This document shows, one piece after another, positions 1-64,000 of a stretch of 64,000 bases of DNA. The DNA is from Paludisphaera rhizosphaerae. GTDB taxonomy: Bacteria; Planctomycetota; Planctomycetia; Isosphaerales; Isosphaeraceae. Position 1 is the first letter of the stretch, and the number at the start of each line of letters is the position of its first letter. The position numbers were made by a program, and so were the translations under genes. The DNA is taken from NCBI RefSeq assembly GCF_011065895.1, contig NZ_JAALCR010000013.1, positions 124,001 to 188,000 of the forward strand. Reading direction: 5' to 3'. Under the pieces are notes generated by a model. That model made no database searches. It was given only the letters and a program-made list of their open reading frames with translations, and was not told the DNA's origin.

Positions 1-897
1 TTCCTCAACAACCTGACGACCAACGACATCAAGCGACTCCCCGCCGACCGCGGGTGCGAGGCGTTCATCACGAGCCCCCAGGGGAAGACTCTCGCTTACG
101 TCTCGATCATCGTTCGCCCCGGCTCCATTCTCGTCCGCGCCGACGCCGGCGGCCTTGAGAAGGCCCTGCCGCATCTCCAGAAGTACGGAATCTTCGACGA
201 CGTCGCGATCGACGACGTCTCCGACGCAACCCTGGAATATCACATCGTCGGCCCCGATGCGGCGGCGTGGCTGGAGTCCAGGGGGGCTAGCCTCCCCGGT
301 CCCGAGGACTTGAGCGCGGTCGCCACTCATCTTGAGGGCGTCGGCGTCCTCTGCGTCCGCGAATCGCCCACCGGCCGGCCAGGCTTCACGCTGGTCGCGA
401 AGACCGACGAAGGGCGGCCGCTCGGCGAGATGCTGCGTTCCGCGGGTCTCACGGAATTGAACTCCGACACGTTCGAGACGCTCCGCATCGAGGCGGGCAC
501 GCCGGTGTTCGGTCGCGAGGTCGACGAGAAGAATCTGCCGCAGGAGATCGACCGCGACTCTCGCACGATCAGCTTTGTGAAAGGCTGCTACCTGGGGCAG
601 GAGACCGTGGCCCGGCTCGACGCCCTCGGTCATGTCAACAAGATCCTCCGAGGTCTCCGCTTCCATCCCGGTGAACCGATACCCTCGCCGGGGACGCCAT
701 TGGCGGCCGATGGGAAGACCGTCGGCTCCGTAGCTTCCTCGGCATACTCGCCCGGGTGGGAAGCAGGCGTCGGGCTGGCGATCGTCCGCGTCGCTCAGGC
801 CGCCGCGGGATCGGCTCTAACCTGGACTCGCAACGACGACGGCGCGACCTTCAAGGCGGAGGTCGCCGAACTGCCGTTGATCCCCTCTCGCCGCTGA
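1..897 (+). CDS. ygfZ: YgfZ/GcvT-like folate-binding protein, 5' partial
   Basis: The reading frame is open from base 1 to the TGA at 895-897, so the N-terminus lies outside the window. The family binds tetrahydrofolate and assists assembly or repair of certain iron-sulfur enzymes such as MiaB. The visible part starts at the conserved F-L-x-N-x-x-T-N-D segment of the aminomethyltransferase fold, and carries the family signature K-G-C-Y-x-G-Q-E near the middle of the C-terminal half, including the conserved cysteine. A C-terminal barrel-like segment follows. A TTG at 310 gives a shorter open frame but is internal to the fold and is not the start. The GH57 gene follows 105 bases downstream on the same strand. 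A miaB gene lies about 10 kb away. Confidence 0.85.
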   Translation, partial: FLNNLTTNDIKRLPADRGCEAFITSPQGKTLAYVSIIVRPGSILVRADAGGLEKALPHLQKYGIFDDVAIDDVSDATLEYHIVGPDAAAWLESRGASLPGPEDLSAVATHLEGVGVLCVRESPTGRPGFTLVAKTDEGRPLGEMLRSAGLTELNSDTFETLRIEAGTPVFGREVDEKNLPQEIDRDSRTISFVKGCYLGQETVARLDALGHVNKILRGLRFHPGEPIPSPGTPLAADGKTVGSVASSAYSPGWEAGVGLAIVRVAQAAAGSALTWTRNDDGATFKAEVAELPLIPSRR

Positions 898-1002
898 TCG
901 TTCGGCCGACGCTCTCCCCGACGGCCCCTTGAAGCATCGCTCACCAGGGCCGCATCGTCGACGCCCGGCGTCGCGCGTCCGCAACGGGAAACGAGCCGAT
1001 CG

Positions 1003-3432
1003 ATGCCGCGACCGAAGTATCTCTGTATTCACGGCCACTTCTACCAGCCTCCCCGCGAGAACCCCTGGCTCGGCGTCGTCGAGATCCAGGATTCCGCTGC
1101 GCCGCACCACGACTGGAACGAGCGCATCACCCACGAATGCTACGCGCCGAACGCCCGCGCCCGGCTGCTCGACGACCGGGGCCGGATTATCAATATCCTC
1201 AATAATTACGCGTGGATCAGTTTTAACTTCGGCCCCACGCTCCTCCACTGGATGGCCGGCGCAGAGCCCGAAGTCCTCGCCAAGATCGTGGAGGCCGACC
1301 GACTCAGCCGGGAACGGCGCGGCGGCCACGGCAACGCCCTGGCGCAGGCGTTCAATCACATGATCCTGCCGCTGGCGACGCCCCGCGATCAGCAGACGCA
1401 GGTTCTGTGGGGGATCGAGGACTTCCGCCATCGTTTCGGCCGCGATCCCGAAGGGATGTGGCTCGCCGAGACGGCCGTCGACGTGGCCTCGCTGGAAGCG
1501 ATGGCCGAGGCCGGCCTGAAATTCACCGTGCTCGCGCCACGGCAGGCTCGGCGCTGGCGGCGGATCGGGGATAAGACCTGGTCGGAACAGGGAGGCGTCG
1601 ATCCCTCGCGAGCCTACGTCCAGCGGCTCCCGTCGGGGCGATCGATCGCGCTGTTTTTCTACGACGGGATCGTTTCCCAGCAGGTCGCCTTTGAACGACT
1701 CCTCGACCGCGGGGAGAAATTTCTGGACCGGCTCTACGGCGGCTTCGACGAGAGGCGAGAGCACGCCCAGCTCATGCACATCGCCACCGACGGCGAGTCT
1801 TACGGGCACCACCACGCACACGGCGACATGGCGCTGGCCTTCGTGCTCGATCGATTGTCGAAAGATCCCGACGTCCGCCTGACCAACTACGGCGAGTTCC
1901 TGGAGCTTCACCCGCCCGAGTGGGAGGCCGAGATCCATGAGAACAGCTCGTGGAGTTGCGTCCACGGCGTCGAGCGTTGGCGGTCCGACTGCGGCTGCAA
2001 GTCGCGCGGGGACTGGCATCAGAAGTGGCGAGAGCCGCTCCGCGAGGCGCTTGACGGCCTGAAGAGTCATCTCGACCATCTGTTCAGCACCCGCGGCCGA
2101 GTCTCGTTTCCCGACCCCTGGGCGGCTCGCGACGCCTACATCAGCGTCATTCTCAACCGCTACGATCCCAAGACGATCCAGGCCTTCCTGGACGAATTCG
2201 CCCATCCCGATCTCGACGCCCAGCAGACGACGGACGCCCTTCGGCTGCTGGAGATTCAGCTCGATTCGATGCTGATGTACACGTCGTGCGGCTGGTTTTT
2301 CGACGAGATCAGCGGCCTGGAAACGACCCAGTGCCTCCAGTACGCCGCGCGGGCGATCGCGATGGCGGGGCATTTCGGCCGATCGCTGGAGGGCGAGTTC
2401 GTCGAGGCTCTCTCAAAGGCGCCGAGCAATCTCGCGACCTACGTCGACGGTCGAGGAGTCTGGGAAAGCTGCGTCCGCCCGGCCGTGGTCGATCTGGACC
2501 GGGTTCTCGCTCACAACGCCATCAGTCTTATCTACCAGAACACCGACCATCATCAGAGCGACGACGACCAGGCCTATGAAGTCCAGGCGTCCGACGTCAC
2601 GATCCGAGGGAGAGGGCCCGGCCATCTCGCGATCGGTCGACTCCTGGGTCGGTCGAAACGAACCTGGCGAACCGCCGAGAGCCACTTCGTGGTCGTCCAT
2701 TTCGGCGGCCTCGACTTCCATACGGTCCTGAGCCGCGACGTCTCTCCTGCGAACTTCGAAGCTTTCAAGGCGGACCTGCTGGCGTCATACCGCTCGGGTT
2801 CGCTGGCCGACGTCGTCGCGTTGGTGTCGCGGGATTTCCCAGGGGTGGAGCACCGCCTCGACGACCTCTTCCGCGACGAGCAGCGACGGATCATCGCGAT
2901 CGTGCTCGCTGACCGGTTCGAGGACTACCGGCGCAGCTTCACCCGGCTCTCCAACCTGGACGAAGTCGTCCTCAATCGTCTCGGCGAATTGAATCACCCG
3001 ATCCCCACGCCGCTCCGGGCGGCGGCGACCACCTTCCTGGACGCGAACCTCGAGGAGCAGATCGGGGCGCTGGTCGACGGCGACGAACGACGATTGCATG
3101 AGATCGAAAACCTGTACGACCGCGGACGGGCGTGGAATTATCGCCCCAACGCCGACGTGCTGGGCAAGGCGCTCGCCGGCGGCTTGGAGCAAGCCATGCG
3201 CGACTTGAAGGAGGGCGGACTGGCTGCCGCCGTCAGCCGCGCCGACCGGATGCTGGACGCCGCGGCCGTCCTGGGGATTCGACCGGAACTCTGGGAAGCT
3301 CAGAACATCTTCCTCGACGCCTATGTCGACCTGAGCGCGGCCGGAGAGGTCGACGAGACGCTCGACCACACGTTCCAGCGGCTGGCCATCCGCATGAACG
3401 TCTCGCCGAGGCTCCTGGGCTGGCGCCCCTGA
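1003..3432 (+). CDS. Glycoside hydrolase family 57 protein with C-terminal DUF3536
   Basis: The 809-residue product begins with the GH57 barrel motif H-G-H-F-Y-Q-P-P-R (residues 10-18). The GH57 nucleophile is predicted as Glu156 in W-L-A-E-T, and the acid candidate lies in A-T-D-G-E-S-Y-G-H-H-H (261-271). The C-terminal half matches the DUF3536 extension seen in large bacterial GH57 proteins. Such enzymes act on alpha-glucans (amylase, branching or 4-alpha-glucanotransferase activity); which reaction this one performs cannot be told from sequence. No signal peptide is visible, so a cytoplasmic role in storage glucan metabolism is likely. A perfect 15-bp hairpin follows the stop. Confidence 0.85.
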   Translation: MPRPKYLCIHGHFYQPPRENPWLGVVEIQDSAAPHHDWNERITHECYAPNARARLLDDRGRIINILNNYAWISFNFGPTLLHWMAGAEPEVLAKIVEADRLSRERRGGHGNALAQAFNHMILPLATPRDQQTQVLWGIEDFRHRFGRDPEGMWLAETAVDVASLEAMAEAGLKFTVLAPRQARRWRRIGDKTWSEQGGVDPSRAYVQRLPSGRSIALFFYDGIVSQQVAFERLLDRGEKFLDRLYGGFDERREHAQLMHIATDGESYGHHHAHGDMALAFVLDRLSKDPDVRLTNYGEFLELHPPEWEAEIHENSSWSCVHGVERWRSDCGCKSRGDWHQKWREPLREALDGLKSHLDHLFSTRGRVSFPDPWAARDAYISVILNRYDPKTIQAFLDEFAHPDLDAQQTTDALRLLEIQLDSMLMYTSCGWFFDEISGLETTQCLQYAARAIAMAGHFGRSLEGEFVEALSKAPSNLATYVDGRGVWESCVRPAVVDLDRVLAHNAISLIYQNTDHHQSDDDQAYEVQASDVTIRGRGPGHLAIGRLLGRSKRTWRTAESHFVVVHFGGLDFHTVLSRDVSPANFEAFKADLLASYRSGSLADVVALVSRDFPGVEHRLDDLFRDEQRRIIAIVLADRFEDYRRSFTRLSNLDEVVLNRLGELNHPIPTPLRAAATTFLDANLEEQIGALVDGDERRLHEIENLYDRGRAWNYRPNADVLGKALAGGLEQAMRDLKEGGLAAAVSRADRMLDAAAVLGIRPELWEAQNIFLDAYVDLSAAGEVDETLDHTFQRLAIRMNVSPRLLGWRP

Positions 3433-3459
3433 CCAAGCGAGCTTCTGAGCGCAAGGAGG

Positions 3460-3493
3460 CGGCCGACGCCCGGGTCATCCCGGGCGTCGGCCG
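3460..3493. terminator. Bidirectional terminator hairpin
   Basis: Bases 3460-3474 and 3479-3493 form a perfect 15-bp stem around a 4-base TCAT loop. It sits 27 bases after the GH57 stop and 32 bases beyond the stop of the convergent small gene, which is the expected place for a shared terminator. No U tract is seen on either side, so it is a GC hairpin without the classical tail. Confidence 0.7.
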
Positions 3494-3525
3494 TGGAGTG
3501 GCGTGCGGCTTTGTCGGCCGTGGGC

Positions 3526-3816
3526 TCAGACGCCCAGGCCGGCGAGGGCGGGACGACGGTCGGAGACCTCGAGGAGGCCGTCGGCGAGAATCTCAGCGAC
3601 CTGTACGTGGATCATCGGGCCCGGGACGAGACCCGGCTGCTCGATCGAGACGATCCCAAAGGGAGAGTGAGGGCACCGGTCGGTCCGGTCGACCACGAGG
3701 TCCGCAACCCGGCCCTGGACGGTCCGGCTGGCGGTGGCGACCCGCACGAGAGGACGGCTAGTCCCCTGTCGACGGCGGATCTCCTCAAGGACGGTCTCGA
3801 ACTGTTCGGCAGTCAT
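3526..3816 (-). CDS. Small hypothetical protein (96 aa)
   Basis: Start taken at the ATG whose complement is 3814-3816 (M-T-A-E-Q-F-E); the frame is open further upstream to 3969, but that extension is rich in Arg and Pro and looks like non-coding GC-rich sequence. The product has an N-terminal helix (T-A-E-Q-F-E-T-V-L-E-E-I-R-R-R) followed by short beta-prone segments with R-V-A-D-L-V-V-D-R-T-D-R and G-I-V-S-I-E. This layout resembles small planctomycete proteins that begin with a helix plus a small barrel-like fold, but no function is known to me. It is convergent with the GH57 gene and divergent from the FAD protein gene. Confidence 0.5.
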   Translation of the reverse strand: MTAEQFETVLEEIRRRQGTSRPLVRVATASRTVQGRVADLVVDRTDRCPHSPFGIVSIEQPGLVPGPMIHVQVAEILADGLLEVSDRRPALAGLGV

Positions 3817-4137
3817 TTTAGGGGGTTCCTGGGGGAGTCTCGCCCGTCGGAGTCGGTCCCCCCCGTCCGTAAGAGGGAGGCTCGCGGCGGGCGTCGATCG
3901 TAGATCCCCTGCCGGGCGCGGCGGATGGACCCGACGATCGGCCTGGACATTTTGAGGATCGCCTTGCACCGGTCAAGTCCGACCGGTCGCAGGGATTTGA
4001 TCGGCGTTGACCCCGCCCGGCATTTATGCCAAAACTCGGCCGGCCCGTCGCCGATAAGTTGGGAGTCGAGGGCGTGGAGGATCCGCGCCCATCGCCGCCG
4101 CAACTGCGACGGCCCCGCACAGGATCAGGAGCCGCTC
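3817..4137. other. Divergent intergenic region, no gene seen
   Basis: This 321-base gap separates the small minus-strand gene from the plus-strand FAD protein gene, so it should hold both promoters. Open frames in it are compositional (Arg/Pro-rich in several frames) and lack a ribosome binding site. I see no convincing -10/-35 pair, repeat or RNA gene. Confidence 0.5.
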
Positions 4138-5718
4138 ATGGGCATGGACGCACCGCAATCGCCGACCACGCGCGCCGGGGCCGTCCCCCATCGCTGGACG
4201 CGCGTCGAGGACCCCGGCTCTGAGGCGGTGATCGATGCCTTTGAAACCGTCATCGCCGGAGGCGGCCCTGCCGGCCTCACCGGCGCCTACGAACTGGCCA
4301 AGCACGGCCGCTCCTGCGCCGTGCTCGAAGCCGATCCCAGGCTCGTTGGCGGCATCAGTCGGACCGACGAATACAAAGGGTACCGCTTCGACATCGGCGG
4401 CCACCGGTTCTTTTCCAAGAGCCGGGAGGTCAACGAACTCTGGCGCGAGATCCTCGGCGATCAGTTCGTCAAACGACCTCGGCTCAGCCGTATCTTCTAT
4501 GACCGCAAGTTCTTCCATTATCCCCTCAAGCCCTTCGACGCCCTGTCGAAGTTGGGGATGATCCGGTCGGCGCGGATCCTCGCGAGCTACCTTCACGCCC
4601 GGCTCAGGCCGATTCGACCGGAGCGAAGTTACGAAGACTGGGTCGTCAATCGCTTCGGACGAGTCCTCTTCGAAACCTTCTTCAAGTCGTACACCGAAAA
4701 AGTCTGGGGGATGCCGACCAACGCCATCTCGGCCGACTGGGCGGCCCAACGGATCAAGGGGCTGAGTCTGGTCGAAGCTGTCCTCAGCGCCTTCAAGTGG
4801 GGAAGCCGCCCCGGCCAGGGAGAGGTCGTGAAGACCCTGATCGAGGAGTTTCACTACCCCCGTCTCGGCCCCGGCCAGATGTGGGAGACGGCTCGCGACA
4901 GGATTCGCGAGATGGGGGGCGGGGTCCACATGGATCGCCGCGTCGTCCGAATCGACCACGACGGGACCTCGGTCCAGGCGGTCGTCGCCAAGGACGCCGC
5001 CGGCCGCATGTACCGCTACGCCGGCCGCCACTTTCTCTCGACGCTCCCGATCCGCGAGTTGATTCGGTCGATGAACCCGGCCGCGCCGGATGAAGTCCGA
5101 AAAGCCGCCGAATCGCTGAGCTATCGCGACTTCCTCTCGGTCGTCCTGATCGTCGACCGCGCCGAAACGTTCCCGGACACCTGGATCTACGTCCACGAAC
5201 CGAACGTCCAGGTCGGGCGGATTCAGAACTTCAAGAACTGGTCGCCGGATCTCGTCCCCGACCAATCGAAGACGAGCCTGGGACTGGAATACTTCTGCTT
5301 CGAGGGGGACGACCTCTGGACCTCCTCCGACGAGGATCTGCTGGCCCTCGGCCGCCGCGAACTCGACGCGATGGGTTTGATCCCCGCCGATCAGGTCATC
5401 GACGGCTGCGTCGTGCGGATGCCGAAGGCGTACCCGGTCTATGACGACGCCTATCAAAAGCATCTGGCCGTGATCCGCGACTGGCTGTCGAAGCTCGGCA
5501 ACCTGGAGTTGGCCGGGCGAAACGGCATGCACAAATACAACAATCAGGATCACTCGATGATGACCGCGCTCCTGGCGGCGCGGAACATTCTCGGCCACGG
5601 GTCGTACGACACCTGGAAGGTCAACACGGACGCCGAGTACCACGAAGAGGGCCCCTCGGACGACGTCCAGACACCGGGCGTCGGCCGCGCAATCCCTCGT
5701 CGGATCGAGGCGGCCTGA
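4138..5718 (+). CDS. FAD-dependent oxidoreductase, UDP-galactopyranose-mutase/amine-oxidase-like
   Basis: The start is the ATG at 4138, preceded by AGGAG seven bases upstream; an open frame to 3925 has no such site. The 526-residue product has a dinucleotide-binding beta-alpha-beta motif (V-I-A-G-G-G-P-A-G-L-T-G-A-Y-E-L) at about residues 38-53, then the E-A-D-x-x-x-G-G-I-S-R segment and a G-G-H-R-F-F motif typical of the UGM/protoporphyrinogen-oxidase-like group. Members often work with glycosyltransferases on surface sugars, but here the substrate is unknown. It could equally be a desaturase-like or amine-oxidase-like flavoprotein. The next gene, DUF1080, follows after 127 bases. Confidence 0.8.
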   Translation: MGMDAPQSPTTRAGAVPHRWTRVEDPGSEAVIDAFETVIAGGGPAGLTGAYELAKHGRSCAVLEADPRLVGGISRTDEYKGYRFDIGGHRFFSKSREVNELWREILGDQFVKRPRLSRIFYDRKFFHYPLKPFDALSKLGMIRSARILASYLHARLRPIRPERSYEDWVVNRFGRVLFETFFKSYTEKVWGMPTNAISADWAAQRIKGLSLVEAVLSAFKWGSRPGQGEVVKTLIEEFHYPRLGPGQMWETARDRIREMGGGVHMDRRVVRIDHDGTSVQAVVAKDAAGRMYRYAGRHFLSTLPIRELIRSMNPAAPDEVRKAAESLSYRDFLSVVLIVDRAETFPDTWIYVHEPNVQVGRIQNFKNWSPDLVPDQSKTSLGLEYFCFEGDDLWTSSDEDLLALGRRELDAMGLIPADQVIDGCVVRMPKAYPVYDDAYQKHLAVIRDWLSKLGNLELAGRNGMHKYNNQDHSMMTALLAARNILGHGSYDTWKVNTDAEYHEEGPSDDVQTPGVGRAIPRRIEAA

Positions 5719-5845
5719 ACCGGGCGGGAAACTGCTGAACCGCTCGCACGTCATCCACCCGCGTGCTACGATCGTCGTCGATCCGCCCGATCCCCTTGTC
5801 GGCCGGGCGCCGACGGTCGAACCTCCTGTCGCGGGGTGATAGACG

Positions 5846-6502
5846 ATGTTGCACTCGCTGGTCGCCTTGGGGCTTCTCGCGTTCGCCGCCGACGATGCGG
5901 CGATCTCCCTCTTCGACGGCAAGAGCCTCGACGGCTGGGTCGCCGAAGGAGCGTCGGATTATCAGGTCGACGGGGCGAAGAAACCGGTGTGGGTCGTCGA
6001 GGACGGGCTCCTCGTCTGCCACGGCAAGGGCTTCGGCTTTCTCCGCTACAAGGAGCGGGAATTCGACGACTTCACCTTCCACGTCGAGTTCAAGATGGAG
6101 AAGGGCTGCAACAGCGGCCTCGGCGTCCGGACGCAGGCGTTCGACCCCAAGAAGTCGTCCGCGACCCGGCCCTCCTACTATTCGTATGAGATCCAACTGA
6201 TCGACGACGCCGGCAAGCCCGCGAACAAGCACAGCACGGGCTCGCTCTATCGATACGTCGAGCCCAAGGAAAACGCGATGAAGCCCGCCGGCGAGTGGAA
6301 CACGATTGAGGTCACCTGCGAAGGGCCTCGCATCCGAGTCACGCTCAACGGCAAGCTGATTCAGGACGTGGACCAGAGTCAGATTGAGGAGATCGCCAAG
6401 AAGCCCCTCCACGGCTACGTCTGCCTCCAGAACCACGGCGGGACGATCGCCTTCCGCGCGGTCGAGGTCCGACAGTTGAAGCCTGCCGCCAAGGCCGGCT
6501 GA
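5846..6502 (+). CDS. Secreted DUF1080 (3-keto-disaccharide hydrolase-like) protein
   Basis: The 218-residue product starts with a short signal peptide (residues 1 to about 15) and then the family opening S-L-F-D-G-K-S-L-D-G-W. It is a single concanavalin-like jelly-roll domain; conserved features include the F-x-F-x-V-E-F-K-M segment, C-N-S-G-L-G-V-R, and E-I-Q-L-I-D-D near residue 115. The family is hugely expanded in Planctomycetes, and some members cleave 3-keto-glycosides; the substrate here is unknown. Its TGA (6500-6502) directly abuts the stop of the convergent hydrolase gene, forming the palindrome TGATCA. Confidence 0.85.
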   Translation: MLHSLVALGLLAFAADDAAISLFDGKSLDGWVAEGASDYQVDGAKKPVWVVEDGLLVCHGKGFGFLRYKEREFDDFTFHVEFKMEKGCNSGLGVRTQAFDPKKSSATRPSYYSYEIQLIDDAGKPANKHSTGSLYRYVEPKENAMKPAGEWNTIEVTCEGPRIRVTLNGKLIQDVDQSQIEEIAKKPLHGYVCLQNHGGTIAFRAVEVRQLKPAAKAG

Positions 6503-7321
6503 TCATGGACGAGCCGAGAACGGATCCGGCAGCCGCTTCCACAACTCGCCGATGCGCCGGAGGTGCCGCATATGGTCCTCCGGCCCCTCGCCGCTGAAGC
6601 CCAGCACGATGAGCCGCCCCTTCGTCGCCGTGCGAATTTGCCGCCAGCCGTCGGTCCAGTCGACGTCCGCCTGTTCAGGCGATGCTCCGACCGCCTTCAG
6701 CAAGAAGTCGGCCGTCTCGGTGGTGCTGGCGTAACCGGGCGGGATCTGGGACGAGTGACTCACGAGCATCGTCTTACGACCCTGAGCCGCCTCACGCGCG
6801 AACCGCTCAAAGCCGCTCATCAGGTTGGGATCGACGCTCTTCTGAGCCGGGTCGCCCTCATAGCCGCAGTAGATCGAATCCGCCATGACGATGGCGTCGA
6901 TCCGCTCGAACGAGGCAGGCGTTTTGAGGATCTCTCGGACGCCTCCGAAACCCGCGCTGAAGCTGCTGACGAGGACCTTCCCCACTTCCCACTTCACGCT
7001 GGGGTCGCCGGGAGCGGCCTTAACCGCCTGATCGAGCAGCCGAGGGAACAGGTCGGGATCTGAGAAGGGCTTCGAGTAGGCCGAGGAAAGCCCGCTTCGG
7101 TTGAACGAGACAAGCACGGCGTTCCAGCCCACGGCCACAAGAGCAGGCTCCGTGACGGTCGGCGTCCCGTGGAGATGCAGGACGATATTCACCTTGCCGT
7201 CGCTCGGCTTGAACGAGGCCGGTACGAACAGCTTGGCATCGTCCGGCAGGTCGACGCGACGGCCTTCGGGAGGGGCGGCGGCGAGGAGGACGAGTGCGGA
7301 GAGGGCATGGATCAAAGGCAT
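6503..7321 (-). CDS. Secreted alpha/beta-hydrolase-like protein
   Basis: The start is the ATG complementary to 7319-7321, preceded by AGGAG nine bases upstream; the longer frame to 7366 overlaps glnE and lacks a signal peptide at its start. The 272-residue product has a signal peptide (L-S-A-L-V-L-L-A-A-A), an H-L-H-G oxyanion-type turn at residues 49-52, a nucleophile-elbow candidate F-S-A-G with Ser122, and a possible catalytic His in E-D-H-M-R-H near the C-terminus. That arrangement suits a serine esterase or similar hydrolase; the substrate is not apparent. It is the last gene of the probable miaB-SMI1-glnE operon, 31 bases after glnE. Confidence 0.65.
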   Translation of the reverse strand: MPLIHALSALVLLAAAPPEGRRVDLPDDAKLFVPASFKPSDGKVNIVLHLHGTPTVTEPALVAVGWNAVLVSFNRSGLSSAYSKPFSDPDLFPRLLDQAVKAAPGDPSVKWEVGKVLVSSFSAGFGGVREILKTPASFERIDAIVMADSIYCGYEGDPAQKSVDPNLMSGFERFAREAAQGRKTMLVSHSSQIPPGYASTTETADFLLKAVGASPEQADVDWTDGWRQIRTATKGRLIVLGFSGEGPEDHMRHLRRIGELWKRLPDPFSARP

Positions 7322-7352
7322 GCGAAAGGCTCCTGGATCGCGGCGAGGCCTG

Positions 7353-10300
7353 TCACGAGGCGTCATCGTCTCGCGACGGGATGATCTGCTGGAAGATGGC
7401 CCGAGCGCGGGTGGTGTAGCGGGCGGAGTCGAGAAGGAAGGTAGAAACGGCGTCAGTCGGGTCGGGCTCGTCGTACTTGAGCCTTCGGGCGAGGCGGGTG
7501 AGATCCTCGGGATCCTCGGGAAGCTCCGCCCCGGCTCGGTCGTGAATCAGGCGGAGGCGGGCGTCGACGCTGAAGAGGAAGTTGTAGATGTCGCGGAGTT
7601 CGTCGTGGAGCGTCGGCGTCAGGGCGCCCACGGCGGCCAGTGCGTCGAGAGCCTCCCAGGTGTTGGGACGGAGGACTTCCGGGTGCTCCGCCGCGTGGAT
7701 GAGCATCAGGTACTGAACGACGAATTCCACGTCGGCCAGGCCGCCCACCCCGCGCTTGAGATCCTTACGCCCGCGCGAGTCTTCCAGCCGTCGCCGCATG
7801 TCGGCGACCTCGCGGCCGACGGCCGCGGCGTCGATCGGTCGGGCGAGGATCGCGCGGATGGCGTCGTCGACGTACCGGCCGAACCCGCCGGTCGCGAAGA
7901 CCACCCGACCGCGCGTGAGCGCCAGCTTCTCCCAGGATTGGGCGGAGGTCGCGAAGTAATCCTTGAACGACTCCAGCGTGTTGACTAGCGGCCCCGCCGC
8001 CCCATGGGGTCGGAGACGCGTGTCGACCTGATAGAGCACGCCCGAGCCGGCGCCGCCCAACGCCTTGAGCATCCGCTGGGCGACGTCGGCCACGAACTGC
8101 TGGTTGGTCGTCGATTCGGGACCGCCGGTCGTCGCACCGTCGCTCTCGTGAAGGAACACCAGGTCGAGGTCGCTGTGATAGTTGAGCGCTCGGCCGCCGA
8201 GCTTCCCCAGAGCGAGGATCGCCCAGCGGTCGCGACGGCCGTCGGCGGCTCGGGTGGGCCGTCCGTACCGGACCGACCGCTGAGCCCACTGATTCCGCGC
8301 GACCTGTCCGATGATCGCCTCGGCCACGTCGGCCAACTCACGCGCGACCTCGCGGATGGGTTCGCGAGCCAGAACGTCGCGGGTGCCGATGCGGACCCAT
8401 TCCTTGTTGCGGAAACTCCAAAGGATCGGCGCGATGTCTTCCACCGATCCCCGCGTCAACTCGGCCAGTTCCGCCTTGATCGCCGCGCCGGGGAGCGGAC
8501 GGTCGACGACGAGCGAATCCATCAAGTCGTCGATCATCCCGGGGTTGTTGGTCAGGATCCGTGAGACGAGCTGGCTGGTGGCGCACAACTCGACGTAAAG
8601 GCGAAGGCTCGGCGGGTTGAAGTTGAACAACTCCCAGAGGATGGCCTTCGCCCCCAGCGACGCCGAAACGCGTTCCAGGTTCGCCAACGTCAGGTCTGGG
8701 TCGGCGGTTTTGCCCACCGCCTGGAGTAGTCGAGGAGCGATCGACGCCAGGAAGTGTCGACAGCGGGCCTGTGACAGGAACGGGATGTCTTCGCGGGCCA
8801 GGGCCATCAGGTTGGAGTAGGCCGCGACGCGGTCGCGGAACGGGTAGCGAGAGAGGGCCTCGGAGATATGCTCCTCGGTCGGGTGCGGATCCAAAACCAG
8901 GTCGACGATCGGGTCGGCCTCGCCGCCGTCGCTCTCGTCGAGGAACGCTTCGTGGAGAATGTGGTTGAGGATCCGTCGGTTCAACTCGGTCTTGCTGCGG
9001 TAATCAGCCAGGAATCGCTCCGCCGGCCCGACGCGGTTCTCCGTGGGTCCGTATGGGACGTAACCCATTCGGATGGCCAGCGTCCGCAGCTCCTCCATCT
9101 GACGCGGCATTTCGTGGGTCTGGCGGTCGAAGAGCATCTGGAGGCGGTGCTCAACCTGACGGAGAAAGCGATAGGTGTCGTCCATGACGCTCCGCTCCTC
9201 GGCCGTCAACGACCCCACTTGCTCCAGTCGGTCGATGGCCTCGAGCGTGTTCGTGCTCCGGACGATGGGATACTCGCCGCCGTGCAGAAGCTGAAGGAAC
9301 TGGACGACGAATTCGACGTCGCGGATGCCGCCGTGGCCCGTCTTGACCTCGAATTCAGCCCGGCCGGCGGAGACCGTGCGTTGCTCGATCCGACGCTTGA
9401 GCGACTTGATCTCCGAGATTTCCGATGCGCTGAGGTATCGCCGATAGACGAACGGCGTGACGGCTGCGATGAAGCTCCGGCCAAGCTCGGCGTCGCCCGC
9501 GACGGTCCGACACTTGATGAGCGCCTGCCGCTCCCAGGTACGGCCTCGGCTGACGTAATAGTTCATCGTCGCGTCGAGCGAACGAGCCAGCACCCCCTGG
9601 TCCCCCTCAGGGCGGAGTCGCATGTCGACGCGATAGGCGATGCCCAGGGTCGTGTGATCGGAGAGCAGTTGGACGATCTCCGAGCTCATGCGGGCGAAGA
9701 ATTCGGCGTTGGTGACCGATCGGGCTCCCGTCGTGACGCCGTCCTGATCGTAGAGGAAGATCAGATCGATGTCCGAGCTGTAATTCAACTCCACGCCGCC
9801 CAGTTTCCCGAGGCCGAGAACCGCGAACTGGGCGGGCCTCCCGTCTCCTCGCGTGGGAGTACCGTAGCGACGCTCGACGGAGGCTCGCGCCAGGCGAGTG
9901 GCCGCCTCGACGCAGGCGTCGGCGAGGTGGGAGAGGTCGGTGGTGGTCACCTCCAGCGGGAAACCTCGGACGACGTCGTTGTAGCCGATCCGAAGGGTCT
10001 CGCGGAGTCGGAACCGACGCAAGATGAGGCGAGGGTCCTCGCCGGCGGCCTCGTCCGTGAGCGACGTCCAGAGGTCTGCGATCAGCGTCGCGCGGTCCCG
10101 ACGGTCTGCGCCGGCCTGGAGCCAGTCAATCAACTCGGGACGACGAATCAGCAGGTCGCTGAGATGCTGGCTCGTGCTGAAGACCTGAAGAAGGGTCTCC
10201 GTCGTCCGAGGCCGCGATGCGAGGCGGGCGAGCCCTGCCTGGGGATCGGGGAGTGCGGCCACGTACCGCTCGAAGTTCGTCAGGGCCATGCCTGGGTCGG

Positions 10301-10493
10301 AACTTCGGGGCAGATAGGTGTCGAACTGGCCGGCGACCTGAGCGAGGAGCGGCAAGGGCTCAGGCCCGGCGTGGCGGGCGAGGTCTTCCAGGTCGCGAAG
10401 GCCACGGTCGAGGTCACGAACTCCCAGACCCTGGAGCCATTTCCGCGACCGCTCGGGGAATTCCAACTGTCGCACGAACCAATCGAGATTCAC
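7353..10493 (-). CDS. glnE: Bifunctional glutamine synthetase adenylyltransferase/deadenylyltransferase
   Basis: This 1046-residue protein has the full two-headed GlnE architecture. The N-terminal nucleotidyltransferase domain carries L-G-x-L-G-G-x-E-L-N-Y-S-S-D-I-D (Asp241 and Asp243), and the C-terminal one carries L-G-K-L-G-G-R-A-L-N-Y-H-S-D-L-D around residue 760, each followed by a GlnD PII-uridylyltransferase-like helical domain. The enzyme attaches and removes AMP on glutamine synthetase in response to nitrogen status. The start is GTG. It lies 28 bases after the SMI1-like gene and is probably co-transcribed with miaB. No glnA or glnB is visible in the window. Confidence 0.95.
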   Translation of the reverse strand: MNLDWFVRQLEFPERSRKWLQGLGVRDLDRGLRDLEDLARHAGPEPLPLLAQVAGQFDTYLPRSSDPGMALTNFERYVAALPDPQAGLARLASRPRTTETLLQVFSTSQHLSDLLIRRPELIDWLQAGADRRDRATLIADLWTSLTDEAAGEDPRLILRRFRLRETLRIGYNDVVRGFPLEVTTTDLSHLADACVEAATRLARASVERRYGTPTRGDGRPAQFAVLGLGKLGGVELNYSSDIDLIFLYDQDGVTTGARSVTNAEFFARMSSEIVQLLSDHTTLGIAYRVDMRLRPEGDQGVLARSLDATMNYYVSRGRTWERQALIKCRTVAGDAELGRSFIAAVTPFVYRRYLSASEISEIKSLKRRIEQRTVSAGRAEFEVKTGHGGIRDVEFVVQFLQLLHGGEYPIVRSTNTLEAIDRLEQVGSLTAEERSVMDDTYRFLRQVEHRLQMLFDRQTHEMPRQMEELRTLAIRMGYVPYGPTENRVGPAERFLADYRSKTELNRRILNHILHEAFLDESDGGEADPIVDLVLDPHPTEEHISEALSRYPFRDRVAAYSNLMALAREDIPFLSQARCRHFLASIAPRLLQAVGKTADPDLTLANLERVSASLGAKAILWELFNFNPPSLRLYVELCATSQLVSRILTNNPGMIDDLMDSLVVDRPLPGAAIKAELAELTRGSVEDIAPILWSFRNKEWVRIGTRDVLAREPIREVARELADVAEAIIGQVARNQWAQRSVRYGRPTRAADGRRDRWAILALGKLGGRALNYHSDLDLVFLHESDGATTGGPESTTNQQFVADVAQRMLKALGGAGSGVLYQVDTRLRPHGAAGPLVNTLESFKDYFATSAQSWEKLALTRGRVVFATGGFGRYVDDAIRAILARPIDAAAVGREVADMRRRLEDSRGRKDLKRGVGGLADVEFVVQYLMLIHAAEHPEVLRPNTWEALDALAAVGALTPTLHDELRDIYNFLFSVDARLRLIHDRAGAELPEDPEDLTRLARRLKYDEPDPTDAVSTFLLDSARYTTRARAIFQQIIPSRDDDAS

Positions 10494-10521
10494 GACGACG
10501 CCCCCGGGTTGCGACGGTCCC

Positions 10522-11247
10522 TCAGGAGGACGTCAGGTTGGGCGGGACGTGCTGCAGGTGCCGGATGATCGCCTCGACGTCGTCCTGGGTCAAGCCGGTC
10601 CGGGCGGCGATCTCGCGTTCATCGACGCCCGCGCCGACGAGCGGGCCGACCTCGGCGGCGAAAGGGCGGAGCGGGGGAGGGAGGTCGGGCTGAGGGGTGT
10701 ACTTGCGATGGGCCTCCCAGGGGGGGCCGTAATCGGCGAAGCCGGGATCGAGCCAGTATTCCCGACCCCCGTGGGCCAGCACTTCCAGGAACCATTCCTC
10801 GAAGCTCGTCGCGATGATCCTGGGCTTGGTCCCGGCTTCCTCGTCGCCGGACACGAAGATGGGACAGCCCCCGCCGGGCCATCGGTAGGCCAGGTCGATG
10901 CAGACGGTCTCGACGTTCGGGTTGCCCAGCTCGAACCAGCTTTCGGGCTGGATGTGCAGGTCGTCCATTCGGCCGAAGAGGATCATCGGGCCGATGGCCG
11001 AGATCGGATGGATCAGCGGCCCCTCTCGGTGAAGGCCGTCGGACAGGAGCAGCCAGGATCGAAGGCCCGACGGCAGTTGGAAACCGTGCCGGTTCTCCCA
11101 TCCCGCGACGGCCTCCGGAGAGGCCCCGGGATGAACGGAATCGGGGCCGAAGCCTGCGGCGAGCACAGCGGGGTCAGGCCGATGCGCTGAGGGAACGCCC
11201 CCCCAGGACAGCCAGCGGTCGACTAGCTCGACGAGGCGGTTCGGCAT
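10522..11247 (-). CDS. SMI1/KNR4-like family protein
   Basis: The 241-residue product shows the SMI1/KNR4 (SUKH) pattern: a G-A-S-P-E-A-V-A-G-W-E segment, L-P-S-G-L-R-S-W-L-L-L-S-D-G at about residues 55-68, and later the acidic G-G-G-C-P-I-F-V-S-G-D-E-E strand pair. The C-terminal 40 residues look like a small helix-turn-helix-like tail (E-I-A-A-R-T-G-L-T-Q-D-D-V). An upstream ATG at 11262 overlaps the miaB stop as ATGA; the ATG at 11247 is preceded by AAAGGGG and is preferred. The family includes immunity proteins to polymorphic toxins as well as housekeeping members; with no toxin gene nearby the latter is more likely. Confidence 0.7.
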   Translation of the reverse strand: MPNRLVELVDRWLSWGGVPSAHRPDPAVLAAGFGPDSVHPGASPEAVAGWENRHGFQLPSGLRSWLLLSDGLHREGPLIHPISAIGPMILFGRMDDLHIQPESWFELGNPNVETVCIDLAYRWPGGGCPIFVSGDEEAGTKPRIIATSFEEWFLEVLAHGGREYWLDPGFADYGPPWEAHRKYTPQPDLPPPLRPFAAEVGPLVGAGVDEREIAARTGLTQDDVEAIIRHLQHVPPNLTSS

Positions 11248-11258
11248 CCCCGCCCCTT

Positions 11259-12692
11259 TCATGCCGTGGTCGTCGCCGATGCGTCGGCGACTCGTCCGAA
11301 GAGCGTCACGGCGCTCGCGTTCTCGATCGTCACGCGGACCATTCGGCCGGTGAGATCCTCTGATCCGGGGAAGACCACGATCCGGTCGCAGGCCGTGCGC
11401 CCGGTCATCTGATCCGGGCCGTCCCAACCTTCCTTGCGGGTCGTCGAACGGCTCGGCCCTTCGACGAGAACCGTCGCATCCTGACCGATGAAGGTTCGGT
11501 TGTCTTCCAGGCTGATCGCCGTCTGGAGGTCCAGCAGAATGTGGTTCCGCCGCTTCTTCACTTCCTCGGGAACGTCGTCAGCGAAGAGCCCGTCGGCCTT
11601 GGTGCCGGTTCGGGGGCTGTACTTGAAGATGAAGCTGTTCTTGAACCGCGAGCGTTCGAGCAGGCCCACGGTTTTCTCAAACGACTCGTCGGTCTCGCCG
11701 CAGAAGCCGACGATGAAGTCGCTGGAGACCGACGCGCCGGGGATCGTGGCCCGAAGTCGAGCGAGCATGTCCTCGTAGAAGGCCGCGGTATACATCCTCT
11801 TCATTCGCTTGAGGATCATGTCGCAGCCGCTCTGGGCGGGGACGTGGATGTATCGCGAGACCTTGGGGAGGTCGCGGACGGCCTGCAGGAGGTCGTCGGT
11901 CATGTCGTTGGGGAAGTTCGTGATGAACTTGATCCGCTCGACGCCCTCGATGTCGTGCAGTCGGGCGAGCAGGTCGGACAGCCGGGTGGTGCGGCCGTCG
12001 CCTTCCTTGTGCTTGTAGCTGTTGACCGTCTGGCCGATGAGGGTGATCTCCTTCACCCCCTGCATGGCGAGCAGGCGAGCCTCGGCGACGATCGCCGACG
12101 GGGGCCGGCTCTGCTCGGGGCCTCGGACGGACGGGACGATGCAGTAGGTGCAGAACTTGTCGCAGCCCATCATGACCCGCAGGTACGCCTGGAACGGGCT
12201 GGGACGGACGGCGGGCTCGCGATCGGCGTCGTAGCTGTCGAAGCTGGACGTCACGTGCTCGCGGCTGCCGGCGGTTCTCGCCAGGCTGACGGCGAGTTGA
12301 GGCGCGGCGTCGGCCTTGGCCTTGGCCAGCAGTTCGGGGACCCGACCGAGTTGTCCGGGCCCGACGACCACATCGACGTGGGGGGCTCGGCGGAGGATCT
12401 GGGTCTGGTCCTTCTGCGCCATGCAGCCGAGAACGCCGACGGCCAGCTCGGGCTTCTTCCGCTTGAGATGCTTGATTCGCCCCAGCGCGCTGTAGATCTT
12501 GTCCTCAGCGTGCTGGCGGACGGAGCAGGTGTTGTACAGGATGGCGTCGGCCTGCTCGATGTCGTCGGTCAGCTCATAGCCGTCGTCGCGGAGGCGGGCG
12601 ACGACCAACTCGCTGTCGAGCACGTTCATCTGGCAGCCGACGGTCTCAATGTACAGTTTCTTGGTCGGTGGCGAGGTCGGCTGGTCGGCCAT
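11259..12692 (-). CDS. miaB: tRNA-2-methylthio-N6-dimethylallyladenosine synthase
   Basis: The 477-residue protein has the three-domain MTTase layout: an N-terminal UPF0004 domain with cysteines at about residues 20, 56 and 90 for the auxiliary cluster, the radical-SAM motif C-D-K-F-C-T-Y-C (Cys177, Cys181, Cys184) followed by I-V-P-S-V-R-G-P-E-Q-S-R, and a C-terminal TRAM domain that recognises tRNA. It methylthiolates i6A37 of tRNAs. The E-S/R pattern and the I-V-P-x-x-R-G run favour MiaB over RimO or MtaB. Its stop overlaps an upstream ATG of the SMI1-like gene. Confidence 0.95.
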   Translation of the reverse strand: MADQPTSPPTKKLYIETVGCQMNVLDSELVVARLRDDGYELTDDIEQADAILYNTCSVRQHAEDKIYSALGRIKHLKRKKPELAVGVLGCMAQKDQTQILRRAPHVDVVVGPGQLGRVPELLAKAKADAAPQLAVSLARTAGSREHVTSSFDSYDADREPAVRPSPFQAYLRVMMGCDKFCTYCIVPSVRGPEQSRPPSAIVAEARLLAMQGVKEITLIGQTVNSYKHKEGDGRTTRLSDLLARLHDIEGVERIKFITNFPNDMTDDLLQAVRDLPKVSRYIHVPAQSGCDMILKRMKRMYTAAFYEDMLARLRATIPGASVSSDFIVGFCGETDESFEKTVGLLERSRFKNSFIFKYSPRTGTKADGLFADDVPEEVKKRRNHILLDLQTAISLEDNRTFIGQDATVLVEGPSRSTTRKEGWDGPDQMTGRTACDRIVVFPGSEDLTGRMVRVTIENASAVTLFGRVADASATTTA

Positions 12693-12965
12693 CGCTCGGG
12701 AACTCCCAGGCGGAGGGTCGGCGCGGAGGCGGCGAGCATGTTCAAGGGGTTGGGACGCCGTCCCCCTTGGTTGGGGAAGCGCCTACATCCGATCAATCTT
12801 AACAGGCCGTCGAAAATATGGGAACGGCTCTCAACGAACCGCTCGGCCGATCGTGGGAATCGGCCCAGGGAGACCTCGGCGCGGCTGGCGGAAGGTTGGA
12901 AGGGCGGATATAAACCCTTTGTCAAGAGTTCACGATTCCTCATCGGGAAGTCGCACGGATCGCTC

Positions 12966-14516
12966 ATGAGAATCCTGGCCGTCCATCCTAGCTCGCTGAT
13001 GTACACGAAGGTCTTCCTCAGGCTGGAGCCCCTGGGGGTTGAGACGATCGCGGGCGAGTTGAGGAGGGCTGGGCACGACGTGCGCCTGATCGATCTTCAG
13101 GTCGAGGACCACGCCGCCTATTTCAGCGAGGTCGACGCCTGGCGCCCCGACGTCGTCGCCTTCTCTCTGAACTACCTGGCTAACGTCCCCGAGGTCGTCG
13201 ATCTGGCCAAGGCGACTCGCGAACGCTTGCCGGACGCGTTCATCTTCGTCGGCGGCCACAGCGCCTCGTTCGTGGCGGAAGACGTCCTGACCCACGCCGA
13301 GGGAGCGATCGACTGCGTGCTGAAGGGGGAGGGGGAGGCGTCGGTCGCCCGGCTCATCGAGGCGGCGGCGGACCGCGACCCGACGGCGCTCCTTGACGTC
13401 CCCGGCGTCGTCACGCCGGTGGGTGCGGGCCCAGCTCCTTCCTTCGTCAAGAACCTCGACGACCACCTGCCCGCCCGCGACCTGCTCCGCAAGCGACGGA
13501 ACTACTTCATCGGCGTCCTCGACCCCTGCGCCTCGATCGAGTTCAGTCGAGGATGCCCCTGGGACTGCTCGTTCTGCTCGGCCTGGACGTTCTACGGGCG
13601 GAGCTACCGGGTGAAATCGGCCGAGGCGTCGGCCGACGAGTTGGCGTCGATCCGCGAGCCGGGCGTCTTCATCGTCGACGACGTCGCCTTCATCCAGGCC
13701 GAGCAGGGCATGGCGATCGGCGAGGCGATCGCACGTCGGGGGATTCAGAAGCAGTATTACCTGGAAACCCGAGGCGACGTCCTGCTGCGTAACAAGGACG
13801 TCTTCCGCTTCTGGAAGACGCTCGGGCTTCAGTACATGTTCCTCGGCGTCGAGGCGATCGACGAGGAGGGCCTGAAACGGTTCCGCAAGCGGGTGACGCT
13901 CTCCAAGAACTTCGAGGCTTTGGAGTTCGCGCGGTCGCTGGGGATCATGGTGGCGATCAACATCATCGCCGACCCGTCCTGGGATCGCGACCGCTTCGAG
14001 GTCATCCGTCAGTGGTGCCTGGAGATCCCGGAGATCGTCAACATCAGCGTGAACACCCCCTATCCGGGGACCGAAAGCTGGGTGACGGAGTCGCGGAAGC
14101 TCACGACCCGCGACTACCGGCTGTTCGACATCCAGCACGCCGTCCTTCCGACGACTCTCCCCCTCAACGAGTTCTATGCGGAGCTGGTCAAGACGCAGCA
14201 GGTGCTCAACCGGAAGCACCTGGGATGGAAGGCCCTCTGGGCGCTCGGCGGGATCCTGGCGAGCAACCTCAGGCGCGGGCAGACGAACACGCTGAAGATG
14301 CTCTGGCGGTTCAACAGCGTGTTCAATCCGAAGCTCCAGTTGGCCGACCATGCAGCTTCCGCCCGTTATTTGATGGCCCCGCCGGTTCATCGCCAGGTCG
14401 TCGACCCTCACTCGCTCTACATCCACCCTTCACCGGGCCGGCGCGGGAGGGCGATCGACGGGGCGACCGAAGCCTTCGTCGAGCGTACTCGGATGGGGGG
14501 CGGGTCGTCCGACTGA
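12966..14516 (+). CDS. hpnR: Hopanoid C-3 methylase, B12-binding radical SAM
   Basis: The ATG at 12966 gives a 516-residue protein opening M-R-I-L-A-V-H-P-S-S-L-M-Y-T-K, as in HpnR. Residues 1-140 form a cobalamin-binding Rossmann domain, followed by the radical-SAM motif C-P-W-D-C-S-F-C (Cys197, Cys201, Cys204) and the family stretches G-L-Q-Y-M-F-L-G-V-E-A-I-D-E-E-G-L and V-N-I-S-V-N-T-P-Y-P-G-T-E. HpnR methylates the A ring of hopanoids at C-3, giving 3-methylhopanoids. No other hopanoid gene (shc, hpnH and so on) is in the window. The open frame continues far upstream of 12966, but that part is antisense to miaB and is not coding. Confidence 0.85.
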   Translation: MRILAVHPSSLMYTKVFLRLEPLGVETIAGELRRAGHDVRLIDLQVEDHAAYFSEVDAWRPDVVAFSLNYLANVPEVVDLAKATRERLPDAFIFVGGHSASFVAEDVLTHAEGAIDCVLKGEGEASVARLIEAAADRDPTALLDVPGVVTPVGAGPAPSFVKNLDDHLPARDLLRKRRNYFIGVLDPCASIEFSRGCPWDCSFCSAWTFYGRSYRVKSAEASADELASIREPGVFIVDDVAFIQAEQGMAIGEAIARRGIQKQYYLETRGDVLLRNKDVFRFWKTLGLQYMFLGVEAIDEEGLKRFRKRVTLSKNFEALEFARSLGIMVAINIIADPSWDRDRFEVIRQWCLEIPEIVNISVNTPYPGTESWVTESRKLTTRDYRLFDIQHAVLPTTLPLNEFYAELVKTQQVLNRKHLGWKALWALGGILASNLRRGQTNTLKMLWRFNSVFNPKLQLADHAASARYLMAPPVHRQVVDPHSLYIHPSPGRRGRAIDGATEAFVERTRMGGGSSD

Positions 14517-14529
14517 TCGAGTGCCGTCC

Positions 14530-15195
14530 TCAGCGCGGGTTGCGACGGGCTCGGAGGCGACCGCCTCGGTCCGCCTGCCAGGCGTGTCCCGTGTGGACGT
14601 CCAGCGCCGTCAGCCAGCCGCCGCCGTGGCAGTAGGTGTCGATGCAGACGATGTGGCCCAGGTTGAGGATCTTCCCGTTCTTCTGCGAGGTGTGGCCGGC
14701 GACGACCGTCTTGCCCGAATAGTGCGGCCGCGGCACACCGTTACGCAGGGAATACCAGCGCAGGAGGGATTCGGGCTGGCGGTCCATCGGCCGAGCCGGG
14801 TCGTAGGCGGCGTGGACGAAGATGTGGGAGTCGGTCTCGAAGTAGGAGACGCAGGCGTCGAGGAACGCGAGGTTCTCGGGCCGGAGTTTGCGGAGTTCTC
14901 GACCCCAGTCGCGAGCCGGCCGTCGGCCGTCGGGAGCCGTCGCCGCGGCGGCGGGGAGACCGGTTCGCGCCTGGAGCAGCATCTCGTCGTGGTTCCCCAG
15001 GATCGACACGAGCCGGCAGCGTCTCTTGAGGTCGGCCAGCGAATCGAGCACCCCGCGCGAGTTCGGGCCGCGATTCACATAATCGCCCAGGGTGACGATC
15101 AGATCGTCCCGGGTCGGACGGATCTCGTCGATCAAGGCGTTCAGGGCTTTCGAGCAGCCGTGGACGTCACCGACGGCGATCGTTCGTGCGGGCAT
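14530..15195 (-). CDS. PPP-family metallophosphatase (serine/threonine phosphatase-like)
   Basis: The 221-residue protein has the three metal-site motifs of the PPP phosphoesterases: G-D-V-H-G (residues 9-13), G-D-Y-V-N-R-G (37-43) and G-N-H-D-E (67-71), plus later H-A-A-Y-D and G-H-T-S-Q. Its size matches bacterial PrpA/PrpB-like protein phosphatases and the related symmetrical Ap4A hydrolases; the exact substrate cannot be settled from sequence. It follows fmt by 23 bases and converges on hpnR with a 13-base gap. Confidence 0.85.
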   Translation of the reverse strand: MPARTIAVGDVHGCSKALNALIDEIRPTRDDLIVTLGDYVNRGPNSRGVLDSLADLKRRCRLVSILGNHDEMLLQARTGLPAAAATAPDGRRPARDWGRELRKLRPENLAFLDACVSYFETDSHIFVHAAYDPARPMDRQPESLLRWYSLRNGVPRPHYSGKTVVAGHTSQKNGKILNLGHIVCIDTYCHGGGWLTALDVHTGHAWQADRGGRLRARRNPR

Positions 15196-15218
15196 TTGGC
15201 GTGAGTGGCTCCCTCGGA

Positions 15219-16181
15219 TCAGTCGCCCATCTTGTCGCCGGGTTGGACGGCGTGGCCTCGGAGGAATTCTACGGCGGGCATGGGTTTCTTGCCCGGGGTC
15301 TGCACGATCAGGAGCCGAACGGCCCCTTCACCGGCCGCCACGTCGATCCCGTCCTTCGTCGCGGCCAGCACGGCGCCGGGCTCTCCCTGACCCTCGACGA
15401 CGGCCGTTTTGTGGACGATCAAGCGGATCGGCCCCTTCGGCGTCCAGGGGAGGGCCGTCCAGGTCGTGGAGGCCGACGGCCAGGGCTGCATCGCCCGGAC
15501 CAGGTCGTGGATTCGTCGGGCGGGGGCCTTCCAGTCGATGACGCCGTCCTCCTTGCGGAGCTTCGGCGCCTTCGTGACCAGCGACGGATCTTGCGGCAGC
15601 GTCTCGGCTCGGCCCTGGGCGACGGCCTCGATCGTCTTGACGAGGAGTGGTGCGCCGAGGTTCGCCAGGCGTTCTTCCAACTCGCCAGCCGTCTCGTCGG
15701 GGTCGATCGTCGTTCGTGCGAAGGCGATCATACCGCCGGCGTCCACGCGAGGAGTCATCCGGATCACCGTCACCCCGGTCTCGGAATCGCCGGCCTGGAT
15801 CGCCCGAGCGACCGGCGCTGCGCCTCGATAGGCTGGCAGAATCGAACCGTGCAGGTTGAGGGCTCCGATCCTGGGGACGCCCAGAAGCTCGGCGGAGAGG
15901 ATCTGACCATACGCCGCCGTGATGAGAAAGTCGGGCTCGAGGGAACGGATATGCTCGACGGCCTCGGCCTCGTTCACCTTTTCGGGCTGGTAGACCGGAA
16001 CTCCTCGTTTTTGGGCCTCCACCTTGATGGCGCTTGGGATCAACTCCTGGCGGCGGCCCTGGGGACGGTCGGGTTGAGTGACCAGAGCGAGGACGGGGAA
16101 GCCCGCGTCAAGAAGCGCGATGAAGCTGGGGAGGGCGAAGTCCCCCGTTCCCAGCATGATGATCTTCCCCGACTCGGTCAT
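15219..16181 (-). CDS. fmt: Methionyl-tRNA formyltransferase
   Basis: The 320-residue product, the usual length for the family, contains the formyltransferase signature L-N-L-H-G-S-I-L-P-A-Y-R-G-A-A-P with catalytic Asn109 and His111, and the third catalytic residue as Asp147 in V-D-A-G-G-M. It transfers the formyl group of 10-formyl-THF to initiator Met-tRNA. The C-terminal domain binds tRNA. It follows def by 53 bases, the common def-fmt pairing. fhs, which makes 10-formyl-THF, is found at 39.5 kb in the same window. Confidence 0.95.
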   Translation of the reverse strand: MTESGKIIMLGTGDFALPSFIALLDAGFPVLALVTQPDRPQGRRQELIPSAIKVEAQKRGVPVYQPEKVNEAEAVEHIRSLEPDFLITAAYGQILSAELLGVPRIGALNLHGSILPAYRGAAPVARAIQAGDSETGVTVIRMTPRVDAGGMIAFARTTIDPDETAGELEERLANLGAPLLVKTIEAVAQGRAETLPQDPSLVTKAPKLRKEDGVIDWKAPARRIHDLVRAMQPWPSASTTWTALPWTPKGPIRLIVHKTAVVEGQGEPGAVLAATKDGIDVAAGEGAVRLLIVQTPGKKPMPAVEFLRGHAVQPGDKMGD

Positions 16182-16234
16182 GTCGATCCTCCCGCCCTAT
16201 CGATCAATCCGGTGTGCTCGTGGTCGCGAATCGG

Positions 16235-16867
16235 TCAGACGTCCGCCGGCGCGGGCGTTGGAGCGGGAGCCGGTCCATCGACGGCGGCGAGCGTTGGGGC
16301 CGCCATCGTCTTGAGCCCCTCAATGATCTTCTCGTCCGAAGCGTAGATCCCCTCGGCCTGGGCCTTCTTGTACTCGGCCTCGAACTCGCGAATCTTCCCC
16401 TTGATCCCGTGACGCGTCAGCGGACCGAGATAGTCGATGAACAGCTTGCCGTCGAGATGATCGGTCTCATGCTGGATCGCTCGGCCGAGGAGATCGTCGG
16501 CCTCAAGATCGATGTCGCGACCATCGAGCCCGAACGCCTGGATGCGAATCCTTTTAGGGCGACGGACCTTGGAGTAGACGCTGGGGATGCTGAGGCAGCC
16601 TTCCTCCTCATCCGACCATGAGTGCCGTTTGACGATCTCGGGATTGATGAAGACCAGTTCCTCGTCCTTCTGCTCCGGGTCGGCGGTAATGTTCAGGACG
16701 AAGAATCGGAAGGGGAGGCCTACCTGGTTGGCCGCCAGCCCGATTCCCCGAGCTTCGTACATGAGAGTGAACATCTCCCGGACGGCGGCCCGCAACTCGT
16801 CGTCGATTCGCTCCACGGGTCGCGAAGCGTAGCGGAGAACCGGGTGGGGATACTTCACGATGTGCAT
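16235..16867 (-). CDS. def: Peptide deformylase
   Basis: All three PDF motifs are present: G-I-G-L-A-A-N-Q-V-G (residues 41-50), E-G-C-L-S (Cys91 as metal ligand) and Q-H-E-T-D-H-L-D-G (His133 and His137 as ligands, Glu134 as catalytic base). The enzyme removes the formyl group from nascent proteins. The tail beyond about residue 165, rich in Ala and Pro, is longer than in type 1 enzymes and likely disordered. First gene of the def-fmt-phosphatase set. Confidence 0.96.
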   Translation of the reverse strand: MHIVKYPHPVLRYASRPVERIDDELRAAVREMFTLMYEARGIGLAANQVGLPFRFFVLNITADPEQKDEELVFINPEIVKRHSWSDEEEGCLSIPSVYSKVRRPKRIRIQAFGLDGRDIDLEADDLLGRAIQHETDHLDGKLFIDYLGPLTRHGIKGKIREFEAEYKKAQAEGIYASDEKIIEGLKTMAAPTLAAVDGPAPAPTPAPADV

Positions 16868-17557
16868 TCGAAACGAACTCCGACGCGGGCGTTTGAACCA
16901 GATCCTGCGATCATCTTCAAGTATACGAAAATCCGTCTCCCTCGGTCGCCGTCGATCCCGAATTCGACGGGTGCGAACAGGGCAGGGTTTCCGCCACCAT
17001 GGCCCATGGGCGTCGAACCAGGTCGATCAGATCCGACTCGTGTCGTGTTCTCCTTCAACGGAGACCTGATCGGCAGAACCGCTTCACTCAAGGGCGGCTT
17101 CGATTTCGGCTTCGTTCGCGTCCGAGTTCGACGACGCCGCTGATCGCAAGCCCATGATGCCAAATCCGTTGCAGCGCGAGCGCTTATGGGTTCGTTCGCG
17201 CCTCTCATGAGACGACGCACGGCTTGATCGTGGCTGCCTCGGCCAGAGCGACTGATCGCTCCCGTCCCATCGCTCAGCCAGGCCGATTGGCTTTGACTTC
17301 GGGTTCGTTCGCGCCTGTCCTGCGCCCTGAGTTTGCATGGAAACCCTGGCCGTGAAATCCTTTGCGCCGGTCACAGCCGTGGCTTCGTTCGGGGACGGAT
17401 GAGCCGCCTGGCTGGCTTCCCCGCGATCCAACCGAGCTGTCAAAGACCCCTCGCGTAGCAACTCTTGCGATCTAGAGTTTACACACGCTTGCCTATGCAG
17501 ATTCGCCGGCCTCATGGATTCGGACCGAGGATCGGTCCGGTTCTTCCACCGGGGCGC
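16868..17557. repeat. Gene-free stretch with a degenerate GGGTTCGTTCGCG repeat
   Basis: No supported gene lies in these 690 bases. A short motif recurs on the plus strand: GGCTTCGTTCGCGTCC at 17108-17123, GGGTTCGTTCGCGCCT at 17188-17203 and again, identical, at 17301-17316, with a partial copy GGCTTCGTTCGGGGA at 17381-17395. Copies one and three are extended by a similar flank (TCGATTTC or TTTGACTTC just upstream). Related but weaker copies occur after uvrC at 61754. In the minus-strand frames the repeats translate as fragments such as E-R-T-H-K or R-T-N-P-K, which produces false short ORFs. Confidence 0.6.
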
Positions 17558-19861
17558 TCAAGGCGAGGGCATCGGGGCGAACGGCATGTCGGGGATCGGA
17601 GGGAGGCCTCCCTCGGCTCCCAGGATCATCGCCTCCCAGACGGGGCCGACGAGCAGGAAGGCTGGGCCCGCTCTCCCGTCGCTGGTCGCGGCGCAGACCC
17701 AGTTGTCGAGGAACTTCGACCCGATCCGCAGCTTGACGGGGGGCGTCGAGCCTTCCAACTCGGCCGTGATCGTCAGGCGAGGTCGATCGAGCCCTGCGCC
17801 GGGAGGGTAAGCGCCCTCGTACTGGAGATAGCGTTGAGTGCGAAGATCCGAGAGTCCGGCGACCAGGCTGTCGAACCGCGAAAGGTCGACGCCCTGCGTC
17901 GGGGTGCCGGCTTCCGGGCTCCAGGCGACGGTTCCGGCGCCGGCTCGCATCCGCCTTGTATAGGCCAGAGTCCTCGTCTCGGTTTCCAGCACGAGCCGCC
18001 GGACCGACTGAGGCCGGAATGACAGGACTCGGGTATCGTGGAACTCAGCCGTGAAGGGGATCAGACTCTCCGCGTTGATCGAAAAGTCGACGGGGAAATC
18101 CGAGAGCGAGCCGTAGTACTTCGTGGAATCCCCTTTGACGGGCGAGCCGATTTTCAGGGTGTGGGTTGTGGTCTGGCCGTTCGCGGCCGACGTTGCCCAG
18201 CGAACTTCCATGGCCGGCTTCCGCAGACCATAACGGTCCTCGTCGCCCGCGTCGGGCGTCGGCAGGTATTCCGACACCTGAAGATCCGCCAGTCGCGCCA
18301 GAGCCGCCGTGACCGCCTGCATGTCGGCGCCGGCCGCAACGGGTTCGGTCATTCGCCATGCGTTGGGCGTATCGCGCGCCGGGGAAGGCGAGAGATCGGT
18401 CGTTCGACCAGGCCGGACGATCGTCAATCGCACCACGTTCGAGGGCTGAACGGCGGGGAGGTTGCGGTCTCGGAAGGCGAACGCGTTTGAGGGGAGGGCG
18501 GACAGAAAGACGTCCGGAAGCGCCAGGATTGCCTTATCGCCGTCGACCTGGCCGAAGACGACCTTTCGCAGGATGTCGTGCCGACCCAGCGCGAGTGAGA
18601 AGGAGGGCTTATCCGTCGCTTTCCCGTCCGATGCGACCGTCCAGATTTTCAGCCGTCGCAAAGGGGGATCGAGCTTGGGGTCGGGGACCGCTCCGGGCTC
18701 GAAAAACTCGGAGCTTTGAAGATCCGCGACGGCCTTCAACAGCGCTTCGACACGTTCCCGGTCGGCGCGAGCCTCCGTCGGAGCGGAGGCAGACCAGCCC
18801 TGACGATCCCGCTCCAGTCGGAATGGGCCGCCGGGGCTCTCGATCTCGATCCGACGAACGGCCGCGGGTGCAACCTGGGCCACGAATCGGTTCCGCATGG
18901 CCTTCAGATCAGCCGGCAGTTTCGCCACGAAAGCCGAATCGACGGAAAGCACGTCGTCGCGACCGCCGATCCGGAGATAGACGCGGTCCTTTTGTTGGGG
19001 GACCGTCGCTCCAACCATCAAGACGAGGGGGGGAACTCCGGCAGCGAAGGGCTTCAACTCGATCGTCGCGGCTGGCGGATCGAGGCCGTAGTCGACGAAA
19101 TCGTGGACGTGGTCGGCGACGAATCCTCCCGCCTTGGGATCGACCTGGAGCGTGCTCAGCGAAGCGACCACCCGCTCGACGGCTGACGCGTCGGCAGGGA
19201 AATCGACGGGCGTCGTGATCCGCCAGGTCCCTCCGTCACGCCGCTCGGCCGTCACGTCGAGGTCCGGGCGACGCACGCTCACGGCGGCGAATGGCGCAGT
19301 CCAGGACGGGACGACGGCCGTTTCACGCCACTCGACGAGCGGCCTGTCGACGATCGCCAACACTCGACGCGGCACGACCATGATCTCTGCGTTCCCGCCG
19401 GCGCGAACGAATCGCTCCTCGTGCGAGGGCCGGCCGAGTTCGAGGGTCGCGGCGGGGGCCTGTGAAGGGTCCGTCCATACCCGCACGACCGCTTCCGGAG
19501 GGGCCAGGCCGTATTCGGTCTCGGCGCCGTCCACTCGACCGGCTTCGGGGGACTTGCGGAGCCCGCGCAGGGTCGCCGCCAGGGCGTCAACTTCCTCGGG
19601 GGTTGCATCGACGTCGAGAGGCTCGGTCAGCCGCCAGCCTCGCGCGCCTCGACGGTCGAAGACGAGTCGTTCACCCCCGTGTGCGATCTCGATGCGGCGA
19701 ACGTCGCCGGGGCGGACGTCGAGCAACTCGGGAAGGACTCGGTCGCGACGACGGTCCCGCTCGGCCTCCGTCAGCAGGCCGGAGCGCTCCAGGCCCCACA
19801 GGCCGACCAGGGTCGCGAAGAACAGGCCGAGCAGGACGTAGGTCGATCGTTCTCTTCTCAT
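17558..19861 (-). CDS. DUF4340 domain protein of a Gld-like ABC system
   Basis: The 767-residue protein has one N-terminal membrane segment (S-T-Y-V-L-L-G-L-F-F-A-T-L-V-G-L-W) and then a long extracytoplasmic part made of at least three DUF4340-like beta-rich repeats, recognisable by the recurring R-R-I-E-I/R-L-x-L-E strand, the W-R-x-T-x-P strand and an A-L-x-x-L-x-x-L-x-x-x-E helix. It is the fourth gene of the ATPase-permease-GldG-DUF4340 series, 15 bases after GldG. In this arrangement the protein probably sits next to GldG at the membrane; no reaction is known. Confidence 0.8.
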   Translation of the reverse strand: MRRERSTYVLLGLFFATLVGLWGLERSGLLTEAERDRRRDRVLPELLDVRPGDVRRIEIAHGGERLVFDRRGARGWRLTEPLDVDATPEEVDALAATLRGLRKSPEAGRVDGAETEYGLAPPEAVVRVWTDPSQAPAATLELGRPSHEERFVRAGGNAEIMVVPRRVLAIVDRPLVEWRETAVVPSWTAPFAAVSVRRPDLDVTAERRDGGTWRITTPVDFPADASAVERVVASLSTLQVDPKAGGFVADHVHDFVDYGLDPPAATIELKPFAAGVPPLVLMVGATVPQQKDRVYLRIGGRDDVLSVDSAFVAKLPADLKAMRNRFVAQVAPAAVRRIEIESPGGPFRLERDRQGWSASAPTEARADRERVEALLKAVADLQSSEFFEPGAVPDPKLDPPLRRLKIWTVASDGKATDKPSFSLALGRHDILRKVVFGQVDGDKAILALPDVFLSALPSNAFAFRDRNLPAVQPSNVVRLTIVRPGRTTDLSPSPARDTPNAWRMTEPVAAGADMQAVTAALARLADLQVSEYLPTPDAGDEDRYGLRKPAMEVRWATSAANGQTTTHTLKIGSPVKGDSTKYYGSLSDFPVDFSINAESLIPFTAEFHDTRVLSFRPQSVRRLVLETETRTLAYTRRMRAGAGTVAWSPEAGTPTQGVDLSRFDSLVAGLSDLRTQRYLQYEGAYPPGAGLDRPRLTITAELEGSTPPVKLRIGSKFLDNWVCAATSDGRAGPAFLLVGPVWEAMILGAEGGLPPIPDMPFAPMPSP

Positions 19862-19876
19862 GGCTCCCTGCTCGTC

Positions 19877-21709
19877 TCAGTCGCGACGAATGGCGTAGAC
19901 GAAAGCGCCGAGGGCGACGATCGCGGCCGCGGCGACGACCGTGGGCGCCATGATGAGCCGCCAACGAAGCCCAGGATCGGCGGTCAGCGTCAGGGCCTCG
20001 TGAAGCTGCGCCGGAACCCCGACGGAGTCCTCGCGCCCGCGCAGCCAACTGGTTGCGTTCATCAGGAAATCGAGGTTGGTCGCCTCGATCGAGTCGACCG
20101 CGTCGTCCCCCGCGGCGCGGCTGGAGATCAGCACGAGCCGAGGCTTGAACGCCCGAGGGTCCGAAGCCGACGTTCGCTCGGAGACGGCGGCGGCGACGAT
20201 GATCGGTCCTGCGGTTTCCTTGGGATCGCGCGTCACTTTGGGATCGCTGGGCGTGGATTCGATCCAGGAACCGGGCGCGCTGCGGACGACCGGCGTGGGG
20301 AGCATGATGGGGTTCGCAGCCGACGGGTCCTCGGCTGACGCTCCCTTCGTCCCCACGAGATGGATCGGCGAAGCGTCGATGATCAGCATGGCTCGATCGC
20401 CGCTCAGGCCGGTGTTCACGGGATGAACGAGGCTGCTTTCCAGCGGGCAAAAGATGGAGGCGATCCGGCCGTTCAGGTTCAGTCGCGGGTCGACGACCAC
20501 CCCCGGACCGATCTCCAGATTGAACGACTTCAAGAAGCCTTCCAGCCCGGTCGTTTCCCCCCCGAGGCAGAGGAGGACGGGCTTGCCGCGATCGACGTAA
20601 GCCCGGAGTTGGGATGCCTCCTGCTCCTTGAACGCCTCCTTGGGGCCGGCGACGATCAAGAGTTCCACGTCGTCGGGAACCGCTCCTTCCAGCAAGTTCA
20701 CCACGACCGGCTCACAGCCGGCGGCGTGTAGTCTCGACCGCCAGCGCGCGACGCCCGTGCCGTCGACGGTCAGACGCTGCGAGGTCGGTTCGCCGTGCCC
20801 CGTCGTGAAGCCGACTCGAGAGGTCTTGTTCTCCCGAAGGCGGATCAAGGCCGAGGTGACCAGGTCTTCGCCCTTGAAGGCCGACTCGAATCGGCCCGAG
20901 CCCGCCCCGCGAGGGTCTGGCAGGCGCTCGAACATCTCATTATTGCCGACCGCGATGAAACGAGAGTCCTCGCCCGTCCCGTACTCGATCAGGACGCCGC
21001 CCCCCTGCATGACGGCCAACTCGGGAGCCCGTCGAGCCAGTTCGTCGAGGCGGCCGAGTTCGACGTGCCGGTCGAGCCGCTCCACCTGGATCAGGTCTGG
21101 ACGTGCAGCGCGGTAGAGGTCCACCAACTCTGACACCCGGTCGAGTTGCCGCATCGCCAGGGCGCTGCGGCCGTGGACCAGATGGAAGAGGACGGGCTTG
21201 TCCAGGGAATCGACCTGGTTGCGGCTCAGCGAGGAAAGCGAATACGTATGTTCGCGCGTGACGTCGATGACGTGACCGCCGTACCGGAAGGCCGCCACGT
21301 TGACCACGATCAGAATCCCAGCCAGGAGTGACGCGTTCAGCCCCGCTCGCGAAAACGCGACCGTCCGCCGCAGGGCCGGGCTGGAATGGCGATAGCGGTC
21401 GTTGACCGCGATCAGCGTGAGGACCAGGCCGAAGCCAAGCGCGAAAGCGGGGAGCGACCAGAGAAGGCTCCGAGAAACCGCCAGCCACGCGCCTGTCGCG
21501 ATCAGAAAGAGACCCGCCGCGATCCCGGCGATGACGCGATCGCGGTAAGACGAGGGGGGCGCCTCCAGGTCGTCTTCGCCCCCCGTCGGCGATCCCGGAG
21601 GCGAAAAACGCAGAATCCAGTAAAGGACGAGAAGTCCGATCGCGGCGGCGACGACCGCCCAGAGTTCGGCTCGACCCAGGAGCGACCAGACTTGGGAAGA
21701 CGTCGTCAC
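19877..21709 (-). CDS. GldG-family ABC transporter auxiliary protein
   Basis: The GTG start at 21709 (preceded by GGGAG) is preferred over the longer frame to 21778, which overlaps the permease gene. The product has four N-terminal hydrophobic segments, an extracytoplasmic domain of the IFT52/GldG type (R-E-H-T-Y-S-L-S, then V-G-F-T-T-G-H-G-E, then the L-L-I-V-A-G-P-K-E-A strand), and a final C-terminal membrane helix. It probably acts with the preceding permease and ATPase. GldG is needed for gliding in Bacteroidetes, but in planctomycetes this cluster is common and its substrate is unknown. Confidence 0.8.
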   Translation of the reverse strand: MTTSSQVWSLLGRAELWAVVAAAIGLLVLYWILRFSPPGSPTGGEDDLEAPPSSYRDRVIAGIAAGLFLIATGAWLAVSRSLLWSLPAFALGFGLVLTLIAVNDRYRHSSPALRRTVAFSRAGLNASLLAGILIVVNVAAFRYGGHVIDVTREHTYSLSSLSRNQVDSLDKPVLFHLVHGRSALAMRQLDRVSELVDLYRAARPDLIQVERLDRHVELGRLDELARRAPELAVMQGGGVLIEYGTGEDSRFIAVGNNEMFERLPDPRGAGSGRFESAFKGEDLVTSALIRLRENKTSRVGFTTGHGEPTSQRLTVDGTGVARWRSRLHAAGCEPVVVNLLEGAVPDDVELLIVAGPKEAFKEQEASQLRAYVDRGKPVLLCLGGETTGLEGFLKSFNLEIGPGVVVDPRLNLNGRIASIFCPLESSLVHPVNTGLSGDRAMLIIDASPIHLVGTKGASAEDPSAANPIMLPTPVVRSAPGSWIESTPSDPKVTRDPKETAGPIIVAAAVSERTSASDPRAFKPRLVLISSRAAGDDAVDSIEATNLDFLMNATSWLRGREDSVGVPAQLHEALTLTADPGLRWRLIMAPTVVAAAAIVALGAFVYAIRRD

Positions 21710-21737
21710 GAGGCGGCTCCCGACGAAACGGATCGAA

Positions 21738-22505
21738 TCAGCATCCCCGCCGCGCGGCGAGCAGACTCGTCGTCGCATACAGCACGAAGGTGCAGACCGA
21801 GAGATGCAGGGCGACCGTCCGCAGGTCGATCCGCCCCAACGCGAAGTCGTGGATCTGATTCAAAATCGCAACGTGCCTGGCCACGTCCGCCCAGCCGTTC
21901 CAGCGCCGTTCGGCGAGGAAAAAGAGGAGCAGAAGCGACGTCACCACCAGGACGAAGAGGGTCACGAACGTCCAAACCGCGGCCACAAGCTGGTTACGCG
22001 TCAACGAACTGAAGAACAGCCCGATCGCGATGAACATCATCCCCATACTCGTCAGGCCGACGCCCAGACTGAGGAGCGGACCGACGTCGAACTGATACTT
22101 CCCCTGGTAGTACAGAAACGGAAGATACAGCGCGAACGGGAGCAGCAGAACGAGATACATCGCCACCCCGGCAAGCCACTTCGAGACGACGATCTCCCCC
22201 TCGGTGATCGGCAGCGTGGCCAGCGTCTCGATCGTCCCCGACCGAGTCTCCTCGGCGAGCAGACGCATCGTCAAAAGGGGGACCGCCGCCAGAATGGCGA
22301 ACCAGAAGGGCGTGCTCCCGGAGATGTAGGTCGTCATCGGATCGCGCAGATTCGAGAACTCGACCTGCGGACGCGCGAGTGATTCAACAAGCTCCCAGAA
22401 GTTCAAAAAAGCAACGACCTGAAATCCGAGGAGGACCAAATAGGCGGTCGGGCTCAGGAAGTACGCGGCCAGTTCACGGGCGAAGAGGGTGGGGACGTGG
22501 CGCAT
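21738..22505 (-). CDS. ABC-2 type transporter permease (GldF/NosY-like)
   Basis: The 255-residue protein has six predicted membrane helices, opening with L-F-A-R-E-L-A-A-Y-F-L-S-P-T-A-Y, the usual ABC-2 permease start. The conserved E-E-T-R-S-G-T-I-E-T-L-A-T-L-P-I-T coupling helix lies at residues 85-101. It follows the ATPase gene by five bases and precedes GldG by 28 bases. Probable exporter membrane subunit. Confidence 0.88.
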   Translation of the reverse strand: MRHVPTLFARELAAYFLSPTAYLVLLGFQVVAFLNFWELVESLARPQVEFSNLRDPMTTYISGSTPFWFAILAAVPLLTMRLLAEETRSGTIETLATLPITEGEIVVSKWLAGVAMYLVLLLPFALYLPFLYYQGKYQFDVGPLLSLGVGLTSMGMMFIAIGLFFSSLTRNQLVAAVWTFVTLFVLVVTSLLLLFFLAERRWNGWADVARHVAILNQIHDFALGRIDLRTVALHLSVCTFVLYATTSLLAARRGC

Positions 22506-22510
22506 GAAAC

Positions 22511-23461
22511 TCAGCCGGCCTCCCTATCCGAAACCGCGAAACTCGTTCGAGTGACCGCCTCGACGAACCGTTCTTCCAGGGAGCGGCGGCGAGCCTCCAG
22601 AGCTCGGAGCGGCCAACCGCTAGCGACGAGCTTCGCGGCGATCATTTCACGAGGGTCGTCGCCTGGCTTCGGAGAGAGGTCCAGGGTGACGATCCCGTCG
22701 GAGTCGCTTTCGATCCGGACGGACGCGACGCCGGGAACGGTCGCGAGCGCCTTGCGGATCAGGTCGGCGGGTCCTCGGGCTTCCACCCGCAGAGCGTCTC
22801 CGCCCCTTAGCTCGGAAAGTCGTCCGTCCAGGGCGATCCGCCCCCTGGCGATGATGACGACCCGATCGCAGACCGCCTCGACCTCGGACATGATGTGCGT
22901 CGAGAGCAGGACGGTATGACGTTCGGCCAACTCGCGAATCAGGGCCCGGACCTCGCGGACCTGGATCGGGTCCATCCCGGCGGTGGGTTCGTCGAGGATC
23001 AACACCGGCGGAGAATGCACGATCGCGTCGGCCAGGCCCACTCGTTGGCGGAAGCCTCGGGAAAGCTTGCCGATCGGGCGACGCTCCACCTCGCCGAGCC
23101 CGCAGCGGGCGATCGCCGAGGAGACCGCCCGTCGCCGCTCGGATCGAGGCACGTCCTTCAGCTTGGCGCGGAAGGTCAGGAGTTCTCGGACCCGCATCTC
23201 GGGGTAGAGCGGGACGTTCTCCGGCAGATAGCCGATGGAACGCCTGACCGCCAGCGGCTCGTCAAGGACGTCATGACCACCGACCGCGGCTCGACCGCTG
23301 GTCGGAGCGAGGAAGGTGGTCAGGATCCGCATCGTCGTCGTCTTGCCGGCACCGTTCGGCCCCAGAAGGCCGGCGATTTCCCCGCGTCCCAGGGCGAACG
23401 AGACCTGATCTAGCGCCCGGAGGGCGCCGTAGCTCTTCGAAAGCCGCTGAACCTCGATCAT
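22511..23461 (-). CDS. ABC transporter ATP-binding protein (GldA-like)
   Basis: The 316-residue ATPase has Walker A G-P-N-G-A-G-K-T-T-T (residues 35-44), signature L-S-R-G-F-R-Q-R-V (about 135), Walker B L-I-L-D-E-P-T-A-G-M-D and the switch histidine in S-T-H. About 90 extra C-terminal residues with V-R-I-E-S-D-S-D-G-I-V-T-L follow, as in the NatA/CcmA-like exporters. First gene of the Gld-like group. Confidence 0.92.
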   Translation of the reverse strand: MIEVQRLSKSYGALRALDQVSFALGRGEIAGLLGPNGAGKTTTMRILTTFLAPTSGRAAVGGHDVLDEPLAVRRSIGYLPENVPLYPEMRVRELLTFRAKLKDVPRSERRRAVSSAIARCGLGEVERRPIGKLSRGFRQRVGLADAIVHSPPVLILDEPTAGMDPIQVREVRALIRELAERHTVLLSTHIMSEVEAVCDRVVIIARGRIALDGRLSELRGGDALRVEARGPADLIRKALATVPGVASVRIESDSDGIVTLDLSPKPGDDPREMIAAKLVASGWPLRALEARRRSLEERFVEAVTRTSFAVSDREAG

Positions 23462-23481
23462 CGGCCGCCTCGCCCCTTCGC

Positions 23482-24258
23482 TCAGACTCGTCCGGCCAGC
23501 CGGCCCAACCCCAGGCGGAAGATGATCCAGAGTGCCATGGCGGCTTCCCGCGAGTTGATCTTGGAGATCCCCGCCCGGCGATTCTCAAACAGGATCGGCG
23601 TCTCGCCGAACTTGCAGCCGACCTGCTTGCACCAGAAGAGGATCTCCTCCATGAAGGAGTAGCCTCGCGACCGGATCTTCTTCAGATCCATCTGGGCCAG
23701 TTTGGAGACGCGGTAGCAACGGTACGAGCCGCTGTTGTCACGCGTCCGCAGGCCGAGGAACGTACGGGCGTACATGTTGATGCCCGTGCTCATGAACTTC
23801 CGCTTGAGGTTGAACTCCCCTTCGACGCCCCCACCGGGGATGTATCGGGACCCGATCATCACGTCGTTGTTCGCCATCCCCGCCAGCAGCGAGGGGATGA
23901 AGCGAGGGGGGTGGCTGAAGTCGGCGTCCATGTTCAGCAGGAAGTCGAAGTCGTTCTTGATCGCGAATTCGAACGCCCCGAGGATCGCCGTACCCAGGCC
24001 GAGCTTCCCCCTGCGGTGGATGACGTGGATGTTCTTGAGCCGCTCCGCGAGGTGGTCGGCGATCTCGCCGGTGCCATCGGGGGAGTTGTCGTCCGTGACG
24101 AGGATGGCCGCATCGGGCGCATAGAACCGGATCGAGTCGATCAGCGGCTCGAGGTTTTCGGCTTCGTTGTACGTCGCCAGAGAGACGAGGACGCGAGGCG
24201 GTCCTCCCGGCCGGGCTTCAATGTTGTTGCTCACGACGCTTGGATCTCCGAACCCCAA
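23482..24258 (-). CDS. Polyprenol-phosphate mannosyltransferase-like GT2 enzyme
   Basis: The product is a GT-A glycosyltransferase with A-T-Y-N-E-A-E-N-L near residue 29, D-D-N-S-P-D-G-T-G, the metal-binding D-A-D-F-S-H-P (about 112-118), G-S-R-Y-I-P-G-G and a C-terminal R-x-x-G-x-S-K. This fits Dpm1-like enzymes that load mannose or glucose onto polyprenyl phosphate. There is no clear C-terminal membrane anchor. Two starts are possible: TTG at 24258 with GGAGG close by, or GTG at 24234 with GGAG at longer spacing. It precedes the ATPase gene by 20 bases and may share its transcript. Confidence 0.85.
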   Translation of the reverse strand: MGFGDPSVVSNNIEARPGGPPRVLVSLATYNEAENLEPLIDSIRFYAPDAAILVTDDNSPDGTGEIADHLAERLKNIHVIHRRGKLGLGTAILGAFEFAIKNDFDFLLNMDADFSHPPRFIPSLLAGMANNDVMIGSRYIPGGGVEGEFNLKRKFMSTGINMYARTFLGLRTRDNSGSYRCYRVSKLAQMDLKKIRSRGYSFMEEILFWCKQVGCKFGETPILFENRRAGISKINSREAAMALWIIFRLGLGRLAGRV

Positions 24259-24421
24259 AAGGCCTCCATTCCTTGGCGCCCCTACTGGGCCGAATGCTCA
24301 GTATGCCCGATCACGGCCTATCGCGAAAGATCGATGCGCCGTGTTCTCCAAGAGCGACGTCGACGACCGGAATCCAAGCAGCGGTGGAAGTTGCGGCCGG
24401 CGGCGTAAATTCTCGGCTGGG

Positions 24422-25444
24422 TCAACGCTCAGCTCCACGGACAAGCCAGACCAGGACGATCGACGGCCGATCTTCGGACCGGGGCGCGACTTCGGCGGAG
24501 GCGGCGGGAGTTGAAGGAGAAGCCCCCTCCGTCCGTCCGCTGCCGCTTTGAGAAATCGCGGAGTGGTCGACGACCGCGGCGCTCTGAAGAGCCATCCGAT
24601 TCTGCGGGAAGAGCACTTCACCCGCGGGATCGCCCTTGAGGGCGGTCACCTGGCTCATGCTCGCAAGTCTTGTCAGGTTCAGGTGATCGGCCTCAACCTC
24701 GTCGATCCGGCCGGTGAAAGCGCCGGACAACCGCCGCCGAAGGGTGGCCAACTCAGAAGGGTCGAGTTCGGCGGCGAAGACGGCCCCGGGTTGACCGGGA
24801 GCCTCCTCAGATGCAGGGACGTCGAGCCTGAAGAAGTTGCGATGAGACGAGATCTCCAGAAGCGCGGCGGTTTCGTTGGCGTCGATTGCATCGTCCAGGA
24901 CCGAGACGAGGAAAACGCGATGCGTCCCCGGCCGGCTCAGAATTTCCAACGCCGCGACCGCTCGATCCTCGACGACGGATTTCGGGGCGGCCGGAGCGGC
25001 GAGCGTCGCCGGCGGTCCCACTGGCCCGGGATCGACGGCCGTCTCGGCGGTGACGATCGTCGCCACAGGCTGCGAATCCACGGATGAATGCGTCAGTACG
25101 GGAGGCGGATTGACGTGGGTGTGGCGTGAGCGAGACGCCGTCGCCAATCCGAAGGCGATCGCCATCAACCCGGCGGCCGTCGCCGTCACGATCCAGGTCG
25201 TGCGAGTCGGCGCTGCGATCAAACGACGCCGGGGAGCGGCGATCCTCCCCAGAACGGCTCGCGAAACGTCGGGGCCCGCGGGGCGGGGCAGGGCCGCGAC
25301 GATATCGCGGACCACGGCGAGCGACCGAACTTCCTCGGCCAGGGACGCGTCGGCCGACAGGGCGTGCTCGACCGAAGCCCGCGCTTCAGGGGGAAGTTCG
25401 TCGTCGAGATAGGCCGACGCCAGAGATTCGAGTTCGTCGCTCAT
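24422..25444 (-). CDS. Anti-sigma factor (RseA-like), membrane-anchored
   Basis: The ATG at 25444 (M-S-D-E-L-E-S-L-A-S-A-Y-L-D-D-E-L) has AAGG six bases upstream. An overlapping GTG at 25507 would share four bases with the sigma-factor stop. The N-terminal 70 residues are the anti-sigma helical domain, ending in L-P-R-P; a single membrane helix follows (about 107-127), then a Ser/Pro/Thr-rich extracytoplasmic part with a beta-prone region. No zinc-binding H-x3-C-x2-C motif is present. Likely holds the neighbouring ECF sigma factor inactive until a surface signal arrives. Confidence 0.8.
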   Translation of the reverse strand: MSDELESLASAYLDDELPPEARASVEHALSADASLAEEVRSLAVVRDIVAALPRPAGPDVSRAVLGRIAAPRRRLIAAPTRTTWIVTATAAGLMAIAFGLATASRSRHTHVNPPPVLTHSSVDSQPVATIVTAETAVDPGPVGPPATLAAPAAPKSVVEDRAVAALEILSRPGTHRVFLVSVLDDAIDANETAALLEISSHRNFFRLDVPASEEAPGQPGAVFAAELDPSELATLRRRLSGAFTGRIDEVEADHLNLTRLASMSQVTALKGDPAGEVLFPQNRMALQSAAVVDHSAISQSGSGRTEGASPSTPAASAEVAPRSEDRPSIVLVWLVRGAER

Positions 25445-25503
25445 GGTCGCCTTCGGTGTCGCCGGTGTTTTGCGGAAAATCCGCCCACTCTTGGAGTTAC
25501 GAG

Positions 25504-26127
25504 TCACGACAAGGCCCGCTCGACGTCGGGAAAGATTGGTGGGGACGCCTCCTCTTCCACGAGGGGGAGAAGGCGCCTTCGGAGTTGATGGCGAGCCCGG
25601 TGCAGCCGACTCCTGACCGTTCCCACCGGGATCCCCAGCAGCTCCGCGATCTCCTCGTAACGCCGCCCTTCAAAGTCTTTGAGAATTACCACCGCTCGAT
25701 GATCGGGATCCAGGGCTCCAAGCGCCGCCTCGACGACCGCTTCACGCTCGGCGCGTTCCAGGGAGTAGGAAGGGACGCTCGCGGGCGACTCGTCGGCTGG
25801 TTCGAATGGCGTTTGCTCGGAACGGGCGGCCGGGAAGCGAAGCAGCCTGCGCAGCCGTCGCTTCCGCAGCCGGCTCATCGCCAGGTTCAAGGCGATGCGG
25901 TAGATCCAGGTATAGAAAGAACTCCCCCCCTGATACTGGTCGAGCTTTTCATAACCGCGAACGAAAGCGTCCTGAAGCACGTCCTGGGCGTCCTCGGGCG
26001 AGCCGAGCAGCCGGACCACCATGGGGTAGAGCCGGTCCTGACAGCGTTCGACCAGCTCGCCATAGGCCTCAGGGCGGCCGGCGCGACAGGCTTGCACCAG
26101 ACTCATGTCGTCCAGATCTTGAGCCAT
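25504..26127 (-). CDS. ECF RNA polymerase sigma factor
   Basis: The start at 26127 (M-A-Q-D-L-D-D-M-S-L) has AAGGA five bases upstream; two further in-frame starts lie at 26133 and 26166. The protein has the sigma-70 region 2 segment D-A-Q-D-V-L-Q-D-A-F-V-R-G-Y (about 48-61) and W-I-Y-R-I-A-L-N (about 75-82), a linker, then region 4 with the helix-turn-helix Y-E-E-I-A-E-L-L-G-I-P-V-G-T-V-R-S-R-L-H-R-A-R near the C-terminus. Its stop overlaps the longest anti-sigma frame. Regulon unknown; no matching promoter was identified upstream. Confidence 0.93.
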   Translation of the reverse strand: MAQDLDDMSLVQACRAGRPEAYGELVERCQDRLYPMVVRLLGSPEDAQDVLQDAFVRGYEKLDQYQGGSSFYTWIYRIALNLAMSRLRKRRLRRLLRFPAARSEQTPFEPADESPASVPSYSLERAEREAVVEAALGALDPDHRAVVILKDFEGRRYEEIAELLGIPVGTVRSRLHRARHQLRRRLLPLVEEEASPPIFPDVERALS

Positions 26128-26702
26128 TTGCATCCTTAGACGCTGCGCCCGCGGTTTTGGTTCCAATCTCGCTCCGGCCGATCAGTTCCCCCTCGTCCTC
26201 CAATTATCCGCTCCGTCGCCCGCTTCGGGAATCCCAGGGCGCTCGACGCGCGTCCTCAATCGGGTCGGAGGGACGGGGAGGGGGACCGAAACGATCCATA
26301 TCCACCCCTTTCGTCGTCTGAGGCGCGCCCTCGCCGAAGTCGGCGGAGCGGGGCGAGGTTGTTTACAACCGCACATCAACCGACATGTAGCATTCATTAT
26401 GATTTAAGGGTTTCGGAGACTGCGAGAAGTCGTTCATGTAAGCACGGATCGACAAAACGCAGTGCTTTCTTGTTAATCACTCCGGCTTTGCTAGACTGTC
26501 CCCGCCAACCTGTCATCAAATGCAACTTCAATTGTGTCTACATGCATGAAGCGGGTCCCGAGTCGACCGCGACGGTCTTTGTGCGCGCTCACTGAGCGGC
26601 AGTGACCCTCGACGGCAGAGGGGCTTCACGCGCTTCGAGATCCCCCTCGAAGCTCTCTACGACGAACCGCACCCTGCTCCAGCTCCAAGTGGAGGATATG
26701 GA
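26128..26702. other. Divergent promoter region, AT-rich toward the 3' side
   Basis: This stretch lies between the sigma gene (minus) and the large modular protein gene (plus). From about 26360 to 26560 the sequence is clearly richer in A and T than its surroundings, which marks a regulatory zone. No gene was supported; the short plus-strand frame at 26359-26595 has no ribosome site and no known homology. The only site called is the -35/-10 pair listed separately. Confidence 0.6.
26470..26497 (+). promoter_or_regulatory. Candidate promoter for the modular protein gene
   Basis: TTGTTA at 26470-26475 and TAGACT at 26492-26497 are separated by 16 bases in the AT-rich zone. The -35 box matches five of six positions of a TTGACA-like consensus in the T-T-G half and the terminal A, the -10 box is weaker. 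The leader to the ATG would be about 200 bases, with GGAGG just before the start codon. The GCTAGACT hexamer neighbourhood recurs at 35485 and, as ACTAGACT, at 62001. Confidence 0.35.
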
Positions 26703-29700
26703 ATGAGACGACTGCGAAAGCTCGGCCGCCGGCCGAGCTTCGAGGCGCTGCAGCGCCGTGAACTGTTGAGCGGCGCTGGAGTTAACTTATATACATATTA
26801 TGAAGGGACTAACGACCCGCTCTTCACGGACGTCCGACGGCTGATGACGTCCTGGACGTCGCCCTCGAACAGCCCCCTCTCGCTGACGTCGACCGGATAT
26901 CCCCTCGCCACCGCGACCTCGAATGCGAATCTGGCCTACTACCCGGACGGCGTCTACCAGGTCAGTTACAAGGGGACGGCGGTCGTCGACTTCTCGGGCA
27001 TCGGCGTCCTGGCCGCTCCGATGACGAAGGGCGCCGACGGAGTGACCCGCGGACTCCTGAACGTCGCGTTTGCGAACGCTCCGGGCGCCGAGCGAAAGCT
27101 CACGATGACCGTCGAGACGACCAGCACGACGGATCCGATGAGCGATCTGCATATCTGGATGCCCGGCGTGGCGACCGACGGCAGCAAGCTCTATACCGAC
27201 CAATTTCTGCAAAGTCTGAAGCCGTTCGACTACGTACGCTTCATGGACTGGAACTGGACGAATAATTCGACGGTGACGTCCTGGTCTCAGCGGTCGGTCG
27301 TCGACTCGTTCGGAGCCGGCAACATCTCCTTCGAGGCGATGATCGAGCTGTGCAACGAGTCGGGCGACAGCATGTGGGTCACGATCCCTGCGCTGGCGAA
27401 CGACGACTACGTCAGGAACCTTGCCGCCCTGATCCACCAGAAACTCGACCCAAACCTTAAAGTTTACATCGAGTACAGCAACGAGACCTGGAACGGGTCG
27501 TTCACTCAGTACAACCAGACCCTGGCGATGGCCAACTCCGACTACAGGGTCTCCGCAACGAACGACATGGACAAGGTCGCTCAGGAATCCGCCCTGCAGC
27601 TGAAACGCATTTCGGACATTTTTCATACGGAGTATGGGAGCTCGTTCACGAGCGTCATCCCGGTCTTCTCCGGATGGACGATTTACCCCGGCTATCTGAG
27701 CCAGGGACTCGACACGGTCGCCCGTTGGTACGGCAATCCGACTCAGTACATCAAGTCGACCGCCATCGCTCCCTACGCGACGGCCCTGGGAGGTTCAACC
27801 TCCGCGGACGTCCCGAAGCTGATCTCGGACCTCGATACGGCGATCGCCAATAACGCTTCCAGCATTGCGGCCACCGCCGCCGTCGCCGCTTCTTATGGTC
27901 TGCCGCTCGACATGTACGAAGGGGGCGTCCACGTTCTGTACGCGACGGCCCCGGCGTTGGAAGCCGTCCTGACCGATCCCCTGATGTACGACGTGATGCG
28001 CCGCTACATGGACAGTTGGGCGGCCAACGGCGGCCGAAGTGCGACGTTCTATACGCTGGACGATCCGACCTGGGGGCTGAAGCCTAACACGACCTGGGCC
28101 GACAGCCAGCGTTACGACGGAGTGCTGGCCTCAATTCTCCCAGCCGGCGACGCCAACCTCGACGGCGTGGTGAATTTCGCCGACTTCCAGATCGTATCGG
28201 CGAACATGGGCCGGGATCAGCTCTGGTGGACGCAGGGCGATTTCAACCATGACGGGAAGGTCGACGCGACCGATCTGGCCGCCCTTCTCGCGAATTTCGA
28301 CATGAGCTCGCTGACGGCCGACCAGGCCGCGCAGATGGCCGTCGCACTCAAGCCGTCCTCGGTTTCCACGACGACGCCGGTCGCATTCCAGGTCTTCGCC
28401 GAGAAGTACGTTGCGTCGCTGATGAGTTCGTCGGCTTCGGGCTCCTCCAATTACGTCGCCAACGGCGTCTACAACGGCGGATTCGGAACGGGGCTCCTGC
28501 AACTCGCGGGCGTCTCGTACCCGAACGGCATCGGCGTTTCCAGTAGCTCGACCATCGTCCTGCCGCTGGGTGGAACGTACACGAGCTTCTCGGCCGTGAT
28601 CGGCGTGGATGATCGTGCGGGCTCGGGGACCGGTCAGGCGACTTTCAAGCTGATCGGCGACGGCAAGGTGCTTTACACCTCGCCGGTGATGAAGGCTGGG
28701 ACCGCGCTGCCGATCAACGTCGACGTCAAGGGGGTCTCCAGCCTGTCGCTGGTGGTGACGTCCCCCGACGGGTCGAACGTCTCGATTCCGGCCGACTGGG
28801 CGCAGGCGCGGTTGGTCGACGCGCGCTCGACGAGCGTCAGCGCTCCGACCTTGACCTGGACGGTCACCAAGAACGGATCGAGCTTCGCTTCGTCTTCCGG
28901 GCAGTCGTTCGTCCTCTCGCCCTCCGGCGCGGGCACCTACGTCGTGTCCGTCAAGGCCGTCGACTCGACTGGCGCCAGTTCGACTCGGAGCGTGACGATC
29001 ACCGTCGGCACGCCAACCCAGCAGGCGACCGCGTCGTACAGCGGATCGGACGTGAGAAGCGGCGTCTGGAAGAACCGCATCGGCATGGAGGCGTCGGCCG
29101 TCGCCGGCGACTCGGGAGCCTACGCCTCCAGCTCGACGTACATCTCGGTTTCTGGGGCGACCACCCAGGTTTACGACCGCGCCTCGTCCGATCCGCGCGC
29201 CCTCGACAAGCTTCAGAGCGCGCTGACGACCATCTCCCCCTGGAGCGGGTACTCCATCGCGTCCGCCTGGCTCGGCTCCTCGTTCACGATCGACGTCAAC
29301 CTGGCCGACGGCAAGGCTCACGAGGTCACGCTCTACGCCCTCGACTGGGATTCGTCGGCTCGGGCCGAGAGGATCGACGTGGTCGACGCGGCGACGGGCC
29401 AGGTGCTCGACTCTCGGTCGATCTCGTCGTTCAACTCCGGTGTTTATCTCACCTGGACTGTCTCCGGTCACGTTCAGTTCCGAGTCGTCCAGACCGGCGG
29501 AGCCAGCGCGGCGATCAGCGGCGTGTTCGTCGACCCGCTCTCCAGCGGTTCCGCGACAACCGGCTACTACACCGGAACGGACACGAAGACGCAGGGAAGT
29601 TGGCAGGCCGTCTACGGCGGGCAGGGCTACATCATGGCCAACGCCCCCAGCTCAGTGCCGTCGTACGCCACGGTCAAGCTGTCGGGGCAGGGAACCTACC

Positions 29701-31727
29701 TCTACAGTTCCTCGACCAGCGACGTCCGCGCGCTCCAGACCCCGGACGGTTCGACCCGCCAGTCCTCGGTCTGGTGGAGCCTGGGGACGTTCACGGTCGA
29801 CGTGAATCTGACCGACGGCAAGGCTCACGAGATCACGCTCTACCTGGCCGACTACGATCGAAAATCGCGCTCCGAGGTTGTCACGATCATCGACGCCGAC
29901 ACCGGCCTCGTGCTCGACAGGCGGTTTATGTCGTCGTTCGGAGACGGGATCTACCTCTCCGCGAAGGTCAGCGGCCACGTGATTTTCAGCGTGGGCCTGG
30001 CTGGAGGCGATAACGCCGTCCTCAGCGGCGTCTTCTTCGATTCGGCCGGCGACTCTTCCAGCGGCGGCGACACCGGCGGCGGCGACACCGGCTCCGGCAG
30101 CGGCGTATCGACGAGCGGCGTCTACGACGCGACCGACGCCACGACCCAGGGCGCATGGAAAGGCGCGTACGGCGCCCAGGGCTACGTCGCGGCCGGCTCC
30201 TCCAGCTCGCTCCCGGCTTACGCAACCGTCCGGGTGACCGGGGCGCAGACCTACAATTACAGCACCTCCACCAACGACGTTCGCGCCCTCCAGACCTCCG
30301 ACGGGTCAACCCGTCAGTCCTCGGTCTGGTACGGAAATACGTTCACCGTGGATGTGAATCTGACCGACGGCCTATCCCACAAGGTCTCGCTCTACCTGGC
30401 GGACTATAGCCGGGAGTCGCGCACTGAACTGATTACTCTCATTAACGCCGACACCGGCGTCGTGCTCGACACGCGGACGATCGGATCGTTCGGCGACGGC
30501 AAGTACCTCACCTGGACCATCAGCGGCCACGTGGCGTTCAAGTTCGCCATGGTCGGCGGCCCCAACGCGGTACTCAGCGGCGTCTTCATCGATTCGGCCG
30601 ACGCCTCGACCGGCGGCGGTAGCGGCGGCGGCACCGGCTCCGGCGGCGGTGATACGGGCTCCGGCGGCAACACTTCCACGACGGGCGTCTATGTCGCCAC
30701 CGACTCGACAACCCAGGGCGCCTGGAAAGGCGCTTACGGCAACCAGGGCTATGTCGAGGCTGGTTCGTCCAGTTCGCTCCCCTCCTATGCAACCGTCACG
30801 GTTACGGGGGCGCAGAGCTATACCTACAGCACCTCCACCAACGACGTTCGCGCCCTCCAGACCTCCGACGGGTCAACCCGTCAGTCCTCGGTCTGGTGGA
30901 CTCTGCGATCGTTCACGGTCGACGTGAATCTGACCGACGGCCTGACCCACAAGGTCTCGCTCTACCTGGCGGACTACAGCCGCGAGTCGCGTTCGGAGCT
31001 CATTTCGCTCATCGACGCCGACACCGGCGCCGTGCTGGACTCGCGGTTGTTCAGCTCGTTCGGCGACGGTATGTACGCCACCTGGGAGGTGAGCGGCCAC
31101 GTCACGTTCAAGGTGGATGTGGTCGGCGGCCCCAACGCGGTGCTCAGCGGCGTCTTCATCGATTCGGCCGACGCCTCGACCGGCGGCGGCGGGAGCACCA
31201 ACAACGGCGGCGGCACCGGTACCGGCGGCAGCACGTCCACGACCGGCGCTTACGTCGCGACTGACTCGAAAACCCAGGGGAGCTGGAAGGGCGTCTATGG
31301 CTCCAAGGGCTATATCGAAGCCGGTTCGTCCAGCTCGCTGCCGTCGTACGCGAACCTCTCGATGACGGGGGCTCAGACCTACACCTACAGCTCCTCCACC
31401 AATGACGTTCGCGCCCTGCAGACCCCCGACGGATCAACCCGTCAGTCCTCGGTCTGGTGGTCGGGTCGAACCTTCTCGATGGACCTGAACCTGACCGACG
31501 GCCAGACGCACCAGGTTTCGCTCTACCTGGCGGACTACGATCAGAAGTCGCGAGTCGAGCAGATCACGCTGATCAATGCCGACACGGGCGCCGTGCTGGA
31601 CACTCGAACGATCAGTTCGTTCGGCAACGGCGTTTACGTCACCTGGTCGGTCAGCGGCCATGTGACGTTCAAGGTGGATATGATCGGCGGCGACAACGCC
31701 GTCGTCAGCGGTCTGTTCATCGACTAA
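26703..31727 (+). CDS. Giant secreted modular protein, LEPR-XLL, glycosidase-like head, dockerin-like pair, five tandem modules
   Basis: The 1674-residue product starts (ATG after GGAGG) with the motif F-E-A-L-Q-R-R-E-L-L-S at residues 13-23, a variant of the planctomycete LEPR-XLL sorting motif. Residues 25-475 look like a TIM-barrel hydrolase of clan GH-A type, with Y-I-E-Y-S-N-E-T-W-N-G (Asn260-Glu261) and D-M-Y-E-G-G (Glu406) as candidate acid/base and nucleophile. Two dockerin-like calcium loops follow (G-D-A-N-L-D-G and G-D-F-N-H-D-G-K-V-D, about 481-533), then an NPCBM-like region to about 700 and a PKD-like stretch (715-770). Five related modules, separated by Gly/Ser/Thr linkers, fill the C-terminal half. 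A hairpin follows the stop. Confidence 0.85.
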   Translation: MRRLRKLGRRPSFEALQRRELLSGAGVNLYTYYEGTNDPLFTDVRRLMTSWTSPSNSPLSLTSTGYPLATATSNANLAYYPDGVYQVSYKGTAVVDFSGIGVLAAPMTKGADGVTRGLLNVAFANAPGAERKLTMTVETTSTTDPMSDLHIWMPGVATDGSKLYTDQFLQSLKPFDYVRFMDWNWTNNSTVTSWSQRSVVDSFGAGNISFEAMIELCNESGDSMWVTIPALANDDYVRNLAALIHQKLDPNLKVYIEYSNETWNGSFTQYNQTLAMANSDYRVSATNDMDKVAQESALQLKRISDIFHTEYGSSFTSVIPVFSGWTIYPGYLSQGLDTVARWYGNPTQYIKSTAIAPYATALGGSTSADVPKLISDLDTAIANNASSIAATAAVAASYGLPLDMYEGGVHVLYATAPALEAVLTDPLMYDVMRRYMDSWAANGGRSATFYTLDDPTWGLKPNTTWADSQRYDGVLASILPAGDANLDGVVNFADFQIVSANMGRDQLWWTQGDFNHDGKVDATDLAALLANFDMSSLTADQAAQMAVALKPSSVSTTTPVAFQVFAEKYVASLMSSSASGSSNYVANGVYNGGFGTGLLQLAGVSYPNGIGVSSSSTIVLPLGGTYTSFSAVIGVDDRAGSGTGQATFKLIGDGKVLYTSPVMKAGTALPINVDVKGVSSLSLVVTSPDGSNVSIPADWAQARLVDARSTSVSAPTLTWTVTKNGSSFASSSGQSFVLSPSGAGTYVVSVKAVDSTGASSTRSVTITVGTPTQQATASYSGSDVRSGVWKNRIGMEASAVAGDSGAYASSSTYISVSGATTQVYDRASSDPRALDKLQSALTTISPWSGYSIASAWLGSSFTIDVNLADGKAHEVTLYALDWDSSARAERIDVVDAATGQVLDSRSISSFNSGVYLTWTVSGHVQFRVVQTGGASAAISGVFVDPLSSGSATTGYYTGTDTKTQGSWQAVYGGQGYIMANAPSSVPSYATVKLSGQGTYLYSSSTSDVRALQTPDGSTRQSSVWWSLGTFTVDVNLTDGKAHEITLYLADYDRKSRSEVVTIIDADTGLVLDRRFMSSFGDGIYLSAKVSGHVIFSVGLAGGDNAVLSGVFFDSAGDSSSGGDTGGGDTGSGSGVSTSGVYDATDATTQGAWKGAYGAQGYVAAGSSSSLPAYATVRVTGAQTYNYSTSTNDVRALQTSDGSTRQSSVWYGNTFTVDVNLTDGLSHKVSLYLADYSRESRTELITLINADTGVVLDTRTIGSFGDGKYLTWTISGHVAFKFAMVGGPNAVLSGVFIDSADASTGGGSGGGTGSGGGDTGSGGNTSTTGVYVATDSTTQGAWKGAYGNQGYVEAGSSSSLPSYATVTVTGAQSYTYSTSTNDVRALQTSDGSTRQSSVWWTLRSFTVDVNLTDGLTHKVSLYLADYSRESRSELISLIDADTGAVLDSRLFSSFGDGMYATWEVSGHVTFKVDVVGGPNAVLSGVFIDSADASTGGGGSTNNGGGTGTGGSTSTTGAYVATDSKTQGSWKGVYGSKGYIEAGSSSSLPSYANLSMTGAQTYTYSSSTNDVRALQTPDGSTRQSSVWWSGRTFSMDLNLTDGQTHQVSLYLADYDQKSRVEQITLINADTGAVLDTRTISSFGNGVYVTWSVSGHVTFKVDMIGGDNAVVSGLFID
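29035..31727 (+). repeat. Five in-frame tandem modules within the giant protein gene
   Basis: Module starts are near 29035, 29562, 30117, 30683 and 31246 (residues about 778, 954, 1139, 1327, 1515). Modules two to five share the pattern D-V-R-A-L-Q-T-x-D-G-S-T-R-Q-S-S-V-W, V-D-V-N-L-T-D-G, L-Y-L-A-D-Y, D-A-D-T-G-x-V-L-D and V-S-G-H-V-x-F. Bases 30258-30330 and 30825-30897 are identical over 73 positions, a spacing of 567. Module five is more diverged and module one most. Linkers are built from GGC-rich triplets encoding Gly, Ser and Thr. Confidence 0.9.
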
Positions 31728-31734
31728 GCACTCA

Positions 31735-31768
31735 CTCCCCCGCGTCGGTCGATTCCGGCGCGGGGGAG
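31735..31768 (+). terminator. Hairpin terminator after the modular protein gene
   Basis: CTCCCCCGCG at 31735-31744 pairs with CGCGGGGGAG at 31759-31768, and an inner CGG/CCG plus one wobble pair extends the stem to about 14 pairs. It starts eight bases after the TAA. A short T-rich run (TGCTTTG) follows. It also lies 30 bases beyond the stop of the convergent small gene and may serve both. Confidence 0.7.
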
Positions 31769-31797
31769 CTGCTTTGCAACAATCCAAACCCGGAGAG

Positions 31798-32166
31798 TCA
31801 AGCCGTAACGGCGTCCCACCGGCGCTGAAGCCAGGCGAACGATCGTTCGGCGGCTTCCAGACGTTCGAGATCCTCGTGATAAAGGCCGCCGGCCTCGCGG
31901 GGCATCCGATAGGAGGCGTCGACGAACTGATCGCGAGCGCCCTGCATCTGCACGACCAGCTTCTCGTACTCGCCGCGGCGTGCATGGTTGCTCAACAGCG
32001 AGAGTTTCCTTTTCACCGCCCCCAACCGCTCGTCGAGCGACTTGAGCCTCCCCGCCAGAGCGGGCATCTCACCGAAATGCGTTCGCGATGGATAGCTCGG
32101 GCTCTTGAGCGGATTACGCGCCAGGGCGGCTTGAGAGGTCGAGCGAACGGCGGGGTTGGCAGACAC
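31798..32166 (-). CDS. Small hypothetical coiled-coil-like protein
   Basis: The GTG complementary to 32164-32166 (S-A-N-P-A-V-R-S-T) is preceded by GAGGAG eight bases upstream; the frame is open to 32343, but that part is Arg-rich and overlaps the opposite start region. The 122-residue product is highly charged and mostly helical (R-L-K-S-L-D-E-R-L-G-A-V-K-R-K-L and further heptad-like leucines), with no motif I recognise. It converges with the modular protein gene and is divergent from the propeller/HEAT gene. Confidence 0.5.
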   Translation of the reverse strand: MSANPAVRSTSQAALARNPLKSPSYPSRTHFGEMPALAGRLKSLDERLGAVKRKLSLLSNHARRGEYEKLVVQMQGARDQFVDASYRMPREAGGLYHEDLERLEAAERSFAWLQRRWDAVTA

Positions 32167-32357
32167 AGTCGAAGCTCCTCGTCGGAAATCACGCCCCGTG
32201 GAGTGCGTCGCTCGCGACGCCTCGACGGGGTTTCTTCTTTCGATTGAGGGGAATCGGGAAAGGCGGTAACATCCCGCCGCGACCCGGCGCGACCATTTTG
32301 ATCGAAGGGGGCGGAGCCCGCCAGATCGTTCGCCGGCGCTCACGGAGGGAGTTCGCG

Positions 32358-35300
32358 ATGCGAAGCCCGATCAGCCTCCTCGTCCTGTTCCTGCTGAGTA
32401 CCTCCGAGGCCGCATCCATCGGGGCTGAGCTGCAGCCTCCCGCCGTGGCCGAAGGCTGGTCCGTCCAACTGGCCGGCGCCCTCCCCAAGGGCTTCTTTCC
32501 GACGGCGATGACGCTGGGACGGAAAGGCGAGCTACTGGTCGGAGGCCGGTCTGGCGAGGTCCTGCGCGTCGTGGACGGTCGGGCGACGACCTTCGCCGAT
32601 GGCCTGGGTCCGGTCGACGGCCTGGAGCGAGTGGGCGACGCTCTGCTCGTGCTGCACCCGCCGTTCTTGGCCGCGATCCGAGACGACGACGGCGACGGTC
32701 GATCCGAGAGTCGCGAGAACCTCGTAACAGGACTCGGCGAACCAGCGGCTCCACAGAGCCCCAAAAATCGCGGCAGCGGTACGATCCGACTCGGGATGGA
32801 CGGCTTCCTCTATTTTGCGATCGGCGATCCGGGGCTTGCCGAGGCGCGGGGGAGGGGTGGGCGCGTGCTTCGCATGCGGGGCGGCGGAGTGATCCGCGTC
32901 CGTCCCAACGGCTCGGACCTGGAGGTCGTTTCGCAAGATGCGGCCGTCCCCACGGGCCTGGTCGTCTCGTCGCTCAACGACCTCTTCTCGTTTTCCTCGG
33001 CGACCGACCCCAGGTGGGGGCTGCGTCTGATCCACCACATCCCAGACGGTCGCTACGGCTATCCGCTCAACTACGTCTCGGCCGAGTTTCGCTCACTTCC
33101 CGCGACGGCCAGACTCGGGCAAGGCTCGGCTAGCGACGCCGTTTTCCTCGACGAATCGACGGGAGCCTTAGAACTATTGCTCCAATGTGATCCGGAAGGG
33201 GGCGCGGTTTACGGACAGCAGGTTCGCAAATCCGGTGGAACCTTCGTGATCGAGAACCGCATCCCCGTCGTCCAACGGGGGACGCTCGTCGACTTCCGCC
33301 CCTCGGCCGTCGCGACGTCGGGCGGCACGCTCTGGCTCATCGATTCCGGTCCAGCAGCCCAGGCCGGAGCCAGATTGTTCCGCGTTTCTCGCGGCTCGAC
33401 CACGACTCCCGCCGCCAGGCCGACCCCGACGACGATGCAGGAACGGATCGCGAGGCTGGATGATCCCTCGCGCCTGATCCGGTGCGAAGCCCAGGACCAA
33501 CTCACAGCGATGGGCTCCGCGGCTGTCGAGCCGCTCGTCGATCGTCTCTCTCGATCCGAACCCCTTTGCGGCCGCGTTCACGCCCTTTGGGCACTGGATG
33601 CGATCGGCACCCCACCGGCAAGAGCGGCGATCCGCGCTCGGTTGGGGGACGACGTCGCAGCCGTCCGGATTCAGTCGGTCCGTAGCGTAGGGATCCGCCG
33701 TGAGTCTCTGGCGTCGAAGGACGTCCAAAGGCTCCTCACCGATCGCGACGCAGCGGTTCGTCGTGAGGCGGCGATCGCGCTGGGACGCCTCGGCGACCGA
33801 ACCTCGTTGCCGACTCTGCTCTCCACACTGGACGACTCCGACCGTTTCGCCGCCTGGTCCATCCGGCGGGCGATCCTCAGCCTGGGTTGCGACGACCGCG
33901 AAGCTCTCGTCCAGGCCCTTTTGGATCCGCGTCGTCGCGAGGCCGCTCTCCTGATGGCCGACGAATCGTGGCAGGTCCCGATGGTTGAAGCGCTCGTCGC
34001 GGCTCTGGGGAAAACGCCCGACCCGCTCGTCCGTGGGCGCATCCTCTCTTGTCTCGCGACGCAGTATCGTCGCTACCCCGATGGTTCGGCAAAAGAGCAG
34101 GGGGGCACGCCGAAGAAGACCGAAGCATGGGACCCGCAGGGGATGGCCGCCGTCCTTCAGGGACTGGAAGCAGGGCTCAAGGACGCCGACGCCTCAGTTA
34201 GACGCCAGGCCGTGTTTGGGCTGGAGGGCGTCGGCCAGGCCGCCGGGCCGATGCTGCGGGATGCTCTCGGTCGAGAGGAGGACGTGGACGATCAGGCCGC
34301 CCTCGTCGAGGCTCTCGGGGCCCTGAACGACGCGACCTCGACCCGGCTGCTTCTGCCGATCGTCGTCGACCCCAAGCGAGCGGAGTCTGTCCGATCCGCG
34401 GCGCTCGATTCGCTGAATCGCCTTCGAGGTCGGGACGTCATCCGGGCGCGGCTGACCCTTCTCTATGAGGAGGGCGCCCCGGAGACCCTGGTGGCGAAGG
34501 CCCTCCCGGCTCTGGCTCGCGACGGCTTCTTGCCCCCGAACGATCTGGCCGGGTTTCTCAGACACGCCTCGCCGCTCGTCCGTGCGGCAGCGGTGGTCAG
34601 CCTGAATCCCTCGCGACCATTGCCCCCGGACGTGAAGGACGTCGTCCTCGCGCGGCTCGACGATCAGGACCCCGACGTCCGTCGCGCTGCGTTCCTGGCC
34701 GCCGGCCCCCTCAAACTCAACGAGGCCGTTCCGCGATTGGTCGAGAAGGCCAGGACCGCCCAGGACGGCGACCACACGGCGGTTCTCGCCGCGCTCTGTT
34801 CGCTTCCCGATCCACGAGCCTTACCCCTCTACCTGACGGGCCTCGACGATCCCGACCCGTCGCTGCGACGTGGTTCACTGGGGGCGTTGCTGGCGATTCG
34901 CGATCGCGTCGAACCGGAATTGCGCCGGATCATCGCGGAGGAAGGCCGCTCGCCCTCCGTGATCCTGGCCTTACGGCGCGTCATCAACCGGTTCGAGACT
35001 GTCAAAGGCTGGAAGGTCCTCGGCCCTTTCGCCGGCCTTCCCAACAACTGGTCGGCGCGTGACGGCTCGATTGATCCCGCGGCGACCTTCACGAATCTCC
35101 AGGCTCAGCCGACTCAGTGGAAACCGGCCGTGGAATCGGGCGACGGAATCGTCGATCTCTCCCCCCTTCGATCGACCGACTCCCCGGTCGTGGCGACCGC
35201 CCACGCCGCGATCACGACGACCAGCGCATCCCAGGCGGTCATCGTCATCGAGGCCGATGGTCCGATGGAGGTCTCCCTCAACGGGCGGCGCATCAATCCG

Positions 35301-35447
35301 CCGACGGACGAAGCTCAGGCGCCCAACTACTTCGCCGTCAACCTTTTAGAGGGCGTCAACCACCTGACGGCCGTCAGCCGTCCCGGGCCGTCCTCCTGGC
35401 GGTTCGCGGTGTCGATTTCACAGACGGAGCCCGCGGCAAACCGGTGA
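32358..35447 (+). CDS. Secreted beta-propeller and HEAT-repeat protein
   Basis: The ATG at 32358 has GGAGGGAG six bases upstream. The protein (1029 residues) has a signal peptide ending near A-E-L, then about 350 residues with propeller-like blades (G-R-K-G-E-L-L-V-G-G, G-M-D-G-F-L-Y-F-A-I-G-D-P), then HEAT/PBS-lyase-type repeats from about 380 to 870 (R-x-x-A-x-x-A-L-G-x-L-G-D). A C-terminal beta domain ends the chain. Its layout is like planctomycete PVC-type membrane-bound dehydrogenases, but no heme c motif C-x-x-C-H is present, so an electron-transfer role is not supported. Substrate and partner unknown. Confidence 0.7.
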   Translation: MRSPISLLVLFLLSTSEAASIGAELQPPAVAEGWSVQLAGALPKGFFPTAMTLGRKGELLVGGRSGEVLRVVDGRATTFADGLGPVDGLERVGDALLVLHPPFLAAIRDDDGDGRSESRENLVTGLGEPAAPQSPKNRGSGTIRLGMDGFLYFAIGDPGLAEARGRGGRVLRMRGGGVIRVRPNGSDLEVVSQDAAVPTGLVVSSLNDLFSFSSATDPRWGLRLIHHIPDGRYGYPLNYVSAEFRSLPATARLGQGSASDAVFLDESTGALELLLQCDPEGGAVYGQQVRKSGGTFVIENRIPVVQRGTLVDFRPSAVATSGGTLWLIDSGPAAQAGARLFRVSRGSTTTPAARPTPTTMQERIARLDDPSRLIRCEAQDQLTAMGSAAVEPLVDRLSRSEPLCGRVHALWALDAIGTPPARAAIRARLGDDVAAVRIQSVRSVGIRRESLASKDVQRLLTDRDAAVRREAAIALGRLGDRTSLPTLLSTLDDSDRFAAWSIRRAILSLGCDDREALVQALLDPRRREAALLMADESWQVPMVEALVAALGKTPDPLVRGRILSCLATQYRRYPDGSAKEQGGTPKKTEAWDPQGMAAVLQGLEAGLKDADASVRRQAVFGLEGVGQAAGPMLRDALGREEDVDDQAALVEALGALNDATSTRLLLPIVVDPKRAESVRSAALDSLNRLRGRDVIRARLTLLYEEGAPETLVAKALPALARDGFLPPNDLAGFLRHASPLVRAAAVVSLNPSRPLPPDVKDVVLARLDDQDPDVRRAAFLAAGPLKLNEAVPRLVEKARTAQDGDHTAVLAALCSLPDPRALPLYLTGLDDPDPSLRRGSLGALLAIRDRVEPELRRIIAEEGRSPSVILALRRVINRFETVKGWKVLGPFAGLPNNWSARDGSIDPAATFTNLQAQPTQWKPAVESGDGIVDLSPLRSTDSPVVATAHAAITTTSASQAVIVIEADGPMEVSLNGRRINPPTDEAQAPNYFAVNLLEGVNHLTAVSRPGPSSWRFAVSISQTEPAANR

Positions 35448-35577
35448 ACATCCGTAATTCATCGTCGCGGAAACGGAGATACTTGCTAGACTGGGTTCGA
35501 TTAGGAAACGCCGCGACCGACCCGCCTGAAGACCGGAACCGGCGAGCCTCCGTCGGGCCGGTACCATCTGGACATCG

Positions 35578-36531
35578 ATGAAACCTCCCTCGAATAGCCT
35601 GCTGCCCGCGGCCTGGATGATTTCGGCCGCCTTCTGTTTCGCCACGATGGGTGCGATGGCCCACGCTGTCGGGCCTCACTGCGACTGGCTGCTGGTCGCC
35701 TTCATCCGCATCTTCTGCACGTTCGTCTTTTCCGTGATGCTGGCCGTCGCGGGAGGGGCGAAGTTAGTCCTCTGGAAACCTCGGACGCTCTGGTGGCGGA
35801 GCATCTCAGGGACGATCAGCGTCGCCTGCACGTTCTATGCACTCACGCATCTCCCCGTCGCCGACGTCCTGACGCTGACCAACACCTACCCGCTCTGGAT
35901 CGTGCTGACGGGTTTTCTCCACGGTCGTCGCGGCGGCATGGCGACCGACCTGGCCTGCGTGCTCTGCGGAGTGCTGGGAGTCGTCTTGATCCAGCAACCG
36001 CACGGGGCGGGGAAGGGGGATATGGGAGCGGTCGGCATCGCCCTGCTGGCGTCGGTCACGACGGCGATCGCGATGCTCGGGCTTCACCGGCTCAAGGATG
36101 TCGACGCCCGAGCGGTCGTCGCCCACTTCTCGGGCCTGGCCAGCGTCTCCCTGGCGCTCTGGCTGTTGTTCGTCCATCCGATGACCGCCGAGGGATACTC
36201 GGTGGGCCTCGTCCCCGGGCTACTCTTGCTCGGCGTGGGAGTGTTCGGGACCTTCGGCCAGGTGCTGCTGACCAAGGCTTATGCGTCCGGACCGCCCGCG
36301 AAGATCGCCGTGCTGAGTTTAACTCAGGTGGTCTTCGGCCTGGGGTACGACGTCTTGCTCCAGGGGCGGCAGTTGACGTTGCCGAGTCTGCTGGGATTCG
36401 TCATGGTGCTGGGGCCGACCGCCTGGGTGACGTCCCGCGCCGCGAGGCGAGCCCGCAGTGCTCCCGAAGCGCCTCGGCCGAAGCCGGCGGTGGCCGAAAT
36501 CGTGGCGCCCAAACAGCGCGCGGTGGGTTGA
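35578..36531 (+). CDS. DMT/EamA-family transporter
   Basis: The 317-residue product has ten hydrophobic segments in two EamA halves of five (roughly residues 10-140 and 150-285), with the F-C-F-A-T-M-G-A opening, the D-V-L-T-L-T-N-T-Y-P-L-W segment in the first half and L-L-T-K-A-Y-A in the second. The C-terminal tail is basic and Pro-rich. These transporters export or import small metabolites; the substrate cannot be predicted. A SirB1-family gene follows after 40 bases on the same strand. Confidence 0.88.
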   Translation: MKPPSNSLLPAAWMISAAFCFATMGAMAHAVGPHCDWLLVAFIRIFCTFVFSVMLAVAGGAKLVLWKPRTLWWRSISGTISVACTFYALTHLPVADVLTLTNTYPLWIVLTGFLHGRRGGMATDLACVLCGVLGVVLIQQPHGAGKGDMGAVGIALLASVTTAIAMLGLHRLKDVDARAVVAHFSGLASVSLALWLLFVHPMTAEGYSVGLVPGLLLLGVGVFGTFGQVLLTKAYASGPPAKIAVLSLTQVVFGLGYDVLLQGRQLTLPSLLGFVMVLGPTAWVTSRAARRARSAPEAPRPKPAVAEIVAPKQRAVG

Positions 36532-36571
36532 GTCGGAATCGAATCGGCTGAGAACGGCAGGGGAATGGGCC

Positions 36572-37402
36572 ATGCGATCACCGGAATCAACGAGCCCCGA
36601 GTTCGATCGGGTGCTGACCGGAGCGACGGAGCCAGACCTGGCCCGTGTCGCCCTGGAGATCGCGCGAGACTTTCAACCCGACCTCGACGTCGAAGCCAGT
36701 CTGGCTCGCATCGAGGCCCTGGCCGCGCGTATCCGCGTCCGTTGCCGTGAGGGCGTGCCCCCGCGCCGGGTGCTCGGCCAGATCAACTGGGTGCTGTACG
36801 TGGAGGAAGGGTTTCTCGGCAACACCGACGACTACTTCGACCCTCGAAACAGCTTTCTGAACGAGGTCGTCGATCGCAAGACCGGGATTCCGATCACCCT
36901 CTGCATTCTCTACCGGGCGATCGCCGGTTTGTTGGGGGTCTCCCTCTCGCCCGTGAACTCCCCCGCCCATTTCCTGTTGCGGCTCGACGACGGCGAGACG
37001 ACGTTCATCGACCCGTTCCATTCCGGCGACCTGCTGGAGCGAGAAGCCTGTGAAAACCGGCTCGCCCAGTTGATCGGCCGACCGTTGTCGCAGCCGGAGT
37101 CGCGTCTCGCGGCCTGCTCGCCGGCGACGGTGGTGACGAGGATGCTCCGGAACCTCAAGGCGGTCTTCGTCGGCCAGGAGGATTTCGCCTCGGCCTACAT
37201 CGTTCAGAGGCGGCTGGCCCGAGTGGCCGACGACCCGCTGGAGCGGCGCGACCTGGGGATGCTCTGCCTTCAACTCGACCGCCCCGGCGAGGCCATCGAC
37301 CCGCTGGCCGCCTACCTCAAGTCCCGTCCCAAGGCCGACGACGCCGAGACCGTCACCGCCCTTCTTTCCCGCGCTCGAGCGGTCGTCGCTCAGTGGAACT
37401 AG
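36572..37402 (+). CDS. SirB1-family protein (transglutaminase-like plus TPR)
   Basis: The ATG at 36572 follows an AGGGG sequence and gives 276 residues. The N-terminal half is the transglutaminase-like fold of the SirB1/YchA family, with the typical Y-F-D-P-R-N-S-F-L-N-E-V (about residues 87-98), R-K-T-G-I-P-I-T-L and F-L-L-R-L-D-D-G. The C-terminal third is a TPR-like helical part (L-G-M-L-C-L-Q-L-D-R-P-G-E-A-I). The catalytic cysteine of true transglutaminases is not obvious. Cellular role unknown in this group. Confidence 0.85.
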   Translation: MRSPESTSPEFDRVLTGATEPDLARVALEIARDFQPDLDVEASLARIEALAARIRVRCREGVPPRRVLGQINWVLYVEEGFLGNTDDYFDPRNSFLNEVVDRKTGIPITLCILYRAIAGLLGVSLSPVNSPAHFLLRLDDGETTFIDPFHSGDLLEREACENRLAQLIGRPLSQPESRLAACSPATVVTRMLRNLKAVFVGQEDFASAYIVQRRLARVADDPLERRDLGMLCLQLDRPGEAIDPLAAYLKSRPKADDAETVTALLSRARAVVAQWN

Positions 37403-37885
37403 AGCGGCGACCGCTTGAATTGCACACGGCGGAGGAGAAAGGGGACCGGCTCCCGGCGCGAGCGCCTCGGCCCTTGGGATCGAACGGCGGCCGGGTGCCA
37501 GTCCCCTTTCTCCGGGCATCCCCGAGGCCGCTTCGGAGCCAAGGGGGACAGGCACCTCCGCTGCGCTGCGGAGCCAGTCCCCGTTGACTCCTCCGCTCCT
37601 GGTGCAACCCGATCGTTCGTCGCCTAGGATCGATCAGTCCTGGTCCGCGGCGTCTTTGCCCTCGACGAAAACCCGAGAAAACCTAAAGTCTCGGGTCGCG
37701 GACGGCCGAATCCAAGGGATGAAACCAACGGCGGCCGCCGGACGGCGAGCGCGCCGGGATTTGCACCCATTGAGTGACGGCGACGGGGCGCAACGGCCTC
37801 CCGAACGATCCAGGATGATCGCCCCGGGCGTGCGACGGCCGCCCGAGTCGCCACGCCGATCCGCCCAGGAGGAGGGCCTTTAACC
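37403..37885. other. Intergenic region with palindromic repeats; no gene
   Basis: These 483 bases lie between the SirB1 gene and the thioredoxin lipoprotein gene. The left half holds two palindromic elements listed separately. The right half (about 37600-37860) shows no repeat, RNA gene or convincing ORF; short frames there are Arg/Pro-rich. Confidence 0.6.
37434..37583. repeat. Compound palindromic intergenic element
   Basis: Bases 37434-37456 and 37491-37513 form an inverted repeat with 23-base arms and two mismatches (arms begin GGAGAAAGGGGAC). A second palindrome follows: GGGGACAGGCACCTCCGC at 37544-37561 against GCGGAGCCAGTCCCC at 37569-37583, with a three-base indel. Both share the core GGGGAC-x-GGC / GCC-x-GTCCCC, so the region is two related units in series. 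Resembles repetitive extragenic palindromes of planctomycete genomes. Confidence 0.7.
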
Positions 37886-39541
37886 ATGCGCTTCCGCCCC
37901 GGAACCCTCGGCCTGCTCGTCGTGGGTGCGGGCCTCGCCGGCTGCACGCAAACCGGCGGCCTGCGCGCCGTAACCCCCTCCGACGTGAAGACCACCGCCA
38001 GCGTGGGAGACAAGCCGCTGCCGTCCGTCGCCGGACTGCCGGACGATGAACGCCGCTCCGCCGGTGGTCTCCCCGAGTCGTCGCAATCCTCCGGCGCTCG
38101 GATCTCTGGCCGCGTGTACGACGACCAGGGCGAACCCGTCCGCAACGCCGTCGTGCGGTTGGCCATGACCGGCGCGGCCGGTGGACGCGCCGTTCATGCG
38201 ACGACCGATCGATCCGGCGGCTTCACCCTCCGGGGCGTTCGACCTGGCTCGAACTACACGGTCATCGCCGAATATCAGGGCGAGCAGGGGATCATGACCG
38301 GCCGCGCCGACGCCGAAGCGCCGGACACCAGCGTCCGGATCAGCCTCCACCCACGCGACGCCGCGGTCGGCTCGGAAACGAAGGACGCGGTCGCCGCGTC
38401 CGATCGTTCGCGGGTCAAGGCCGTCGCCAGGGCCGAGGAGCCGGATGAAACGAATCCCGACGACCTCCTCGAACCCGAAGCGCCGCGGAGAAGTTCCACT
38501 CGTCCGGCGCCCGTGAAGCCGCGACTCGAGGTGACCGAGGACGCGGACGAGGAGGTGGAGGAAGCGGGCCCCGGATGGTCCCAGCGCGGAACGGCTCCCA
38601 AGACTCGCGCTTCGGCTCGCCCCGTCGAGGAAGAACCCGTCGAGTACGAGGAGGAGGGAGAAAACCCCCTCCCGCCGGCCCGAGAGATCAGCAGGGTCTC
38701 GGCCCGCATGGAAGATCCCTTCCCCGCCGAAGAGGACGAGCCCGGCGCCCTGCCGGACGGACTGGTGAATCAGTCCAACCACGAACGACCCGATGATCCG
38801 AAGCCGGGCCGAAAAGGTCCTCGCGCAGCAGCTCCGCCGGTCGAACGGGCCCGGCCGACGTGGGCGGACGTGATCTCTGAGAGCGGCCGCGTCCCGGTCG
38901 ACGCGAATCTCGCCCAGACGTCCACAGCCGTCGCGACGACGGCCACCGTCGCCGCCAAAACCGTCGCCGTAAAGCCCACGCCGGACCCGAAGGCCAAGGC
39001 CGCCGCTCCGAGTCGGTCGACGCCTTACTGCGATTACGACGCCGACGAGCAGAAGATGATCGACTTCGCCAAGTTCGACGTCGACGGCAAGCTCGTCTCC
39101 ATCCGCGACTTCGACGCGGATCTGATCCTGCTCGACTTCTGGGGATCGTGGTGCGGGCCCTGTCGAACTTCGATCCCCCACCTGAAGGAAATCCAAAGCC
39201 GCCTGGGGGGCAAGAAGCTCCAGGTGGTAAGCGTCGCCTTTGAGCAGATCAAACCCGAGAAGCGAGCTGCAAGGCTCAAGGAACTTCGCCAGGAGTTGGG
39301 TATCAACTACCCAATTCTCGTCGCGGGATTCCAGGACGACGACGTCGTCCGGAACACGCTTCAGGTCTGGTTCTTCCCGACGATGATCCTGATCGACCGC
39401 GAGGGTCGGATCGTGCATCGCGAGCAGGGAGCCACGGCGGTGACCCTCGCCAAGATGGATCGGGCGATCACCGAATACATGGAGCGCGGCTCGAAACCTC
39501 AGTACGCCCAGCGCGAGCCCAAGGGAAGGGCGTCGCGCTAG
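37886..39541 (+). CDS. Lipoprotein with carboxypeptidase-regulatory-like and TlpA-type thioredoxin domains
   Basis: The 551-residue protein opens with a lipoprotein signal ending L-A-G-C (Cys20). Residues about 70-150 form a CarboxypepD_reg-like beta sandwich (I-S-G-R-V-Y-D-D-Q-G-E-P-V). Then comes a long, highly charged, low-complexity linker to about residue 375, and a C-terminal thioredoxin fold with W-C-G-P-C near residue 422 and W-F-F-P-T-M-I-L-I-D, the cis-Pro region. It is probably a membrane-tethered thiol oxidoreductase acting outside the cytoplasm. GGAGG lies upstream of the ATG. Confidence 0.8.
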   Translation: MRFRPGTLGLLVVGAGLAGCTQTGGLRAVTPSDVKTTASVGDKPLPSVAGLPDDERRSAGGLPESSQSSGARISGRVYDDQGEPVRNAVVRLAMTGAAGGRAVHATTDRSGGFTLRGVRPGSNYTVIAEYQGEQGIMTGRADAEAPDTSVRISLHPRDAAVGSETKDAVAASDRSRVKAVARAEEPDETNPDDLLEPEAPRRSSTRPAPVKPRLEVTEDADEEVEEAGPGWSQRGTAPKTRASARPVEEEPVEYEEEGENPLPPAREISRVSARMEDPFPAEEDEPGALPDGLVNQSNHERPDDPKPGRKGPRAAAPPVERARPTWADVISESGRVPVDANLAQTSTAVATTATVAAKTVAVKPTPDPKAKAAAPSRSTPYCDYDADEQKMIDFAKFDVDGKLVSIRDFDADLILLDFWGSWCGPCRTSIPHLKEIQSRLGGKKLQVVSVAFEQIKPEKRAARLKELRQELGINYPILVAGFQDDDVVRNTLQVWFFPTMILIDREGRIVHREQGATAVTLAKMDRAITEYMERGSKPQYAQREPKGRASR

Positions 39542-39551
39542 GCCTTCGGCC

Positions 39552-41198
39552 TCAGGAGAGGCCGATGATCTCGCCGTTCTCGTCCACGTCGATCCGTTCA
39601 CCGGCGGGACGGATCGGCAGTCCGGGCATCCGCATGATCTCGCCGGTCAGCGCCACGAGGAAGCCGGCGCCGGCCGCGATCTCGACGTCGCGCACCTGGA
39701 GAGTGAAGCCCTGCGGACGGCCGCGCAGCTTGGGATCGTCGGAGAGCGAATCCTGGGTCTTGGCCATGCAGATGGGAAGCTGGCCATAGCCGTGCTGCTC
39801 GGCCTTTCGGAACTTCTGCTCGGCCGTTTGCTGGATGTTCACACCCGCCGCGCCGTACATCACTCGAGCGATCTGCTCGATCTTGCGCTCGGGCGACCAG
39901 TCCAGGTCGTAGAGCGGCTTGTAGGGAGTCTCTGGCTTCGAGGCCGCGGCGACGACCTTCTCGGCCAGGTCGACAGCGCCCTCACCGCCGGCTCCGAAGA
40001 CGTTCGCGGCGGAGCAGGGGATCCCGCGCCCCTTGCAGAAGGCCTCGACCACGCCGATCTCCTCGGCTGTGTCGGTCCCGAAGCGATTGATCGCCACGAC
40101 GATCGGCTTGCCGAAATGCTCGGCCGCGTCGAGGTGCGCCGCGAGATTGCAGAGCCCGCGTTCGACGGCTGCGGCATCGGGCTTCGTGATCTCGGGAAGC
40201 GGAACCCCGCCGTGCATCTTGAGAGCGCGGATGGTCGCCACCAGCACGATAACCGCCGGATTCAAACCGGCCGAGCGGCACTTCAGGTCGAGGAACTTCT
40301 CGCCCCCGAGGTCGAAGGCGAAACCGGCCTCGGTGACCGCGTAGTCGGCCGTCGCCAGGGCCATGCGAGTGGCGAGGACCGAGTTGCAGCCGTGGGCGAT
40401 GTTCGCGAACGGGCCGCCGTGGATGAAGGCCGGCGCAGATTCGGTCGTCTGCACCAGGTTCGGCTGGATCGCTTCCTTCAGGATCCCCGTCATTGCGCCG
40501 GTCACGCCCAGCGACTTGGCCAGCACGGGAGATCCGTCCTTGGCGTAGCCTACGAGGATCCGGTCGATCCGCGAGCGCAGGTCGGCGAGCGAATCCGACA
40601 GGCAGAGGATCGCCATGACTTCGCTGGCCGCGGTGATGTCGAAACCGCTCTCGCGCGGGACGCCCTGCGAGCGTCCTCCGAGGCCGATGACGATTTTCCG
40701 CAGGGAGCGGTCGTTCATGTCGAGCGCCCGCTTCCAGAGGACGCGGGTGGGGTCGAGGTCGAAATCGCGGAAGTAGAGGCGATTGTCGATGGCCGCGGCC
40801 AGCAGGTTGTGCGCGGCGGTGATCGCGTGGAAGTCGCCGGTGAACTGGAGGTTGATCTTGTTCGAAGGCTCGACCTTGCTCAGGCCGCCGCCCGTCGCGC
40901 CCCCTTTACGGCCGAACACAGGACCCATCGACGGTTGCCGAAGTGCGATCGCGACGCGTTCGCCGATGCGCCGCATCCCCTGCGCAAGGCCGATGGAGGT
41001 GGTCGTCTTCCCCTCGCCGGCGGGCGTCGGCGTGATCGCCGAGACGAGGATCAGCTTGCCCGGCTTGCGGCCCGACTTGAGCACATCGAGATGGACCTTG
41101 GCCTTGTCGCGGCCGTAGGGCTCCAGGTGATCGTCGGAGATGTCCAGGTCGCGGGCGACTTCGCTGATCGGGCGCAGGGCGCTCGGAGATGCGGGCAT
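39552..41198 (-). CDS. fhs: Formate-tetrahydrofolate ligase
   Basis: The 548-residue protein is full length for the family. It shows the ATP-binding T-P-T-P-A-G-E-G-K-T-T-T (57-68), the conserved R-Q-P-S-M-G-P-V-F-G-x-K-G-G-A-T-G-G-G stretch split by no gap, and F-T-G-D-F-H-A-I-T-A-A-H. It makes 10-formyl-THF from formate, ATP and THF, feeding purine and formyl-Met synthesis. It is convergent with the thioredoxin lipoprotein gene, with a gap of 10 bases, and lies 96 bases after the ABC membrane gene. Confidence 0.97.
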   Translation of the reverse strand: MPASPSALRPISEVARDLDISDDHLEPYGRDKAKVHLDVLKSGRKPGKLILVSAITPTPAGEGKTTTSIGLAQGMRRIGERVAIALRQPSMGPVFGRKGGATGGGLSKVEPSNKINLQFTGDFHAITAAHNLLAAAIDNRLYFRDFDLDPTRVLWKRALDMNDRSLRKIVIGLGGRSQGVPRESGFDITAASEVMAILCLSDSLADLRSRIDRILVGYAKDGSPVLAKSLGVTGAMTGILKEAIQPNLVQTTESAPAFIHGGPFANIAHGCNSVLATRMALATADYAVTEAGFAFDLGGEKFLDLKCRSAGLNPAVIVLVATIRALKMHGGVPLPEITKPDAAAVERGLCNLAAHLDAAEHFGKPIVVAINRFGTDTAEEIGVVEAFCKGRGIPCSAANVFGAGGEGAVDLAEKVVAAASKPETPYKPLYDLDWSPERKIEQIARVMYGAAGVNIQQTAEQKFRKAEQHGYGQLPICMAKTQDSLSDDPKLRGRPQGFTLQVRDVEIAAGAGFLVALTGEIMRMPGLPIRPAGERIDVDENGEIIGLS

Positions 41199-41294
41199 CG
41201 GGTCTCGTCCTTCGGGGAGCTGTATCGGGGGAGCCTCAAAAATCTTGACAGAACAGGGCCTCTGCCGGCAAGCCGCGAGGAGGTGGAATCGTCG

Positions 41295-42506
41295 TCAGTC
41301 CTCGACGCCCGGCCTCGGCGGGCCGGGAATCATCCGATGCCGCCCCACGAGCCGCCAGCGTCGCAGCCCGGGAGGAGTCGCCAGGGCGACGAAGAGCATC
41401 GAACTCAACGCGACCGGCCCGGCGATCCTCCAGGGCACGCCCTGCCTGACGCAGACCGCGTAAACAACCCCCGGAACGGCCAGGATCAAGAACGGACCGA
41501 CGAACACGACGTCGTACCCCGGCACGATCCATCGGCCTGTGAAAAGGCGTCCCACAAGGCTGAGCGGAGGAGCATATCCATTCGTGTACAGAGAGAGCCG
41601 GATCGCGAGAGCGGGGAGCAGGATGAATCCCATCGCCGAGAGAAGAAAGACCGCGTATCGGTTGTCATTGGTGAGAAGCGGGCCCACGCACGAGATCCAC
41701 CATCCGACGAGCAGGGACCAGAGCAGATAGTCGAGATTCCCACCGACGAGCTTGTGCCAGGGCATCTGCTCCATGGGCGTGGCGAGCCCGGCGGCGCGCA
41801 AGGGCGGCTCCGGTGCAGGTCGCGGCGAGTGCGGCGCCCGGTCGGGCTCGCGGAGCAGCCGGTCATAGGGCCACCCGCAAGAGGCTCGGTCGGGATCGAA
41901 CGTCCCTCGCTGCGACGCGGCCCCCGGCTCGCCCTCAGCCGTCCACGGAAAGGAACGCAGCGAGATGCGCAGGCCGTCGTAGACGATCAGGTAAACGATT
42001 ACACCCGTCGCCGCACAGGCCCAGGGATGAGGCCAGAGCCGGACCATCAGGCCCAGCCCGAAGAGCGCCATGAAGGCTGGAACGTGGTCGGCCGCTCGGT
42101 AGATCGAGAGGGTCAGAAACAGGCCGTGAAAGAACAGGAACACCGCGAGAAGCCGTACCGACTCATGCTCAGGGAGCAGACCGTCCGAAAGGATCAGCGC
42201 GCCGAGCACGACGGCGTCGGGCCAGTCCAGCTCGATCGGTCCCAGGGGGAGAGGTTTGTCGACGGTCCAGGGCGTCGTCGCCAGCCAGGCGCGGTAGCCC
42301 GGCCGAAAGTAGGGATGAAAGTTGCACGCCCGGAAGACCCCGAACAAGGCGGCGGCAGAGTACAGGGCCCCAAGGCTTATCCGGTGGACGCGCGGGTCGA
42401 CGACGGCCAACCCCAGAATGCGGATCAGGGTCTCCGAGATCGCGAAGGCCAGCAGCAGGGTGCCGAAGATCGACCACGGGACGCTCAACCGAAGTCGGCC
42501 GATCAT
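41295..42506 (-). CDS. Polytopic membrane protein, probable ABC transporter permease partner
   Basis: The start ATG overlaps the ATPase stop as ATGA, a sign of coupled translation. The 403-residue product has about ten hydrophobic segments (for example S-I-F-G-T-L-L-L-A-F-A-I and L-L-W-S-L-L-V-G-W-W-I) and a hydrophilic, Pro-rich loop around residues 200-250. No ABC-2 permease motif is clear. The coupling with the ATPase gene is the main reason to call it the membrane subunit; the transported substrate is unknown. Confidence 0.65.
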   Translation of the reverse strand: MIGRLRLSVPWSIFGTLLLAFAISETLIRILGLAVVDPRVHRISLGALYSAAALFGVFRACNFHPYFRPGYRAWLATTPWTVDKPLPLGPIELDWPDAVVLGALILSDGLLPEHESVRLLAVFLFFHGLFLTLSIYRAADHVPAFMALFGLGLMVRLWPHPWACAATGVIVYLIVYDGLRISLRSFPWTAEGEPGAASQRGTFDPDRASCGWPYDRLLREPDRAPHSPRPAPEPPLRAAGLATPMEQMPWHKLVGGNLDYLLWSLLVGWWISCVGPLLTNDNRYAVFLLSAMGFILLPALAIRLSLYTNGYAPPLSLVGRLFTGRWIVPGYDVVFVGPFLILAVPGVVYAVCVRQGVPWRIAGPVALSSMLFVALATPPGLRRWRLVGRHRMIPGPPRPGVED

Positions 42507-43282
42507 CGCGGGAAGTCCTGGAAATACTCCGCGAGCTTCCGCGTCGTCTCCGGGAAGATCAGTCGCTCCAGAACGTCGCCCAGCGAGCCGCGGCACGAGG
42601 TCAGCCGCTGCAGGTCGTCGAGCGAGCCCTGCGCCAGGATCCGGCCTTCCTGGATGATGACGATGCGGGTGGCGATCTCCTCGACCAGTTCCGGCACAGG
42701 ACTGGTCATCACGATCGTCAGGTTCTTCCGCCGAGCGTGGTGCTGAAAGAGCTTCTTGAGAGTCAGCAGACCCGCCGGATCGAGGCCCCCGGAGAAGGGC
42801 TCGTCGAGCAGCAGGATGGGGGCCTCGGTGATGAGGGCCGAGCAGAGGCTGACTTTTTTCTTCTGCCCGGTCGAATACCCGGAGATCGGGCTTTCCCCCT
42901 TCTCCTTGAGGTCGAACAGGTCAAGGAGCTGGTCTGCGTGCTCCATGACGCGCTCCGGAGCCACGTCGTAAAGTCGGCCGACGGCCAGCAGGTATTCGCG
43001 TCCGGTCAGTTGCTCGGGCATCCAAAGGCTGTCGGGGAGATAGACGCATCGGCGTCGGATCGCCATCTCCTCCTCGGGATCTCCTTTCCGGAGCATCCCG
43101 TCGATATAGACCTCTCCCCGCTGCGGCGACAGGACTCCGGCCATCACGCCCAGCAGGGTCGACTTTCCCATGCCGTTCGGGCCGAGGATCACCGCCAGCT
43201 CCCCACGCTCGATTCGAAGGCTGACCGACCGGATGACGGGTCGAACGCCGTAGTGCTGCGTGACGTCGCGCAGTTCGATCAC
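42503..43282 (-). CDS. ABC transporter ATP-binding protein
   Basis: The GTG start at 43282 has GGAG six bases upstream and lies after a strong hairpin; the longer frame to 43354 would have to include that hairpin. The 259-residue ATPase has Walker A G-P-N-G-M-G-K-S-T-L, the signature S-G-Y-S-T-G-Q-K-K-K-V (unusual in having Y-S-T-G-Q), Walker B I-L-L-L-D-E-P-F-S-G-G-L-D and, in place of the usual switch His, a serine in M-T-S-P. It pairs with the overlapping membrane-protein gene. Confidence 0.88.
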   Translation of the reverse strand: MIELRDVTQHYGVRPVIRSVSLRIERGELAVILGPNGMGKSTLLGVMAGVLSPQRGEVYIDGMLRKGDPEEEMAIRRRCVYLPDSLWMPEQLTGREYLLAVGRLYDVAPERVMEHADQLLDLFDLKEKGESPISGYSTGQKKKVSLCSALITEAPILLLDEPFSGGLDPAGLLTLKKLFQHHARRKNLTIVMTSPVPELVEEIATRIVIIQEGRILAQGSLDDLQRLTSCRGSLGDVLERLIFPETTRKLAEYFQDFPR

Positions 43283-43317
43283 GCGAGGCTCCGGTCGAGG
43301 CGAGGGCGAGAAGAGCA

Positions 43318-43343
43318 GGGGAGCGGCAGCCTCGCCGCTCCCC
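43318..43343 (-). terminator. Perfect 10-bp GC hairpin between peptidase and ABC genes
   Basis: GGGGAGCGGC at 43318-43327 pairs with GCCGCTCCCC at 43334-43343 across a six-base loop. It lies eight bases past the S9 peptidase stop and 36 bases upstream of the chosen ABC ATPase start. No U tract follows. It could attenuate read-through or stabilise the upstream message end. Confidence 0.5.
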
Positions 43344-43350
43344 ACGCAGA

Positions 43351-45381
43351 TCACTTCTTCAGATACTTCGCGAGCCAGTCGTGGACCTCACGCCACCAGA
43401 CGATCCGGTTCGCGGGCTTGGCGATCCAGTGGCCCTCATCCGGGAACCAGACGTAGCGGCTCGGCACGCCCACGCGCTGGAGGCACGTGAACATGCCCAG
43501 TCCCTGGGCGTCCGGGACGCGGAAGTCGAGCGCGCCGTGAATCACGAGCGTCGGCGTTTTGAACTTGTCGGCGAAGAGGCTGGGCGAGCGATCCAGGTAG
43601 TGCTGGAGCTTCTGCCAGGGCGGGCCGCCGTACTCCCAGTCGGGGAACCAGAGTTCCTCGGTCGAGCCGTACATGCTGACGAGGTCGAAGACCCCCGCGT
43701 GGCTGATGAGGGCCTTGAAGCGGTCGGTGTGGCCGCAGATCCAGTTGACCATGAACCCGCCGTAAGAGCCGCCGGCCGCCGCGACCTTGTCCTTGTCGAG
43801 GAACGAGTAAGTCGTCAGCGCGAAGTCGAGGCCCTTCATCAGGTCGTCGTATACCTTGCCCGTCCAGTCGAGGCTGATCTGGTCGGTGAACTTCTGGCCG
43901 AAGCCCGTCGAGCCGCGGGGGTTGATCGCCACCAGGGCGTACCCCGGCGCGGCGAACAGCGGGTAGTTCCAGCGGTTGTGCCACTCGTCGTGCCAGGCGC
44001 CCTGAGGCCCGCCGTGGATCAGAAAAAGGACCGGGTACTTCTTGTTCGGGTCGAATCCGGGGGGCTTCATCAGCCAGCCCTGGACCTCGTCGCCGTCCGA
44101 CCCCTTGAAGGTGAACGACTCCATCGGCGAGAGTTCGAGCTGCGAGAGCAGGGGGGCGTTGTGCGAGGTGAGAGCCTTCGCATCCTCGCCGGACTTCTTG
44201 AAGTAGACCTCGGCGGGCTTGTCGGCCGAGTGGTGGACGTAGGCGATCGACCCGCCGTTCGGCCCGACGGACGCCCCGGCGTTCACGCCGCCTTGCGCGA
44301 GCCTTTCGACCTTGGTTCGGGCGTCTGCGACGGGGAGGACCACGATGGGGACCGTGCCGTGATCGTCGATCGACGCGACGAGATCGTCGTTCGTCCTCCA
44401 GGCGAAGCCCTGGACGGGGCGATCGAGAAACGAGCTGACGTCCTTCGTCTCGCCCGTCGCCATGTCCCGCACGCGCAGGACCCAGAGGTCGGACTCGAAC
44501 CCCGGCCGAGCCTGACTGATGTACGCCAGCCGCTTGCCGTCGGGCGAGAAGAGCGGCGAGGCGTCGGCCGCGGGATTGCCGACGGTCAGGTTTTTGGGCT
44601 CGCCGCCGGCGGCCGGGACGAGCCAGATGTCGCTGTTGGTCGACCAGGCTGGGTTCTTGAGCGGTTCGGCGGTGAAGGCCAGCGACTGACCGTCGGCCGA
44701 CCAGGCGTAGTCGTTGGAGCCGCCGAACGGGGCGGGGGGGACGTTGGCGTCGAAGGCGGGGGTCAGGTCCTTCGCCTCGCCGGTCTTGACGTCGGCGACG
44801 AACAGGTGGCTCCGTTTGCCTTCGTCCCAGTCTTTCCAGTGTCGCACCATCAGGCTGTCATAAGTGCGAACCTTGCTCTTGGACTCCTCTTTCTCCTTGT
44901 CCTTCGCGGCCGTCTCCTCCGGCGACTTCCCAGGGTAGACGGCGGCCGCGATGGCAATCTTGTCTCCCTTGGGGGACCAGATCGGGCCGTCGACGTCGAT
45001 GGGGAGCTTGGTGAGCTGGCGAGCCTCGCCGCCATCCATCGGCAGCAGCCAAATTTGCGCAGCTCCGCTACGACTCGACACGAAGGCGATGGACTTCCCG
45101 TCCGGGCTCCATCGCGGGTGGTTGTTGGCGCCGGGCGAGGTCGTCAGCTTCTTCGGCTCGCCGCCGGCCGTTGGGACGAGCCAGAGACTGCTGTTCGACT
45201 TGCCCGAGTCCTTGTCGATTTCGGAGACGACGTAGACGATCGACGCGCCGTCCGGCGAAACCTGCGGGTCGCCGACCGATTTCACGGCCAGCAGATCGTC
45301 GATCGTCATCGGCCGTCCGGCCGCCTCAGCCGTTCCCGCGAGCGTCATGACCGCGACGGCCCCCATGATCCAGCGATTCAC
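43351..45381 (-). CDS. Secreted S9-family prolyl-oligopeptidase-like peptidase
   Basis: The GTG start at 45381 has GGAGG nine bases upstream (frame open to 45402). The 676-residue protein has a signal peptide (W-I-M-G-A-V-A-V-M-T-L-A-G-T-A-E-A), a WD40-like/TolB-like propeller (repeated P-x-W-S-P-D-G-x-x-I-A-F), and a C-terminal alpha/beta-hydrolase domain with the nucleophile in G-G-S-Y-G-G (about residue 535), and a C-terminal H in D-E-G-H. It probably releases short peptides outside the cytoplasm. It follows the POT transporter gene by 28 bases. Confidence 0.9.
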   Translation of the reverse strand: MNRWIMGAVAVMTLAGTAEAAGRPMTIDDLLAVKSVGDPQVSPDGASIVYVVSEIDKDSGKSNSSLWLVPTAGGEPKKLTTSPGANNHPRWSPDGKSIAFVSSRSGAAQIWLLPMDGGEARQLTKLPIDVDGPIWSPKGDKIAIAAAVYPGKSPEETAAKDKEKEESKSKVRTYDSLMVRHWKDWDEGKRSHLFVADVKTGEAKDLTPAFDANVPPAPFGGSNDYAWSADGQSLAFTAEPLKNPAWSTNSDIWLVPAAGGEPKNLTVGNPAADASPLFSPDGKRLAYISQARPGFESDLWVLRVRDMATGETKDVSSFLDRPVQGFAWRTNDDLVASIDDHGTVPIVVLPVADARTKVERLAQGGVNAGASVGPNGGSIAYVHHSADKPAEVYFKKSGEDAKALTSHNAPLLSQLELSPMESFTFKGSDGDEVQGWLMKPPGFDPNKKYPVLFLIHGGPQGAWHDEWHNRWNYPLFAAPGYALVAINPRGSTGFGQKFTDQISLDWTGKVYDDLMKGLDFALTTYSFLDKDKVAAAGGSYGGFMVNWICGHTDRFKALISHAGVFDLVSMYGSTEELWFPDWEYGGPPWQKLQHYLDRSPSLFADKFKTPTLVIHGALDFRVPDAQGLGMFTCLQRVGVPSRYVWFPDEGHWIAKPANRIVWWREVHDWLAKYLKK

Positions 45382-45409
45382 GTTGCGATTCCTCCCGTCC
45401 ACGACTTGT

Positions 45410-46993
45410 TCAAACCCGCCCGTGCGACATCTTCACCAGCACCGGCGTCAACGCCAGCAGGAGCAGGCCGGGGACCAGAGCCATCACGCCCAGGAACAGC
45501 CAGAGGTTGAAGTTGTACGGCTCAACCAACTCCTCCATGATGCCGGCCAGAAAATTGGCCGCCGCCGTGCAGAGGAACCAGAAGGCCATCATCAGGGAGG
45601 CGATCCGCGGGTGCGACAGCTTGTTCACCAGCGAGAGCCCGATCGGAGAGATGAACAACTCGGCGACCGTGAAGATCAGGTAGACCCCAACCAGCCAGAA
45701 CGGTGAGACCGAGCCGGCTTCAGAGTTCTTCTGAGCGAAGTACATCACACAAAAGCCGAGACTCAGCAGCACCAGCCCGAGCCCCTGCTTGGCGACCGAA
45801 GGAAGCGGGAATTTTCGCTCAGCCAGCCGGGTCCAGAGGACCGCGAACACCGGCGCGAGCGCGATGATGAACACCGGATTGATCGACTGGAACAACGACG
45901 CCGGGATCTCATAGCCGAAAACATGCCGATCCGTCTTCTCATCGGCGAACAGGTTGAGCGTGCCGCCGGACTGTTCGAAGCCCATCCAGAAGAGGATCGA
46001 GAACAGGCTGATGACCACGATCACGCCGATCCGCTGCCAGTCGACGGCCGTGAACGGCTCGTGCAGTTGAACCATCTCGGCCTCGGCCTTGGGCTCAGTG
46101 GCCCAGATGAAGGCGACGAGGGCGGCGACCAGCAGTCCCCCCTTGTACAGAAAGCTGAGCGCGTGCGAGCCTTCGATAAACCCCGGCGACCAGAGGAAAC
46201 GAATCGACGGCCAGGCTGTGATCGCTCCGTAAACGAGTGCGGCCACGATGCCGGAGATCACGCCGATCTCCACCCAATCGCGGGATTGGAGCGTCGAGCC
46301 GGGGACGGGCTCGCGGCCGGGGGGCAAACCCGCACCCTGGAGCAGCCGCTGCGTGAAAACGAACGTCAAGAGGCCCAGGATCATGCCGATCCCCGCGCTC
46401 ATGAAGCCGTTCCCCCAGCCTGTTCGCTCGCCGAGCGTGCCGGCTACCAGCGGAGCGAGGAAGGCGCCCAGATTGATGCCCATGTAGAAGAGCGTGTACG
46501 CGCCGTCGCGGCGAGCGTCCCCCTGGGGATAGAGCGACCCGACCATGACCGAGATGTTCGGCTTGAAGAAGCCGTTCCCCACGATCATCAGCCCCAATCC
46601 CAGATGCAGCAGCGACGGCTGCGAAAGGGCGAACTGGCCCAGGGCCATCAGGATGCCGCCGATGAAGACCGCCTTGCGTTGGCCGAGATAGAGGTCCGCC
46701 AATCGGCCGCCGATCAACGGGGTGAGATAGACCAGCCCCGTGTAGACGGCGTAGAGGGCCAGGGCGTCTCCCCGGTTGTAGCCCATGGCCTTGGTCAGAT
46801 ACAGGACCAGCAGCGCCCGCATGCCGTAATAGCTGAACCGTTCCCACATCTCGGTGGTGAACAGGGCGTAAAGGCCCGGGGGGTGAGACTCAGGCGTCGG
46901 GGCGGCTGTGAACGCGACGGCTCCCGGCGGGAGCGACTCGCCCTGTGCAGCGGAGGTGGAAGTGGCGACCTCGGGGTCCCCGAATTGAGACAT
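45410..46993 (-). CDS. POT-family proton-coupled peptide transporter
   Basis: The ATG at 46993 is preceded by AGGAT; the frame is open to 47095 but lacks a ribosome site. The 527-residue protein has at least 12 membrane segments and the PTR2 signatures: F-T-T-E-M-W-E-R-F-S-Y-Y-G-M-R-A-L-L-V-L (the E-x-x-E-R/F-x-Y-Y-G motif, about 44-63), G-N-G-F-F-K-P-N-I-S (the second PTR2 signature), and a late E-L-F-I-S-P-I-G. It imports di- and tripeptides with protons. With the neighbouring secreted peptidase it looks like a peptide-scavenging pair. Confidence 0.93.
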   Translation of the reverse strand: MSQFGDPEVATSTSAAQGESLPPGAVAFTAAPTPESHPPGLYALFTTEMWERFSYYGMRALLVLYLTKAMGYNRGDALALYAVYTGLVYLTPLIGGRLADLYLGQRKAVFIGGILMALGQFALSQPSLLHLGLGLMIVGNGFFKPNISVMVGSLYPQGDARRDGAYTLFYMGINLGAFLAPLVAGTLGERTGWGNGFMSAGIGMILGLLTFVFTQRLLQGAGLPPGREPVPGSTLQSRDWVEIGVISGIVAALVYGAITAWPSIRFLWSPGFIEGSHALSFLYKGGLLVAALVAFIWATEPKAEAEMVQLHEPFTAVDWQRIGVIVVISLFSILFWMGFEQSGGTLNLFADEKTDRHVFGYEIPASLFQSINPVFIIALAPVFAVLWTRLAERKFPLPSVAKQGLGLVLLSLGFCVMYFAQKNSEAGSVSPFWLVGVYLIFTVAELFISPIGLSLVNKLSHPRIASLMMAFWFLCTAAANFLAGIMEELVEPYNFNLWLFLGVMALVPGLLLLALTPVLVKMSHGRV

Positions 46994-47114
46994 GGGCTGA
47001 TCCTCGGCGCGGAGGTGATACGGAAGGCCGGGCGCGACGCGGCCGCTTCTCTCCCTGGGCCTGACCAGATTAATCAAAGCCGGGGCGGAACCCAAGACGG
47101 TCGCCAGGTTCCGC

Positions 47115-48440
47115 TTAGTCTCGTGGGGCGGGCCGTTCGGGGTTGGCGGCCGGACGGGCGGCGTGATCCTCTTTCAGCCAGCTAAGGATCCAGGGCATCG
47201 TGACGACAGGCCCCGGGTCGGAGAAGAGGATCGGGGCGCGAATCAACTCGGCATGGTTGGCGGCCACCAGGACCGGATCGGGGGCACCTTTGAGCCGGGT
47301 CGCTTCCACGGTTACGGCGCCGTCCCCTGTGCCGTCGGTCAATTCGTCCAGAATCGGCAGGACCTCCGTGCTCGCGAGTTGCGTGAGGAAACCGAAGGGC
47401 CCAGAGTTTCGACCCATGAGGTCGAGTTGATCCTCGATCTGTTTCCGTCCATCGATCGTCAGCAAGCCGATGTTCCCCGCGATGATGTGGTAGGGGACGG
47501 CCTCATTGCGGGGACGACGATTGAGGCGGGTCAGGAACGGACTCCCCGGCAGCATGTCGTCGGCCGCACCTTCGGATCCATCGGCCAACTGAGAAAGCGC
47601 GCGAGTGGTCTTCCGGCCGCGGACCGCCGTGAACCGACCGATCATCTGGAGGACCGGCTGGAGCCTGGCGATGTGCGCTCCGCCGTTCACCGGGGCGATC
47701 AGGATCAGCGAGTCGACGTCGCCCGCCTCCTTCCCTGGCCCTTCAATATAAGCGCGCGCGACCAGGCACCCCATCGAATGGCCGAGCAACGACCACGACC
47801 GTCGCTCGCCGACCCGTTCCCGGAAGGCGACCCAGTCGGACCGGAATTGCTCGCAGGAGTCGTCGAGACGCTGGTTGAACGGATAGTCGAACGTGACGAC
47901 CCCGTAGCCGGCCTCTTCCAGCAGCGGGATCATGAATGCGAATCCGCCCGACGACGAGTTCAACCCGTGGACCAGGCAGACCGTCGGCCGGGACGGATCA
48001 TTGGGACGATACGACGGCCGAGCCTGAAGAACGTGTCTCGCCCGACTGGAAGCGGCTTCCTCGGTCTTCGCCGAAAGCTCCTCCAATCGACCGCGCCATG
48101 ATACGGCGGACGCTCCGCGACCGAGCCCGTCGGGGACCTGGAAAACGACGGTGCCTTCCTCAAACTCGACTTCGACGTCCTTGCCCAGACTGTCCGAGAG
48201 CAACGATCGCCCCAGCGAGCCCGACAGCCCGCGCACGGGGAGCGTCAGGTCGGCGTCCGGCGGCTTGATTTGCACGCCCGTCGCATCGGCGAGGGACGCG
48301 ACGATCCTGGAGACGGCCACTCGTCCCTGAGCGTCGATCGGCACTTCGACGCGGCGGTCGGCTGCGCCCATCATGGCGAGCAGAATCCAGGCCCAGGGAA
48401 GGACCCAGACGGCGGCGATTCGTGGTTCACTGCGTTTCAT
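47115..48440 (-). CDS. Secreted STN-like plus alpha/beta-hydrolase (lipase-like) fusion
   Basis: The start at 48440 (M-K-R-S-E-P-R-I-A-A-V-W) is followed by a hydrophobic signal or anchor (V-L-P-W-A-W-I-L-L-A-M-M-G). Residues about 27-100 resemble the short secretin/TonB N-terminal (STN) fold, with L-A-D-A-T-G-V-Q-I and L-P-V-R-G-L-S. The rest is an alpha/beta hydrolase with H-G-L-N-S-S-S-G-G, the nucleophile elbow G-H-S-M-G, and the Asp and His of a PGAP1-like or lipase-like triad expected in G-T-G-D-G and N-H-A-E-L. Substrate unknown. Divergent from the Reg_prop gene. Confidence 0.65.
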   Translation of the reverse strand: MKRSEPRIAAVWVLPWAWILLAMMGAADRRVEVPIDAQGRVAVSRIVASLADATGVQIKPPDADLTLPVRGLSGSLGRSLLSDSLGKDVEVEFEEGTVVFQVPDGLGRGASAVSWRGRLEELSAKTEEAASSRARHVLQARPSYRPNDPSRPTVCLVHGLNSSSGGFAFMIPLLEEAGYGVVTFDYPFNQRLDDSCEQFRSDWVAFRERVGERRSWSLLGHSMGCLVARAYIEGPGKEAGDVDSLILIAPVNGGAHIARLQPVLQMIGRFTAVRGRKTTRALSQLADGSEGAADDMLPGSPFLTRLNRRPRNEAVPYHIIAGNIGLLTIDGRKQIEDQLDLMGRNSGPFGFLTQLASTEVLPILDELTDGTGDGAVTVEATRLKGAPDPVLVAANHAELIRAPILFSDPGPVVTMPWILSWLKEDHAARPAANPERPAPRD

Positions 48441-48606
48441 GTTCCAAGGAGTCCTCAGGGAGCGGCCGTCGACGACGACTTCCTCATTCTCCAGCATGAC
48501 GGTCCGCATCAGCCTGCACAAGTCGACACGTTCGTTGCCCCTCGGGCTACCGCCCCGTATAAGAGTGGGACCTCTCGGCTCGACACACCCTCGTCGGAGC
48601 ACGCCC

Positions 48607-50580
48607 TTGCGAATCAGGACACCGCTCGCCGCCCTTATCGGGGTCATGCTGACGACGCCTGTCAGCATCGCGCAGGCTCAAACGTACCCTCAGCTCATCG
48701 CGACTCAATACGCGAAGGGGACGCCGCTTCCGGAGGGAGCCGCCCCCCCCGCGCCGACCTTCGGCGAGGTCGATCGGTCCAAGCTTCCCGAGGGAGCGAA
48801 GGTTCTCGCCGCGGCCCGGGCGGCCGACGGCGCTCTTTGGGTCGCCACCGACGCCGGCCCGTTCCGGTCGACGCTGACCGGCTTCCAACGGCTGGATATT
48901 GGCCCTCGCAATCCCGAACCCGGGCAACCTACCATCAACTGGAACACGAGGGTCCGGACGTTGACGGCGGATCCGCTGGGCCAGATCTGGGTGGGGACGG
49001 ATCGAGGCGTTCTCATCGCCGACGGTCGGCAGTGGTGGCAAAACCTCGGTCGCCTGGACGGCGTTCCTTACGAAGCGATCAACAGCCTCCATCTCGCCCC
49101 CAACGGCGACCTCTGGGCCGGCACGCCCGAAGGCGCCTGGCGGCTCCGCGACGGCCGGTTCCGCTATTTCTGGGGGCGACGCTGGCTCCCCGACAACGAC
49201 GTCCAGTCCGTCTGGACCGATGCCAAGGGCCGCGCCTGGTTGGAAACGCGGACGGGGATCGCCTGCATCGAGGAGCCGCCGACGACCCTCGCGCGAAAGG
49301 CCGCGCACTTTGACCAGATCCGCGAGGGTCGCCACGTCCGCCGGGGCTTCGTTGCGGCGGTCGAGCTGACCGAACCGGGAAAGACGGACGGTCCAACCGT
49401 CTTCGACGTGAGCGACAACGACGGCCTCTGGACGGCAATGTACGTCGCGGCCGAGTCGCTGCGGTTCGCCGCGACGAAAGACCCCGTGGCACGGACCCAG
49501 GCCAAGCGGTCGCTCGACGCGATCCTCGACCTGGAGCGTCTCTCAGGCATCCCCGGATTTCCAGCGCGAGCGATGGTCACCGACGATGAGATCGCAACGG
49601 GCGTCCATGGCTACAGCACGACGTCCCGCGTCAACGCGGTCGGCGAGACGGCGAAGGTCTGGTACCGCTCGACCACGACCCCTGGGCTCTGGTGCAAGGG
49701 AGACACCAGCAGCGACGAGCTCGACGGCCATTACTTCGCCTGGTACCTGTACCACGACCTCGTCGCCGACGCCGCCGAGAAGGCGGAGATCGCCGCCGTC
49801 GTTCGTCGCGTGACCGACTGGATCCTCAAGAACGACTACACTCTGGTGGACCACACCGGCCGGATGACCCGCTGGGGGATCTGGCGGCCGGAACTCATCA
49901 ATCAGGATCCGCTCTACCACGACCTCCGCGCGCTGAACTCGATCGAGATCCTGATGTTCCTGAAGGTCGCCGAACATATCACGGGTGACGCGAAGTACGC
50001 CGAGGCGGCCGACCGGCTCATCAAGGACCATCATTACCTGCTCAACTCCCTACTGATGCGACGCTACGAGGGAGGGCGCTGGGCGGATATCAACCACTCC
50101 GACGACGAGTTGCTGTACCTGTCGTACTACCCGCTCCTGATGCTGGAAAAGGATCCGGCGAAGCGTCGAATCCTGGTTCAGAGCATCGCCCGGACCTGGG
50201 AGCCGATCGACGGCGAGCAGTCCATCCGCGCCGAGCGGAGCCCCTTCTACAACTTCGTCTACGGGGCGACCACGGGGAATCGCTGCGACGTCGAGGACGC
50301 CCGCGAGACGCTCCGCGACTGGCCCTGGGATCTCGTCTCCTGGACGACGAAGAACAGCCAACGTCAGGACGTCCGCCTGCGTCATGAGCCGGGCGCCCGA
50401 CGCGTTAACGCTTCCATCGACCGTGTCCTCTCGCCGGCCGAGCGCAGCCAGGCCCGCTGGAACTCCGACCCCTGGAAGCCCGACGGAGGGTCCGACGGCC
50501 GCCGAGAAGACGACGGCGTCGCCTGGAGCCTCGCCTACTGGCTGGGAGTCCATCACGGCTTCCTCTCGCCGACCGAGTGA
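48607..50580 (+). CDS. Secreted Reg_prop propeller fragment fused to an alpha-toroid (glycosidase-like) domain
   Basis: The TTG at 48607 has GGAG seven bases upstream and directly precedes a signal peptide (T-P-L-A-A-L-I-G-V-M-L-T), so it is preferred over upstream frames. Residues 50-220 hold about four Reg_prop blades with the pattern D/P-x-G-x-L/I-W-V/A-G/A-T-D-R/E-G. Residues 240-650 are helix-rich with D-N-D-G-L-W-T-A-M-Y-V, D-G-H-Y-F-A-W-Y-L-Y-H-D-L and N-H-S-D-D-E-L-L-Y-L, suggestive of an (alpha/alpha)n toroid. I cannot assign a family or substrate. It converges with the heparinase gene, which has a similar architecture of theme. Confidence 0.6.
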   Translation: MRIRTPLAALIGVMLTTPVSIAQAQTYPQLIATQYAKGTPLPEGAAPPAPTFGEVDRSKLPEGAKVLAAARAADGALWVATDAGPFRSTLTGFQRLDIGPRNPEPGQPTINWNTRVRTLTADPLGQIWVGTDRGVLIADGRQWWQNLGRLDGVPYEAINSLHLAPNGDLWAGTPEGAWRLRDGRFRYFWGRRWLPDNDVQSVWTDAKGRAWLETRTGIACIEEPPTTLARKAAHFDQIREGRHVRRGFVAAVELTEPGKTDGPTVFDVSDNDGLWTAMYVAAESLRFAATKDPVARTQAKRSLDAILDLERLSGIPGFPARAMVTDDEIATGVHGYSTTSRVNAVGETAKVWYRSTTTPGLWCKGDTSSDELDGHYFAWYLYHDLVADAAEKAEIAAVVRRVTDWILKNDYTLVDHTGRMTRWGIWRPELINQDPLYHDLRALNSIEILMFLKVAEHITGDAKYAEAADRLIKDHHYLLNSLLMRRYEGGRWADINHSDDELLYLSYYPLLMLEKDPAKRRILVQSIARTWEPIDGEQSIRAERSPFYNFVYGATTGNRCDVEDARETLRDWPWDLVSWTTKNSQRQDVRLRHEPGARRVNASIDRVLSPAERSQARWNSDPWKPDGGSDGRREDDGVAWSLAYWLGVHHGFLSPTE

Positions 50581-50595
50581 GCCGCTGCCCGTTGG

Positions 50596-53316
50596 TCAGG
50601 GAATCGTCCGACGGGTCGCCATGGTGGCGATCTCGAAGCGGTTGACCCCGGACCAGGTGCGGGAAGGGAAGTAGCATTGCCGGCTCTTCCCTTCCCCGTC
50701 GATCTCAATCGCCGGGTCGTCCGCCAGGACGAGGACGGGTTTCCCGTCCTGTTCGGCCACGCCCGTCACCTCGTGCCCTTGGGTGAAGCCCTCAGGATCG
50801 GACACGACGAGGGTTCGACCCTTCAGAAAGCCAGCATCCGGTAGCGGACTGTCGACGATCAAACCGTCCAGAACGGCTCCTTGGGCCTTGCGGAGGACGC
50901 CCACGACCTGGCCCCGAACGATCCCCTGGCCGTCGAGTTGGCTCCCTCCCGATGAAAGCCGGGTTCCGCCGATCAGCGTCATGCGTTCGATCGCCCCAGC
51001 GCGTTCGCGGACGAACCCGACACGCCCCTGAAGGGAACGGTCCCCGTGGCGGATCGTCGAGCCGACGGGGTCGGCGGCGATCAGGAGCGTGTCGACGCCC
51101 CCCTCCCAGGCGACTCGAACGACGACGTCCCCAGGACTCCCCTCGTCGGGCGTCAATCGCTCGACCGATCGGAGCAAAGGCTGGCCGACCGTAGGCTCGA
51201 ACACATGTATGAAAGTGCTTGAGAGGTCCGAGCCTTCGCGGCGTTCGACCAGCATGGGCATGGTGTATCGATCGAGATTGGCGTCGTCGGAGCCCGCGCG
51301 ACGGATTGAAGGGCCCCGAGCCTTGAGGATCTCCGTCCCAGGTTCGGGCAGGCCGTGGATTCGCAGCTCGCCGGTTGTCGGAGCCTCGCTCGTGAATCGG
51401 GCCGTCCAGTTCCCCGACGGACGCATACTGGCGACGTCGCGAACGAACGCGTAAGCGATGTTCCGCCCCTCGGCGTCTCCCGGAACGCTTTCTCCGGTCG
51501 GCAGCCGAAATCGGACTCCGGGCGGCAGCAGGGTGTCGCCGAACCGCGTCGACGGCAGGTCCACGTCCACAGCGCCGTCATGGTCGGCGTCGCCGGCGAG
51601 GACGTATTCATGGAGCTTGCCGCCGACGACGCGGAAGACGTCGAGCACGTAGCTCCGGTTCGGCTCCGTCTCGACGAGGAGGAGCATCCGTCGATAGTCG
51701 CTCGTGATCTCCGGATAGGCTCGCGGGGCGGCCGCCTCGACGATCTGCAGGCCTTCGCCGTTGGGAACGAAGAGCCGAAGAGCGCCGTCGTTAGGCCGGC
51801 GGGCCGACCCGGTCGCCTGCTCGCGCCCGTCGACCATGACCGTGTTGTGCGACAGCGTGCTCTCCCCCCAGACTCGGTAACGCGTGTGCGTATAACCGAC
51901 GTCGGAGAGCCGCTCGGCCCCGCGTGCGAAGAGGGTCAGGCTCAGAAGATCCTGGTGCTGATGACCATAGCCGCCGGAGAAGTGGAGATGCGCCTGGGTC
52001 TGGTCTTCGCCCTGGCCCATGCCTAACCGAGCGTGCCCGTAGCCCGAGAGCAGATCCGGCCCCGTGGCCGTCGTCGCAGGCCCCTCGATGCGACCGGCCC
52101 AGGTGTCGTGGATCGCCACGACGCGGCCATCAGGGTAGCGCAGCCTGCCCGGCAGAGCGCGAGCCTTCGCCAGGAGGGGAAAACGATTCAGGAGATCGAG
52201 GTCGTCGAATCGGCTCCCGTCGCGAGGGTGATGGTAGTTCGGGGGATCGGTGTACCCCTTCAAGGAGTTGGCCAGTTGGAGGAGCCCGCCCACGGACTGG
52301 TTGTGATAGCTGACGGTTCCCTCGCGCCACATACCATCGGAGTAGAATTGTCCCTCCGCCAACGCGTCGATTCGAGAGACGGCGTCGTGGATATAGTCGG
52401 GTTCGTTGAGAACCTTGCCGGCCGCCACCAGGCCCCCGATGAGCCTGGGATCCATATTGCTTCGAGCGGGCGGGAAGCCGCGGACGAATTCGACGCTGGC
52501 GCGGAAGAAGTCGTTCTCAATGCGACGCGCCACCTCGGCGTCGATCTCTCCGCTCGATCGGATCCGCCCGTAGGCCTGGATCAGCGACTCGGGGATGTCC
52601 ATGTACGCCCACCACGACCATTTCGCGGCCCGGTAATCCGAGACCGGGAAGGGGTGGCGTTGGCTGCCTGGGAAAAGGTGCTTCGGGGTGAACGGAACGT
52701 CGTAGTGCACGCAATAGCCGGGATAGACCTGCGCGAAGCGGTCGATGATCAGCGCCGCCCGCCGGGCGTAGGACCGATCGCCCGTCTGAGCGTAGAGGAT
52801 CGAGAGGTCGGCGGCCGCCCCAGCGAAGTACTCGCGCGCCAGGAACCAGCCTTTCGCTCGGAAGAAATACCGGGCCCCTCGTTTCGGGTCCGGCTCGATG
52901 ACCTTCCACCCTGATTTCGGAGGAGGATCGGGCGATTCCCAGCAGGGGTATTCCTGGACCTGGCCCCGTGGGTTGACGACCCGAACGACCTGGTTCTCCG
53001 GGAACTTCTCGTTGGGAAACTGCATGCGGCAGTATCGGCAATAGACCTCGTCAGGGCGGTCGAGAGTCCAGTCGAGTTGTTCCTCCTGAGTGCCGCCTCG
53101 GCAGTTGGGGCACCCGACGAAGTGGAACCCCGCCCGGTCGGGGATCAGCCGCAGCAAGTCGGGCTCGGAAAGTTGAAGGACGGGCGCGAGTCGAGCTTTG
53201 AGTCGGTCCGCGTCGGCTGATCGTCGCGAGGAGGGTTGAGCCCACGTCGCGGACCCAGGCGCCCCGATCACGAACAGCATGACCAGGCCGTTGACGACAT
53301 ATCGCTGAAGGATCAC
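50596..53316 (-). CDS. Secreted heparinase II/III-family polysaccharide lyase-like protein
   Basis: The 906-residue product (GTG start, AAGGG upstream) has a signal peptide (L-V-M-L-F-V-I-G-A-P-G-S-A-T-W-A-Q), then an unusual zinc-ribbon-like C-P-N-C ... C-R-Y-C segment at about 68-96. The alpha-toroid occupies 130-420 with the active-site stretch Y-H-N-Q-S-V-G-G, and the heparinase II/III beta-sandwich domain has H-Q-H-Q-D-L-L-S-L, the family metal-site motif, plus S-L-S-H-N-T. Expected to cleave uronic-acid-containing polysaccharide by beta-elimination; the actual substrate is unknown. Confidence 0.82.
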   Translation of the reverse strand: MILQRYVVNGLVMLFVIGAPGSATWAQPSSRRSADADRLKARLAPVLQLSEPDLLRLIPDRAGFHFVGCPNCRGGTQEEQLDWTLDRPDEVYCRYCRMQFPNEKFPENQVVRVVNPRGQVQEYPCWESPDPPPKSGWKVIEPDPKRGARYFFRAKGWFLAREYFAGAAADLSILYAQTGDRSYARRAALIIDRFAQVYPGYCVHYDVPFTPKHLFPGSQRHPFPVSDYRAAKWSWWAYMDIPESLIQAYGRIRSSGEIDAEVARRIENDFFRASVEFVRGFPPARSNMDPRLIGGLVAAGKVLNEPDYIHDAVSRIDALAEGQFYSDGMWREGTVSYHNQSVGGLLQLANSLKGYTDPPNYHHPRDGSRFDDLDLLNRFPLLAKARALPGRLRYPDGRVVAIHDTWAGRIEGPATTATGPDLLSGYGHARLGMGQGEDQTQAHLHFSGGYGHQHQDLLSLTLFARGAERLSDVGYTHTRYRVWGESTLSHNTVMVDGREQATGSARRPNDGALRLFVPNGEGLQIVEAAAPRAYPEITSDYRRMLLLVETEPNRSYVLDVFRVVGGKLHEYVLAGDADHDGAVDVDLPSTRFGDTLLPPGVRFRLPTGESVPGDAEGRNIAYAFVRDVASMRPSGNWTARFTSEAPTTGELRIHGLPEPGTEILKARGPSIRRAGSDDANLDRYTMPMLVERREGSDLSSTFIHVFEPTVGQPLLRSVERLTPDEGSPGDVVVRVAWEGGVDTLLIAADPVGSTIRHGDRSLQGRVGFVRERAGAIERMTLIGGTRLSSGGSQLDGQGIVRGQVVGVLRKAQGAVLDGLIVDSPLPDAGFLKGRTLVVSDPEGFTQGHEVTGVAEQDGKPVLVLADDPAIEIDGEGKSRQCYFPSRTWSGVNRFEIATMATRRTIP

Positions 53317-53332
53317 GCAAACGCCCTTTCCA

Positions 53333-55069
53333 CTAACGAGAGAAGCTCAAACCCGGATCAGCGGGTGCGGCGCCGACGACGTGGAACGCGAGGTGGCTCG
53401 CGTCCGTCCAGTCCACTCGGCCGACGAGCGCAGGCCCAGCGTCCTGGACGAGCGTCAGGAGGCTGTCGCCATAGGTGTAGGTCCCGGCGAACTTGTGGAC
53501 GTTCGCCCCCTGGGTCGCCGTCCACTCGAACCGGCCTCCGGGCTGGATCGTCAGGGACACGCTAGCGTCGGGTCGGGGTTTCGCCGTCCAGGAGCCGTCG
53601 AGCGACGCACCGGCGGGAGGAGGAGAAGCGGCGGGTAGAGTCGTCGGAGCGGTTTCGGCCGTCGCGGGAGGCGACAGCTTGGCCACCAGGCTCGCGGAAA
53701 GCGAGTCGTCAGGCCGCAGGGCCACAACCTCCTTGAGCACCTTCACCGCCGTCGGGATGTGGCCCTGGACGAGGTAGTGATACGCCAGGACGAAGCGATC
53801 CGACGCCGACCGCGGGTCTTCCTTGTAGGCGGCCTCCAGGGCGCGAAGCTGCGTCGTGTAAACCTCAACGTCGGGGTAGAGCCCGATCAAGGTGGCCCAG
53901 TCCCAGCCGGGGCCGACCGAAAGGACGTCGTAGAGCACGGCCGCCGCCTCGTCGTACCGCTTCAGGGCGAAGAGACAGAGAGCGCGGAATTCGTGCAGGG
54001 CGGTGTCGTTCGGCGTCAGTTTGAGGGCCGTATCCGACTGCTGCAACGCCTGGTCGTAGGCCCCGTCCAGGAAGGCCGCGCGAGCGGCGTCGAAGGCGGC
54101 GAGCCCCTGGTTCGTCGCGTCGTCGGCCGCCGGAGCGGTTCCGGTGTCGATCGGTTGCGAGTAGTCGTAGACGGGAGCCGCGGCCGCGACGTAGTAGGGG
54201 TTGGCGTAGCCCATGTATCCCATGTCGTAGAGCGAGGAGCCCATGCCCCAACTGGCCAGGCCCCACCCCAGTCCGAGGCCGGTCATCATCCCCAAACCAC
54301 CCCAGCCCCATCCGCCTCCCCAACCCCAGGCGGCGTCGTTATGGCCGTTCCAGTAGCCGTGGACCCAGCCCGAGTGATAGGCCCCATAGGCGTTGTAGCC
54401 GTAGGGCCGATACCCCGAGGCTCCATAGGCTCGGCCTCCTTCCGCCGCGAATCCGCGAGGCCCGGATGCAACCGCCAGATTCGATCGCCCGGCGACCGCA
54501 TTGCCTCCCGGCCCAACCGCCGCGCCGGCCCGGCCGACGTCGGTGAACGATCGCCCGCCTGGCGTCGTAACGCGGACTCCGCCGGCCCCACCAGCGGCCT
54601 CGCCGCCGCGAGGACCCTCCGCGGCGCGTCCGGCCCCGGCGTAACCGACGGAGCCTCCGCGAGCCCCGGTGTATGAGCCGGCGGCAAAGCCGGAACCAGC
54701 GCGTCCGCCTCCGAACCCCTCCCCGAACTCGCCTCCTCGTGCGGACATCCCGCCGGCGTAGGGGTTGTAGCCTCGGAACGCCGAGCCGCCCCGATCGAAC
54801 GTGCCCACCGAGCTGAACGATGGACTGCGTCCGAAGGATGCTCCCCCGAATCCTCCTCCGTATCCGCCTCGATAACCTCCTCCGAAGCCCCCGCCCCCAT
54901 AACCGCCCCGGAAACCGCCGCCCCCGAAGCCTCCTCCTCGGAACCCACCGCCGCCGCCTCGAAAACCGCCGCCGCCGCCGAATCCCCGGGCGAAGACGAT
55001 CCCGCCCGCGGTCGTCGCGATCAACAGCCCGGCCAACCACCGACACAGGTTCGATCGAGTCGTGATCAT
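53333..55069 (-). CDS. Secreted Gly/Tyr-rich protein with TPR domain
   Basis: The 578-residue protein has a signal peptide (residues 1-28), a Gly-Gly-Phe and Arg-Gly-Gly rich low-complexity region (29-80), a long Gly/Ala-rich stretch with Y-G/W-G repeats to about 290, and three to four TPR-like helix pairs (about 310-470) with the helix pattern A-L-Q-Q-S-D-T-A-L-K-L-T-P-N-D. A short beta-prone domain ends the chain. The start overlaps the DUF4440 gene stop by four bases (ATGA), so both are translationally coupled. Function unknown, but an envelope or extracellular role is likely. Confidence 0.7.
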   Translation of the reverse strand: MITTRSNLCRWLAGLLIATTAGGIVFARGFGGGGGFRGGGGGFRGGGFGGGGFRGGYGGGGFGGGYRGGYGGGFGGASFGRSPSFSSVGTFDRGGSAFRGYNPYAGGMSARGGEFGEGFGGGRAGSGFAAGSYTGARGGSVGYAGAGRAAEGPRGGEAAGGAGGVRVTTPGGRSFTDVGRAGAAVGPGGNAVAGRSNLAVASGPRGFAAEGGRAYGASGYRPYGYNAYGAYHSGWVHGYWNGHNDAAWGWGGGWGWGGLGMMTGLGLGWGLASWGMGSSLYDMGYMGYANPYYVAAAAPVYDYSQPIDTGTAPAADDATNQGLAAFDAARAAFLDGAYDQALQQSDTALKLTPNDTALHEFRALCLFALKRYDEAAAVLYDVLSVGPGWDWATLIGLYPDVEVYTTQLRALEAAYKEDPRSASDRFVLAYHYLVQGHIPTAVKVLKEVVALRPDDSLSASLVAKLSPPATAETAPTTLPAASPPPAGASLDGSWTAKPRPDASVSLTIQPGGRFEWTATQGANVHKFAGTYTYGDSLLTLVQDAGPALVGRVDWTDASHLAFHVVGAAPADPGLSFSR

Positions 55070-56049
55070 CGGGGCCTCCGTTCGTCGTTGCCGACAGGAG
55101 CGGTCGGGGCGGGGGATGGGGCTGGTCCCACGCCCGAAAGAGGCGTGGGTGGAGTACGGGTCAGGATCGATTCGACCTCACCCGGGATGGTGCGACCGTC
55201 GACGACATGATCGACGAGCGACCAGCGGACGCGGTCGGGCCGGAGCCGGACGAGGATTCTCGTCGATGAGGCCGTCGCTCCTTCGGGACGGACGCCCGAT
55301 TGCTTGATCACCCAGCGGTCGCCGTCGCGGCTCCAGCGTCCTTCGCCGAAACCTCCCTCGGAGTCGAACTCCCAGGATCGGAACTCCTTCGCCACGGGAT
55401 CCCAGCCCACGCGTTGGGTGACGCTCAGCACGACCTTGCCCGCGTGCTTCTCCGTGAACTCGCGGAGAAGGAAGTTTCCGTCGGGCGACCACCGGCAGGT
55501 CACCCGCGTTTCCGACTCCGGACCCGAGTCCAGCCACTCGCCCAGCATCCATTCAAGCTCTTTGAGTCGCTCACGGGGCGAGACGAGCTCGTCGTTTTCC
55601 TCCCGAACACTGGCGATGAGCCAGGAGCCTCCCCGTTTGACGTAGAGCACGGTGTAGAACCGCGGAACGGTCTCACCGGAAGCGAGCCGAGTGATCGACC
55701 GCCCTTCCTCCTTAACGACCTCCGGGGTCAAAGGGCGGATCGAGGCGATCTCCAGGTTGAGCTTGGCGCCTTTCTGATCGGCGAATGTGTCGGCGAAGCT
55801 GCGTTCGATGAGGGGCCGGCCCGAGTACCTGGCACCATCGGCCTCGAAGACCTCGGCGTCCTCGGTGAACCTCGTGGCGAGCGCCTTGGCGTCGCCCGCG
55901 TCGTAGTCGCGGACGAACGCCGCGTCGACAGCCCGGATCTCGGCCTCGACGGCGGAAGCCGCCGGCGGCGATTCCGCCCGAGCAGCCATGGCCGAGGTGG
56001 CTAGACAAACGAAGGGGACCGCGAGCAAGCGCGCCGAAGGTGACACCAT
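55066..56049 (-). CDS. Secreted SnoaL-like (DUF4440) protein
   Basis: The ATG at 56049 is preceded by GGGAGGAACG, a strong ribosome site. The 327-residue protein has a signal peptide (L-L-A-V-P-F-V-C-L-A-T-S-A-M-A), then a DUF4440/SgcJ-like cone-shaped domain (E-I-R-A-V-D-A-A-F-V-R-D-Y-D-A-G-D and L-A-T-R-F-T-E-D-A-E-V), and about 150 further residues with beta strands (W-S-P-D-G-N-F-L-L-R-E-F) that resemble the DUF1579-type tail. Its stop overlaps the start of the TPR protein by four bases. Ligand unknown. Confidence 0.75.
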   Translation of the reverse strand: MVSPSARLLAVPFVCLATSAMAARAESPPAASAVEAEIRAVDAAFVRDYDAGDAKALATRFTEDAEVFEADGARYSGRPLIERSFADTFADQKGAKLNLEIASIRPLTPEVVKEEGRSITRLASGETVPRFYTVLYVKRGGSWLIASVREENDELVSPRERLKELEWMLGEWLDSGPESETRVTCRWSPDGNFLLREFTEKHAGKVVLSVTQRVGWDPVAKEFRSWEFDSEGGFGEGRWSRDGDRWVIKQSGVRPEGATASSTRILVRLRPDRVRWSLVDHVVDGRTIPGEVESILTRTPPTPLSGVGPAPSPAPTAPVGNDERRPR

Positions 56050-56271
56050 CGTTCCTCCCGAGCCGCGTTGGAGAGCATGAGGCAATCACTGTGACTCTAA
56101 GCCGACCGCGGTGCGTTTCCAACAAGCTGGGACGGCGGGCGATGGGTTTGCAGCCCCGAGTTTGGGTCCGATAATGGACCTTATGTTTATTTCCGGAGGC
56201 CGGAACCGTTTCCAGCATCCCCCTGGCTGCTCAATCGGACGAGTCGGCCTCGATGACCCCTGGAGTGCGAA

Positions 56272-56691
56272 GTGATCCACCAGCAGACTCTAACGATCTC
56301 CACTCGCGGCCGAGGGACGATCGAGATCACCGGCGAGCTCGAGCGGATCATCGCCGGCTCGGGCGTTCGGACGGGCCTTTGCAACGTCTTCATCCAGCAC
56401 ACGAGCGCCTCGCTGATCGTCTGCGAGAACGCGGACCCGAGCGTCCGCCAGGATCTGGAACGGTTCGCGGCCCGGCTGGCGCCCGACGGCGATCCGATCT
56501 TTCGCCATACCCTTGAAGGCCCCGACGACATGCCGGCCCACGTCCGGTCGATCCTCACGCAGACGGCCCTCACGATCCCCGTCGCCGACGGGTCGCCGGC
56601 GCTGGGAACCTGGCAAGGGATCTTCGTCTGGGAGCACCGAACTCATCCGCATCGACGATCGGTGGTCGTCACGGTCCTCGGCGACGACTGA
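56272..56691 (+). CDS. yjbQ: YjbQ-family secondary thiamine-phosphate synthase
   Basis: The 139-residue product has the UPF0047/YjbQ pattern: Q-H-T-S-A-S-L-I-V-C-E-N-A-D-P (about 42-56), the F-R-H-T-L-E-G-P-D-D-M-P-A-H segment and W-Q-G-I-F-V-W-E-H-R. Some members make thiamine phosphate slowly from HMP-PP and HET-P, which is the basis of the name; the in vivo role is unclear. The start is GTG. A strong hairpin follows. Confidence 0.9.
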   Translation: MIHQQTLTISTRGRGTIEITGELERIIAGSGVRTGLCNVFIQHTSASLIVCENADPSVRQDLERFAARLAPDGDPIFRHTLEGPDDMPAHVRSILTQTALTIPVADGSPALGTWQGIFVWEHRTHPHRRSVVVTVLGDD

Positions 56692-56714
56692 CCGTGGATG
56701 CATGTTCGAAAAAT

Positions 56715-56756
56715 GAACCACCCCCCGACGATCCCCAGATTGTCGGGGGGTGGTTC
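56715..56756. terminator. Bidirectional terminator, 15-bp perfect stem
   Basis: 56715-56729 and 56742-56756 are perfectly complementary over 15 bases with a 12-base loop. The element lies 23 bases after yjbQ and 50 bases beyond the stop of the convergent CAP-domain gene. It contains a run of six C and six G, giving a very stable hairpin. Confidence 0.8.
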
Positions 56757-56806
56757 GCTGCGGCCCACGAGGTGCGGGCCGACGTTCGAGGCCGACGAGC
56801 GGCTAA

Positions 56807-57976
56807 TTAGTTCGATCGGGCCTTCCAGGTCGTCCAGGCGGCCATGGCGGAGGCGGCGACGTCCGGCCCCTTCCAGTTGCTCGGCGTGAAGACCGCCATC
56901 TTGGAGCTGCTCGCCGTCGAGGAAGAGACCTGCGCGCTCATGACGGTCGGGGCGACGGCGACCGGAGTCGGGGTCGGCGTGACGGCGACGGGAGTCGGGG
57001 TGACGGCGACGGTCGAGGCCGAAGCGGACGGAGTCGACGCGGCGGTTCGCATGGTGGCCGCACTCAACGACCGGCCGTCCCAGGAGTTGCTGGTGACGAA
57101 GTCCTGCTCGACGTTCTGGTTGGAGATCGTGACGTTCACCTGCTTGATGACGACGTTGTTCTCGCTGGCCGTGACCTGATACTTGCCGGCCGAGAGGGGC
57201 ATCTGGTATCCGCCGGAATCCCAGGTCTTGGTCGAGCTGGTCGCGCCGGTGGCGAGGTTGGTGGCGTCGATCTCGACGCTCCCCTGCCCTTCGCCGGCGC
57301 TGTAGAAGCCGTCGCTGTCGTCATCGCTGTAGACGACTCCCAGCAGTTGCGGGGTCGCGGAGGCGCTGCGGCCGAAGTCCTGCGTGATGAGAACCGGCCC
57401 CACCTTGCCGCTGGAGGACTTGGCGACGCCGACGCCGACGTCCGTGAAGGAGTTGTCGGCCGAAACCCCCGGCTGAAGCAGGTTGCGGCGATGGCCCGCG
57501 TCCGAGACGCCCCAGTCGTAGAGGAAGGCCTGCATGGCGTTGTCGACGCTGTCGGCGTAGGCGAAAGCGTTCTCGCCGGTCGAGGTGGCGTTATAGCCCG
57601 AGTTGGCGATCCGGTCGTCGGCCGAGGAACCGTCGGAGCCGGTGTGCGACTGGTACTGGTTCGCCGCCATGTCGTCGCTGTGGGCCTGGGCCGCATCGGC
57701 GAGGTCCGCATTCCAGGCGACCGGCGGCAGCGGGTTGCTCGAGGAGATCGTGTTGAGGACGCTGTTGACGTCGACGTTGAAGTGCTTGAGCGTGTTGGAC
57801 ACGTCCGAGCCGATGTTCTTCGACAGCCACTGGGCCGCCAACTTGGGGGTGGTCCGAGCCATGTTGATCAGCTGGAGGGCGAGCTGCTGGTCGTTGCTGG
57901 GGGCGGCCGACGAGAGGAGCTGGCGATCTTCGAGATTCTCGAAACGCAGCGATCGTCGTGACGTCGGTCGAGCCAT
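56807..57976 (-). CDS. Secreted CAP-domain protein with LEPR-XLL motif
   Basis: The 389-residue protein opens with S-R-R-S-L-R-F-E-N-L-E-D-R-Q-L-L-S at residues 6-22, a clear LEPR-XLL motif. Residues about 28-175 form a CAP/SCP-PR1 domain (A-W-N-A-D-L-A-D-A-A-Q-A-H-S-D-D-M-A, G-E-N, and G-H-R-R-N-L-L). A second beta-rich region follows (D-D-D-S-D-G-F-Y-S-A-G-E-G calcium-loop-like and a SdrD-B-like module), then a Ser/Thr/Ala-rich tail with valine-threonine-proline repeats. Export to the envelope or outside is expected. Confidence 0.85.
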   Translation of the reverse strand: MARPTSRRSLRFENLEDRQLLSSAAPSNDQQLALQLINMARTTPKLAAQWLSKNIGSDVSNTLKHFNVDVNSVLNTISSSNPLPPVAWNADLADAAQAHSDDMAANQYQSHTGSDGSSADDRIANSGYNATSTGENAFAYADSVDNAMQAFLYDWGVSDAGHRRNLLQPGVSADNSFTDVGVGVAKSSSGKVGPVLITQDFGRSASATPQLLGVVYSDDDSDGFYSAGEGQGSVEIDATNLATGATSSTKTWDSGGYQMPLSAGKYQVTASENNVVIKQVNVTISNQNVEQDFVTSNSWDGRSLSAATMRTAASTPSASASTVAVTPTPVAVTPTPTPVAVAPTVMSAQVSSSTASSSKMAVFTPSNWKGPDVAASAMAAWTTWKARSN

Positions 57977-58526
57977 CCTGACCTCCCTGTCTATCGGCTG
58001 TCGGCGAGTCCTCTACGACTCGACCGGTTTCGGCGATCATCCGTATCCGCCCTATAGATCGTGCCGAACGACTGTAACGACTTTAGTGAAAAGAGCTGAT
58101 TCACTGATCGTCGTCTTGGTCGCGGCGAAGAGTGGATTGAGCAAGGTGCGTGCCACAACCAGGAAAGGAACTGCTCGGGTTTCTGAATATCGCCATAACC
58201 AACCAATCGAACTGGATTTCCGTCGTCCGGGTTCGCCGCAAGTCACGCATTCGGGTCACGCGCCTTTTCGGTGGGACTGCGAACAGCCCCCGTTTCCTGT
58301 CAAGTGGAACTTACAAAACGGCTGTTCTTACAAGCCTCGGCCGGTGCTGGAAATCACGGAAAGTTTCGCTCAAGAATCGACTTGCGCCGACCGGAGCGAC
58401 GCCGCGCGACGGCCTTGTCGGGTCGCCGTTTGCTTGTCGATCGGGGCGTTTCCGATTAGCCTTGAAGGCCGTCGAGCCGGGCGCCGGGGGCGTCCGCGAG
58501 TCCGCACTTGAGGGAGCCTTCCTGAG
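57977..58526. other. Divergent intergenic region, no gene seen
   Basis: These 550 bases separate the CAP gene (minus) from the phosphohexomutase gene (plus). The sequence is less GC-rich between about 58040 and 58340, as expected of promoters. Several short frames cover it in both directions but none has a ribosome site or recognisable product. A weak candidate promoter for the CAP gene is listed separately. Confidence 0.55.
58051..58078 (-). promoter_or_regulatory. Weak candidate promoter for the CAP-domain gene
   Basis: On the minus strand GTTACA (complement of 58073-58078) and TATAGG (complement of 58051-58056) are 16 bases apart, each matching four of six consensus positions. They lie 75 bases upstream of the CAP start codon. 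Treated as a hypothesis only. Confidence 0.25.
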
Positions 58527-60350
58527 ATGAGCACCGTGGCCGCCGCGCTGGCGAAGATTGAAGACGCCGAAAAGGGGGGCCAGCTGTCGAAGTCGGCCGC
58601 CGCGGGGATCCGTAGGTGGCTCGAAGAGGCCCCGTTCGCTCAGTATCGCGAGAAACTCCTCGGCGAGATCGAGGCCGGCCGCTGGAAGCAGTTGGACGAC
58701 GCCTTCTACGCCGTGCTGGAGTTCGGCACGGGCGGCCGGCGCGGGATCATGTACCCCGTCGGGACCAACGTCCTGAACGCCCGAACGATCGGCGAGAGCG
58801 CCCGCGGCCTGGCCGACTTCGTCCGCAGGAAGAAGGGCGAGGGCGCGGCCTGCTCCTGCGTGATCGCCCGCGACACCCGTCACAACTCCCCCGAATTCGC
58901 CGAGATCTGCGCCCGGGTGCTGGCGGCGGCCGGCGTGAAGGTCCACCTGTTCAAGGACGCCCGTTCGACCCCCCTGCTCTCCTTCGCCGTTCGCCACCTG
59001 AAGTGCGACGCCGGCATCATGATCACGGCCTCGCACAACCCGCCGTCCGACAACGGCTTCAAGTGCTACAACGCCGAAGGCGGCCAGGTCGTCCCTCCCG
59101 ACGACGCCGAGATCATCAAGTGCGTTGAGGCCGCTTCCGACCGCGAGATCCCCGAGAAGTCGCTCGACGAAAGCCTGAAGGACGGCTCGATCGTCTACGC
59201 CGGCTCCGATGTCGACGACGCCTACATCGCGGCCGTCGTCGGCGAGTCGGTCTCCCACGCCCGGGGGATCTCGATCGTCTACACGCCGTTGCACGGCGTC
59301 GGCGAGACCTCGGTGGCCGCGGCACTCAAGGCCGACGGCTTCATGGACGTCAATATCCTGGCCTCCCAGCGCACCCAGGACGGTGATTTCCCCAACGTCC
59401 CCGGCCACGTCTCGAATCCCGAAAACCCCTCGGCCCTTCAAGCGGCCATCGACGAGGCCCGAAAGACCAAGGCCGACCTCGTCCTGGCGAGCGATCCCGA
59501 CGCCGACCGCATCGGCGTGGGCCTTCCCAAGACCAGCGACCTGGCCGGCGAGTGGCTCACTCTCGACGGCAACCAGATCGGCGCGCTGATGGCGGCCTTC
59601 GTCATGAAGCAGACCGCCGACCGCGGCCGGCTGCGGCCCGATCACTACATCGTCACCACCCTGGTCTCCACGGGAATGACCAAGGCCCTGGCCCGTCGCG
59701 AGGGGATTCGGACCGAGGACGACCTGCTCGTCGGGTTCAAGTGGATCGCCCAGCGCGTCGATCGCGAGGGGCCGGCCGGCTTCCTCTTCGGCTTCGAGGA
59801 ATCGCACGGCTACCTCAAGGGGGTCTACGCCCGGGACAAGGACGCCTCCGTCGCCGCGATGCTCTTCGCCGAGTTGGCCGCCACCTGCAAGGACCGTCGG
59901 CAGTCGGTCGTCGAATACCTGGACGACCTCTACGTCGACGTCGGGCACTACGGCGAGCACCTCATCAACAAGACCTACAAGGGCCGCGAGGGCGTCGACA
60001 AGATCAAGTCGATCATGAAGGCCTTCCGCGAGGCACCTCCCAAGACCATCGCCGGTCTTAAGGTCACCGAGGTCTTCGACTACAAGACCCATGAAGTCCG
60101 CAGCCTGACCGGCGGCGCGACCTCTCCGCTGCCCGAGCCTTCGGGCGACCTGGTCATCTTCCACACCGAGCGGGAAGGCGTCCGCTTCGCCGCGCGTCCC
60201 TCGGGCACGGAACCCAAGATCAAGTTCTACCTCTTCGCCCGGACCCACGTCACGGGCCCCGACGCGCTCCCCTCCGCCAAGGCGGAGACTCGCGCCGTCC
60301 TTGACCAGATGGCGGCGGACATCGAAAAATATCTTGAGGAGGTGGCCTGA
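58527..60350 (+). CDS. Phosphohexomutase (phosphoglucomutase/phosphomannomutase)
   Basis: The 607-residue product has the four-domain layout of the alpha-D-phosphohexomutase family: E-F-G-T-G-G-R-R-G near residue 65, the active-site loop T-A-S-H-N-P-P-S-D-N-G (Ser at about 170), the metal loop D-P-D-A-D-R (about 325-330), the sugar-binding G-F-E-E-S-H-G-Y (about 428), and the phosphate-binding R-P-S-G-T-E-P-K-I near the C-terminus. The length and the E-E-S-H-G motif suggest a PGM-type enzyme interconverting glucose-1-P and glucose-6-P, though mannose or glucosamine substrates are possible. uvrC follows after 60 bases. Confidence 0.92.
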   Translation: MSTVAAALAKIEDAEKGGQLSKSAAAGIRRWLEEAPFAQYREKLLGEIEAGRWKQLDDAFYAVLEFGTGGRRGIMYPVGTNVLNARTIGESARGLADFVRRKKGEGAACSCVIARDTRHNSPEFAEICARVLAAAGVKVHLFKDARSTPLLSFAVRHLKCDAGIMITASHNPPSDNGFKCYNAEGGQVVPPDDAEIIKCVEAASDREIPEKSLDESLKDGSIVYAGSDVDDAYIAAVVGESVSHARGISIVYTPLHGVGETSVAAALKADGFMDVNILASQRTQDGDFPNVPGHVSNPENPSALQAAIDEARKTKADLVLASDPDADRIGVGLPKTSDLAGEWLTLDGNQIGALMAAFVMKQTADRGRLRPDHYIVTTLVSTGMTKALARREGIRTEDDLLVGFKWIAQRVDREGPAGFLFGFEESHGYLKGVYARDKDASVAAMLFAELAATCKDRRQSVVEYLDDLYVDVGHYGEHLINKTYKGREGVDKIKSIMKAFREAPPKTIAGLKVTEVFDYKTHEVRSLTGGATSPLPEPSGDLVIFHTEREGVRFAARPSGTEPKIKFYLFARTHVTGPDALPSAKAETRAVLDQMAADIEKYLEEVA

Positions 60351-60410
60351 CACGGCGACCCGGCGGAAGGACCGCCCGGACCGCAACGGCCGTCGCGACA
60401 GGGAGTCCTC

Positions 60411-61745
60411 ATGTCTGAGCCCAAGAAGGCCGAGGACGCGCTTTCGCCCGCCGAGAAGGTCCGGGGGTTCCCCAACACGCCGGGGGTCTACCTGATGAAG
60501 GACTCGCAAGGGCGAGTCATCTACATCGGCAAGGCCAAGAACCTTCGCGCCCGCGCCGGATCGTACTTCCACAAGGCGGCCGAGCAGGACAAGCGGATCG
60601 TCAACTGGATCGGCGAGGTCGCCGACATCGATCACCTCCCCGCCGACAGCGAGGTGGACGCCCTCCTGATGGAGGCCCGCCTCATCAAGGACATCCAGCC
60701 CCGGCACAACAGGGACCTCAAGGACGACAAGTCCTTCCCCTATCTCCAGATCACGACCGGCGAGGATTTTCCCAGGGTCAACTTCACCCGCGAGCCCCTG
60801 GACTCGGGCGTGAAGCTCTACGGGCCCTTCCCGCGAGCCAAGAGCCTGCGGGGGGCCATCCAGGTGCTCCAGCGGATCTTCAAGTTCCGCACCTGCTCGC
60901 TCGACATCGACGAGGACGACCCCCGTTGGCGCTGGTTCCGCCCCTGCCTGCTGGCCTCGATCGACCAGTGCACCGCCCCGTGCAACATGCGGATCGACCG
61001 CGAGACCTACCGCCGCGACATCCACCGGCTTCGCCTCTTCCTCGACGGCAAGAAGGACGTCCTTCTCAAGGAGATGAACGAGGAGATGCGCGAGGCGGGC
61101 AAGGCTCTCCAGTTTGAGAAGGCCGCCCGGATCCGCGACGAGATCAAGGCCCTGGAGAACTTGAACCTCCGCGGCGACCTTGCCAAGCACGCTCAGCCTG
61201 AGGTCTTCTACATCGACCCGCGCAAGGGTCTGAAGGGTCTGAAGCAGGTTCTGCACCTGGATTCCATGCCCCGAACGATCGACGGCGTCGACATCGCCCA
61301 CCTCGGCGGTACGGAGACGGTCGGCTCGCTGGTGACGTTCGTGGACGGGCTCCCCTTCAAACCGGGCTATCGACGCTATCGCATCAAGAGCGTCAGCGGC
61401 ATCGACGACTTCGCCTCGATCCGCGAGGTCGTCTCGCGCCGGATCGACGGCCTCCGCGAGCGCGACGAGCCGTTCCCGGACATCTTCCTGATCGACGGTG
61501 GCAAGGGGCAGTTGAACGCGGCGCTCGACGCCTTTGAGGCCAAAGGGGTGACTCCTCCCACCCTCATCTCGCTGGCCAAACGCGAAGAGGAAATCTACGT
61601 TCCGGGCCGATCCGACCCAATCGTCCTCCGTCGCCGGTCTTTCGCACTTCGCCTTCTCCAGTACGTCCGCGACGAGGCCCACCGTTTCGCCCAGCATTAC
61701 CACCACATGCTCCGCAAGAAACGCGTCCTCGGCGACGACGAGTGA
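60411..61745 (+). CDS. uvrC: UvrC-type excinuclease subunit lacking the C-terminal HhH domain
   Basis: The 444-residue protein has the GIY-YIG nuclease segment (G-V-Y-L-M-K-D ... V-I-Y-I-G-K-A-K-N-L, about 25-45), a cysteine-rich patch (C-S-L-D-I-D ... C-L ... C-T-A-P-C), the UVR motif helix around 218-250, and an RNase-H-like endonuclease domain with D-I-A-H, L-I-D-G-G-K-G-Q-L and D-E-A-H-R-F-A, which carry the expected Asp/Asp/His catalytic residues. Usual UvrC proteins have about 600 residues and end in two helix-hairpin-helix repeats; this one stops about 150 residues earlier, right after H-H-H-M-L-R-K-K-R. GGGAG precedes the ATG. No frameshift was found at the stop. Confidence 0.88.
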   Translation: MSEPKKAEDALSPAEKVRGFPNTPGVYLMKDSQGRVIYIGKAKNLRARAGSYFHKAAEQDKRIVNWIGEVADIDHLPADSEVDALLMEARLIKDIQPRHNRDLKDDKSFPYLQITTGEDFPRVNFTREPLDSGVKLYGPFPRAKSLRGAIQVLQRIFKFRTCSLDIDEDDPRWRWFRPCLLASIDQCTAPCNMRIDRETYRRDIHRLRLFLDGKKDVLLKEMNEEMREAGKALQFEKAARIRDEIKALENLNLRGDLAKHAQPEVFYIDPRKGLKGLKQVLHLDSMPRTIDGVDIAHLGGTETVGSLVTFVDGLPFKPGYRRYRIKSVSGIDDFASIREVVSRRIDGLRERDEPFPDIFLIDGGKGQLNAALDAFEAKGVTPPTLISLAKREEEIYVPGRSDPIVLRRRSFALRLLQYVRDEAHRFAQHYHHMLRKKRVLGDDE

Positions 61746-62119
61746 GCCCGTGCGGGTTCGTTTGCGGCAGCCTGAAACCGAAGCCATCAGACGCAACCTC
61801 TTGACGCTCAGGAGGTTGATGCGAGAATCCCGCCCCTCGCTTTGGGTTTGATTGGCGGCTTTCGTCGTGGTGGTCATGGCCTGCCTCGGCCCCAAATCCA
61901 ACTTATGCCGACAATCCAAGCACCTCGCTCCACCTAGAAGTTACGACCCATTTGTCAATTCTGGCGGGGAGAATCGGCATGGCCCGGATTGGAGGGTTCG
62001 ACTAGACTCCCCGCGCCCGGCTCCAACCCGGGCGGCGTCGAAGAAGATGGAGTCGTCGGCCGACTGGGATGGATCCCGATCAGGCCTAAGACCCCGCCGC
62101 CCTCCTCCGGAGAGACCCC
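61746..62119. other. Intergenic region with repeat-like motifs; no gene
   Basis: 374 bases between uvrC and the response regulator gene. GGGTTCGTTTGCGG at 61754-61767, directly after the uvrC stop, and GGGTTTGATTGGCGG at 61844-61858 resemble the repeat family at 17.1-17.4 kb. An imperfect palindrome (AACCTC 61795-61800, GAGGTT 61812-61817) lies between them. ACTAGACT at 62001-62008 may be a -10 region for the regulator gene. No gene was supported. Confidence 0.5.
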
Positions 62120-62626
62120 ATGAGCAGGGATGCGCTCGGGAGATTACTGCTGGTCGAGGACGAACACGTCCTGCGCGGGCTCGTCTTCCAGTTCCTCAAG
62201 ATGGAGGGCTATGAGGTCGAGGCCGTCGCCGATGGACAGGCCGCCGTCGACATCTACGCCGCCCAGGGCCCGTTCGACGTGGTTCTGATGGATCTGAACC
62301 TCCCCGTCGTTCCCGGCGTCGAGGCTTGCCGTCAGATCAAGTTGATGGACCCGAGGCAGCCGATCCTGGTCTGCAGCGCGGCGATCCTGGAATCGCACAC
62401 CGAGGCTCTCCACACGCTCGACGTCCATGACACGCTCGGCAAGCCCTACCATCCCGCCGAGTTGACGACCCGGATCCGCATGATCATGGCTCGCCCCCGA
62501 CGACAACCGGTGGTCGACGACGCCCTTCGCCTCTCGTGGCGCTCCCACGTCCATGCGCACGCCCATTCTCCGTCGGCAGCACGGTCAGACGTCTCCGCGT
62601 TCTTACCCGAAGGACCGGTCGAATAG
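62120..62626 (+). CDS. Response regulator (receiver domain)
   Basis: The 168-residue product is one CheY-like receiver domain with acidic pair E-D-E near residue 13, phospho-acceptor Asp in V-L-M-D-L-N-L-P (about residue 58), conserved Ser/Thr in V-C-S-A-A and Lys in G-K-P-Y. About 45 poorly conserved residues with H-V-H-A-H-A-H follow; no output domain is seen. It is probably a single-domain phosphorelay or protein-interaction regulator. No histidine kinase is adjacent. GGAGA precedes the ATG. Confidence 0.9.
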   Translation: MSRDALGRLLLVEDEHVLRGLVFQFLKMEGYEVEAVADGQAAVDIYAAQGPFDVVLMDLNLPVVPGVEACRQIKLMDPRQPILVCSAAILESHTEALHTLDVHDTLGKPYHPAELTTRIRMIMARPRRQPVVDDALRLSWRSHVHAHAHSPSAARSDVSAFLPEGPVE

Positions 62627-62881
62627 GACGACGAGGATTCGGTCGTAGCCGACAGGTGCTCTGGCGCGGCTCGCCCGGACTACTCGTCCTCCTTGTCGAC
62701 AAGCTCCGATGAAAACCACCGTGGTGCCGAGGACGTACTGGCGAGCGGGCCATCGCCCGCCGACTGCGCGACCAGCGGACTGACGTCTCCTTGGCCTCCC
62801 CTTCCAGGCTCCTCCAATTGCCCCCCGGAGCCGGTCCTGGGAGAATGGCGAGGTTGACGTCTGTCGCTACGGAGTCGCTGC
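62627..62881. other. Intergenic spacer
   Basis: 255 bases between the response regulator and the dehydrogenase gene. No repeat, RNA gene, clear promoter or ORF with a ribosome site was seen. Confidence 0.4.
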
Positions 62882-64000
62882 ATGTCTGCCTCGTCCGGTT
62901 CCACCACCGCTCTGCTGGAAAAAGCCCTTCGCGCAGCCCGCGACACCCGTCGCGCGATCGTCGGCCGAGCCGTCGTCTCGCAGGCGCCCGGTCCTTTCGC
63001 CGCCGAGTTCGGCGATGCGTCCGCCGTGCTCGTGTCGGATCTCAACACGTTCAATGCCGCCGGCCGAACGGTGCTCGACGCTTTCCGCCGAGAGGGGCTC
63101 GCTCTGGCCGAGCCGTTTCAGTTCGGAATAGACGTCTACGCCGGGTATGACGACGTCGAGAAGTTGGAAGCCGCTCTGGCGGACGTCGACGCCATTCCCG
63201 TCGCGGTCGGTTCAGGGACGATTAACGACCTGACGAAGCTCGTCGCCCATCGTTTGCGACGTCCCTACATGTCCGTGGCGACCGCCGCCTCGATGGACGG
63301 CTATACGGCCTTCGGGGCCTCGATCACCCATAACGGCTCGAAGCAGACGTTCGACTGCCCTGCCCCGCGCGTCGTCGTCGCCGACCTCGACGTGATCGCC
63401 CACGCTCCGGCTCCGATGAACTCATGGGGATACGCCGACCTGTTGGCGAAGAACGTCGCCGGCGCGGATTGGATCCTGGCTGACGCCGCGGGAGTCGAAC
63501 CCATCGACGCCGACGTCTGGGAGACGGTCCAGGGCAGGCTCCGCGAGTGGGTGGGAGATCCGTCCGGGATCGCCCGCAACGATCCCGAGAGTGTGCAGGG
63601 GCTCGTCGACGGTCTCCTCATGAGCGGCTTCGCGATGCAGGCCCACCAGACCAGCCGGCCGGCGTCGGGCGCCGATCACCAGTTCAGCCACCTCTGGGAC
63701 ATGCAGCACCACACGTTCGAGGGCGTCGCTCCCTCGCACGGCTTCAAGGTCGGCATCGGGACACTCGCCTCCCTGGCCCTGCATGAAGACCTGCTCGCGC
63801 GCGACCTGCGAGACGTCGACGTCGACCGGGCCGTCGCTGCCTGGCCAGTGTTCGAGCAGGTCGAGCGCCGCATCCACGACCTGTTCGGCGACGAGTCTCT
63901 GGCCGCGAAGGCCGTGAAGGAGACGCGAGTCAAACACGTCCCCCCCGACGAGCTGCGCGAGCAGTTGCTCCAGCTCAAGGCGGTCTGGCCCGAGCTTCGC
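62882..64000 (+). CDS. sn-glycerol-1-phosphate dehydrogenase (AraM/EgsA-like), 3' partial
   Basis: From the ATG at 62882 the frame is open through base 64000, giving 373 residues; the stop lies outside the window. The family signatures are G-S-G-T-I-N-D-L-T-K (near residue 107), A-S-M-D-G-Y-T-A-F-G-A-S-I, the metal-ligand stretch S-G-A-D-H-Q-F-S-H-L-W-D and S-H-G-F-K-V-G-I-G-T-L. In archaea and some bacteria (Bacillus AraM) this enzyme reduces dihydroxyacetone phosphate to sn-glycerol-1-phosphate. Related glycerol dehydrogenases are possible, but the S-H-G-x-K-V-G and D-H motifs favour G1P dehydrogenase. Confidence 0.85.
   Translation, partial: MSASSGSTTALLEKALRAARDTRRAIVGRAVVSQAPGPFAAEFGDASAVLVSDLNTFNAAGRTVLDAFRREGLALAEPFQFGIDVYAGYDDVEKLEAALADVDAIPVAVGSGTINDLTKLVAHRLRRPYMSVATAASMDGYTAFGASITHNGSKQTFDCPAPRVVVADLDVIAHAPAPMNSWGYADLLAKNVAGADWILADAAGVEPIDADVWETVQGRLREWVGDPSGIARNDPESVQGLVDGLLMSGFAMQAHQTSRPASGADHQFSHLWDMQHHTFEGVAPSHGFKVGIGTLASLALHEDLLARDLRDVDVDRAVAAWPVFEQVERRIHDLFGDESLAAKAVKETRVKHVPPDELREQLLQLKAVWPELR

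Follow-up and report, generated by a model that had tools for sequence, protein, structure and literature searches.

Five tandem copies of a module of about 160 residues make up the C-terminal part of a 1674-residue protein of Paludisphaera rhizosphaerae. Its sequence family is missing from the Pfam, NCBIfam and PDB sequence libraries searched, but its fold, as predicted, is a known one. The gene lies in a stretch of 64,000 nucleotides of contig NZ_JAALCR010000013.1 (the window, to which unprefixed positions refer). The array clearly shows tandem amplification that has run in parallel at a single locus. On balance, the module probably represents an unnamed family resembling carbohydrate-binding modules (CBMs), of which five copies would act as a C-terminal multivalent attachment array. 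Although missing from the libraries searched, the domain is abundant in some genomes; it comes together with a clan GH-A-like head of unassigned family, parallel amplification and fusions in prophage-like regions, a hint of a role in binding.

Architecture of the 1674-residue protein

The features of the gene are as follows.

26703..31727 (+), whole gene, 1674 aa, one terminal stop; syntenic orthologue in 5/5 congeners examined
26703..26774 (+), N-terminal 24 aa, Arg-rich, containing LQRRELLSG (from the sequence)
26775..28130 (+), catalytic head of ~452 aa, predicted clan GH-A glycoside hydrolase (structural model; conserved N236-E237 and E382)
28143..28286 (+), type I dockerin pair, aa 481-528 (PF00404, E 1.3e-6, 28.9 bits against a cut-off of 22.9)
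28416..28814 (+), NPCBM/NEW2 domain, aa 572-704 (PF08305, E 3.2e-28)
28839..29006 (+), weak PKD/Ig-like spacer, aa 713-768 (PF22352, E 0.0088, under the cut-off)
29034..29537 (+), module 1, aa 778-945 (groups with module 1 of four congeners)
29565..30044 (+), module 2, aa 955-1114 (repeat alignment, tree)
30120..30599 (+), module 3, aa 1140-1299 (structure predicted for 30120-30596)
30687..31166 (+), module 4, aa 1329-1488 (repeat alignment, tree)
31248..31724 (+), module 5, aa 1516-1674 (ends at the stop codon)

The final 897 residues thus consist of five in-frame modules of 159-168 aa each. The original prediction had placed them at 29035-31727, which was right: they cover 29034-31724, followed by the stop. 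It had also named a dockerin-like pair, now supported by the PF00404 match; that account did not mention NPCBM, which lies between the dockerin and the modules. The protein had further been called secreted, a description that inspection by eye did not support, revealing no hydrophobic signal peptide and only the Arg-rich start. This start resembles the planctomycete LEPR-XLL start; the first 50 residues gave no NCBIfam match.

Divergent to the gene, at 24422-26166 (-), lie an ECF sigma factor gene and, next to it, an ORF of 361 aa that had no Pfam match and perhaps encodes its anti-sigma factor. The ECF sigma gene adjoins the orthologue in 5/5 congeners and the 361-aa ORF was found in four.

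Similarity and constraint among the modules

Each module found the other four by phmmer at 102-268 bits (E 5.2e-33 or better), whereas the best of 1000 shuffled modules reached 13.3 bits, which confirmed the five tandem in-frame copies proposed originally. Pairwise identity among the five is 42-82% at the amino acid and 59-85% at the nucleotide level; modules 2-5 are 63-82% identical in amino acids among themselves. The repeat motifs that had been proposed, including D-V-R-A-L-Q, fit modules 2-5 best, while module 1 reads D-P-R-A-L-D and carries an insertion of ~8 residues. Similarly, the Gly/Ser/Thr linkers that had been described are present as three linkers of 25-29 aa, but modules 1 and 2 are joined by just 9 aa. 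Modules 2-5 show dN/dS ratios of 0.26-0.41 among themselves; when module 1 is compared with them, the ratios are 0.61-0.72. The modules are therefore coding and constrained: the ratios show purifying selection on modules 2-5, and less clearly so for the old module 1 at its distance from the rest.

The module has a known predicted fold and no family assignment

An AlphaFold2 model of module 3, built on a 53-row alignment, had a pLDDT of 97.2 and a pTM of 0.92 and showed an all-beta jelly roll with 13 strands and no helix. In a Foldseek search of the PDB the top match was CBM6cm-2, a CBM6 domain (E 1.6e-4, TM 0.44/0.51); further down were CBM6, CBM35, CBM36, CBM32 and malectin, together with a peptidoglycan O-acetylesterase and bacterial toxin domains. 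TM-scores to the listed solved CBMs were only ~0.3-0.54. The best VIA match was the C-terminal domain of Bacteroides uniformis beta-glucuronidase 2 (6d8g, residues 719-884; Z 10.7 over 120 residues, 2.8 Å), yet at 12% identity, followed by a pectate-lyase carbohydrate-binding domain (Z 9.8), malectin (9.1) and CBM35 (8.9). The jelly roll originally predicted is thus borne out by the model and its Foldseek and VIA neighbours. Similar scores were obtained for the binding components of clostridial binary toxins (Z 8.2-9.3) and for APC10 (Z 8.1-8.3), neither of which is known to bind sugars. The predicted fold is a known one and by itself is no proof of sugar binding. In predicted jelly roll, size and attachment to a glycosidase the module resembles domains of the CBM6/CBM35/malectin-like galactose-binding fold; it differs from them in having no significant sequence match, and identity in the listed structural alignments is 6-16%.

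Eight residues are invariant in 53 diverse copies (G11, W13, G18, Y92, D95, L116, G127 and G136), and eleven more are conserved in at least 90% of them (Y17, G21, R55, L57, W70, F75, R101, F124, A150, G154 and F156), R101 dropping to 0.82 under sequence weights. Several of the conserved residues sit in loops 7-20, 94-101 and 122-127; judged from strand order, these loops would lie at one edge of the sandwich.

By sequence, no credible Pfam match was found in any of the five window modules scanned singly, and no credible NCBIfam match in modules 1, 3 and 5 scanned in the same way. In the set of 53 diverse copies, to which the window modules belong, any one Pfam or NCBIfam family occurred in two copies at most, and none scored better than E 0.002. 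Among PDB sequences the best E-values, 0.59 for the profile and 0.65 for module 3 alone, are noise. The original prediction had recognised no assigned family and had named a confident assignment to some known CBM or adhesin domain as grounds for withdrawing the idea; Pfam, NCBIfam and the PDB sequences gave no such assignment. CAZy CBM families come within the scope of these libraries where they have a Pfam model or a solved structure. A PepSY assignment in the modules (E 0.00099 in the whole-protein scan) was rejected at 19.8 bits against a cut-off of 24, as were DUF2710, Peptidase_C39_2 and Peptidase_M7, which fell under the cut-off or occurred in at most 2 of the 53 members. NPCBM/NEW2 is a jelly roll as well and is present in the same protein, but its profile does not align with that of the modules (hhalign probability 0.15%), leaving the modules unsupported as diverged NPCBM copies.

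No description of the module was found in titles and the opening parts of abstracts. Bacteria of this kind are reported to have many unclassified putative glycosidases (PMC5352709); in the main text of that article the terms 'carbohydrate-binding', 'CBM' and 'dockerin' occur 0 times. A family model for the module would help to annotate large uncharacterised proteins.

The head resembles clan GH-A glycosidases

The head likewise matched no Pfam or NCBIfam family. Modelling (pLDDT 89.0) gave a (beta/alpha)8 barrel to which accessory strands are added. GH51 arabinofuranosidases were the best VIA neighbours (Z up to 23.4), followed by GH79-type and GH39 enzymes; GH10 and GH51 enzymes also ranked high in Foldseek. 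Enzymes of clan GH-A carry Asn-Glu after strand 4, with the Glu as acid/base, and a nucleophilic Glu after strand 7. In a 20-row head alignment (fragments included; residue 1 is aa 25 of the protein), N236 and E237 do not vary and lie just after strand 230-234, and E382, conserved at 90% or more, lies just after strand 378-380. The head thus shares with the GH51, GH39 and GH79 families of the clan both this pattern and the structure (Z ~19-23 over 268-310 residues), but identity to them is just 10-14% and the head has no Pfam family of its own. The predicted barrel and the residue pattern bear out the glycosidase-like head of the original prediction, which we take to be a clan GH-A-like predicted glycosidase of unassigned family.

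Parallel growth of the array at a syntenic locus

In all five congeners with the syntenic orthologue the ECF-sigma gene is adjacent, and a HEAT-repeat gene adjoins in the four whose stretch reaches it, the fifth ending at a contig edge. The window protein has five modules; the congeners have 5, 4, 4, at least 4 (contig edge) and 2. Where the head has homologues farther away, the numbers are 12, 6, 3, 2, 2, 2 and 0 modules (one second copy being partial, at a contig edge), and seven further rows carry none, three of these running off the contig end.

In a tree of 65 modules, window module 1 forms one group with module 1 of four congeners (support 100/93), and window modules 2-5 form a clade of their own (100/99). 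The last two or three modules of these congeners group within their own protein: modules 3-5 of G274 (100/93; 98-99% identical), and the distal modules of G275 (100/99; 92%), G276 (100/100; 95%) and G277 (99/92; 59%). Module 2 of G275 and module 2 of G276 group together (90/96, below the star), and therefore not every downstream module is lineage-specific. The exception is the fifth congener, G273, whose two modules group with each other (97/82). This pattern indicates that the proximal module is the shared one and that the modules at the distal end arose independently.

Distribution and carrier proteins

The P. rhizosphaerae genome holds 23 module copies in nine ORFs. Within its family, Isosphaeraceae, 15 of 45 genomes match, two of them with 26 and 50 matches, and none was found in the other 30. 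An even draw from the phylum gave matches in 15 of 246 genomes, the own genome included (5-row profile). The draw from Acidobacteria gave 1 of 199 (the seed genome only). In Verrucomicrobia 6 of 194 genomes matched, again counting the seed, and in four of these all matches were partial; all these counts are lower bounds, at most 15 or 19 first-look candidates having been scored per genome. A scan of genome contigs yielded 16 loci, belonging by record title to Planctomycetes, Acidobacteria and Verrucomicrobia, and the actinomycete Embleya has two copies. The module's spread is patchy and, among the groups drawn, densest in its own family. A planctomycete-specific module, as first suggested, is contradicted by the copies in the other three groups. 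One copy lies in a 13.3-kb gene annotated as a fibronectin type III protein on plasmid pPL62-2 (NZ_CP011275.1; L153:12951-26255).

The carriers comprise 39 ORFs, 14 of which were scanned against Pfam besides the window protein. Their domains include a right-handed beta-helix, S8 subtilase, cadherin/Big with a DUF5122 propeller, PKD repeats, Ig, fn3, laminin G, Calx-beta, pro-kumamolisin, DMFA2_C, and fn3 with EndoU; one phage carrier ORF gave a weak tail-completion match, and the ORFs of L025 and L072 had no Pfam match. By domain content the other carriers of the module look extracellular. Since they include proteases and propellers, targeting one glycosidase to its substrate is unlikely as a general role. 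A single module is present in 20 of the 39. Among the 37 ORFs with a complete 3' end (the 39 minus two that run off the stretch; several are paralogues, so the ORFs are not independent), 21 have no more than 15 aa between their last module and the stop, and 16 have more.

Several carriers show further arrangements. A subtilase (L067:4663-8310, -) has four C-terminal modules that are 86-97% mutually identical, judging from which this array is another recent amplification. Two large ORFs (L068:8697-15761, +, and L069:8335-15822, +) have a module pair in their N-terminal parts and ~1080 aa in common at 61% identity, but differ at their ends, between which no match was found. L068 ends in a predicted EndoU nuclease, which is reminiscent of polymorphic toxins. 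In the second of these ORFs, a stretch similar to the window NPCBM (L069:8770-9096, +) precedes the module pair; NPCBM plus module thus recurs in the genome.

Possible functions of the array

Under the attachment reading, the modules would be non-catalytic beta-sandwich domains of galactose-binding-like (CBM6/CBM35/malectin-like) fold, set as a C-terminal multivalent array behind a clan GH-A glycosidase. The ligand of each, we infer, would most likely be a glycan from the extracellular matrix, the cell envelope or the substrate. Copy number would set avidity and reach, and would change on the C-terminal side by in-place tandem duplication with the first module kept. The fold neighbours, the invariant loop residues, the company of glycosidase head, NPCBM and dockerin, the extracellular-looking carriers, the last module near the stop in 21 of 37 ORFs, and the amplification seen in tree, copy number and synteny all argue for attachment. 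The low TM-scores, the same-fold domains that score alike, the NPCBM profile mismatch, the diversity of carriers and the 16 of 37 ORFs with modules away from the C-terminus argue against it.

Alternatively, the array could be a stalk that does no more than hold the glycosidase away from the cell surface, its copy number tuning length only. Periscope Proteins are the model for such a stalk, and their array length varies between strains of one species. The window array is, like theirs, a tandem array of varying copy number (as outlined in PMC8201768); the variation observed is between congeneric species, and no anchor follows the array. Near-identical tandem copies in some congeners (92-99% among distal modules in three), flexible Gly/Ser/Thr linkers and copy-number differences at one syntenic locus agree with a stalk. 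Long flexible linkers, however, make no rigid rod, and just one module is present in 20 of the 39 carriers. In addition, W13, D95 and G127 lie in loops and do not vary among 53 copies drawn from several phyla, which suggests a site and not only a scaffold; we regard the stalk as unlikely. That the module is a tag retaining diverse exported proteins in the envelope or matrix would account for its C-terminal place in 21 of 37 complete ORFs behind very diverse heads, but it is N-terminal or internal in the remaining 16, and 30 of the family's 45 genomes gave no match, so it is no general sorting device, and we consider such a tag quite unlikely. It is more doubtful still that the profiles missed a very divergent member of a described family such as CBM6, CBM35, malectin or NPCBM: the fold similarity and the NPCBM in the same protein would fit, but the 53 members share no library family in more than two cases or beyond E 0.002, the hhalign probability with NPCBM is 0.15%, and the listed structural alignments stay at 6-16% identity.

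Module fusions in prophage-like regions

Two ORFs of the own genome, L071:4810-6105 (-) on G000:C6 and L072:5366-6787 (+) on G000:C15, lie in prophage-like regions and consist of one N-terminal module followed by Gly-Gly-rich repeats and a further domain. They have the module and repeats in common (38% over residues 12-306), and no match between their last domains was reported. The last domain of L071 matches a PHROG tail terminator (E 9e-6) and, under the cut-off, PF11367 (1.2e-4); its neighbours match terminase, portal, head protease, major head protein, major tail protein, tail chaperone and, weakly, tape measure. The last domain of L072 had no PHROG or Pfam match, and two of the ten ORFs scanned in its region matched a head scaffold (weakly) and a major head protein.

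Two relatives of the L071 last domain were examined: a 168-aa ORF without the module and a 406-aa ORF whose N-terminus resembles the module very weakly (10.8 bits); the eight examined for L072 (153-184 aa) were all without a module match. Because nine of these ten relatives, namely those with loci among a larger number of matches, are without it, we suggest that the module was added to virion-region proteins. Seen alongside phage adhesins, as outlined in PMC13370021 and PMC9853417, the fusions fit a role in binding. A more far-reaching proposal, which we put forward as speculative and rather unlikely, is that the module serves as an adhesive tag for one matrix glycan on many host surface proteins and that temperate phages of the same host took it onto their virion proteins. 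If this were true, host enzymes and phage particles would attach to the same matrix.

Scans of IMG/VR, which start from exact short patterns and can miss distant relatives, yielded no relative for the L071 phage module, which also had none in phage records, nor for module A1 and the acidobacterial module; the planctomycete module L028 had none in phage records. The module stretch of L072 is identical (100%) to one IMG/VR record, probably this strain's own prophage.
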